Source: a virus
Length of the DNA stretch: 35,240 nucleotides
Direction: 5' to 3' (one strand)
Virus record (IMG/VR): IMGVR_UViG_3300046004_001117
Location: 1-35,240 of that record
Every line of letters begins with the position of its first letter. The stretch's first letter is position 1. The notes below the pieces were generated by a model. The model ran no database searches. It worked only from the letters and a program-made list of their open reading frames with translations, and had not been told where the DNA came from. Made by a program: the position numbers and the translations under genes. Shown here piece by piece: positions 1 through 35,240 of this stretch.

Positions 1-1441
1 AGGCTTTTTGAGAGATTTCGCCGAAAGTCTTGAAAACTTCTTTTTCTTCTTCAGTTAAGAAATCAAGATGCTGAACGCTTCCGCCGTGAACAAGAATAGA
101 TTTCCAAATTTCTTGATTGTCCACTTCTTTGGAAACAAGTAATTCTTTTAAGTGTGGATTTTTATAAGTGAATTTTCCTTTAGCTAAATCCTTCACGAAG
201 TAATTACTGTTCAGTGGCTCAATTGATGGAGACATTTGCCCGAGAATAAACGAGCTTGAAGTGGTGGGAGCTACTGCCAATGTAGTAGAATTTCTACGAG
301 CGTAGCCTTTCAACAATGGAGGCTCGCCAAAAATAGAAGCAAGATCTTGAGAGGCTTTGTCTGCAAGATTGCGAATGCTTTGCCAGATTGACATATTCAA
401 TAGCTTAGCTTCCATAGATTCGAAAGAAACCATTTTAGATTGAAGGTATGTGTGCCATCCAAGAACACCAACACCAAGCGCACGCTGATTGATAGCAAAC
501 TTTCTTGGAGCTTCCATGAATGGCATGGATTCTGTCTTTTCGATAAACTCGCTCATCACTGCGTCCAAGAAGAAAACAAGAGTTTCGACAGCATCAGTTT
601 TGACAATCTCGTCCCATTTTTCAAGATTCAGCGAAGAAAGATTACAAACAAAAGATTCGTCTTCTGAAGTAGAAAGCATAATTTCGTTGCATAGATTACT
701 AGCATTGATCGTCAAACCTTTATCTTTATAAACCTGTGGAGCTTGCTCGTTGGCATTGTCAGAAAAGAATAGGTATGGATAGCCGCTTTCAAATCTCTTT
801 TTAATAACCAAGCCCCAAATTTTGCGAAGATCTTTATCACCATCAATCATTCTCTTCATCCATTCATTGGATACACACACGCCAATCGACATATCTTGAA
901 TCTCATGACCATCTGAGCGAATCTTTAAAAACTCTTCGATATCTGGATGATCGATTGGAAGATAAGCGGCAAAAGAACCTCTTCGAACATTGCCTTGAGA
1001 AACAACATTCATGATCTTATCGTACAATTCCATGAAATGCACAGAGCCAGTAGATTCTCCACCAGAACTAATTGGTGCGCCACGACCGCGAAGCGCTCCA
1101 AAATATGCAGAGGTTCCACCTCCAGCTTTGGTCATCATTGCCACTTCAGACAGCTTATAACCAGCAATCTGCTCTAGCTTGTCTGAAATGTAAGAACCAA
1201 AACAACTAATCGGCAATCCTCTGGACCTTCCAAAGTTACTCCAAATTGGAGAAGATAAAGAGTAAAAACCAGAAGCTAAGTAAGACTCAAACTTCTTAGC
1301 AAACCCATCAATTCCTAAGTATTTTTCAGCAGTATTTGCAATATCCAAAATTCTCTGTTCGGCAGTCTCCCCCGCTAGTAAATAGCCTCTTTCGAGAAAC
1401 GTTCTCGAATCCGCATTAAGCCAATAGTATTTTTCAGTCAT
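1..1441 (-). CDS. nrdA: Ribonucleotide reductase large (alpha) subunit, class I, C-terminus cut off by window edge
   Basis: Reduces ribonucleoside diphosphates to deoxyribonucleotides for phage DNA synthesis, in the cytoplasm with the NrdB radical subunit. I translated the minus strand from ATG at 1441 without a stop to base 1, giving 480 codons. It begins MTEKYYWLNADSRTFLERG. Family landmarks are visible: LPISCFGSYI (first redox cysteine), NVVSQGNVRRGSFAAYLP, ASNLCNEIML (active-site Asn-x-Cys-x-Glu), VCNLSSLNL (second redox cysteine) and APTTSSSFILGQMSPSIEP. The N-terminus is too short for an ATP-cone, so overall activity control through that domain is probably absent. The C-terminal swinging-cysteine tail lies outside the window. 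It starts 2 nt after the nrdB stop, so the pair is one transcript with nrdB first. The family assignment is secure. Confidence 0.97.
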   Translation of the reverse strand, partial: MTEKYYWLNADSRTFLERGYLLAGETAEQRILDIANTAEKYLGIDGFAKKFESYLASGFYSLSSPIWSNFGRSRGLPISCFGSYISDKLEQIAGYKLSEVAMMTKAGGGTSAYFGALRGRGAPISSGGESTGSVHFMELYDKIMNVVSQGNVRRGSFAAYLPIDHPDIEEFLKIRSDGHEIQDMSIGVCVSNEWMKRMIDGDKDLRKIWGLVIKKRFESGYPYLFFSDNANEQAPQVYKDKGLTINASNLCNEIMLSTSEDESFVCNLSSLNLEKWDEIVKTDAVETLVFFLDAVMSEFIEKTESMPFMEAPRKFAINQRALGVGVLGWHTYLQSKMVSFESMEAKLLNMSIWQSIRNLADKASQDLASIFGEPPLLKGYARRNSTTLAVAPTTSSSFILGQMSPSIEPLNSNYFVKDLAKGKFTYKNPHLKELLVSKEVDNQEIWKSILVHGGSVQHLDFLTEEEKEVFKTFGEISQKA

Positions 1442-1443
1442 AA

Positions 1444-2415
1444 TTAAAATAAGTCGTCTTCACCAAATGATTGATTCTTCTTTGAGTACTCGACGGGTCT
1501 AGAACTGAAAAAGTCAGTCATGTTATTGCCCAAAAGTTCCTCGTCGAACCATGTCGTCAATGATAACAATTTTTCATCAATTTCAAAGACTTTTTTAAAA
1601 CCGATTTGAATTAAAGATTCATTGATTCTGTTTTTAATAAACTCTTTAAGGATTGGCGAAGACAGGGACTCCTCATTCAAACCATTTACCATCCAGTCTA
1701 CGATCTTGCTTTCAGCTTCAAAAGCCTGAACTGCTTCGTGAGCAATTCGGGATTCAAGCTCTGAATCAAATAAATCTGGATACTCTTCGCGAATAGTGTT
1801 GATGATTTTAACGCCAACCAAAGCGTGAATATTTTCTTCGTTGCGAGTGTACTTCACTTGCTGATCTGTATCCTTCAAAACGTTTTTGAAGCGAGCAAAA
1901 TGATTGATAATGTAGAATTGGCTGAACAAAGAAACATTTTCGACGAAAAGAGTGAAGAGAATCAAGGCGTACAAATATTGTTTTTTTGAATCCTTATAGA
2001 ATTTATGAGTATACTTTCTCAAGTATTTCACCCTACCCTGAATCCACTCAAGCTTGAGATTTTCTTCAAAGATATCCTCCAAATCAAGAACATTCAAAAG
2101 TCGCTCGTAAGCATTGTTGTGAATGACTTCTATGTTGGCCATAACGTAGCCTAGATCCTGCATAGATGGATGCGGCAGATTGTCGCCCAGCTTTGCCCAG
2201 AAAGTCTTCACAGCCACCTCAATTTGGCCAATAGCCGACAAAGTTCTGACGATCACTTCTCTTTCTTGATCGCTCAAAGACACTTTGAATTGCTGAACGT
2301 CAGACTTAAAGTTGAATTCCTTGTCAGTCCAAAAGCCATTGTGCATTGCCTCTATATACTGCTCAGTCCACGGATATTTATTCGGCTTTCTCGAAACTTG
2401 TTCTTCAAAAATCAT
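1444..2415 (-). CDS. nrdB: Ribonucleotide reductase small (beta) subunit, class I
   Basis: Ferritin-like di-iron subunit that generates the tyrosyl radical used by NrdA. I chose ATG at 2415, giving 323 residues starting MIFEEQVSRKPNKYPW, because this matches the usual family start. The reading frame continues to a TTG at 2463, but those extra 16 residues look non-conserved. Predicted metal ligands, numbered from the ATG, are E66, E96 and H99. Y103 sits seven residues after E96, the spacing of the radical tyrosine in E. coli NrdB. Further helices carry VENVSLFSQF and EENIHALVG, supplying the remaining Glu/Glu/His ligands. There is no convincing Shine-Dalgarno before the ATG. It is the first gene of the leftward nrdB-nrdA pair and is divergent from the operon starting at 2724. 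Confidence 0.96.
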   Translation of the reverse strand: MIFEEQVSRKPNKYPWTEQYIEAMHNGFWTDKEFNFKSDVQQFKVSLSDQEREVIVRTLSAIGQIEVAVKTFWAKLGDNLPHPSMQDLGYVMANIEVIHNNAYERLLNVLDLEDIFEENLKLEWIQGRVKYLRKYTHKFYKDSKKQYLYALILFTLFVENVSLFSQFYIINHFARFKNVLKDTDQQVKYTRNEENIHALVGVKIINTIREEYPDLFDSELESRIAHEAVQAFEAESKIVDWMVNGLNEESLSSPILKEFIKNRINESLIQIGFKKVFEIDEKLLSLTTWFDEELLGNNMTDFFSSRPVEYSKKNQSFGEDDLF

Positions 2416-2507
2416 AGTAGTATGATTTACACTATACTCCACTCCAATTCTAAAAGCCAGCAAAAATTTACTGTAATTTTTTTCTTGACAACCAAAAAAT
2501 AACGCCT

Positions 2508-2597
2508 ACGATTACGTAGCTGCTTTGCGATTAAAAAAACAAGAAACTTTGGATGAGCCAATAACAAACAACGATTAACCTACTACGAATACGATTA
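2508..2597 (+). repeat. Four direct copies of RCGATTA
   Basis: ACGATTA occurs at 2508-2514, 2571-2577 and 2591-2597, and GCGATTA at 2527-2533. All are on the plus strand and all lie in the nrdB/operon intergenic region. The first copy lies inside a short inverted repeat, CTACG-ATTA-CGTAG (2506-2519). Iterated short sites in a divergent control region are typical of regulator or initiator binding, but no specific protein is implied. Confidence 0.5.
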
Positions 2598-2671
2598 AAT
2601 TAATTTTAAGTGAAGTGGTTCTTGTCTTTTTTCGATTTTTGCAATAGAAAGTTATCCAAAATTAATTTAAT
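2594..2671. repeat. 14-bp inverted repeat with palindromic AAATTAATTT core
   Basis: ATTAAATTAATTTT (2594-2607) and AAAATTAATTTAAT (2658-2671) are perfect inverted copies separated by 50 bases. Each contains the self-complementary decamer AAATTAATTT, so the two could be a pair of identical operator half-regions bound by a dimeric regulator. The DnaA-box-like TTATCCAAA overlaps the second arm. The high A+T content makes some palindromes expected by chance, but a 14-bp exact match is long. Confidence 0.5.
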
Positions 2672-2685
2672 GTGTGAATTTTTTG

Positions 2686-2714
2686 TTGACTGTGAATCTT
2701 AGTTATGATAATAT
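2686..2714 (+). promoter_or_regulatory. Sigma70-like promoter for the rightward early/middle operon
   Basis: TTGACT at 2686-2691 is followed after 17 bases by TAATAT at 2709-2714. The overlapping GATAAT (2707-2712) is an alternative -10. The start codon at 2724 is only 9 bases beyond the -10, so the message would be leaderless or have a leader of a few bases. This agrees with the lack of a Shine-Dalgarno sequence. The TTGACT hexamer and ideal spacing suggest use by host RNA polymerase early in infection. Confidence 0.6.
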
Positions 2715-2723
2715 GCCTGATAT

Positions 2724-3005
2724 ATGACAGAAGATAACCCGCAGCAGTCATTTTTATGCTCCAGTGCCGATTGGTCGATTGTAGTTGATAATGCTGAGTC
2801 ATTTGAAAGCGCAGCGTCTAGAGCGCTTGAGCAACTGCTTGAATCGGACGGAGAGAGATTCTCTGTTGGAGCGGTTATTTCTGTGATTCCAATAAAAAAG
2901 TCCCTTTCGGAAACTAGACTGATTTATGCTCCAGCTGTTTTGGCAGATATCGGTATGCACAAATATGCAGCTGAGTTAATTAAACATATTGATCAAGATG
3001 AATGA
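2724..3005 (+). CDS. Small acidic protein of unknown function, first gene of the rightward operon
   Basis: I do not recognise this 93-residue protein. It starts MTEDNPQQSFLCSSADW, is acidic, has no membrane segment or signal peptide, and looks like a compact alpha/beta domain (a strand near WSIVVDNA, a helix over AASRALEQLLES, strands around SVGAVISVIPI). The ATG was kept because the next in-frame ATG is far downstream (residue 78). There is no Shine-Dalgarno, and a promoter -10 lies 9 bases upstream, so translation may be leaderless. Its 3' end overlaps the dUTPase start by 8 bases, implying translational coupling and a role in the same DNA-metabolism operon. That role is inference from position only. 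Confidence 0.75.
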   Translation: MTEDNPQQSFLCSSADWSIVVDNAESFESAASRALEQLLESDGERFSVGAVISVIPIKKSLSETRLIYAPAVLADIGMHKYAAELIKHIDQDE

Positions 3006-3495
3006 ATTAAACATAAACTCGCTAAAGAATATCATTTTACCAGCGCATATTTGTGATGCTGGCTATGATGTTATTGCCGCTTCAGACCCAGTTATCGTTG
3101 GGAAAACACAACTTGCTGTGTACTACAGTTCTATTGATTATATAGAATATGATACTGAACTTGTGATTGCCCCAGAGTCTAAATTCCACACATATGCTTT
3201 TCCAAGATCTTCTATTTCGAAAACTAACTTGGTTATGGCTAATAGTATCGGATTAATCGATAATGGATATAGAGGAACCATTAAGTTTAGATTCAAGTAT
3301 CTTCCACAGCCAGAAGATTATATTATTGGTCACGGAGGATTGCTTATTCAGATTAATGAATCAAAAATTTATAACAAAGGCGACAAGATTGGTCAATTAG
3401 TTTTCTCTGAAACGTTAAGCCCAAATCTTAATCTTGTAGAATGTTTTGAAGACACAACTAGAAACAGCGGAGGCTTTGGAAGTACAGGACTGTGA
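2998..3495 (+). CDS. dut: Trimeric-type dUTPase
   Basis: Hydrolyses dUTP to dUMP and pyrophosphate, keeping uracil out of phage DNA and feeding dTMP synthesis. All five motifs of the trimeric dUTPase family are visible in order: DAGYDV near residue 20 (motif 1), PRSSISKTNLVMANSIG (motif 2), GLIDNGYRG (motif 3, with the catalytic Asp), GDKIGQLVF (motif 4) and RNSGGFGSTG at the C-terminus (motif 5, glycine-rich nucleotide lid). The frame is open from a TTG at 2989, but ATG at 2998 is the natural start, overlapping the previous stop. The last bases overlap the GTG of the next gene (GTGA). At about 165 residues it is slightly longer than typical because of an insertion around YYSSIDYIEYDTE. Confidence 0.95.
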   Translation: MNELNINSLKNIILPAHICDAGYDVIAASDPVIVGKTQLAVYYSSIDYIEYDTELVIAPESKFHTYAFPRSSISKTNLVMANSIGLIDNGYRGTIKFRFKYLPQPEDYIIGHGGLLIQINESKIYNKGDKIGQLVFSETLSPNLNLVECFEDTTRNSGGFGSTGL

Positions 3496-4079
3496 AAATT
3501 ATAGGAATTTCTGGTGCCGCAAGGAGTGGCAAAGATACATTTGCTGATTGTTTGATTGAAGTTCTTAATGCTCGCGGAATTAAGGCCAAAAAGTTCTCTT
3601 TCGCAAATCAACTGAAAGAAGAAGTAAAAGACTTTCTCCAATCTACAATTGGGATTGACGCTTTTACTCAAGATGATGAGGAAAAAAAGATTATTCGTCC
3701 ACTTCTGGTTACATGGGGAACTGAAGTCCGCAGAAAAATCAATCCTAATATTTGGATCGAGCATGTCGAATCTGTTTTGGAAGATGATTGTGTCAATATT
3801 ATAACCGACGTTCGATTCACCAATGAAATGGAATGGCTTAAAGATAAGTCTGGATATTCTGTTTTTATCAATAGATTACTGAAAGATGGAAGTTTTGTTG
3901 AGCCAGCCAACCAAACAGAATCAGAAAATAATTCCGTATTGATTAATCTTTGCGACTTTCAACTTTCTTGGTCAACTGTAGACAACTTGGATATACTGGT
4001 TGCTGTCGCTTATGAAACCCTTCACAATATTGTTCCACAACAGGAAATTGAATCATGGACTCAGACTTATCGCTTATAA
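3492..4079 (+). CDS. Deoxynucleoside monophosphate kinase (T4 gp1-like)
   Basis: Probably phosphorylates dNMPs to dNDPs, complementing dUTPase and RNR in the nucleotide pathway. The N-terminus KIIGISGAARSGKDTFADCL is a P-loop of the G-x-x-x-x-G-K-D-T type found in phage dNMP kinases. Further on, WGTEVRRKINPNIWIEHV and NIITDVRFTNEMEWLKD match the substrate-binding and LID-like region of this family. Translation starts at GTG 3492, which overlaps the dUTPase stop (GTGA). The 3' end overlaps the sigma factor gene by 25 bases. The 195-residue length is normal for the family. Which nucleotide it prefers cannot be read from sequence. Confidence 0.88.
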   Translation: MKIIGISGAARSGKDTFADCLIEVLNARGIKAKKFSFANQLKEEVKDFLQSTIGIDAFTQDDEEKKIIRPLLVTWGTEVRRKINPNIWIEHVESVLEDDCVNIITDVRFTNEMEWLKDKSGYSVFINRLLKDGSFVEPANQTESENNSVLINLCDFQLSWSTVDNLDILVAVAYETLHNIVPQQEIESWTQTYRL

Positions 4080-4624
4080 ATAAAATCAAAGAGGAGAATG
4101 ATAGCAAAAGCCTGACTGAGCTTATCAATCGTCATTCTGGAATTTATATGGATATAGTCAACAAGACTGTTTCTGATTCATGCTCTTTCGTAAATAAAAA
4201 TGATATTTTAAAAGACAAAGATTATTCCATATACTCTGCTGCTTTAAAATATAAGTCGGATAAAAATACCAAGTTTCCGACTTACTTAGCAAATGAGACT
4301 CGTTGGAAGTGTCTTAATATTTATAATAAGAATAAAAAAATGATCGAAGAGCCTCTCGATGATTCTTTAAAGGAAAAATCAAGTCGAGAAGATTTTCTTT
4401 CTGATATCCAAGTAAAAGAAACAATTAAAAATGTCTTGGATATGGCCAATAAACATTCTGATCCAAGAGTCAAAAAAATTATTGACATGAGGTATTCTTT
4501 CAGCTATAATAAAGCCTGCTCTTGGAGAGAAATTTCTAAAGAGTTGGGGATGAGTATTCAAGGATGCATTGATATTCATAACAAATTCATTAATAAAGTA
4601 AAACAGGAAATTAAAAATGTATAA
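4055..4624 (+). CDS. Phage-encoded RNA polymerase sigma factor (small, region 2 + region 4)
   Basis: A 189-residue protein with the two-domain plan of small sigma factors. Residues about 50-100 resemble sigma region 2, with YSAALKYKSDKNTKFPTYL followed by ANETRWKCLNIYNKNKK, which recalls the A-x-x-Y-D-x-x-K-x-x-x-F-x-x-Y core. Residues about 120-189 form a helical region 4 with a helix-turn-helix at SWREISKELGMSIQGCIDIH. There is no anti-sigma or extra domain. It probably redirects host RNA polymerase to a phage promoter class (T4 gp55 is the functional parallel, not necessarily a homologue). It sits between dNMP kinase and ssb, overlapping both, with AGGA 9 bases before its ATG. The target promoters are unknown. 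Confidence 0.82.
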   Translation: MDSDLSLINKIKEENDSKSLTELINRHSGIYMDIVNKTVSDSCSFVNKNDILKDKDYSIYSAALKYKSDKNTKFPTYLANETRWKCLNIYNKNKKMIEEPLDDSLKEKSSREDFLSDIQVKETIKNVLDMANKHSDPRVKKIIDMRYSFSYNKACSWREISKELGMSIQGCIDIHNKFINKVKQEIKNV

Positions 4625-5015
4625 CACAATTATCGCAATAGGTCATCTTGTTAAAGATCCAGAAACTCGTACAACTTCTACTGGAAAGGCTATTTGCACT
4701 TTCCGAATTTGTATCTCGGAAAGCCAAGCTAAGAACAAGTGTTTCATTGACGTTGAAACTTGGGAACGAACTGCCGAAGTTTGCCAAAAGTATCTAGCAA
4801 AGGGACGAGAAGCTATGGTTGAAGGAGAACTAAGCACTTCAAGCTGGACTGGCAAAGATGGAAATCCTCAGAGCAAGAATTTCATCAGAGCCAACAAGGT
4901 TAAGTTCCTTGGTGGAGGTCAAAAGAATGATGCAGCTAAAGATGATTCGAATACATCAAGCAAGCAAGTTTCTGAATCTAGCAACGGTTCAGAAGATGAC
5001 GATATTCCCTTCTGA
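4617..5015 (+). CDS. ssb: Single-stranded DNA-binding protein
   Basis: Coats single-stranded DNA during phage replication and recruits partners through its C-terminal tail. The N-terminal OB fold is clear: MYNTIIAIGHLVKDPETRTT, TGKAICTFRICISES, FIDVETWERTAEVCQKYLAKG, and VEGELSTSSWTGKDG. A low-complexity Ser/Asn/Asp linker leads to DDDIPF, the acidic tip that bacterial SSBs use to bind replication and repair proteins. This suggests the phage plugs into host or bacterial-like replisome partners. The 132-residue length is normal. AGGA lies 8 bases before the ATG. The gene overlaps the sigma factor gene by 8 bases, and its TGA overlaps the next ATG (TGATG). Confidence 0.96.
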   Translation: MYNTIIAIGHLVKDPETRTTSTGKAICTFRICISESQAKNKCFIDVETWERTAEVCQKYLAKGREAMVEGELSTSSWTGKDGNPQSKNFIRANKVKFLGGGQKNDAAKDDSNTSSKQVSESSNGSEDDDIPF

Positions 5016-6088
5016 TGAAAACTTTATTAGTTGAAGCTCCAATTAACTCTTTGAGTTTTGGAAATGTTTCTTATAATATCCTTCGCGAATTATCTAAAAG
5101 GAATATTGAAGTCGGTTTAATTCCAACTGGAAATGTAGACGTATCCGCTTACAAGGCGGATACGTCCTTTTCTTCTTGGATTAAAGAATCAATCGATAAA
5201 AGCTGGGACATCGTAGCGTCTAAAGCTCCTAGCTTTAAATTGTGGCATTTGAATGGAGCATTAGATCGCAAGTCTCACAAGCAGAATCTACTGACTTTCT
5301 ACGAAACTAGTCAGCCTACATTTCAGGAAGTTTCAACGTGCAAATCTCAAGATCGCACCTTGTTTAGTTCTACTTACGCTAAAGATCTTTTTGAATCAGC
5401 TGGATGTAGTAATTGCAGCTTTGTTCCAATGGGATTTGACGAAGATTTCTTTAAAACTAATAAAAAGTATTTAGAAGGAGTTGTTCACTTCGGATTGATG
5501 GGCAAGTTCGAAAAGCGAAAGCATACGGAGAAGATCATTCGTGCATGGCTCAAAAAGTATGGTAATGACAATCGATATCAATTATCGTGCTGCGTAACAA
5601 ATCCATTCTTTAAGCCAGAGCAAATGCAAGCTGTTATTGCTTCTGTTTTGGAAGGAAAGAGGTATACTAATATTAACTTCCTGCCGTATCTAAAAACAAA
5701 TTCCGAAGTCAATGAATTCTTAAATGCTATTGATATTGACTTGACTGGCTTGAGTGGCGCAGAGGGCTGGGATTTGCCGAGCTTCAACGCTACATGTCTT
5801 GGCAAGTGGAGCATCATCTTGAATGCTACGTCTCATAAAGACTGGGCAAATGATCAGAATTCAATCTTAATCGAACCGTCTGGACAAGAGCCTATCTATG
5901 ATTCGTTTTTCTTTTCAGAAGGTTCTGGATATAATCAAGGTAATATGTTTTCTTGGAATGAAGATGATGTTATTGCGGCGATGCAAACAGCTGTTTCCAA
6001 AGTGTCTTCGGTGAATACCAATGGTATTGAATTGGGTAAAAAATTAACCTATGCAAATACCGTTGATCGCATTCTAGAAAGCTTTTAA
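5015..6088 (+). CDS. Glycosyltransferase, GT-B fold, GT4-like
   Basis: A 357-residue protein likely to transfer a sugar from a nucleotide-sugar donor. The N-terminal half has the GT-B pattern (MKTLLVEAPINSLSFGNVSY with a following helix NILRELSKRNIEVGLIP), then SSTYAKDLFESAGCSNCSFVPMGFDEDFF, the usual linker into the donor domain. The C-terminal half has HFGLMGKFEKRKHTEKIIRAW and GAEGWDLPSFNATCLGK, matching the E-x(7)-E-like donor site region of GT4 enzymes, here degenerate. The start overlaps the ssb stop, so it is translationally coupled to replication genes. That context hints at DNA-base or virion glycosylation, but acceptor and donor are unknown. A strong 11-bp hairpin lies inside its 5' part. 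Confidence 0.85.
   Translation: MKTLLVEAPINSLSFGNVSYNILRELSKRNIEVGLIPTGNVDVSAYKADTSFSSWIKESIDKSWDIVASKAPSFKLWHLNGALDRKSHKQNLLTFYETSQPTFQEVSTCKSQDRTLFSSTYAKDLFESAGCSNCSFVPMGFDEDFFKTNKKYLEGVVHFGLMGKFEKRKHTEKIIRAWLKKYGNDNRYQLSCCVTNPFFKPEQMQAVIASVLEGKRYTNINFLPYLKTNSEVNEFLNAIDIDLTGLSGAEGWDLPSFNATCLGKWSIILNATSHKDWANDQNSILIEPSGQEPIYDSFFFSEGSGYNQGNMFSWNEDDVIAAMQTAVSKVSSVNTNGIELGKKLTYANTVDRILESF
5138..5166 (+). other. Intragenic 11-bp perfect hairpin early in the glycosyltransferase gene
   Basis: GACGTATCCGC (5138-5148) and GCGGATACGTC (5156-5166) pair perfectly around the 7-base loop TTACAAG and are followed by CTTTTCTTC. The shape recalls a weak intrinsic terminator. It lies about 120 bases past the ssb stop codon, where it could reduce transcription of the glycosyltransferase relative to ssb or protect the ssb message. 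It also encodes ordinary protein sequence (VDVSAYKADTSF). Confidence 0.5.
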
Positions 6089-6092
6089 ACAT

Positions 6093-6488
6093 ATGGCAAT
6101 CTACATATATCATAATACCGCCACCGACGAATATTCGGAAGTTTTTCAGGGCATGAATGATCTTCATGTTTATTCTGGAATCAACGGTGACGAAGATTCG
6201 TGGAAGCGTGTTTTCACTGTTCCAAATGCTTCTATTGATTCTCATGTAGATCCATTTAGCTCTAAACAGTTCGTAGACAAGACTCAGAACAAGAAGGGTA
6301 CCTACGGTGATCTTCTTGATAGAAGTGCTGAAATGAGCGATAAGAGAGCCTCCTTGGCTGGAGGCAAAGATCCCGTTAAAGAAAAGTACTTCACTGATTA
6401 CTCTGCGAAACGTAGAGGAGCTAAGCACCCAGATCAAATGAAAACATTTGAAAACAGTAAAATAAAAGTAGACTTCGGAAAGAAGTAA
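6093..6488 (+). CDS. FmdB-like putative regulatory protein lacking zinc-ribbon cysteines
   Basis: A 131-residue protein whose start, MAIYIYHNTATDEYSEVFQGMND, follows the pattern of FmdB-family zinc ribbons (M-P-x-Y-x-Y-x-C-x-x-C... then E-x-x-Q-x-M), but the cysteines are replaced by HNTATD. The rest (WKRVFTVPNASIDSHVDPF, KKGTYGDLLDRSAEMSDKRA) is the conserved extension I associate with phage proteins of this group. The function is unknown. Zinc binding through the standard ligands is not possible here. It begins 4 bases after the glycosyltransferase stop, is the last gene of the operon, and is followed at once by a terminator. Confidence 0.65.
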   Translation: MAIYIYHNTATDEYSEVFQGMNDLHVYSGINGDEDSWKRVFTVPNASIDSHVDPFSSKQFVDKTQNKKGTYGDLLDRSAEMSDKRASLAGGKDPVKEKYFTDYSAKRRGAKHPDQMKTFENSKIKVDFGKK

Positions 6489-6494
6489 ACGTAG

Positions 6495-6527
6495 GCTGCA
6501 TTGAAAAATGCAGCTTATTTGTTTTTA
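6495..6527 (+). terminator. Intrinsic terminator of the rightward operon, between convergent genes
   Basis: GCTGCATT (6495-6502), loop GAAA, AATGCAGC (6507-6514), then TTATTTGTTTTT. This is an 8-bp perfect stem with a stable GNRA tetraloop and a T-rich run, 7 bases after the FmdB-like stop. The right arm abuts the stop codon of the opposing gene at 6515. The minus-strand side lacks a good T run, so it works mainly rightward. Confidence 0.85.
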
Positions 6528-6814
6528 GCGTCCGCTTGTTTTTTTAATACATTGATCGCATTGATCATGCTGTTAATTGCAGCAGCTACTTCTGGATTAC
6601 TATTTGCTTTTTCCCAAACATCATTGATCAACAGTATTTCTTTTGTATCTGCTGTTTTCTTCAAAGATTTATTATAAGGCTTCAATTCGATAAGTGCTTT
6701 TCCAGATGATTCTGGATTTGGCATATCGATGATAATTTTGCTTGCCCAAAATGATTCAAAAACTGTTTCTTGAGTTGCTGGGATAATGATTGGTTTTGTG
6801 TTTTCTATATACAT
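6515..6814 (-). CDS. Small protein of unknown function at the end of the tail module
   Basis: A 99-residue protein I cannot assign. It starts MYIENTKPIIIPATQETVFESFWASKIIIDMPNPESSGKA and continues into a helical C-terminus (VWEKANSNPEVAAAINSMINAINVLKKQADAKNK). The N-terminal half reads as beta strands with a repeated KPIII / KIIID pattern. There is no signal peptide or membrane helix. It is the most promoter-distal gene of the leftward tail transcript, 3 bases after the fibre-like gene stop (6818), so a minor tail or fibre-associated role is plausible by position only. Confidence 0.65.
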   Translation of the reverse strand: MYIENTKPIIIPATQETVFESFWASKIIIDMPNPESSGKALIELKPYNKSLKKTADTKEILLINDVWEKANSNPEVAAAINSMINAINVLKKQADAKNK

Positions 6815-6817
6815 AAA

Positions 6818-7627
6818 TTAAAAAGATTGTAAAAATGTTCTTCTCCATCCTCCAGTTGCACCAGTGCATACATATAAACCACTGCCACTGATCCTCAACT
6901 CTCCAAATTGTCCAGCTTGAGATGATAAACCATTGAATGGTGGCAGTATTAAATTTACTTCCCCAGTGAATGATCCTTGGCCAAAGATATTATTCACAGT
7001 GTTGACTCCAAAATAATTTGAACCTAGCACATATTCTCCAAAAGTATTAAATAATACACCACTTCCAAAAGAGTTCGAAGTCACAGGACTCACAGGATCT
7101 GCACCGTCGCCAAAACTATTAGAATTAGCATCAAATCCAAAAGAATTAGTCGTCGCAGTCGATCCAAAAGAATTAGTCGTCGCAGTCGATCCAAAATTAT
7201 TTATTGGAGAACTATTTCCAAAAGAATTTTCATTTGATTGATCTCCAAAATAATTAGTTGTGGCGTTATTTCCAAAATAATTAATTGGAGTTAGGCTCCC
7301 AAATACATTGGCATTTGTACAATTATATCCAAAAGAATTACTTAAGGATGTATCTCCAAAATAATTATTTACTGCATTAGATCCAAAAGTATTATCTGAA
7401 GTAACATACTGTCCAAAAGAATTTGAAGCTGCGGAATCTCCAAAACTTAAAGCAGCTATATTACTTGTAAATGTCTTTGCTCCAGCTATAGTTTGAGTTC
7501 CAGTTCTAGTCACAACATTAGCGCCGTTCCAATTGACTGCTGTATTATCACCCAATGTGATATTGGTGCCGCTTTGATTCAACAAATATCGAAACGTTGT
7601 ATTAACTGGATTTGGACCTAAATTCAT
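6818..7627 (-). CDS. Tail-fibre-like protein with N-x-F-G nine-residue repeats
   Basis: A 269-residue structural protein. The N-terminus (LNQSGTNITLGDNTAVNWNG, then TRTGTQTIAGAKTF) is typical of phage fibre shaft proteins. Residues about 60-220 consist of some 16 copies of a 9- or 10-residue unit of the form N-[STYNV]-F-G-x-x-x-x-x, for example NNFGSTATT, NSFGSTATT, NSFGFDANS. Such regular short repeats usually build a beta-helix or beta-solenoid, probably trimeric. The C-terminus (GELRISGSGLYVCTGATGGW) resembles the tip region of other phage fibres. It likely acts in host recognition or as a short tail appendage. The repeats also exist at DNA level, so copy number can vary. Confidence 0.7.
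   Translation of the reverse strand: MNLGPNPVNTTFRYLLNQSGTNITLGDNTAVNWNGANVVTRTGTQTIAGAKTFTSNIAALSFGDSAASNSFGQYVTSDNTFGSNAVNNYFGDTSLSNSFGYNCTNANVFGSLTPINYFGNNATTNYFGDQSNENSFGNSSPINNFGSTATTNSFGSTATTNSFGFDANSNSFGDGADPVSPVTSNSFGSGVLFNTFGEYVLGSNYFGVNTVNNIFGQGSFTGEVNLILPPFNGLSSQAGQFGELRISGSGLYVCTGATGGWRRTFLQSF
7146..7197. repeat. 27-bp tandem duplication inside the fibre-like gene
   Basis: The unit TTAGTCGTCGCAGTCGATCC plus AAAAGAA (7146-7172) is repeated at once from 7173, identical over 24 or more bases. It encodes two identical NSFGSTATT protein repeats. Identity at the DNA level, including silent positions, shows a recent duplication by slippage or recombination. The other repeats in the gene have diverged. 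Confidence 0.85.
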
Positions 7628-7649
7628 TTATTTTATTTACACCTCTGTT

Positions 7650-8837
7650 TTATAAATCACTCCAATTAACTGTTATATTTTGCCACAGACTTGTTATACC
7701 GCTCCATATTCCGCTGTATACCGTATCCCTCTTCATTAGAAAACCTCCTGTTTCAGTAGCTTCAAAAGAGAAGTTGGCATTGAATTTTAACGTATCATTA
7801 ACATTCATCGAATAATCCACGCTTTCTAGTTTAGCATTTTGTATTTGATAGTAACCAGTAACTAACTTTTTAGTATCGCAAAAAGCCACTTCAAAAGAAT
7901 AACCAGATTCGCTTGTCAGAATTGATTGAAACTCTCCGCTGGAAATTCCAGACACTAAACACTGAATAGCAGCAGATCCATTCACTGGATACTCTAATTT
8001 TCTACCATAAACATAATTGCTTCCAAGTCCATACAAGTTGGTTCTAGATAAGTCTAAGCTCAAATTAAAGCTTTGCAAAATAGGATTAGCTGCGGCATTC
8101 AAACCAACACCCCCAACTTGCAAGTTCTGCAAAGAAAAACTACTTGCGTTAGGATTCACAACTGGAGCATTAAATTCATTTCTTCCCTCCACATTATTTG
8201 GTATGTATCCATCAATTAACGATAAATATAGTCCACTCAAGTTTAAAAAACCAGATCCACTATTATTACCAGAAACACTGTTGATCGCTGGAATTGATAC
8301 AACGCCTCTCGTTAGATTCTCAAATCTAACATTAGAAGCAGCAAATCCCATGCTAACAGTTGGTATTGTATTGAGTGCAAAATCAACAGAGTAACTATTC
8401 AAGAAACAATTGCCAAATGTTAATGCTTGTATTCCGCTAAAGTTTACAGATGTCGGATTAACTTTAAAGTTATCAAATCCATCTTTTTGATCATCTGGGT
8501 TTACTATTATGTATATGTTTTGATCTCTGTTTTTTAAATCTTGCAAACAAGGTTGATAAGACTGAGCCTCGGCTTTAAAACCAGCTAATATCTCATTGCT
8601 GCAATATGGATTTAAATAATAAGACAGATCTATATTAGCTTCTGGAGCTTTAACTAAATTGTTTACAGCATATGATTGACTGCCTATCTGTTTTATTTTC
8701 TGATGCTCGCTTTTGATAGAAAAGCTACAGCTTTGAACCAATGGAAAAAGATTCGCAGCTTCTTCGCCAGTTTTCCAAGCTGGAAACTGCCCCATCGCTA
8801 CAAATGCTGAGTTGCTTTTTAATACTTGTCGATTCAT
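7650..8837 (-). CDS. Tail-tube-like structural protein, paralogue A
   Basis: A 395-residue protein related to the products of 9778-10569 and 23625-24761. Shared landmarks are VQSCSFSIKSEHQKI then EANIDLSYYL near the N-terminus, NTIPTVSMGFAASNV mid-protein, and NLSLDLSRTNLYGLGSNYVY followed by a proline-valine strand. The predicted all-beta composition fits a tail tube or tube-like fold. It is encoded in the distal tail region with ATGA overlap to the upstream minor tail gene, so it may be a tube-like baseplate or tail-tip component rather than the main tube. The specific role is inferred. Confidence 0.6.
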   Translation of the reverse strand: MNRQVLKSNSAFVAMGQFPAWKTGEEAANLFPLVQSCSFSIKSEHQKIKQIGSQSYAVNNLVKAPEANIDLSYYLNPYCSNEILAGFKAEAQSYQPCLQDLKNRDQNIYIIVNPDDQKDGFDNFKVNPTSVNFSGIQALTFGNCFLNSYSVDFALNTIPTVSMGFAASNVRFENLTRGVVSIPAINSVSGNNSGSGFLNLSGLYLSLIDGYIPNNVEGRNEFNAPVVNPNASSFSLQNLQVGGVGLNAAANPILQSFNLSLDLSRTNLYGLGSNYVYGRKLEYPVNGSAAIQCLVSGISSGEFQSILTSESGYSFEVAFCDTKKLVTGYYQIQNAKLESVDYSMNVNDTLKFNANFSFEATETGGFLMKRDTVYSGIWSGITSLWQNITVNWSDL

Positions 8838-9781
8838 GTTCCTGTAGGTATTATGCCCAATGGGTCTTCGATTAAATTAACTTCTATATTATGTGAATCC
8901 ACAAAATTCCAAGAATGATTCCAAGTCGGACAGTAAAAAACTTTATCTCTGTTGTAAACAGAAGGAATGGAATGCAAGAATCTTCTATAGCCACCTTTGT
9001 TTTCCAAGAAGTGCATGATAGCTTTTGCTTCTTTGGTTGTTATATTTGAAAATTTATATGATAGATTGATTGGCGCTAAATGCTTTCTATTCTTCATTCT
9101 TTGCGTGAATGAATTCTTAAATTCTATTTTGTCAACTTTTATAGCCACATCATTTTGCAATCCAATATCAGGCTCGAAGAAAAAAGCCTGAGTCCATTTA
9201 CTTGATGCGCCAGTGGGACCGTCTACACCGACAGAAGCAGATGTGTGATCTCCAGAACAATAATAATAGTTGTTCAGTTTATTTTGACTTATGCCGCTGT
9301 AAACAACATCGTATTTTTTATAACTATATCCAGTGGACCATGTTTGAAGTGGAGAATTTACAAATGTCATTCCAGACCAATTAAAAAGATTCGGCGCTTG
9401 ATTTACATCGATAGATATCGCCACTTCATAGTGGTTTTTATTTATATGGTTAACAGCATAGTTATCAGTTACTCCGCTGATTGTTTTGTAAAAATTGGAA
9501 GCATCTGTAAATCCATACAAGTTGCAGCCTGATCTACTTTCAATAAAGTCTACGAGTTTTTGAGATCCTGTTTGATCAAGATCAAATCTCAACTCAAACT
9601 TAGCATCCAAGCTGTTTATCGATAATGGAATCAAGTTATAATAACCATCTACTGTTTCATACATATTAGCTTTCGAAGAAAAGTTTACTCTTGATCCATA
9701 AACTGGAGTATAAAATAAACCAGTTAATCTATCTCCGCTGGCAATATCAATATTATTGCTTCTATCGTAGAATGTGTTCAT
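8834..9781 (-). CDS. Minor tail protein, lambda gpM-like, with two related halves
   Basis: A 315-residue protein of the distal tail. The C-terminal half has a pattern typical of phage minor tail (gpM-like) proteins: LSYKFSNITTKEAKAIMHFL, ENKGGYRRFL, VFYCPTWNHSWNFVDSHNIEV, ending in a strand plus acidic residue. The N-terminal half carries a weaker version (ELRFDLDQTGSQKLVDFIES, then NLYGF and HYEVAISID), suggesting internal duplication. A linker near residues 160-200 (SYKKYDVVYSGISQNKLNNY) looks like the carbohydrate-binding-type start of a small beta domain often seen in fibres. ATGA overlaps on both sides show coupled expression. It probably caps or extends the tail tip beyond the tape measure. 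Confidence 0.65.
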   Translation of the reverse strand: MNTFYDRSNNIDIASGDRLTGLFYTPVYGSRVNFSSKANMYETVDGYYNLIPLSINSLDAKFELRFDLDQTGSQKLVDFIESRSGCNLYGFTDASNFYKTISGVTDNYAVNHINKNHYEVAISIDVNQAPNLFNWSGMTFVNSPLQTWSTGYSYKKYDVVYSGISQNKLNNYYYCSGDHTSASVGVDGPTGASSKWTQAFFFEPDIGLQNDVAIKVDKIEFKNSFTQRMKNRKHLAPINLSYKFSNITTKEAKAIMHFLENKGGYRRFLHSIPSVYNRDKVFYCPTWNHSWNFVDSHNIEVNLIEDPLGIIPTGT

Positions 9782-10569
9782 GAGTGTCCTATATAATTTA
9801 ATGTTAACTTAACTCCTCCATCCGCAGAGCTAGATAAAGATTCAGAAACTAAAGATGCTTTTGGAATTGTTAATTGTTGCAGAATCAAAGAGTTATCTCT
9901 GGATCTAATAGTGAATGATACTGTTTTGTTTTGGCGTGTGCTGAGAAAACCTGTGCTGCTCGATAAGAAAGCATCGTCAACATCTATTTGCACAGAAGCT
10001 GAGTATTCCATCACTGGCATAGTCACTATTTCTTTTGGGAAAATAGATCCTATTGAATATACTGGTCTTCTATCTATTTTTACAGAATAATCAAATCCCA
10101 CAACTCGATTTGTAGAACTATTGTCGCATGTTAAAGATATCGATCCTTGTGTTGGCACGTAAACTGTTGGAGAAGCAACAGATCCAGCTGCGTTTTTTGT
10201 TCCAGTAACCATCGCATCATAAACAGTAATGTTGCTTGATACTTTTGGAATAGAACCAACTGCACAATTTACGATATACTCATTCAAATACCCACTTTGG
10301 AAACCATAACTGTTGTCTTCATAATTTATACTGCCGCTTATGTTGTTTGCGCCAGTGTAGTTTATCAATCCCCCAGAATGTATTAGGTTTTGAGATATAG
10401 ATAACTTTTGTTCTGTGGGAGAATTTACAGTTGTATAGCCACCTGCAAAACCCAATGGTTTAAATACATTGGCTGAATTAGAATACGAAAGCTCTATACT
10501 CTCAACGCCGATAAGTTGTTGGCCTGAAATGTAAAATTGATTTTCGTAGCTGGATACTTGTCCAAACAT
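9778..10569 (-). CDS. Tail-tube-like structural protein, paralogue B
   Basis: A 263-residue protein, the shortest of three paralogues. It shares GSIPKVSSNITVYDAMVTG with the GSLPTVSVTIEGANI region of the 23625 product, and DYSVKIDRRPVYSIGSIFP with SLSVPLSRSPLQRLGSRFP. The C-terminus (SLSSSADGGVKLTLNYIG) resembles the SFSSSIGSNKTVDLTFSTQIG end of the 23625 protein. The composition is all-beta. It lies immediately downstream of the tape measure (1-base gap), the usual place of the distal tail protein, so it may form the ring joining tube and tip. Function is inferred from fold similarity and position. Confidence 0.6.
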   Translation of the reverse strand: MFGQVSSYENQFYISGQQLIGVESIELSYSNSANVFKPLGFAGGYTTVNSPTEQKLSISQNLIHSGGLINYTGANNISGSINYEDNSYGFQSGYLNEYIVNCAVGSIPKVSSNITVYDAMVTGTKNAAGSVASPTVYVPTQGSISLTCDNSSTNRVVGFDYSVKIDRRPVYSIGSIFPKEIVTMPVMEYSASVQIDVDDAFLSSSTGFLSTRQNKTVSFTIRSRDNSLILQQLTIPKASLVSESLSSSADGGVKLTLNYIGHS

Positions 10570-10570
10570 A

Positions 10571-13500
10571 TTATCTTCTTAATTGACCTCCCAATCTTTT
10601 TTCGTCTTGAAGGATTTTGAGAACAGCGTCTTTGATTTGTCGAGCCATTTGTTGTCTTTGGTCAGTTGGATTTCCGTTTGTGCTTTGGGTTGCTGCTCCA
10701 GTAGATCCTTCGACATTGATGGTGATGCTAGAAGCTCCTCCAGAAGCCTCGATAAGCTCGTCCAGCTTGGATATAAGCTTCTCGTTCAACTCTTCTGTCT
10801 TCTCCTCTGTAACGATGGTTCCTGCGCCAGCATTGAGTGCTTGTAGATTTCCAGCACCGATGTTTTGAGCGGCAGAGCGATTCATAACGAATTCGCCGCC
10901 TGAAAGCATCGCTGGAACTGTATCAATTCCACCCTTGAAAGGAATTGAACCTCCAGTGGCAAATGGTTTAGCGCCTTTACTCAACAAATAAGAATTAATA
11001 GAATTATCTTCAGCTAACTTACTAAGTTTTTGCGCAGCAAGAGCTTCTATTAATACTGGATTTCCGAAAAATCTTGGATTTTGTTCTAGTTCTTGTCTAA
11101 CTAATTCGAAAGCTTGCTGTCTATTCTTTAATTCTTTATAAGCTAAATTACTTAATCCATCAGTTGAATCTGAATAATCTGCGTAATTATCTGAAGGAGG
11201 TGCTGGTAAATACGCATCATCATTAAATCCATTATTCCCGCTGAAAACACTCGACACTCCAGAACTTGGAGATTTTGATATACTTTTAACTACCTCATCA
11301 ACTACATTACCTTTCAGCACACCAGAAGCCAAGTTTGTTCTAGCCATCGAAAAGTAATCGCCAGCTTGTTGCATGTTTCCAGAAAACAATGATGAAATTC
11401 CAGATCCTACATTTCCAAATTTCTCTCCAACTCCAGACATTCCAGCGGTAAATTTTTGCCAAGTTGTTGCTTTTTCTGCCGCTCCAGCAACACCCTGCTG
11501 GAATCCTGTTTTTGCTATTCCGCCAACATAACTTCCTACAGCTGTCACGCCGAGCATAACAAGCTGTTTCTTAAATGCGTCTTTTTCCGCTTCCGCTTGT
11601 TTTCTAGCTTCTTCTTGAGCTTGTATTTCTTGAACATATAAACCAAAAGCTTGCTCTTTAGCTGCTCTAGTAGCTTCAGCTTGAGGGCTATTGCTTCTTC
11701 CGAAATTTGTTAATCTAGCGCTTTCTGCTTCTAAGTTTATAGAAGCGTAATTTCCCTGATTGACGATTTGATCTCTAGCTCCAGAAGTATAAGCTTGAGT
11801 TGCGAACTTAAGCAAGTTACCTGTTCCTTGAATTCCACCAAGTCCATAAGTTCCTGGAGTAAAGAATCCTCCTTTCCCGCTTTGAACTTTTCCTCCTTGA
11901 GCATAACCACCCAGTGTTCCATTGTTGATCGCTTCTAAGAATTTAGGTCCATATCTACCAACAGACTTTTTGTTGATAACATATTCGCCACCCATAAGCA
12001 TTGCGGGAACATCGTCTTTGGTTCCTGATCCACCCGTGATCGGTCCACCAGATGCATAACCAAAGATTGATCCTAATAATCCAGAAGATCCTTCTTTTCC
12101 ATTTCCAAGCAATGATGTTGCAGCTTTTTGCGAAAGATTTTTTATCATTGCGCTATTGATTTCTTTAACAAAGTTATAAGCAGCGCCTTGGAGAACTTCT
12201 CCAAAACTCTTTCCTTCTTCAATCATTTGACTGATTGCTTGAGACATATTATCCGCAAACATCTGCGGAATCTTTTCTCCAAGATTGTAAGCAAACATAT
12301 CGACTTCATCAGTCATGGCTCTCAATGCCGTATTCATTCCTTCAAAAACACCACCTTCTTTTTTGCGCAGATATGTTTGATCTGGCGTTTCTCCAGTTGT
12401 TATTAATCCTTTGCGTGCTAATTCATCTCTTTTGTCTATTAGATCCTTCTGTGCAAGATACTCATTATAAATATTTTGGGCGTTGGTGTCTTTATATGCC
12501 ATTGCTTTAGTAGCAAGTGATTCAACATTCGTACCTTCTAGAATGAGTTTGTCTTTTATTTTATCACTACTTATATCTTTAGAAGCTTTAACCTGTTGTC
12601 TTAATTCAGCTAATGTTTTCTGCTCTAAATCTAATCTTTTCTGAGATGATTCTAAGTCTATCCCTTCTTCTGATAGAGTTTTCTTTTGTTTTTCCAATTC
12701 AACGATTTTTTTCGCCCTTTCATACTCTGTAAGAGTGTAGTTGCTTTTTACTTTTTCAATATCTTGATTGATAGAAAGCATTCTCGCGGAATTGTCCAAG
12801 CTTAATAATTCTTGTTGATAAAGCTGAGTTGATTGTCTAGCTTCGATTATATTAGTGATATCGGCCTCAGTTCTAGCTCTCTTTGCAGCCAAATCTATTG
12901 CGCTCTGCAAATTCTTTAACTCTACATCTGAAAGAGCTGCTTGTCTTCCTTGTTCTTGTGTGATTTGTTGGTTTTTTACCAAAGCTTCCTGCAATAAAGG
13001 AATTAATTTATCCTTTAATCCTTGCGCGTTTATTCCAGCATTATTTAATCCTTCGTTGATTGCTTCGTCAAAATTTTCGGCCAATGGATCTAAATCTTTA
13101 AATTTATTTGTCAACTCATCTGCATATTTAGATAAGTTAGTTTGCTCCACGCCAATCGCGCCACTCAAAGCTCCAGAAATCGCGGAGTTTAAGTTTCTTT
13201 GCTGCTCCTCTTGATTTTTTAAAACTAAATTTGTTTTTTCATAAGCAGTATTTAACGCATTGATTCTTTTTTGCCTTTCATCATCATTGATGGTTTGGTC
13301 TTGTTCTATAGATGCAATTTGCTGTTTCTGAGATAATTCTAACGAAAACGCAGTGTTCTTAAATGCCTGCATTTTTTTCTCAAATGCTTGCTCCGCTCTG
13401 AATCTCGATGTATCAATCTTGAATTGCTTTTCAGACTCTACGGCTGCTTGTGATACAGCTTCTGCGTCTTCTTCTCTTTTTTTTATGACTTGAGTTAAAA

Positions 13501-16500
13501 ACTGAAGCGCTGTTTCGAGATTGAAATCTTCTACATCAAGCATTGTCGCTAATTTAGAATCTTTTCCAAGTGGCACTTTATTCTCTACTGCATTTTTTAT
13601 TTTATTCTCTGCTTGGGTTAAATCCTCAATACTAGATTTTTCAATCAGATCAGCTATACCAGCGAAATCAAACTTGTTTTCACTTTTCGCCATTTCACGC
13701 AGGGCAGTATTTAGACTTACATCTTCTGCTGTAGCTCCTCCCAATATAAGTTCTTGAAGTTTAGCTAAACCAGTTATATCGGTATTTTGCTGAACTTCTG
13801 TCAAACCTTTTATCAATCCCTGTAGATCTCCGTTGTTTAATATTCTAGAATCTTTGAGGATTTCTCTATATCCTCCTCTTGGATCGTCTTCGAAAGTTCC
13901 AGTGCCGACTTTATCTGCTTGCACAGTATTAGCCATCATAGCATCAATTATTAATTGATTAGAAGCTCCACTTATTACTGTATCCTTGATACCCTTTTTA
14001 ACTTCTTCTGTTTCAACGTCAGTAAGACCTTGAATGTTAAGACTTTTAAAAATCTCTTCAGCTCTTTTATTTAATCTATCTTGAGCCGCTGGAGAATACT
14101 TATCTAAAGAAAACGCAGCTTTTTGAGCAGCTTCCGCGAGCATTATAGAAGACTTCGCGGCTCTTTCATTTGCTCCACTGAATTCATTATATAATTGTTT
14201 GCCAAACTTAAATGCTTCAAAAGCTATCATAGCGCCAGCGCCAATCATACCAGCTTTTCCTAAAGCTTTACCAAAACCGCTTGTTGATTCTGTTGCAATT
14301 CTCTGCGCTCCTTGATAAGCAAAAGCGGCAGTGCTTAATCCAGCGCCGAAATTAGTAAGTTCTTTTGTGACTACACCGAATCTTCCTGTTAAATTTTCTG
14401 TATAACCAGATAAAATAGAGAATGCTCCTTGCAATGCAAAGATAGTTCCAAGCATATCTTTTTGTTCGCGTGGTTGCGCACTAGATCTTGAGCCAGCTAA
14501 AGACGCAGTAGAAGAAACAATTGTTCTTTGAGTCATTCCACCTAAAGATGTTCTTTTTAATACATCTGCCGCTTTTTTTTGCGCTTGAGCCAAATCAGAT
14601 GCAGATTTTTGAGATTTATTGTATTCTAAGTATATCTTGTCAAGCTGCTTTGCGAGTTTTTTATTACTTTGAGTTTCTAATACTCGCGAAGCAATTGCTT
14701 GCTGTCTTATGTTTAATTCTTCTGCATATTTTTTTGCCGCTTCTTGTGCCGCTAAAGTTAATTTTTTTGTTGATGGATTTAATTTTCCTAATTCATCTAC
14801 TACCTGATCAATAGTTTTAGACCCATTTTGTAAGTCTTTAGCAAATTGATCTAAAGCCTGTTGAAACTTAGCACTTCTCGCTGGTATTGGCATTTGCCCC
14901 ATAGTCGGCATTGCTGGAATTGGGGCATAATTTGGCACAAACCCACTTGCCGCACCATAAGTCTTTGGATTGCGACCTTCTTTGATAGCTCTATTAATAC
15001 CTTGATAACCACCTGCTGGCTCATCACGACGATTTGCAACCATCAATCCCATTGGATTGCCTACGCTCTTGAGTGATGGGTTTTTGTCTACGTAGATTTG
15101 AGAAGAAGGAACTCCAGCAGCCATTTCTCTTCCAATAGCATCTTTTAAAGGATCTGCGAAGTTAGGGGTGTAGCCGTCAGAATAATTTTTTAATTTAGAA
15201 GATCCTTTGACATATAATTTAGCTAGTTTATTTTGTAAACCTTTAGACACTTTCAATCCGTACTTTTCCGCTTCAAGAATAAAGTTAACTGCTTTTGGTC
15301 CCGCAAAAGAGGCTGTATACAATGCGCTATTTTTTACAGCTTCAAAGATATCGTTTGTCTCGGCTCCATTAGCTGCATCTCCTAAAATTCCATCTTTAAA
15401 AATTGTGCTAGGTAGAGCTTTAAATAAGCTTCCAATTACACCAGAAGCTTTTCTGTAAGTTCTTGTTTTTTTAGTTGAGATTCGCTTCGACTCCATTTGT
15501 TCTGAAGTTTTATTTAAGTCAATTGCAAAGTTTGGCAAGAAACCTCTCGCGGCTGTTTTCTTTTTACTGTCCAAATAGTTGAGCATTTGATCAACTACGT
15601 CTCTAGCTGGAGATCCAGTCAGTTTTGCAAAACCTGGATCGATAATACTCGCTACCCCTCCTTTTGATGCCATGTCTTTCAATAAAGCAAGAGAACCGAC
15701 TGCATCGGTTGGATAGTTGCTCATTCCGTCGAGGTACTTTTCTGCGTTTGAATTAACGATGTAATTTGCTCCGTGTAAATCAGGAAGATCCAATCCTTTA
15801 GTTTTAACAGCGGAACGCATAGTTCCTAGTCCAAAGTATCTACCTTTATCAATACCTTTATCAAATCCAAGCGCTGCTTTTCCAAGCTTACCAGATATGA
15901 TTTCTTTTCTTATTCCGCCTCTTCTATTAGATTCATTGAAACCAGATAATGTTTTTGGTCCATAAATTCCTGGGATATTCAAATATCTATTGATATATTG
16001 ACTGATCAACCATTCCTGAGAAAGTGCATTTTTTGGACCATCTTTATAAAACTTCTTAACGCCAATATCCATTCCACCTTTTGATCCTAAGCGTAAAAAA
16101 CTGGCTTCTGCACCAGATCCGATTCTTCTACTTTGGCTAACAAAATTTGGAATAAAACCACCAGCAGCAGTTGCGTCCTTATCAGGAACCATTGGTCTTT
16201 TTGCAGCCTGAGCTTTTATTTGACTCTCTATTTTTGGAGCCAAAATAGGATCATTCATTGATTTTTTAACCAAGGAATTAACTTGTTCTTGGAAACTTGA
16301 TTCTTTGCCGCCACCTCTCTTCGCATCTCCTCTGACAGCGTTGACATTGAGCATTTCTTTAATTGCTGCGGCATTAGTAAAATCAAATGGCTTATTTTCT
16401 AATTTAGGATCGAAAGAAGAGTAAATATCTTTCATTGAAGTTAAAGCAGCTTTTGAAGCAGCTTCGAAAAGTTGCCCTTCTGCTCCCGCAGGAAGAATTC

Positions 16501-19500
16501 CTCCTTTTGATGAAGAACGTAATGATCCTAATTTTTCCGAAAACTCAGAAAAACCTACTCCAGAATAAAGCCTTCCATATAAAGACTGAGCTAAACTAAC
16601 TATTGGACCAGCAAATAACTTGTTAATTTTTTCAGAAACATTTTCTGCGGTTTGTTTTGTTGGAACTCCAGTTTGTTGAATGTTCTTCAAAATAATCTTA
16701 TCATCCATTAATAAGTTTTCAGGCTTATTGGAAAGATTCAATACTTTCATTCCTCCAGATAAAAGTCCAGTTTTTGATTGTTTTCTAGCAGTCACTAAAG
16801 CTAATCCTCCTAAAGTATTAGCGTCAATGTTGAAGTCCATAACACCCTTCTTCAACTTTTCTTCTTCTCGTTTTGTTATGTCAGCTTCTTTTTTTACTGA
16901 AGCAATGGATGGATTTCTTTTAATGACATTATCAATATTTGATTGATAAGTTTCTACGCCATTAGGGAAAACGAATTTTTTTCCACCTGGTTCTTTTCTG
17001 TAGCTTTCTAAATCTGGATAATATTGTCTAATAGTGTCTGCTAAATCAGCAAAGTTTGGTATAAATCCAGAAGATAGGTTTTTTATATATTTTCCAGTAT
17101 TATCAAGCCATCTAGGTCTTGAACCTTTATTCGCTCTGTATTTATCGGTTTGAATTAAATCATTTATGAATGTATTTCGTCTCGATGATTTTTCCTTGGC
17201 TTCTTCTTGATTATTATGAACTAATAAACCATCTATTTTAACATTATCTTTATTATTTGTCCAAACAGAATCTAGAGCGTTTCCAAAATTATAATTTTCT
17301 ATATGCGATCTTAAAAATTTTAACTTTACATCGCTTGCATCATAACCACCGCTTTTAACCTCTAATAAGGAAGTTGCGTTTTTATATCCATCTACCGCCG
17401 ACCTTCCTATATCACTATATCTCATTCCTTGAGTTTTGTACCCAAGTTTGTTAGCCACTCTAAGCTCATATGCTAATTCTGACTCTCCAGGATTAAGTGG
17501 AATATATTTTTTTCTATATGTGCTACCTATTAAATTAATAGAATCTTCTTCAGTTAATCGATTATCTAAAGATTTTGATTCCCTAAGTCTTACTCCACTA
17601 GTAGTATCAAAATATCTTGTTACGTCAGAAACTTTTACAAAATTTGGAATCAATCCACCAGATGCACCGATCTTCTTTGCTCCAGATGGCATTCCCATAG
17701 AGCGAACCATGTCTCTATTAAAGATCGCTGTTCCGCCACTGCCCGCAAAATTCGGAACTGCATACTCTCCAGTGTGAGCAACAATAGATCCTTTCTTACC
17801 TTGACCAAAATTAAAATTAGGAATAACAACTGGACGATCTCCAGATCTTGCGCCACCAACACCTTTTCTAATATCAGACGATTCTCTAGAAACCGCTGGT
17901 GTGTATCCACCCGCCGCTCTAGGCACTCTTAACCCTTCTCCAGTGCTTCTCACTCCTGCTCCATAAAGAGGAGCAGCCAAAGCGCTTGCTGTAGAAGCCA
18001 TTCTTCTCATTGAGGCTTCTTGCAATACGATAGCATCAGACATCAGTTTAATCTGAGCCGCTCTATTACCCTCCAAAGCGAAAAGTTGGCGTTGAAGTCC
18101 GACATTTCTAGATAGAGCCGAAGCAATAGACTGTTCGACATTTTGAATTTCTTTGGCAGCTTTTCCAATTCCAAAGAATCCTTTTAAGCTCGCAAAACCA
18201 AACTGAGCAAGGTCTTTTGAAAGCTTTAAAATAATAGCCGCAAACAAAGCTAAACCTGGACCTGTAACAAGATTTCCAATACCTTTAGCTAAACCTCTAA
18301 AAACATCCCCCAATGCACTTTCTTCACCGAGGATTTTTTGGATTCCTTCAAGAAGTCCATTGAAAAATCCAAGCAAGCTTTTAGCATTGTCAGTGATGCC
18401 AATTTTTCCTAATGTAGCTCCAAGCTGCTCCGCACTCAAAGATGTCTTATTGATCAAAGCAGCTAATGTAACATTCAACGCTGCGTTCTTTTCATAAGCT
18501 TGGTTTGTGCTTTTTAGAGATATTTCAGTCGCTTTAAAAGCTACTGATGATTGACTGCTCAAATCTTCTAATGTAGCTAATAACTTATCGATTTGGAATC
18601 CACCACCAACTTTTTCAGTAATCTCAGCAAGTTGAACTTGATTCAAGCTTTTGATTGTACCAGCTAAGTTTTCGAGAAGTTTTGTAGCTGGCAATATTCT
18701 TCCTTGAACATCTGTTACAGAAACTCCAAGTTGTTGCAAAGCATCCAAAGTGTCTGTTCTCTGCAATCTTGTGAAGATTGTTTTAAATGAGTTACCAATA
18801 ACCGCTCCACCAACAGATGTTTTTTCTTGAACAGCTGTGATGATACCAACCAACTCGTCAAAAGAAACTCCAGCTTGCTTCGCAACAGATGATGATCTCT
18901 TAAGACCTTCAATTAAGTCCTTTTCAGAAACTGAGTACTTTTGAGAAACAGTAACAAGTTTATTTAAAACTTCAGATGTAGTAATACCTGTACTCTTGAA
19001 AGCATTAACTGCGGCAGTTAAACCAGATACCGATCTTTCTGCATCCAATCCAGACAAACGAGTCAAGATAAGAGCATCATTGATTCTTTTAAGAGATTCT
19101 TCTGTGCTTAAACCTTGTCTAGCTAATTCAAGAGCGCCTTTTGCAACAGCGTCAAATGATTGACCTGTGTTTTTAGCTACATCGAATAAAGAGTTACCAA
19201 ATTTCTCCAACTCAGAAGAGCTTTTTTGGAAAACAGAATTAATTTCCGTTAAAGATTTTTCAACCGCAATGGTGTTTTTAACTAAAGCGCTAAATGCACC
19301 TGCAACTCCATTGATAATACCAACAGAAGCTCCGAATGCAAATACGCGAGCATTCGCCGCTTCCATCGATTTGGTGAATTCATCAGCTTGTCCAGTGATA
19401 CGACCAAGAGGTTGAGCTAATGCATTAATTTGGCGGGAATTGGTTCCCAAATTAATTTGAGCGCCTTTCCCAGCATTTCTCAATGCCGCTTGAATGCTCG

Positions 19501-19546
19501 CTTCTAAACCTGTTTGCGTTACTGGTATTTGAACTGACGCTGCCAT
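10571..19546 (-). CDS. Tail tape measure protein with inserted kinase-like and nuclease-like modules
   Basis: Sets tail length and is probably ejected into the cell with the genome. Of 2991 residues, the N-terminus (about 1-430) matches phage tape measure domains (LSGLDAERSVSGLTAAVNAF, GVSFDELVGIITAVQEKTSV). The C-terminus has two classical tape-measure motifs, GGEYVINKKSV near 2519 and GGEFVMNRSA near 2883, plus long coiled-coil regions (about 2000-2400). Between 547 and 1541 lie modules separated by G-[FY]-x-P-N-[FY]-[AV] peptides: PD-(D/E)XK-like 638-826 (D719, E729, K731), PD-(D/E)XK-like 834-1129 (E1028, D1055, D1074, K1076), kinase-like 1137-1334 (K1164, E1178, D1256, N1261, D1303), a helical segment 1342-1457, and a short conserved module 1465-1534. 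It has the window's best Shine-Dalgarno (AAGGA 6 bases from the ATG). Tape measure identity is secure; module functions are inference. Confidence 0.95.
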   Translation of the reverse strand: MAASVQIPVTQTGLEASIQAALRNAGKGAQINLGTNSRQINALAQPLGRITGQADEFTKSMEAANARVFAFGASVGIINGVAGAFSALVKNTIAVEKSLTEINSVFQKSSSELEKFGNSLFDVAKNTGQSFDAVAKGALELARQGLSTEESLKRINDALILTRLSGLDAERSVSGLTAAVNAFKSTGITTSEVLNKLVTVSQKYSVSEKDLIEGLKRSSSVAKQAGVSFDELVGIITAVQEKTSVGGAVIGNSFKTIFTRLQRTDTLDALQQLGVSVTDVQGRILPATKLLENLAGTIKSLNQVQLAEITEKVGGGFQIDKLLATLEDLSSQSSVAFKATEISLKSTNQAYEKNAALNVTLAALINKTSLSAEQLGATLGKIGITDNAKSLLGFFNGLLEGIQKILGEESALGDVFRGLAKGIGNLVTGPGLALFAAIILKLSKDLAQFGFASLKGFFGIGKAAKEIQNVEQSIASALSRNVGLQRQLFALEGNRAAQIKLMSDAIVLQEASMRRMASTASALAAPLYGAGVRSTGEGLRVPRAAGGYTPAVSRESSDIRKGVGGARSGDRPVVIPNFNFGQGKKGSIVAHTGEYAVPNFAGSGGTAIFNRDMVRSMGMPSGAKKIGASGGLIPNFVKVSDVTRYFDTTSGVRLRESKSLDNRLTEEDSINLIGSTYRKKYIPLNPGESELAYELRVANKLGYKTQGMRYSDIGRSAVDGYKNATSLLEVKSGGYDASDVKLKFLRSHIENYNFGNALDSVWTNNKDNVKIDGLLVHNNQEEAKEKSSRRNTFINDLIQTDKYRANKGSRPRWLDNTGKYIKNLSSGFIPNFADLADTIRQYYPDLESYRKEPGGKKFVFPNGVETYQSNIDNVIKRNPSIASVKKEADITKREEEKLKKGVMDFNIDANTLGGLALVTARKQSKTGLLSGGMKVLNLSNKPENLLMDDKIILKNIQQTGVPTKQTAENVSEKINKLFAGPIVSLAQSLYGRLYSGVGFSEFSEKLGSLRSSSKGGILPAGAEGQLFEAASKAALTSMKDIYSSFDPKLENKPFDFTNAAAIKEMLNVNAVRGDAKRGGGKESSFQEQVNSLVKKSMNDPILAPKIESQIKAQAAKRPMVPDKDATAAGGFIPNFVSQSRRIGSGAEASFLRLGSKGGMDIGVKKFYKDGPKNALSQEWLISQYINRYLNIPGIYGPKTLSGFNESNRRGGIRKEIISGKLGKAALGFDKGIDKGRYFGLGTMRSAVKTKGLDLPDLHGANYIVNSNAEKYLDGMSNYPTDAVGSLALLKDMASKGGVASIIDPGFAKLTGSPARDVVDQMLNYLDSKKKTAARGFLPNFAIDLNKTSEQMESKRISTKKTRTYRKASGVIGSLFKALPSTIFKDGILGDAANGAETNDIFEAVKNSALYTASFAGPKAVNFILEAEKYGLKVSKGLQNKLAKLYVKGSSKLKNYSDGYTPNFADPLKDAIGREMAAGVPSSQIYVDKNPSLKSVGNPMGLMVANRRDEPAGGYQGINRAIKEGRNPKTYGAASGFVPNYAPIPAMPTMGQMPIPARSAKFQQALDQFAKDLQNGSKTIDQVVDELGKLNPSTKKLTLAAQEAAKKYAEELNIRQQAIASRVLETQSNKKLAKQLDKIYLEYNKSQKSASDLAQAQKKAADVLKRTSLGGMTQRTIVSSTASLAGSRSSAQPREQKDMLGTIFALQGAFSILSGYTENLTGRFGVVTKELTNFGAGLSTAAFAYQGAQRIATESTSGFGKALGKAGMIGAGAMIAFEAFKFGKQLYNEFSGANERAAKSSIMLAEAAQKAAFSLDKYSPAAQDRLNKRAEEIFKSLNIQGLTDVETEEVKKGIKDTVISGASNQLIIDAMMANTVQADKVGTGTFEDDPRGGYREILKDSRILNNGDLQGLIKGLTEVQQNTDITGLAKLQELILGGATAEDVSLNTALREMAKSENKFDFAGIADLIEKSSIEDLTQAENKIKNAVENKVPLGKDSKLATMLDVEDFNLETALQFLTQVIKKREEDAEAVSQAAVESEKQFKIDTSRFRAEQAFEKKMQAFKNTAFSLELSQKQQIASIEQDQTINDDERQKRINALNTAYEKTNLVLKNQEEQQRNLNSAISGALSGAIGVEQTNLSKYADELTNKFKDLDPLAENFDEAINEGLNNAGINAQGLKDKLIPLLQEALVKNQQITQEQGRQAALSDVELKNLQSAIDLAAKRARTEADITNIIEARQSTQLYQQELLSLDNSARMLSINQDIEKVKSNYTLTEYERAKKIVELEKQKKTLSEEGIDLESSQKRLDLEQKTLAELRQQVKASKDISSDKIKDKLILEGTNVESLATKAMAYKDTNAQNIYNEYLAQKDLIDKRDELARKGLITTGETPDQTYLRKKEGGVFEGMNTALRAMTDEVDMFAYNLGEKIPQMFADNMSQAISQMIEEGKSFGEVLQGAAYNFVKEINSAMIKNLSQKAATSLLGNGKEGSSGLLGSIFGYASGGPITGGSGTKDDVPAMLMGGEYVINKKSVGRYGPKFLEAINNGTLGGYAQGGKVQSGKGGFFTPGTYGLGGIQGTGNLLKFATQAYTSGARDQIVNQGNYASINLEAESARLTNFGRSNSPQAEATRAAKEQAFGLYVQEIQAQEEARKQAEAEKDAFKKQLVMLGVTAVGSYVGGIAKTGFQQGVAGAAEKATTWQKFTAGMSGVGEKFGNVGSGISSLFSGNMQQAGDYFSMARTNLASGVLKGNVVDEVVKSISKSPSSGVSSVFSGNNGFNDDAYLPAPPSDNYADYSDSTDGLSNLAYKELKNRQQAFELVRQELEQNPRFFGNPVLIEALAAQKLSKLAEDNSINSYLLSKGAKPFATGGSIPFKGGIDTVPAMLSGGEFVMNRSAAQNIGAGNLQALNAGAGTIVTEEKTEELNEKLISKLDELIEASGGASSITINVEGSTGAATQSTNGNPTDQRQQMARQIKDAVLKILQDEKRLGGQLRR
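14945..17635 (-). other. Effector-like module array inside the tape measure
   Basis: Codes for residues 638-1534. The PNF-type linker peptide recurs at residues 575-578, 596-601, 631-637, 827-833, 1130-1136, 1335-1341, 1458-1464 and 1535-1541, with a degenerate copy at 547-552. Between copies lie unlike globular segments, two nuclease-like and one kinase-like by motif. The linkers are the only recurrent element, so they could be flexible joints, recombination points for module swapping, or protease sites. Confidence 0.7.
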
Positions 19547-19591
19547 AAATAGTCCTTACTCCTTTGTCCTATTTACACAAAAAACAATATT

Positions 19592-20569
19592 TTAACCCAT
19601 CAATTTCATCAAATCTTCCATATTCATACTGCCGCCATTTTTACTGATCTCATCAGAAAGGCTTATTGCTTTCGCTCCTGAATCAACAAATGATAAATCT
19701 TCTTTGGTAGCGCCGAAAACAGCAGTAGCACCACTATCAGAATTCTTAAACTTCTCACTCGTCTTGCTACCACTTCTTTTTGATTCTGAGAACCTTAACA
19801 CATCGGCTGGATTCTTTTTTATACTTTCTGGAATATCATCATTATACTGAAAGATATTAAAGAAAATTCTAGCATACAGCGCCAACTTTAACTGATATAC
19901 AGAAAGCTGAATAATAGGTTTTCCATAAAAAGAATGAAGATGCTCTGTCTGAGACAGATACATATTAAAGAAATCCCGCAAAACAGAGTGCTGTATATTA
20001 TCTTCGCCTAATCTTGTGCCGCACATTTGGTGCTGTTTAATCAAATGATGAATGTCAGTATCACTTATTTCCGCAAAACTATCTTCGGTAAACAAATGTT
20101 CTTTTAGTTCTGCATCTTTATATATGATATAGCGGATAAACTCTTCATTGGATCTTGAAGATCCATAATCCTCTGCTGTTTTGCCGATAACTTCTTTTCT
20201 TTTGATCTTTAGAACATAAAGTTCTTTGGATCTTTCTTCGATTGACGCTTGAGTTTTATCTTTTTGAGACGGTAGAACTAAGTTCATTTTAGTCTGTTTA
20301 AGATTGGCAATTTCATTTTCCAACTCTGCTATTTTTTTATCATCTTCTGCCAACCATAAGCCATCGGCAACCAACCGATCTAGCATTTCTTTCTCAGTTG
20401 GTATGCCTTTATCGAGAGCTATGTTTTTATACTTTTCGTAGTATCGATGAATATATCGCTGATCGCGGATAGAAAAGTGCTTTAGATAAACAGGTTGACC
20501 TTTATAATCAAACTCTGTATATCCATCGAATATCTCTCCTACGATAGCGATATACTGTTCTTCACTCAC
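19592..20569 (-). CDS. Probable tail assembly protein upstream of the tape measure
   Basis: A 325-residue soluble protein. The N-terminus (AIVGEIFDGYTEFDYKGQPVYLKHFSIRDQRYIHRYYEK) resembles proteins in phages that process tail-tube or chaperone substrates. A coiled coil lies near residues 78-110 (KIAELENEIANLKQTKMNL). The middle is helical and the C-terminus is low-complexity (Ser/Gly/Lys rich, ending MEDLMKLMG). Translation starts at GTG 20569, overlapping the upstream stop as GTGA. It sits just before the tape measure, where tail assembly chaperones are usually encoded. No signature proves that role, and I see no frameshift site joining it to its neighbour. Confidence 0.5.
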   Translation of the reverse strand: MSEEQYIAIVGEIFDGYTEFDYKGQPVYLKHFSIRDQRYIHRYYEKYKNIALDKGIPTEKEMLDRLVADGLWLAEDDKKIAELENEIANLKQTKMNLVLPSQKDKTQASIEERSKELYVLKIKRKEVIGKTAEDYGSSRSNEEFIRYIIYKDAELKEHLFTEDSFAEISDTDIHHLIKQHQMCGTRLGEDNIQHSVLRDFFNMYLSQTEHLHSFYGKPIIQLSVYQLKLALYARIFFNIFQYNDDIPESIKKNPADVLRFSESKRSGSKTSEKFKNSDSGATAVFGATKEDLSFVDSGAKAISLSDEISKNGGSMNMEDLMKLMG

Positions 20570-21327
20570 AGATCATTACTTTCCAATCTCTTCATCAGAG
20601 AGTCAAATGATTCCTTGTCGGAAGCTTGGTTGAAGAACCAGAACGCAAGAACAGTTGCAGCTTTCTTGGTGATCAAGAAATACAAACTATCTTCAGATTC
20701 TTCTCTGCGATAGTATTCTTCAAGACGATCTTCAAAACTACCCGCGCCAAAATACGGAGATGGTGAATCTTCGCCTTCTTCCTGAATGTAAGTCAACATA
20801 ATCACATACCAAAGAATAAGCCTGTTCTGAGCTTTTACATCTGCGGTGTGATCAAACAATGATTGGTAGTTTGATTCGAACTCAACAATTTGGCGGCGAA
20901 CTTGAGCCAACTCAGAAGTGATTTCCTCGACTCTGGTTTTTTGCTTGTCTGTTTTGTTTTGAATAATCTCCAATCTTGAATATTCGTTTTGAATATCGAA
21001 AACCTTTTTGTATGAATCAACCAAAGACTGAGCATCGTCTTCACTCATCAAACCTCCAGTATCGCTATACTTTTTAGCCAACATCGCTTTTGTAAGAATG
21101 CCTTTCTTGACACACTTACTCATTTCGACGCTGAATTCAAGCTCAGCTTCTTCCAACTCTCTGCGAGAAGGTCTTTTCAACTTGATTGTGACTGGAACGG
21201 AAGTCTTGATCTTCTTCTTGACTGTGATTTCCTCCTTGGTCTTTTTGTCGATCTTGGTTGTTACTTCTTCCTTTTCGATTTCCTTGTCAACGCTGAAGCT
21301 ATATAGCTCTTTGATTTTTGTTTCCAT
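20566..21327 (-). CDS. Probable tail assembly chaperone-like protein
   Basis: A 253-residue, highly charged protein. The N-terminus is lysine/glutamate rich (EEVTTKIDKKTKEEITVKKK). A pattern VPVTIKLKRPSRRELEEAEL follows, resembling the start of tail assembly chaperone or T4-like tail proteins. A coiled coil spans about 105-150 (EYSRLEIIQNKTDKQKTRVE, then EITSELAQVRRQIVEFESNY). The last third is aromatic and helical (YFLITKKAATVLAFWFFNQA). Its stop overlaps the next GTG by 2 bases, so the pair is translationally coupled. Position before the tape measure supports a chaperone role. The assignment is inference. Confidence 0.5.
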   Translation of the reverse strand: METKIKELYSFSVDKEIEKEEVTTKIDKKTKEEITVKKKIKTSVPVTIKLKRPSRRELEEAELEFSVEMSKCVKKGILTKAMLAKKYSDTGGLMSEDDAQSLVDSYKKVFDIQNEYSRLEIIQNKTDKQKTRVEEITSELAQVRRQIVEFESNYQSLFDHTADVKAQNRLILWYVIMLTYIQEEGEDSPSPYFGAGSFEDRLEEYYRREESEDSLYFLITKKAATVLAFWFFNQASDKESFDSLMKRLESNDL

Positions 21328-21328
21328 T

Positions 21329-21622
21329 TTAGTTGTTTTTAAATATAAAGCTTACTGTATAATTTTCCATTTCGGACGAGAAATCTCTTAAAGATTCGTT
21401 GCCACGGTCAAGTATTTTTTTTCTAATCCATGCGAACTTGTTTTCATCAAAATGATTTGCTGTGTCTATGATAGAATGATATTCTTGTGGAATATTATCA
21501 TACAACTTACCATAATGATAATCATGATCTGCTTTCATGTCTTCAACAATCTTCAACATGTCTTTAAATATGCATGTTATCGACTGTTTATACCTCTTTT
21601 CTAAAAAAATTTGACCATTCAT
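21329..21622 (-). CDS. Small protein of unknown function, first gene of the leftward tail transcript
   Basis: A 97-residue protein beginning MNGQIFLEKRYKQSITCIFK. It is mostly helical and rich in charged and aromatic residues (HDYHYGKLYDNIPQEYHSII), with no membrane segment. I do not recognise a family. It starts 45 bases from the divergent gene at 21668, and its stop is 1 base from the start of the chaperone-like gene, so it leads the tail operon containing the tape measure. Confidence 0.65.
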   Translation of the reverse strand: MNGQIFLEKRYKQSITCIFKDMLKIVEDMKADHDYHYGKLYDNIPQEYHSIIDTANHFDENKFAWIRKKILDRGNESLRDFSSEMENYTVSFIFKNN

Positions 21623-21667
21623 CCTTATGCCTTAATTTATAATAGATAAAAAAGTGTAAAATTCAAT
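21623..21667. promoter_or_regulatory. Short divergent promoter region between tail operon and connector block
   Basis: Forty-five AT-rich bases separate two genes read in opposite directions. TATAAT (21638-21643) reads rightward, and the overlapping complement TATTAT (21644-21639) followed by AAAT reads leftward. There is no well-spaced -35 hexamer for either direction, so recognition by the phage sigma factor is a possibility. Neither gene has a good Shine-Dalgarno. Confidence 0.4.
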
Positions 21668-22126
21668 ATGCCAAGCTTAATAAATATCGCAAATCAATTA
21701 AAAGTAACATCCGCTTTTGCAAATTTGCACGACACATTTTCCAAAGAGATAACTGTTTATAAAAATTCAAAGCAAGTAACTATTGCCAGTTCTGCTCAAT
21801 ACAATTCTATCTATGGAAACGCTGGAGCGTATAGCAACACACAAAATCAAATAGTATCTTCTACATTCATGGCTCGAATCTACTATATTAAGATGGACGA
21901 AGAATTTCTATCAGACTCAGCTTCTAATAAAGGATCTCAAAACAAAATAATAATGCCGCAAGGATCTGTTAAGATAGTGGTTGACCCCGCTGGTTATCTT
22001 TTCATAAAAGAAGCAAGAAAGGTAGAATTCGATGGCAAAACTTTTTCAATTAAAAGCGATGGAGTTCCAATGGGGCTTTTTGAAAATCAATACTATGAAT
22101 TCTTTTTAACTCCATTAGATGAATAA
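21668..22126 (+). CDS. Probable head-tail connector / head completion protein
   Basis: A 152-residue, beta-rich protein (MPSLINIANQLKVTSAFANL; KEITVYKNSKQVTIASSAQY; then GSVKIVVDPAGYLFIKEARK). The layout of strands around a basic K-x-x-V-x-x-x core, and the position at the head of a block with a gp10-like protein and a tail-tube-like protein, fit a stopper or adaptor between portal and tail. Its TAA overlaps the next ATG (TAATG), giving coupled translation. The exact connector class cannot be told without structure prediction. Confidence 0.5.
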   Translation: MPSLINIANQLKVTSAFANLHDTFSKEITVYKNSKQVTIASSAQYNSIYGNAGAYSNTQNQIVSSTFMARIYYIKMDEEFLSDSASNKGSQNKIIMPQGSVKIVVDPAGYLFIKEARKVEFDGKTFSIKSDGVPMGLFENQYYEFFLTPLDE

Positions 22127-22725
22127 TGAAAATACCCAAGCAAGTATTAGACAGTGTTAATTTGCAAGCGAATAAGATTCTAAGACCTCAAGTAGAAGAT
22201 GGTTTGCGAGATATTGTTGACGATATAAAGAAACAAATGATTGAGGAATTCATGAATCACCCAGTAACTGAAGAAATAATGAATGGTTATAATTCAGAAA
22301 ATATATCTAATACTTTAGGCGGTTATGGCAATTTATTTTCTTTTATCGGTTTTGATTTTGGTGATGCGCCAGTTATCCCAATAATAGAAATATTAGAACA
22401 AACTAGTATTATTTTTTCTAGATCTGGGCGAAATATTATTACTGCGAACATTACCTTACCGTCCGCACAAGACATATTCGCTAAAACTCCCATGCCATGG
22501 GCTTCTGGAAGAAGTTGGGCCAAAGGAATAGAATCTGGAATTTCTGGATTAGGGTTTTATCTTAATTCTTATGGAAAAGGCAACTCTAACGCTGGTATTC
22601 AAGTTGAATCAAAGATGAGAGGCGGTCGCTTTAAAAATACTTTATACATATCGGCTTTAATAAATAAGTACCGAATACTTTTCTCTAAAATTAATTACGC
22701 GCAAATAAACATTAAAATATCATGA
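22126..22725 (+). CDS. Probable tail completion protein, HK97 gp10-like
   Basis: A 199-residue protein. An N-terminal amphipathic helix (LRPQVEDGLRDIVDDIKKQM) is followed by beta strands and a glycine-rich loop (PWASGRSWAKGIESGISGLG), ending with an Arg-rich strand (KMRGGRFKNTLYISALINKY). A long N-terminal helix followed by a beta domain is the pattern of HK97 gp10-type connector proteins. It overlaps both neighbours by one to four bases (TAATG and ATGA). Assignment rests on pattern and context. Confidence 0.5.
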   Translation: MKIPKQVLDSVNLQANKILRPQVEDGLRDIVDDIKKQMIEEFMNHPVTEEIMNGYNSENISNTLGGYGNLFSFIGFDFGDAPVIPIIEILEQTSIIFSRSGRNIITANITLPSAQDIFAKTPMPWASGRSWAKGIESGISGLGFYLNSYGKGNSNAGIQVESKMRGGRFKNTLYISALINKYRILFSKINYAQINIKIS

Positions 22726-23567
22726 TCGAACAATTTCAACATAGAGCAACAACATCATTCATGCTTTGGTTTGACAACTTTTTATTGAAAAAGGGTCAAG
22801 CATTCAGCAATCAAACAGGAGTTTTTCATAACTACACTGATGATAGATTAGACAGTAGATACAAATCTTTCGGCAGTCCTTATAAACAATGGGTTACTGA
22901 TTCTTCAATCAGCGGAGCAGTGATTCCTTCTGGTGTTTATATAAGTGGATCTTTCCAACCAAGAAGCAATAGTCTAATTTTAGATTTCGAAAATGGACGA
23001 GCATTAATCAGCGGAACTTCAAACACCGCATCAATCACTGGATCTTTTTCGGTGAAAGATTTCAACATATACTTCACAAATGATGGAGAAGACGATCTAC
23101 TTGTCGATAAAAAGTATAATTCTAATCCAAGAGTTTATTCCGCGCCAAATACATATGTAGAACCATACGATCAAGTAGTTCCAGCTATATTCATTTCCAG
23201 CCAATCAATGCGAAATGATCCATTTGCTTTTGGAGGAGAAGATACTACAAAGATTTCGATGAAAGCTGTAGTGCTTGCCGAAAATCCTTATCAATTAGAT
23301 GGAGTTCTTTCTATTTTTGCTGATTCTTATAACGAAGTTATTCCCAACATTCCATACTCTGGCAATCCAATCACTGAATATGGAGACATTAAAAATGGAC
23401 GTTTTTCCTATGAAGATTTAAAAACTCAATACGCTGGAAATCCATTATTCTTTGTCGAAGATGTTGACACTTCAAAATTAACAGACAAAGCGCGAAAATC
23501 TTTGGCAAACGACTTGTACATTGGCTTTATTGATTTCGAAATATATCAACAAAGATACCATAGATGA
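22722..23567 (+). CDS. Probable tail terminator or tail-completion structural protein
   Basis: A 281-residue virion-type protein rich in beta structure and aromatic, Ser and Gly residues (ATTSFMLWFDNFLLKKGQAF; VIPSGVYISGSFQPRSNSLI; YVEPYDQVVPAIFISSQSMR). It has no enzymatic motifs or signal peptide. It lies between the gp10-like gene and the tail-tube-like gene, the place of the tail terminator in many siphoviruses, hence the call. It is longer than most terminators. It is coupled to the upstream gene by ATGA, and its own stop overlaps a possible 23-codon ORF. Confidence 0.45.
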   Translation: MIEQFQHRATTSFMLWFDNFLLKKGQAFSNQTGVFHNYTDDRLDSRYKSFGSPYKQWVTDSSISGAVIPSGVYISGSFQPRSNSLILDFENGRALISGTSNTASITGSFSVKDFNIYFTNDGEDDLLVDKKYNSNPRVYSAPNTYVEPYDQVVPAIFISSQSMRNDPFAFGGEDTTKISMKAVVLAENPYQLDGVLSIFADSYNEVIPNIPYSGNPITEYGDIKNGRFSYEDLKTQYAGNPLFFVEDVDTSKLTDKARKSLANDLYIGFIDFEIYQQRYHR

Positions 23568-23635
23568 TAAAAATAATTTCACTTTTTTATGGCGCAACTG
23601 TAAAGACAATAAAGATAAAAAATTATGGCACGTAA
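23564..23635 (+). CDS. Possible 23-codon coupling ORF between two tail genes
   Basis: ATG at 23564 overlaps the previous stop (ATGA) and reads MIKIISLFYGATVKTIKIKN plus three codons to TAA at 23635, running 11 bases into the tail-tube gene. All other junctions in this block are coupled by ATGA or TAATG, so this reading could carry ribosomes across the 57-base gap to the ATG at 23625. There is no evidence of peptide function; chance is quite possible. Confidence 0.25.
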   Translation: MIKIISLFYGATVKTIKIKNYGT

Positions 23636-24761
23636 CCGAGTAATTTACCAATCAGAAGCTTTATACGTTAGTTCTGGACTTCTTTCTACAGGAACTAGTC
23701 AGCACGTTCAATTAGATCGCGTACAAAGCGCAAACTACAACTTCTCTATTAGTCGTCAAGATATTAACCAATACGGAGAATTAGCTCGTATTGATTCTAT
23801 AACTTTGGAACCTCCAACAGTCAGCTTGGATTTTTCATATTATCTTACAGACGGAACTAATGAAAGAGCGCTAGGTTTCTTTGTGCAAACTGGAAGCGCA
23901 ACCGCTGGAAACTTCCCATCTGGACACATGACCACTACTAGTGGTAGAAATTTCTTCATTGTCACCTCTTCAGAAGGCGATGACTTAAATTATTCAACCG
24001 CAAGCGGTCAAATCAAATCGGTGATTGGTATTGGTAATGGATTCGTTTCAGATTATACTCTTGATGTGGCTGTAGGAAGCTTGCCAACTGTTTCTGTAAC
24101 TATTGAAGGAGCTAATATTGCAGCATCTGGATCGTTTATTGCTACTGGTGTTGGTTATACTGGCATCACTGGTCAAAATCCATCCGTTAATCCAGAAAAC
24201 GGAATTGCTAATTCTGGAACTGGAGTTCTTCTTCCTACTGGCAAAACAAACTTAGGCAATTCACTTATCAGCGCTTTAAGACCTGGTGATGTAACATTAA
24301 CCTTTGGCGGTATTACAGGAGATGGATCTGGTGTTATTTCTGATTTAGCAGCAAATTCAAATGGTATTCATATCCAAAGTGCAAGCTTATCAGTTCCTCT
24401 TTCTCGCTCTCCATTGCAGCGCCTTGGAAGCAGATTCCCATTTGCTAGAGCGGTTGACTTCCCAGTTACTTCCACGCTAACAGTAAATGCTATTCTGAAT
24501 GAAGTAACAGCTGAGAATTTATCAACCACATTAAATAATAATACCACAACCGATATTACTTTAACTATCAAAAAACCTGGAGCAACAGAAACAGCCATGA
24601 TTTATGTGCTTAAAAAAGCTAAATTAGACAGTGAGTCTTTTAGCTCAAGTATTGGATCAAATAAAACAGTTGATCTTACTTTCTCAACTCAAATTGGTGG
24701 ACCAAATGATACTGGCAATGGTGTCTTTGTAAGCGGCATTGGATCAGGCTCTATCTTCTAA
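23625..24761 (+). CDS. Major tail tube protein (probable), paralogue C
   Basis: A 378-residue, all-beta protein, likely the tail tube subunit. It starts MARNRVIYQSEALYVSSGLL and contains VQSANYNFSISRQDINQYG, PPTVSLDFSYYL, GSLPTVSVTIEGANIAAS and SLSVPLSRSPLQRLGSRFP, all mirrored in the products of 7650-8837 and 9778-10569. Location after the connector genes and before a terminator fits a highly expressed structural gene. Of the three paralogues this is the best candidate for the main tube, because it lies next to the connector genes and has its own strong terminator. Gly/Ser/Thr-rich strands and no cysteines are typical of virion proteins. Confidence 0.6.
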   Translation: MARNRVIYQSEALYVSSGLLSTGTSQHVQLDRVQSANYNFSISRQDINQYGELARIDSITLEPPTVSLDFSYYLTDGTNERALGFFVQTGSATAGNFPSGHMTTTSGRNFFIVTSSEGDDLNYSTASGQIKSVIGIGNGFVSDYTLDVAVGSLPTVSVTIEGANIAASGSFIATGVGYTGITGQNPSVNPENGIANSGTGVLLPTGKTNLGNSLISALRPGDVTLTFGGITGDGSGVISDLAANSNGIHIQSASLSVPLSRSPLQRLGSRFPFARAVDFPVTSTLTVNAILNEVTAENLSTTLNNNTTTDITLTIKKPGATETAMIYVLKKAKLDSESFSSSIGSNKTVDLTFSTQIGGPNDTGNGVFVSGIGSGSIF

Positions 24762-24781
24762 TATAAAACTCTAGATATAAC

Positions 24782-24814
24782 AAAAAAAGGCTGGCATTTC
24801 TGCCAGCCTTTTTT
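24782..24814. terminator. Bidirectional intrinsic terminator between convergent genes
   Basis: Seven A residues (24782-24788), GGCTGGCA (24789-24796), loop TTTC, TGCCAGCC (24801-24808) and TTTTTT form a perfect GC-rich 8-bp stem flanked by A and T runs on both sides. It can stop transcription from the tail-tube gene (rightward) and from the 24834-25289 gene (leftward). Confidence 0.93.
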
Positions 24815-24833
24815 ATTTACTGTTTTTCCTACA

Positions 24834-25289
24834 TTAGATAGTTATATTAAGAGCATCTACTCCTCCAAGTTGCAGAGGCTGGGATTGGTATATATTATAG
24901 TAATGAGAAAGCTTCTCGACTTTTCTATCACTTTCTTCTGCAAGGCTTTTGTAAACCTTGGATACTTCGTTTTTATTGGTGAATGTAACAGAGCTATTAC
25001 CATCTCTCAAACTAAGAATATCAGAGCCATTAGTATTGCCAATCAATCCTCTTAAAGCATTGCGTGATTGCTTTCTATAGTAACTACCCATATACAACTC
25101 TTTGTAAATAGATTGCGACTCTAAATCTAGCTCAGCGTCGATTCCGCTGTATGAAGTATTTATTCTATTGTTTAACTGCCCCAAATTACTTTCGAGCCAA
25201 GCTTCGATGTAAGAATTATACATCACTCCAGTGTCTCCATCGAATTCTGTTTGAAAAATATTTAATGCTAAGTCGCTAATTACACTCAT
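24834..25289 (-). CDS. Probable head completion / connector protein
   Basis: A 151-residue, largely helical protein: MSVISDLALNIFQTEFDGDT, SYIEAWLESNLGQLNNRINT, SQSIYKELYMGSYYRKQSRN. Head-to-tail adaptors are mainly helical, and this gene follows the capsid gene and one small protein in the leftward head transcript, so an adaptor bound to the portal is plausible. It is the last gene before the bidirectional terminator. No decisive motif was found. It begins 14 bases after the stop of the upstream gene. Confidence 0.5.
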   Translation of the reverse strand: MSVISDLALNIFQTEFDGDTGVMYNSYIEAWLESNLGQLNNRINTSYSGIDAELDLESQSIYKELYMGSYYRKQSRNALRGLIGNTNGSDILSLRDGNSSVTFTNKNEVSKVYKSLAEESDRKVEKLSHYYNIYQSQPLQLGGVDALNITI

Positions 25290-25303
25290 ACAATATATTA
25301 CAC

Positions 25304-25759
25304 TTAAATATCCCCAAGGATTTTCAATAATTTCTTATGTTCTGGATTGTTTGGATCGGGAACAAAGCTGTTTACTGGTGATGGCATAATGTTCCGCCGA
25401 CTGTTCTTTGTATACGCTTGGAATTCCCTGATTAGATTTTTCTTTAAAGTAGGATATTCGTGGAATGGATTAATGCCGATCTTATTTGCCAGTCTTTGCA
25501 AATCAGTGATAGACATTTCTTTGAGATTCTCCTCGAAGATCTCAAGTTCGTTTGTACCGAATGGACTAATTTGAGATACGCCGAGAATAACCTCTAGCTC
25601 TCTCATATTTTGAACGAACTCTGGAGTATTCACTTGGCCATTAGCTCTCATGTGCGAGATTTGTTCAATCAATCCTTGTGGATTACTAGATCCGTTTATT
25701 GTTTGAATTTCTGGCTTCAATGCACCATTTGTTTCTTCGATTTTCTTTTTTCTAGGCAT
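25304..25759 (-). CDS. Small basic head-module protein of unknown function
   Basis: A 151-residue protein with a basic N-terminus (MPRKKKIEETNGALKPEIQT) and a helical core (TPEFVQNMRELEVILG; SITDLQRLANKIGINPFHEY) whose second part resembles a SAP/Rho-N-like helix-turn-helix (DLQRLANKIGI..TLKKNLIREFQAY). Such motifs sometimes bind DNA or line capsids, but I cannot assign a function. It lies downstream of the capsid terminator and has a TATAAT 5 bases before its ATG, so it may be transcribed separately. Confidence 0.6.
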   Translation of the reverse strand: MPRKKKIEETNGALKPEIQTINGSSNPQGLIEQISHMRANGQVNTPEFVQNMRELEVILGVSQISPFGTNELEIFEENLKEMSITDLQRLANKIGINPFHEYPTLKKNLIREFQAYTKNSRRNIMPSPVNSFVPDPNNPEHKKLLKILGDI

Positions 25760-25764
25760 ACTTT

Positions 25765-25770
25765 ATTATA
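25765..25770 (-). promoter_or_regulatory. Candidate -10 box just upstream of 25759 gene
   Basis: Read on the minus strand, AGATATAATAAAGT precedes the ATG, with the TATAAT only 5 bases away. A transcript from it would be leaderless. No convincing -35 is seen. It lies directly after the capsid terminator, where a restart promoter would make sense. In such AT-rich DNA, chance is a real alternative. Confidence 0.35.
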
Positions 25771-25786
25771 TCTTAAAACTCATGTT

Positions 25787-25823
25787 TTTAAATAAAAAAG
25801 AGCCGCCCCGTTAAGGGCGGCTC
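25787..25823 (-). terminator. Strong intrinsic terminator after the major capsid gene
   Basis: On the minus strand GAGCCGCCC, a 6-base loop (TTAACG) and GGGCGGCTC form a perfect 9-bp, very GC-rich stem (25800-25808 with 25815-25823) followed by TTTTTTATTTAAA. It begins about 20 bases after the capsid stop. It would insulate the abundant capsid message from the two downstream genes. Confidence 0.93.
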
Positions 25824-25842
25824 TTGGGAGGGTTTATCGCTA

Positions 25843-26967
25843 TTAAGCAAGACCAGAAACGATCTTACCAACGAGAGCGCGGGTATCGAGAACCATACGA
25901 CCTTCTTCAAGAGAGCCGAAGTAACCGATCTTGCTCTGACGGACGCTGTATTGATCATCAGCGGTGAGAGAGAACTCAGAACCGTTTTCTGAATCAACAG
26001 CAACTGCACGGATAAGCGAGTCGCGAGTACGATCAAGACCGATGATGATTTCTTCGTTAGTTCCATCAAACACAGCAGAGTTTCCGCCAGCTGCATTGGT
26101 GAATGCGCCCGTTCCAGCTACAACATCAAATACAGTATTAAAGCGTTGGCCTTTACCAAGCTCATTAATTTCCATGATAGAAACACCATAGAACTCAGGA
26201 ATACCTGCGCTGTTATAGATAGAGGTTCTCATATCTTCTGGAGCAGGAATATCTGTCTTAGTTCCTTGAGTATTGATAGGATTGTAAGCCATTGCACGAA
26301 GCTCTTGAACAACTTCTGGAGAAACAATGATGTCAGTCAAGCCACGACCTTGGCGAGCTTCTGGAGTACCACCAAGCCATGAGGTATTGATTCTCTTGGC
26401 AAGAGTGAAGAGTTCGTTAAGATCCGCAAGCAAGAAGCGACCATTGGTATTAGCACGTTGAACGTGTTTCTTACCATTAGTTGTAGCACCAGCAAGTGAA
26501 CCTAAAAGAAGGTTAGCAGAAGTCTTCTCTTGCTTGAAGAGAATTTCTTGTGCAAGACGAGTAAAGGTCTTGCTGATAACATCCATACGGCTCTTAGCAG
26601 CATAACGCTTGTCAAAGCTCAATGCAGAATCAAGAGTGTAGGTGTGGATCTTCATTTCAGAAACAGTTGGTAAAACTTGGTTCTGAGGAAGACCACCAGC
26701 TGCGCTTTGGCTATATACGGTGATATAGTCTTCAGCAGCTACGTCGTAGTATAAATCGAGCGGAATACTTGGATTGTCATCAGCGTTGAATTGAAGCGGA
26801 GTGAACAAGTTGCTCAAGGTAGGAGCATTGTTGATAACTTCAGCTAAAACTGGACCGATGAATTCAGCAAGAGCGACTTGAGCTTCCATCGCAACAGCGC
26901 GATTTCTTGAAGCCATAGCTTTGATTAACTCGATTTGTTCAGGAGTTCTTTTTAAAGTAATTTTCAT
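25843..26967 (-). CDS. Major capsid protein, HK97 fold (probable)
   Basis: A 374-residue head shell subunit. Features consistent with HK97-type capsid proteins are a helical N-arm (IELIKAMASRNRAVAMEAQV), an E-loop-like region (YYDVAAEDYITVYSQSAAGG), a spine-helix region (SFDKRYAAKSRMDVISKTFT; LAQEILFKQEKTSANLLLGS), a P-domain with IIVSPEVVQELRAMAY, and a C-terminal strand set (EFSLTADDQYSVRQSKIGYF). Codon use appears more selective than in neighbours, with CGC/CGT arginines and few rare codons, as expected of a highly expressed gene. It follows the protease-scaffold and decoration-like genes and precedes a strong terminator. The protease could trim the first residues. Confidence 0.85.
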   Translation of the reverse strand: MKITLKRTPEQIELIKAMASRNRAVAMEAQVALAEFIGPVLAEVINNAPTLSNLFTPLQFNADDNPSIPLDLYYDVAAEDYITVYSQSAAGGLPQNQVLPTVSEMKIHTYTLDSALSFDKRYAAKSRMDVISKTFTRLAQEILFKQEKTSANLLLGSLAGATTNGKKHVQRANTNGRFLLADLNELFTLAKRINTSWLGGTPEARQGRGLTDIIVSPEVVQELRAMAYNPINTQGTKTDIPAPEDMRTSIYNSAGIPEFYGVSIMEINELGKGQRFNTVFDVVAGTGAFTNAAGGNSAVFDGTNEEIIIGLDRTRDSLIRAVAVDSENGSEFSLTADDQYSVRQSKIGYFGSLEEGRMVLDTRALVGKIVSGLA

Positions 26968-26989
26968 ATTTAAATTTTTCTAGGTTAGA

Positions 26990-27652
26990 TTAGAGTCCAA
27001 GACCGATGATTGCATAGCTTCCTGAAAGTGGATCGACAAGGTTGGCAGTCGAAGTAGCAGAAGTGCGTGAACCAGTAGCGATAACAAGAGCAACTCTTGC
27101 TGGATTAGTGATTGCACAACCAGTTAATCTACCGCTGGTGCCTGATGAAAGAGCGAGTCCACCACCAACACCGATTTGAGTAGCGCCAGTTCCGATAGGT
27201 GCAGTAAACGCAGCATCATCAAGTGTGAAAATACCGCGAGTTGCAACTGGAACTGCTTGACCTGGAAGCATACACATAAGCTCTTCAGCTTTTTGTGGGT
27301 AGTAAAGAAGCTTCTCACCGTTTTCGTCAAGCTTTGCAGTTTGGCGAAGAGTCATGCCGATAAGCGCATCACCCGAAGTAGCAGGCTTGAGGCTGATGCT
27401 AACTCTTGGGTATTGGTTGGCTCCAACGTGTGGATAATTTGTCTTACCAAGATATGATGCATAAGCATTATCATAAGTAATGGTATCCACGTTTAAGTTT
27501 CCGCTTTCAATAGTAACGAAAACGCCAGCGTCTCCGTAGCTAGTAGCGCTGCTATCAAGAACTGATTCGTTAACAAATCCAGTTCCAAGAGCGAACATGT
27601 TGATAACGTCAGTTTCGTTATATTGTCTGAATGGTAATGTTCTAAGTGACAT
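26990..27652 (-). CDS. Probable head decoration or minor capsid protein
   Basis: A 220-residue protein rich in Ala, Gly, Ser and Thr, with strands but no catalytic motifs (MSLRTLPFRQYNETDVINMF; GDAGVFVTIESGNLNVDTIT; GGGLALSSGTSGRLTGCAIT; SGSYAIIGLGL at the end). Placement between the protease-scaffold and the capsid gene, and a capsid-like codon choice, point to an abundant head protein that decorates the shell. Confidence in the exact role is modest. Confidence 0.6.
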   Translation of the reverse strand: MSLRTLPFRQYNETDVINMFALGTGFVNESVLDSSATSYGDAGVFVTIESGNLNVDTITYDNAYASYLGKTNYPHVGANQYPRVSISLKPATSGDALIGMTLRQTAKLDENGEKLLYYPQKAEELMCMLPGQAVPVATRGIFTLDDAAFTAPIGTGATQIGVGGGLALSSGTSGRLTGCAITNPARVALVIATGSRTSATSTANLVDPLSGSYAIIGLGL

Positions 27653-27672
27653 AATATTAGTTTATAGATTGT

Positions 27673-28365
27673 TTAGGAAATAATGATGTTTTTGCGATCA
27701 AATGCACTAGCGAATTTTTCTCTGAGTGATTTGACTTCTTTTGAAGATTCTTCATTTGAATTAGGAAGTCCACTTTCAGAAGCTTGAGCTTTTTCAAGAG
27801 CTTCTTCAGCGAGTTCCTTGTCGGTTTTGGTTTCTGAAGCGGTAGAAACAGAAGCGAGCTTCTTAGCGACTTCCGCATCAATTCTGTCTTGGATACTCTT
27901 TTCGTAAGAAGCCTTAACTTCTTTGTTCTTGTGTTTCCACATGATTGAAAGCTTATCTTGATAAGCAGCAAAAGCTTCGTCAGAAAAATCGAGAGACTTG
28001 AGTTCATCGAGAAGAACTTTGCGATCTTCGTCATCAAGATCGTAGCTATTATCGACAACTTCCATTCTAGCATTGAAGCAAGCAATAGCTTCTTCTTGCT
28101 TTTTGAAATTTTCGAATTCTGCAATGCGCTGTGAAGCTTGGCCAATGTCAGCTTGTAGTTTTTCAACTGAAGCTTTTAGCTCTTCACGCTCTTTAATTGC
28201 AGCAGCCGCTTCTTCTTCGGCTTTGGTTAGAGATGCACGATATTCGATATCTTTTTGTTTGATAGCGTCGGCAAATGTACTAGTCATGTTGGCGACAGCT
28301 TCTTCGGAGAATTTTTTCTCCACAAGAAGATCTTTAAGTTCAGAGAGGACTTCTTCAATATCCAT
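27673..28365 (-). CDS. Possible internal scaffold start within the protease gene
   Basis: ATG at 28365 begins MDIEEVLSELKDLLVEKKFS exactly at the boundary between protease and coiled-coil parts, in frame with the longer product, giving 230 residues. An A-rich stretch ending GAAACTATT precedes it, with no strong Shine-Dalgarno, like most genes here. A nested in-frame scaffold is known in lambda (Nu3 within C). Here it is a prediction from domain layout only. Confidence 0.35.
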   Translation of the reverse strand: MDIEEVLSELKDLLVEKKFSEEAVANMTSTFADAIKQKDIEYRASLTKAEEEAAAAIKEREELKASVEKLQADIGQASQRIAEFENFKKQEEAIACFNARMEVVDNSYDLDDEDRKVLLDELKSLDFSDEAFAAYQDKLSIMWKHKNKEVKASYEKSIQDRIDAEVAKKLASVSTASETKTDKELAEEALEKAQASESGLPNSNEESSKEVKSLREKFASAFDRKNIIIS

Positions 28366-29235
28366 AATAGTTTCTTTTTTGTGTTTTACATTCGCTAACT
28401 GTATTTGGGAAATAGATGATTCAGTTTTTTTATTATAATTTTTGTTTTTAATATCAAAAAATGTTTTTTTGTCTCTTTTGTCTTTGATTTCCACCATAGA
28501 TGAAGATTCATTGTCAGAATATAAACCTTTTACATCAGCAGCTGGATTTGTTGTGAAACCTATTCCCAATGGATAAATTTCTCCAGTTAACAAACGATAT
28601 ACATGACTGCCATCATCAAGTTTACCAGCGCCACCATAAGCTTTAAGCTTTCTACGCATTTCTTCAAAGTGTTTTGGATTGCTGATAATCTCAGCGTCTT
28701 TTAAATCAGCGCCTCCGACAGCTATCAAGAACTCACTGAAACCAACTTCCCAACTAGTGGATATTGATTGATAAAGAGAGTCTTGAGGATCTACTGATCT
28801 TTCTATAAGCTTGGCAAATTCTTTGTTTGCGTATTTATAAACAACAGCGCCCAAAGCAATGTTGTAAGGATCTTTTTTATCCAAAGCTTCTTCAATCTCA
28901 ATCAAAGAATTTGTTCCATACTCACTAAAACCAGCGCTTACAATATGACCGACGACTTTACCTTTATCATGTTCAATATTAGTCGGCTTGTGCAAGAAGT
29001 TTTTAATTACTCTTGCAGCTGTTGCCGAATCCATTCCATCATCATTTTTATTGAACTTGTTGACTATTGCGGCATTAAAAGCAACACCAATCAAATCAAT
29101 ATTTTCAGAAAAATCAATATCTTTTGGAAGTAATGGTTTTAAATTTTCTAAAGAAGCTTTTGAAATAAAAGACTCATCTCCCTTGACACAAGAAAGAATT
29201 GGCGATTCAAATTTCGCTGTGTATTTATACTTCAT
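27673..29235 (-). CDS. Prohead protease fused to scaffold domain
   Basis: A 520-residue head maturation protein. Residues about 1-250 form a phage capsid protease: NIEHDKGKVVGHIVSAGF supplies a conserved His near residue 94, and SISTSWEVGFSEF the probable nucleophile Ser near 160, as in S78-like serine proteases. Residues about 290-520 form a scaffold: coiled coil from MDIEEVLSELKDLLVEKKFS through a Glu/Lys-rich stretch (EEREELK-type heptads) and a charged C-terminus (REKFASAFDRKNIIIS). Cis fusion of protease and scaffold, cut during maturation, is established for lambda gpC/Nu3 and others. The internal ATG at 28365 may give free scaffold. Confidence 0.8.
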   Translation of the reverse strand: MKYKYTAKFESPILSCVKGDESFISKASLENLKPLLPKDIDFSENIDLIGVAFNAAIVNKFNKNDDGMDSATAARVIKNFLHKPTNIEHDKGKVVGHIVSAGFSEYGTNSLIEIEEALDKKDPYNIALGAVVYKYANKEFAKLIERSVDPQDSLYQSISTSWEVGFSEFLIAVGGADLKDAEIISNPKHFEEMRRKLKAYGGAGKLDDGSHVYRLLTGEIYPLGIGFTTNPAADVKGLYSDNESSSMVEIKDKRDKKTFFDIKNKNYNKKTESSISQIQLANVKHKKETIMDIEEVLSELKDLLVEKKFSEEAVANMTSTFADAIKQKDIEYRASLTKAEEEAAAAIKEREELKASVEKLQADIGQASQRIAEFENFKKQEEAIACFNARMEVVDNSYDLDDEDRKVLLDELKSLDFSDEAFAAYQDKLSIMWKHKNKEVKASYEKSIQDRIDAEVAKKLASVSTASETKTDKELAEEALEKAQASESGLPNSNEESSKEVKSLREKFASAFDRKNIIIS

Positions 29236-29247
29236 ATTTAAAAATCA

Positions 29248-29643
29248 TTATTCTTTTCCTTCTTCCATTTTTTCTTCTTTTTCTGTTTCTTTATTCTCAT
29301 GAGAAGCTGGATCTGATGATTTGTCCATCTTTTTAAGAATAGCTTTTTGAAGAGCTGGTGGAAGTTTTTTCTGTGCTGGGGTTAATTCTCCAGAATTACT
29401 TTCTTCCATAAGTGTCGCTTGCATTTTGTCAAATTGAACCGCACAAGCTTTCATTGTCGAGTCATCGTCCATATCGCTTGTATCAACAAGAGCTTTATCA
29501 TCTGATGCACATGTACTCATGAATGATTTGTATACAACGGCTTTTTTATCCGCCATCTTAGCAAGAGACACTTGAACCTCTCCGTTTTTAATTTCAACTG
29601 TTTTTTCAAGTGGAACTTTAACGTCTTCTGGATTAATTTTCAT
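29248..29643 (-). CDS. Small acidic/charged head-module protein of unknown function
   Basis: A 131-residue protein. The N-terminal half reads as strands (VKVPLEKTVEIKNGEVQVSL), the middle holds conserved-looking Cys and Asp residues (STCASDDKALVDTSDMDDDS), and the last 40 residues are highly charged (PASHENKETEKEEKMEEGKE), probably disordered. Its start overlaps the portal stop by 11 bases, and the protease gene follows after 12 bases. Similar small genes between portal and protease in other phages are often unassigned; a scaffold or portal accessory role is possible. Confidence 0.6.
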   Translation of the reverse strand: MKINPEDVKVPLEKTVEIKNGEVQVSLAKMADKKAVVYKSFMSTCASDDKALVDTSDMDDDSTMKACAVQFDKMQATLMEESNSGELTPAQKKLPPALQKAILKKMDKSSDPASHENKETEKEEKMEEGKE

Positions 29644-31642
29644 TTATTTTTTGGGAGTGATATAATAACGCTGCTGAATAATCATCTTCAATCTGATGTT
29701 CAGAAGCTATCTCTAAAACTTCTGGGATTATTGATAAAGAAGCTATTTCGTCAAAGTTGTTTACACAAGAATACGCGGTATCTTCCCAACAATTTAATTC
29801 TTTAGAAACTGCTATAGAATGAGACAACTGTTCAAGCATTTCGTGCTGTTGATTATTTAACTTTTTCAAGTTCAACTTACTCTTCAACTCTTTTTCCATG
29901 TTGGCTTTTACAGCTTCAATATTCTTGATTACTGCTTGAATATTTTTTATAGAAAAATTGGCTTTTGTAATTGGTATACCAGTTGTTCCTTCTGGTCTTC
30001 CCGCAACCTTGTTTGTTTGATTGATTGTCGCCTTGTTAGCGTTTGGATCTTTCGGCGGTGCAATAACAGGAACACCTCCAACAATTGGATTATAATACCC
30101 ATCTTCTCTTTCCTTGACAAATCCTTCTTGAGCGGGAGCGATGTCTTCGGCTTTTGGAAACTGTCCAGTATGAAACATTTCCATTCCTTGCTGTGGAGTA
30201 ATGATTCCAAGCTCCATAAGGCGTGTAGAAACGCGCATAAGCTGGGTTTGATCTCTGATATCAATATCTCTGAAGTGAGCCGTAGGAGAGTTCTTCAAGC
30301 CCATGTCCTTGGCTATCCTGCGAATCTCAGGCTGCAAGAAATCATTCAAGAATGCGTTTCTCGCTTCTTTTAATCTATCGATGAAAATTTGAGCTTTTAC
30401 TTCAGTAGCACTATACTTTTCCTCACCAATAACAATGTTCTGAAGACCTTGCCTGATATCTTCATTCAAAACTTTATATTTATCTGGACCAAGAACCTTA
30501 TTTAATTCTGGAATTACGAACTCTGCTTTTGTGGTATAATCAGAAATTAAAACTCTTCCAACGCTTTCGTTTTTAAACAGACCTTGCATCGCTAATAAGT
30601 TATTTTGATTAATGCCTCCCTTGTCTGGTTCGGCTCCCATCGTAATCAAAAGAATAACGTTTTCGACTGTTCTTGTAATAGCCTGATCCATTTTCTTCAA
30701 TTCCATTTTAGCATTGATATCTTCAAGCACTGGATAACCGAATGGAACGGCAAATGGTTCGTAATCTTGCTTTTTATAAAATGAATATGTGAGCTTCAGG
30801 GGATCAAGTTCAATTTTTAAACCATCAGAATAATAAGCACCGTTCTTAATGTCTTTTTTTACTTCTGAAGGAAGACCTTCTAAGATATCTTTATCTTCTT
30901 GACTGATTGGATTTTGCAAACGAGCCAATTCATACTCAGAAAGAATTTTTTCATAAGCTCCAGTATTAAAGGTCGAACCTCTTTTAGCGACTACATCAAA
31001 TGGATTTAATAAAATATACTTAACTGGAATTTTATTCACCATAGATGTGATATCTCCAATTTGTCGCATCACTTTAGTGTAGTCATCGACTTGGAATTTA
31101 CCATCTACTCTATAAAGGAAAATATTACCGCTTCTATAATACTCGCGGAAGTATTGATCTTTTAAATTCCACAGCTTAATTTTCTTAAACCATTCCGTAA
31201 AGAAATCCCTGCTTTTTTGAGATCCGCCTTCAAAGTAAATTTCAGTATTGGCAAACTCTGCCATGATATCAATAGCATTTCTGAATATAGCTATGTTGGC
31301 ATAAGCTTTTTGGCAAAGTTCAATAGCTTCTCGCACGTTGACTCCATCCATTGCATAACTATACGGCAAGAGTCCATTTCGGATGCTGCTGAATCTGTCA
31401 AGAGTTCTATTTAATGCAGACCTATTAATTCTACTACCGCTTGGTTGATCATTGTTTAATCGCCCATAAGATGCCTTGGATACATCGTGTTTACTAGATG
31501 CATCTGAAACATAAAAAGGCTCGCCGCACAACTCTGGTTGATAATCATTTTGCGAAGTTGGACCGACAGGATTAAACTTGCTCTGACTGATCTGATTCCA
31601 GTATTCAGATTTTTTTTGGTATTTACGTTTCGATGATTCCAT
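29633..31642 (-). CDS. Portal protein
   Basis: Forms the dodecameric ring at the capsid vertex through which DNA is packaged and ejected. At 669 residues it is large for a portal. Landmarks are a clip/stem region (REAIELCQKAYANIAIFRNA; DIMAEFANTEIYFEGGSQKS), strands KYILLNPFDVVAKRGSTF and SFYKKQDYEPFAVPFGYPVL, and the long stem and crown helices (EVKAQIFIDRLKEARNAFLN; LQPEIRRIAKDMGLKN) followed by LMRVSTRLMELGIITPQQG. An extra C-terminal domain from about residue 560 (coiled coil KNIQAVIKNIEAVKANMEKE) is not part of the usual core. It lies 42 bases downstream of TerL, the conventional order. Confidence 0.88.
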   Translation of the reverse strand: MESSKRKYQKKSEYWNQISQSKFNPVGPTSQNDYQPELCGEPFYVSDASSKHDVSKASYGRLNNDQPSGSRINRSALNRTLDRFSSIRNGLLPYSYAMDGVNVREAIELCQKAYANIAIFRNAIDIMAEFANTEIYFEGGSQKSRDFFTEWFKKIKLWNLKDQYFREYYRSGNIFLYRVDGKFQVDDYTKVMRQIGDITSMVNKIPVKYILLNPFDVVAKRGSTFNTGAYEKILSEYELARLQNPISQEDKDILEGLPSEVKKDIKNGAYYSDGLKIELDPLKLTYSFYKKQDYEPFAVPFGYPVLEDINAKMELKKMDQAITRTVENVILLITMGAEPDKGGINQNNLLAMQGLFKNESVGRVLISDYTTKAEFVIPELNKVLGPDKYKVLNEDIRQGLQNIVIGEEKYSATEVKAQIFIDRLKEARNAFLNDFLQPEIRRIAKDMGLKNSPTAHFRDIDIRDQTQLMRVSTRLMELGIITPQQGMEMFHTGQFPKAEDIAPAQEGFVKEREDGYYNPIVGGVPVIAPPKDPNANKATINQTNKVAGRPEGTTGIPITKANFSIKNIQAVIKNIEAVKANMEKELKSKLNLKKLNNQQHEMLEQLSHSIAVSKELNCWEDTAYSCVNNFDEIASLSIIPEVLEIASEHQIEDDYSAALLYHSQKINEN

Positions 31643-31684
31643 TTACTTATTTTACACCAAAAGTCGAAAAGTTAACTTTAAAAG

Positions 31685-34600
31685 TTAATGAATAAACATT
31701 GGAACGAATGTAGATTGCACGGTTTCTTGCGGCGTAGACATCATATCATAATATACACTCATCATCCAATTTCCCAGCACAAGAGCGGAGTAAGAGTCTT
31801 TTCTCGCTTTGTCAGCGCCTCTTTGCTTTTTGAGATTAAGCGGTAAATCAAAACTTTGAGTTCCTTGCGTCGAACTCGAAACTTGAATTAAAGCGCATTG
31901 AACTTTAATCGTATCAACACTGTCTTTAAGATGCTCAATAAAGTCGATCATTTTTGCTCCTTCATTTTTTTCATCGTCGATACGCAAGAATTTCAAATCA
32001 GCAATGGGAATGTTTGCTGTTTTTTGTCGAGTGAAGTCATCGTTCAGAGCCATGCTTGCAAACCATATGTTTCTATGATCAAACGCTGACTGCAACAACT
32101 CATTCGCATATCTTATCCAAAAAGAACTTGGCTTTCTTAAAAATACTATTCTTTTGGATTCTAAATTATATTGATTTCTAGCATCGCGCAAGGATTTTTC
32201 ATATTCTTGAGTATTGTCTAAATCAGCGTCAAAGCATTCTAATTTGAAATTATTCTTTTTGAATAACTCACTTTCGTTGCAAGAATTTAAAAACTGCACG
32301 CCACCATTATAGTCTCCTACAACGGCAACCACATTAAATGATGTCATCAAGTAGTAGAAATACTCAATATGCTTTTTCAAGTTTGTACCAGATAAAGCAT
32401 ACGAGTGAACCACGATGCCTGTTCTTTGATTTGGCTGTAGTTTGATAACTTGCATGGCAAAATCATCAGAACCATCACTTTCAGACCATGATGGGTCAAA
32501 CGATACAATATATTTTGCTTTAGAATCCCCTATTACTTCGACACACTGCCCTTCTCCGTCTGGAACAGTGCATTGAGCCATCTTACTCACTTTGAAGTAT
32601 CCAGAGCTATCATCTGTGAACACAGAGCCGAATTCTCGCTCGAACTGTGCGACACTCATGGTAGCTTTTGATTGGTCCAGAAGGTTGGCATCGTAAAGTT
32701 GCTCTGGAGCGCAATCATAACTCAAGTGCATAATAACTCTATGAGCTTTATCTTTTTGTTCGGGATTCATAATCAAGTTTTCATACTGCAAATAAAGTTT
32801 GTATAAATACTCGAATCGATAACTCGCAGAAGACAGTCCAATTATTTTGTTGTGAGGCCAAAGATGGCGCTCAGATTCTTCCATTTTCCCTTCTTTTATC
32901 ATCTTAGTTTCTAGATCATAAACTTGTTGCCTTTCAGTTGGATTTTCTACAACAGCCAAGAATGGTAAAATGACTTCATTGAGAATCTTTTCTGGCATCA
33001 ATAAAAGTTCGTCAATAATCATTCTTTGGAAACGGAAACCACGAAGTTTTTCACCATCACCAAGAGGCAGCGCTGTAATTTTACTTCTTCCAATTTCCAT
33101 AACCCATTCATCGTTGCTTTTAGAAACTCTTGTAATGCATTGAGACAATAATGCAGCTTTCGGGCTTCTAGAAATATCTTCGATCTTTCTGAAAATCATC
33201 TTTGACTGTCTGAATGATTTACTAATAATCCCAATGTGGACACCCTGATTGAATATGGCATCTAAAATAGCAAACACAGCTGTTGAGAATGATTTAGAAA
33301 GACCTCGCGAATTATGGTGAACAAAACCGTTTCCAACATAACACTCTTCATTTTCTACAGTAATATCGACAGATTTAACTAAGCAAGAGTCAATCGATTT
33401 AATCTCAGAAAAAATTACATTTTCTTTCTTTATATCTTTTATGATACTCTCTGTTTCGAGAGATAAATTTTTTAAAATATGTAATTCATTTTGAGAAAAG
33501 CTTTTGCCCCAAGATCCTTTTCGGCCTGTTAATTTTTCTCTTGATCCATCTTTCTTTAATATTTCTGAGAAATTTGGAATTAAGTTATTTTGATAGTTTC
33601 TGGTTTTGGATCTATTAATAATTTTTTCTAAATTATGCTTTTTATGAGAAACTACGAAGTCTATTGAGTTTTTAAATTCGGTAAGAGATTTTTCATCATT
33701 TGATATCACTAAATCATAATATGGAACATCTTTATGCTCTCCCGATTTGCGAAGGAAAGATTGAACTCCCATGTTATTTAAAATCATTTTTATCTGACGT
33801 AATAATTCAATAGAAGTATTTTTAATACCCACTTTACTATTCTTATCAAGATAGGAAGCATAACCATCGGCATCAAAAACTCCACCAATCAATGCGCAAA
33901 GTTCATTTCTAGAACATTGAAGTAAACTATCACATATAACTTTATCTTTAGATTTTAAAGACATGTTCCATCCTATTTGTTCTAACCACTTAGATAGTTT
34001 TCGATTGAATATTGAATACTCATAAAAGCTTAAATTTTTAGTTCGTTGACGAGCATAACTTTTAAATTCATTATCGCGAATGAATTTTAAACATACCTCT
34101 TGAACTTCATAACTTTCTGAGCAATAATGCACTCCATCTTGATTTACCCATCCATCGCCCAATACATAACCTAACAAATAAAATAAATAAGGAGATCTTT
34201 TGATTTCGGAGCCATTGGTGATATCTTTATTTCCCCATACCTCAGTTTTTATTTTAATTGGCAAGTGATCTCCAATTGACAGATCTTGTATATTTTTGAA
34301 TTCAAAACCTCCATTGTTATAAGCAAGAACCTTATGTCCAATTTTAGCTTTAAAAGAATCGCCAGATTTTAAATGAATACTTAATCCCCGCTCTTTTGGA
34401 TTAAACTTTTTATCTAAAACTAAATTAATATCATTTCTAGATCTAACAGATTCTCCGACATTAATATCTTTGATCTTTTTAAATCCCTCGCTAGATAAAA
34501 CGTATTCATTTTCCTCCAAACACCAAATACCTAAAAAGTAATCCGTTTCCATCATAGACTTGATTGCTATGTGCTGGAATGGAAATAAACTAACTCCAGT

Positions 34601-34756
34601 GATTAATTCGGTGGCAAAAGATGGATTCTCTCGTAAGAATTTATATAAAAGAACCTTTGCTTTTTTCTCTTCTATAAAACCTTTGCAATCAAGAATTTCT
34701 TGATTTACATTCTTGAATTTTTTATTTAATTTCTGCGATCCTTCTTGCCAACTCAT
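31685..34756 (-). CDS. terL: Terminase large subunit interrupted by an intein
   Basis: ATP-driven DNA packaging motor and headful or site-specific nuclease. The precursor is 1023 residues; after removal of the 404-residue intein (79-482) it is 619, a normal TerL length. The ATPase part has Walker A SRGLSKS (483-489), beginning exactly at the residue after the intein, and Walker B FQRMIIDELL with D582-E583. The nuclease part begins with IVSFDPSWSESDGSDD (D754) and includes VVAVVGDYNGG and a later acidic cluster. The end, KARKDSYSALVLGNWMM, is typical of TerL. Splicing must succeed for packaging, because the intein separates the P-loop from the preceding adenine-binding region. It overlaps the nuclease gene upstream by ATGA. 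Confidence 0.95.
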   Translation of the reverse strand: MSWQEGSQKLNKKFKNVNQEILDCKGFIEEKKAKVLLYKFLRENPSFATELITGVSLFPFQHIAIKSMMETDYFLGIWCLEENEYVLSSEGFKKIKDINVGESVRSRNDINLVLDKKFNPKERGLSIHLKSGDSFKAKIGHKVLAYNNGGFEFKNIQDLSIGDHLPIKIKTEVWGNKDITNGSEIKRSPYLFYLLGYVLGDGWVNQDGVHYCSESYEVQEVCLKFIRDNEFKSYARQRTKNLSFYEYSIFNRKLSKWLEQIGWNMSLKSKDKVICDSLLQCSRNELCALIGGVFDADGYASYLDKNSKVGIKNTSIELLRQIKMILNNMGVQSFLRKSGEHKDVPYYDLVISNDEKSLTEFKNSIDFVVSHKKHNLEKIINRSKTRNYQNNLIPNFSEILKKDGSREKLTGRKGSWGKSFSQNELHILKNLSLETESIIKDIKKENVIFSEIKSIDSCLVKSVDITVENEECYVGNGFVHHNSRGLSKSFSTAVFAILDAIFNQGVHIGIISKSFRQSKMIFRKIEDISRSPKAALLSQCITRVSKSNDEWVMEIGRSKITALPLGDGEKLRGFRFQRMIIDELLLMPEKILNEVILPFLAVVENPTERQQVYDLETKMIKEGKMEESERHLWPHNKIIGLSSASYRFEYLYKLYLQYENLIMNPEQKDKAHRVIMHLSYDCAPEQLYDANLLDQSKATMSVAQFEREFGSVFTDDSSGYFKVSKMAQCTVPDGEGQCVEVIGDSKAKYIVSFDPSWSESDGSDDFAMQVIKLQPNQRTGIVVHSYALSGTNLKKHIEYFYYLMTSFNVVAVVGDYNGGVQFLNSCNESELFKKNNFKLECFDADLDNTQEYEKSLRDARNQYNLESKRIVFLRKPSSFWIRYANELLQSAFDHRNIWFASMALNDDFTRQKTANIPIADLKFLRIDDEKNEGAKMIDFIEHLKDSVDTIKVQCALIQVSSSTQGTQSFDLPLNLKKQRGADKARKDSYSALVLGNWMMSVYYDMMSTPQETVQSTFVPMFIH
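33311..34522 (-). mobile_element. LAGLIDADG homing intein in TerL, 404 residues
   Basis: A self-splicing protein element between W78 and S483. The splice ends are canonical: Cys79 at the N-terminus (CLEENEYVLSSEGFKKIKDI is block A), block B with H141 (SGDSFKAKIGHKVLAYN, though the usual Thr three residues before His is Lys), and a C-terminal VENEECYVGNGFVHHN ending in H481-N482 followed by Ser483. The central homing endonuclease has both dodecapeptides: LLGYVLGDG (194-202, D201) and LIGGVFDADG (289-298, D297). Both acidic residues are kept, so the nuclease may still cut empty terL genes. It is inserted just before the Walker A codons, a conserved target. Confidence 0.95.
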
Positions 34757-35240
34757 TTGGAACCCCTTTCGTAATAATCCATAACCTTGTTATCTAAGAA
34801 ATACTGCATATCAGTATTCCACAACTCTTTCCCACAAATCAATAGTTTTGGAATTAGTATTTGACTATTCCCTCTACTTCCGCTAAAAACAAATTGGCAA
34901 CAGTCTCTATATTCGTGTTGCAGTTCTTTCATCACATGAAAGGCATAATCAAGATTATATCTCTTTGGTGAGTGAGCATTTCTTTCTGACATTCGATATA
35001 AATCGCATTCAGTAACAATAAACAAATAAGATCCAAGATCTCTGCATCTTTGAAGTTCTCTCGCGAATCTTTTATAGCCGACTGTCATAGTAGAACAAAA
35101 ATCAGCGAATGATTTTCTGTCTACATAAGTATAATTATAATCATCGCCGCTTACGGCATAATCTCCGACATCTAATTTAAGACTCTTGGAGTTTTTAAAC
35201 TCTAATGGTTGCTGCTCTCTTGTGTCTACATATATCTGCA
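34753..35240 (-). CDS. XPF/ERCC4-family nuclease, N-terminus outside the window
   Basis: I read this frame through to the right edge without a stop, so the gene extends beyond the window; the ATG at 35088 is internal, not the start. The visible part has the ERCC4 nuclease signature: IYVDTREQQPLEF, then LDVGDYAVSGDD and TYVDRKSFADF (the G-D-Y...D/E-R-K catalytic motif), then KRFARELQRCRDLGSYLFIV, the conserved helix and strand of this fold. Such nucleases cut branched or flapped DNA, so a role in replication, recombination or preparing packaging substrates is likely. The 3' end overlaps the TerL start as ATGA, coupling it to packaging genes. Confidence 0.85.
   Translation of the reverse strand, partial: QIYVDTREQQPLEFKNSKSLKLDVGDYAVSGDDYNYTYVDRKSFADFCSTMTVGYKRFARELQRCRDLGSYLFIVTECDLYRMSERNAHSPKRYNLDYAFHVMKELQHEYRDCCQFVFSGSRGNSQILIPKLLICGKELWNTDMQYFLDNKVMDYYERGSK

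Follow-up and report, generated by a model that had tools for sequence, protein, structure and literature searches.

The large terminase subunit (TerL) gene of an environmental virus is interrupted directly before its Walker A motif by a long in-frame insertion, and the question arises whether this insertion is a working intein capable of homing, and whether an unusual residue in its block B makes the maturation of TerL conditional. The stretch of DNA analyzed, hereafter referred to as the window, covers positions 1 to 35,240 (35,240 nucleotides) of IMG/VR virus record IMGVR_UViG_3300046004_001117. The terL reading frame gave three Pfam matches, all above the cut-offs, i.e., Intein_splicing (E 1e-10), LAGLIDADG_3 (E 5.6e-15), and Terminase_6N (E 1.1e-6), and its intein-free homologue is a terminase large subunit in PHROGs. 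The intein, with 29% GC, is more A+T-rich than the C-extein (37%) and the whole window (37%). The positions of all the features are listed in Table 1. A gene for an ERCC4-type nuclease (34753-35238, minus strand) is located directly upstream of terL, and genes for the large and small subunits of ribonucleotide reductase (2-2463, minus strand) are located at one end of the window.

Table 1. Features of the terL gene and its intein (positions in the window; residue numbers of the intein unless TerL is indicated)
Feature	Position	Strand	Evidence
terL open reading frame, 1023 aa	31685..34756	-	
TerL N-extein, 78 aa, -1 residue Trp78	34523..34756	-	translation; joined to the C-extein in L011 and many empty alleles
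Intein, 404 aa, Cys1 to Asn404	33311..34522	-	splice residues, Pfam, precise empty sites, model and fold match
Block B GDSFKAKIGH, Lys60 (TerL K138) in the usual Thr place, and His63	34334..34363	-	alignments of site-a inteins
Homing endonuclease domain, approximate bounds, residues 105-330	33533..34210	-	LAGLIDADG_3 at 209-277; dN/dS
LAGLIDADG motif 1, LLGYVLGDGW, Asp123 (TerL D201)	34148..34177	-	Asp123 invariant in 28 site-a inteins
LAGLIDADG motif 2, GGVFDADGY, Asp219 (TerL D297)	33860..33886	-	Asp219 invariant in 28 site-a inteins
TerL C-extein, 541 aa, first residue +1 Ser	31685..33310	-	Pfam Terminase_6N; PHROG of intein-free homologue
Walker A segment SRGLSKS, adjoining the intein; +1 Ser codon TCG	33290..33310	-	sequence and codon comparison

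The sequence-only reading of this DNA had claimed a complete set of splice residues (C79, H481, N482, and S483 of TerL) and both LAGLIDADG acids (D201 and D297), and translation of terL located every one of them, together with K138 and H141, at the positions claimed. In the intein numbering used below, these residues correspond to C1, H403, N404, and the +1 Ser, to D123 and D219, and to K60 and H63, respectively. The intein spans exactly 33311-34522, as stated in that reading, and combines Cys1, the penultimate His403, the terminal Asn404, Ser at +1, and the HINT fold of class 1 inteins; in its block B, His63 is present and invariant, while Thr, which is preferred there but is no prerequisite for the class (PMC6805012), is replaced by an invariant Lys60. 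The endonuclease carries two LAGLIDADG motifs with a catalytic acid in each. The observation of the insertion with these residues is confirmed, far beyond chance.

The AlphaFold2 model of the intein, built from 36 related inteins, gave a mean pLDDT of 94.7 and a pTM of 0.93. The best PDB matches of this model by Foldseek, PI-PfuI, TliVMA, and PI-SceI (E 5.5e-19 to about 1e-10), are all inteins with LAGLIDADG endonucleases, and the next matches, endonucleases such as I-DmoI, were to the endonuclease domain only. The predicted overall fold, including both the splicing and endonuclease domains, is similar to that of PI-PfuI, PI-TliVMA, and PI-SceI, but the window intein is different from these with respect to the host gene and the low identity of only 11-17%; the search of PDB chains by sequence with the intein alone gave no meaningful match.

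The insertion point, designated site a, is between W78 and the first residue of Walker A, the Ser at the start of SRGLSKS. This segment is located where the Walker A of terminases is expected (compare SRQLGKT of T4 gp17). Within the TerL family of the window, the motif departs from the usual form and reads SRGxSKS, in which Ser takes the place of the Gly of GK[S/T]; the usual GK was found in the Walker A of more distant TerL genes (L144 and L155). The proposed comparison with intein-free relatives was carried out and confirmed the precise W78/Ser junction. In the relative L011, with exteins 98.7% (N) and 98.0% (C) identical to those of the window, the intein is missing with a gap of exactly 0 nt, and the same 0-nt empty site was identified in L012-L014, L016, and many other TerL genes. 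The claim that the intein sits directly before the TerL Walker A was thus borne out. Every sequence compared herein is a metagenome assembly, and an assembly artefact or an unrelated in-frame insertion might be suspected; these precise empty alleles, the full intein fold with its splice residues, and the occurrence of 28 distinct, intact inteins on contigs of numerous samples, however, leave such an origin a negligible probability.

The distribution of the intein was examined by a profile scan of viral contigs, which yielded 74 loci, and these were pooled with loci found earlier. The 28 distinct inteins located at exactly site a share 35-98% identity with the window intein, and 55 positions are invariant among them, including C1, K60, G62, H63, D123, D219, H403, and N404. 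The same insertion with a degraded endonuclease, the case that would contradict an active element, was searched for among these relatives, and none was detected, both acids being intact in 28/28. Between pairs of site-a inteins with more than 15 synonymous changes, the endonuclease segment showed a dN/dS of 0.044-0.17 (0.066 for the window versus L004), and the site-a endonuclease is accordingly maintained by purifying selection. Cultured phage records contained only distant relatives of both TerL and the intein. The scan of genome contigs gave one relative only, an intein at another site (site c, see below) in L166 (CALFSW010000038.1), whose contig of 29.5 kb was assigned to a Verrucomicrobiales MAG and may be either a prophage or a phage contig binned in error.

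From the intact splice residues and the conserved exteins in an essential gene, we infer autocatalytic splicing of the window precursor. It is highly probable that the insertion is a full-length class 1 homing intein at TerL site a, with splicing of the precursor and with homing of the family through LAGLIDADG cutting. Splicing would start with the N-S acyl shift at Cys1, followed by transfer to the +1 Ser and cyclisation of Asn404, and the joined exteins would make up an intact ATPase. In a coinfected host, the LAGLIDADG domain would cut terL of a related phage at the vacant site, and the break would be repaired on the intein-carrying template, by which the intein would be copied in along with about 100-200 bp of donor flank. 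The intein would persist because its target is essential and conserved.

Mobility was examined by a census of 178 distinct TerL C-exteins, of which 176 could be scored for site a and two were left unscored. Site a was occupied in 31/176 and empty in 145/176, and two neighboring sites, b and c, were occupied in nine and seven, respectively, but these counts are not equal to population frequencies because the sample was collected partly by intein searches. On the extein tree, site-a occupancy corresponds to 18 changes, at least 16 of them forced by well-supported branches, the count making no distinction between gain and loss. The trees reconstructed for inteins and exteins are in conflict: L101 and L109 share 91.5% of C-extein residues but 64.6% of intein residues, and the extein of L101 groups with that of L109, whereas its intein is the sister of the window intein (support 97/95).

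Near-identical pairs of occupied and empty alleles were compared for the location of their differences. Between L111 (occupied) and L279 (empty), 23 of the 24 differences in 1.7 kb fall within 100 bp from the insertion, with all the appearance of a textbook co-conversion tract, and 24 of the 36 differences between L106 (occupied) and L329 (empty) also cluster within 100 bp. Such clustering is the footprint to be expected from double-strand-break repair with co-conversion. The ratio of near to far difference density was 1.9 for occupied-empty pairs versus about 1.0 for the control empty-empty pairs (Mann-Whitney p about 1e-8, the pairs not being independent), and the same test with one closest pair per allele gave p about 1e-4. 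Among the 31 occupied alleles, 25 encode the +1 Ser by TCN, while 94 of the 145 empty alleles use AGY, as counted with relatedness uncorrected, and this split may be read as co-converted donor flank. For the window, TCG (33308-33310) is found versus AGT in the empty L011; a change of all three bases would be awkward by single steps but easy through an imported donor flank.

Recent homing is thus clearly indicated for other members of the site-a family. Both of the homing signs, sporadic distribution and co-conversion, are found in the family, but the footprint around the window copy, with a near/far ratio of 1.4 against L011, is weak apart from the three-base change of the +1 codon. The lack of a strong co-conversion tract around the window copy would be consistent with an intein that still splices but, in the window lineage, has a dead endonuclease or has ceased to home, being inherited vertically with occasional precise loss, and such a history would also fit the tree counts, which leave gains and losses unseparated, and the presence of decayed LAGLIDADG copies at sites b and c. 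We consider this unlikely in view of the two intact acids, the low endonuclease dN/dS between the window and L004, the sister relationship of the window intein to one whose extein belongs elsewhere, and the recent homing in other family members. Returning to a homing intein, we infer the present activity of the window copy from its family; the earlier proposal of a full-length and probably active homing intein is supported by the intact acids, the purifying selection, and the co-conversion in relatives. Since natural co-conversion tracts occur in this widespread family of TerL inteins, homing among environmental phages should be measurable from sequence.

The block B of the window intein reads Lys-x-Gly-His in place of Thr-x-x-His. 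The Thr normally found here is described as spring-loading the N-terminal junction (PMC6333167, PMC6195587), and the sequence-only reading had taken its replacement by K138 as a weakened block B that could make splicing conditional. Under this alternative, Lys would slow the first step, and TerL maturation would await a late-infection signal. The missing Thr and the precedent of conditional splicing in other inteins such as that of mycobacterial DnaB (PMC6195587) speak for such a switch. Lys is, however, found at the Thr place in 28/28 site-a inteins, with identity down to 35%, and recurs in 7/7 site-c inteins; 145 of the 176 related phages are without a site-a intein and need no such switch; and Thr is strongly preferred but not absolute in other inteins, with exceptions in Prp8 inteins and Asn in Sce VMA1 (PMC6805012). 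The switch is accordingly quite improbable, and conditional splicing due to K138 was not supported. As to the further suggestion that lysis timing might depend on splicing, no supporting evidence was found; the function of TerL is DNA packaging.

The most plausible view of the block-B Lys is that of a functional variant inherited from an ancestor: an essential gene depends on the splicing of these inteins, and a residue invariant among them would represent an inherited family state. Decay was rejected as its explanation from the invariance in 28 inteins. Other residues at this position are Leu in the site-b inteins (LDYH or LDHH), Arg in one mini-intein (Arg-x-x-His, read as RADH), and Asp in the class 3 DnaBi1 (PMC6195587). 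No described case of a block-B Lys was found in limited literature searches, and the survey of block-B residues in bacterial genomes via PF14890 gave too few matches for use. Bulky residues at -1 aid the acyl shift in Ssp DnaB (PMC6333167), and one may speculate that Trp(-1) compensates for the missing Thr in the window intein; the site-c inteins, which carry Lys but Gln at -1, argue against this. The invariant Lys questions how essential the canonical Thr is, and the conservation of a non-canonical block-B residue should be checked before decay or regulation is read from it.

Intein insertion in ATPase motifs of phage TerL is already known, and the window intein adds site a. The mycobacteriophage TerL inteins, TerL1-a to -e and TerL6-f, splice, and some of them cut the empty sites of related phages; the TerL1-a and -b sites are within the P-loop of terminase_1-type TerL, and in terminase_6 the only site listed is that at the C-motif (Kelley et al. 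2016, PMC5050341). The site-a inteins are similar to these in being located in the ATPase domain of phage TerL and in clustering at ATP-binding motifs, but are different with respect to the site just before Walker A, the Terminase_6N-type TerL, and the block-B Lys. Insertion within Walker A, as for TerL1-a and TerL1-b, was not found in the window; its insertion precedes the first residue of the motif, and site a is therefore separate from both.

Among the relatives of the window, site b is between the Lys and Ser of Walker A (Lys^Ser) and is occupied in L017, L087, L088, and L091. Site c (FRQ^S), about 35 residues further on, is occupied in L019-L021, L135, L163, and L166, with sites b and c both occupied in L019 and L163. 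The window TerL carries an intein at site a only. The occupied site may differ even in closely related genes, as in L087 (site b only) and L102 (site a only), with C-exteins 96.2% identical, and sample 3300010885 contains alleles of both site a and site b. The LAGLIDADG motifs are decayed in some copies at site b or c (D to G in L020-b and L132-c; D to N in L021-b), but in no site-a copy.

Inteins at sites a and b are present together in L131 (2400-4991), L132 (3001-5979), and L133 (2812-5415), with no more than the six extein residues SRG[A/M/S]SK between them. In L132, site c is occupied as well, and the three inteins of 414, 144, and 400 aa are contained in one 1575-codon gene, the middle one being a 144-aa mini-intein without endonuclease. 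The most unusual feature of the system is that, in these relatives, two inteins occupy sites just six residues apart. In haloarchaeal MCM, neighboring inteins interfere with each other's homing (PMC10643990). The TerL sites are similar to those of MCM in that several close sites in one ATPase gene are singly or doubly occupied and each element homes, but are different in that MCM is an archaeal replicative helicase, and in that L131, L132, and L133 carry inteins at both site a and site b in spite of the six-residue distance. We tentatively suggest, as a possibility with less than even chances, that one family of phage inteins performs the first splicing step with an obligatory Lys-x-Gly-His block B and shares the target with a second intein family six residues away, and that TerL maturation is a natural test of tandem, possibly conditional, splicing. 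If this is true, two inteins would have to be spliced out on either side of a six-residue extein, the core of the Walker A loop, in the doubly occupied genes. L131-L133 offer natural material for testing both tandem splicing and the competition of neighboring homing elements.

Ser-starting inteins were also observed at the equivalents of sites b and c in a more distant TerL group (L144, L145, L154, L155, and L158), and L158 carries a further intein before SKIRGSRF. On the contig of L132, intein-domain matches were found in a second gene, a 1263-aa open frame (G002:C1:65885-67057; L170 and L172).
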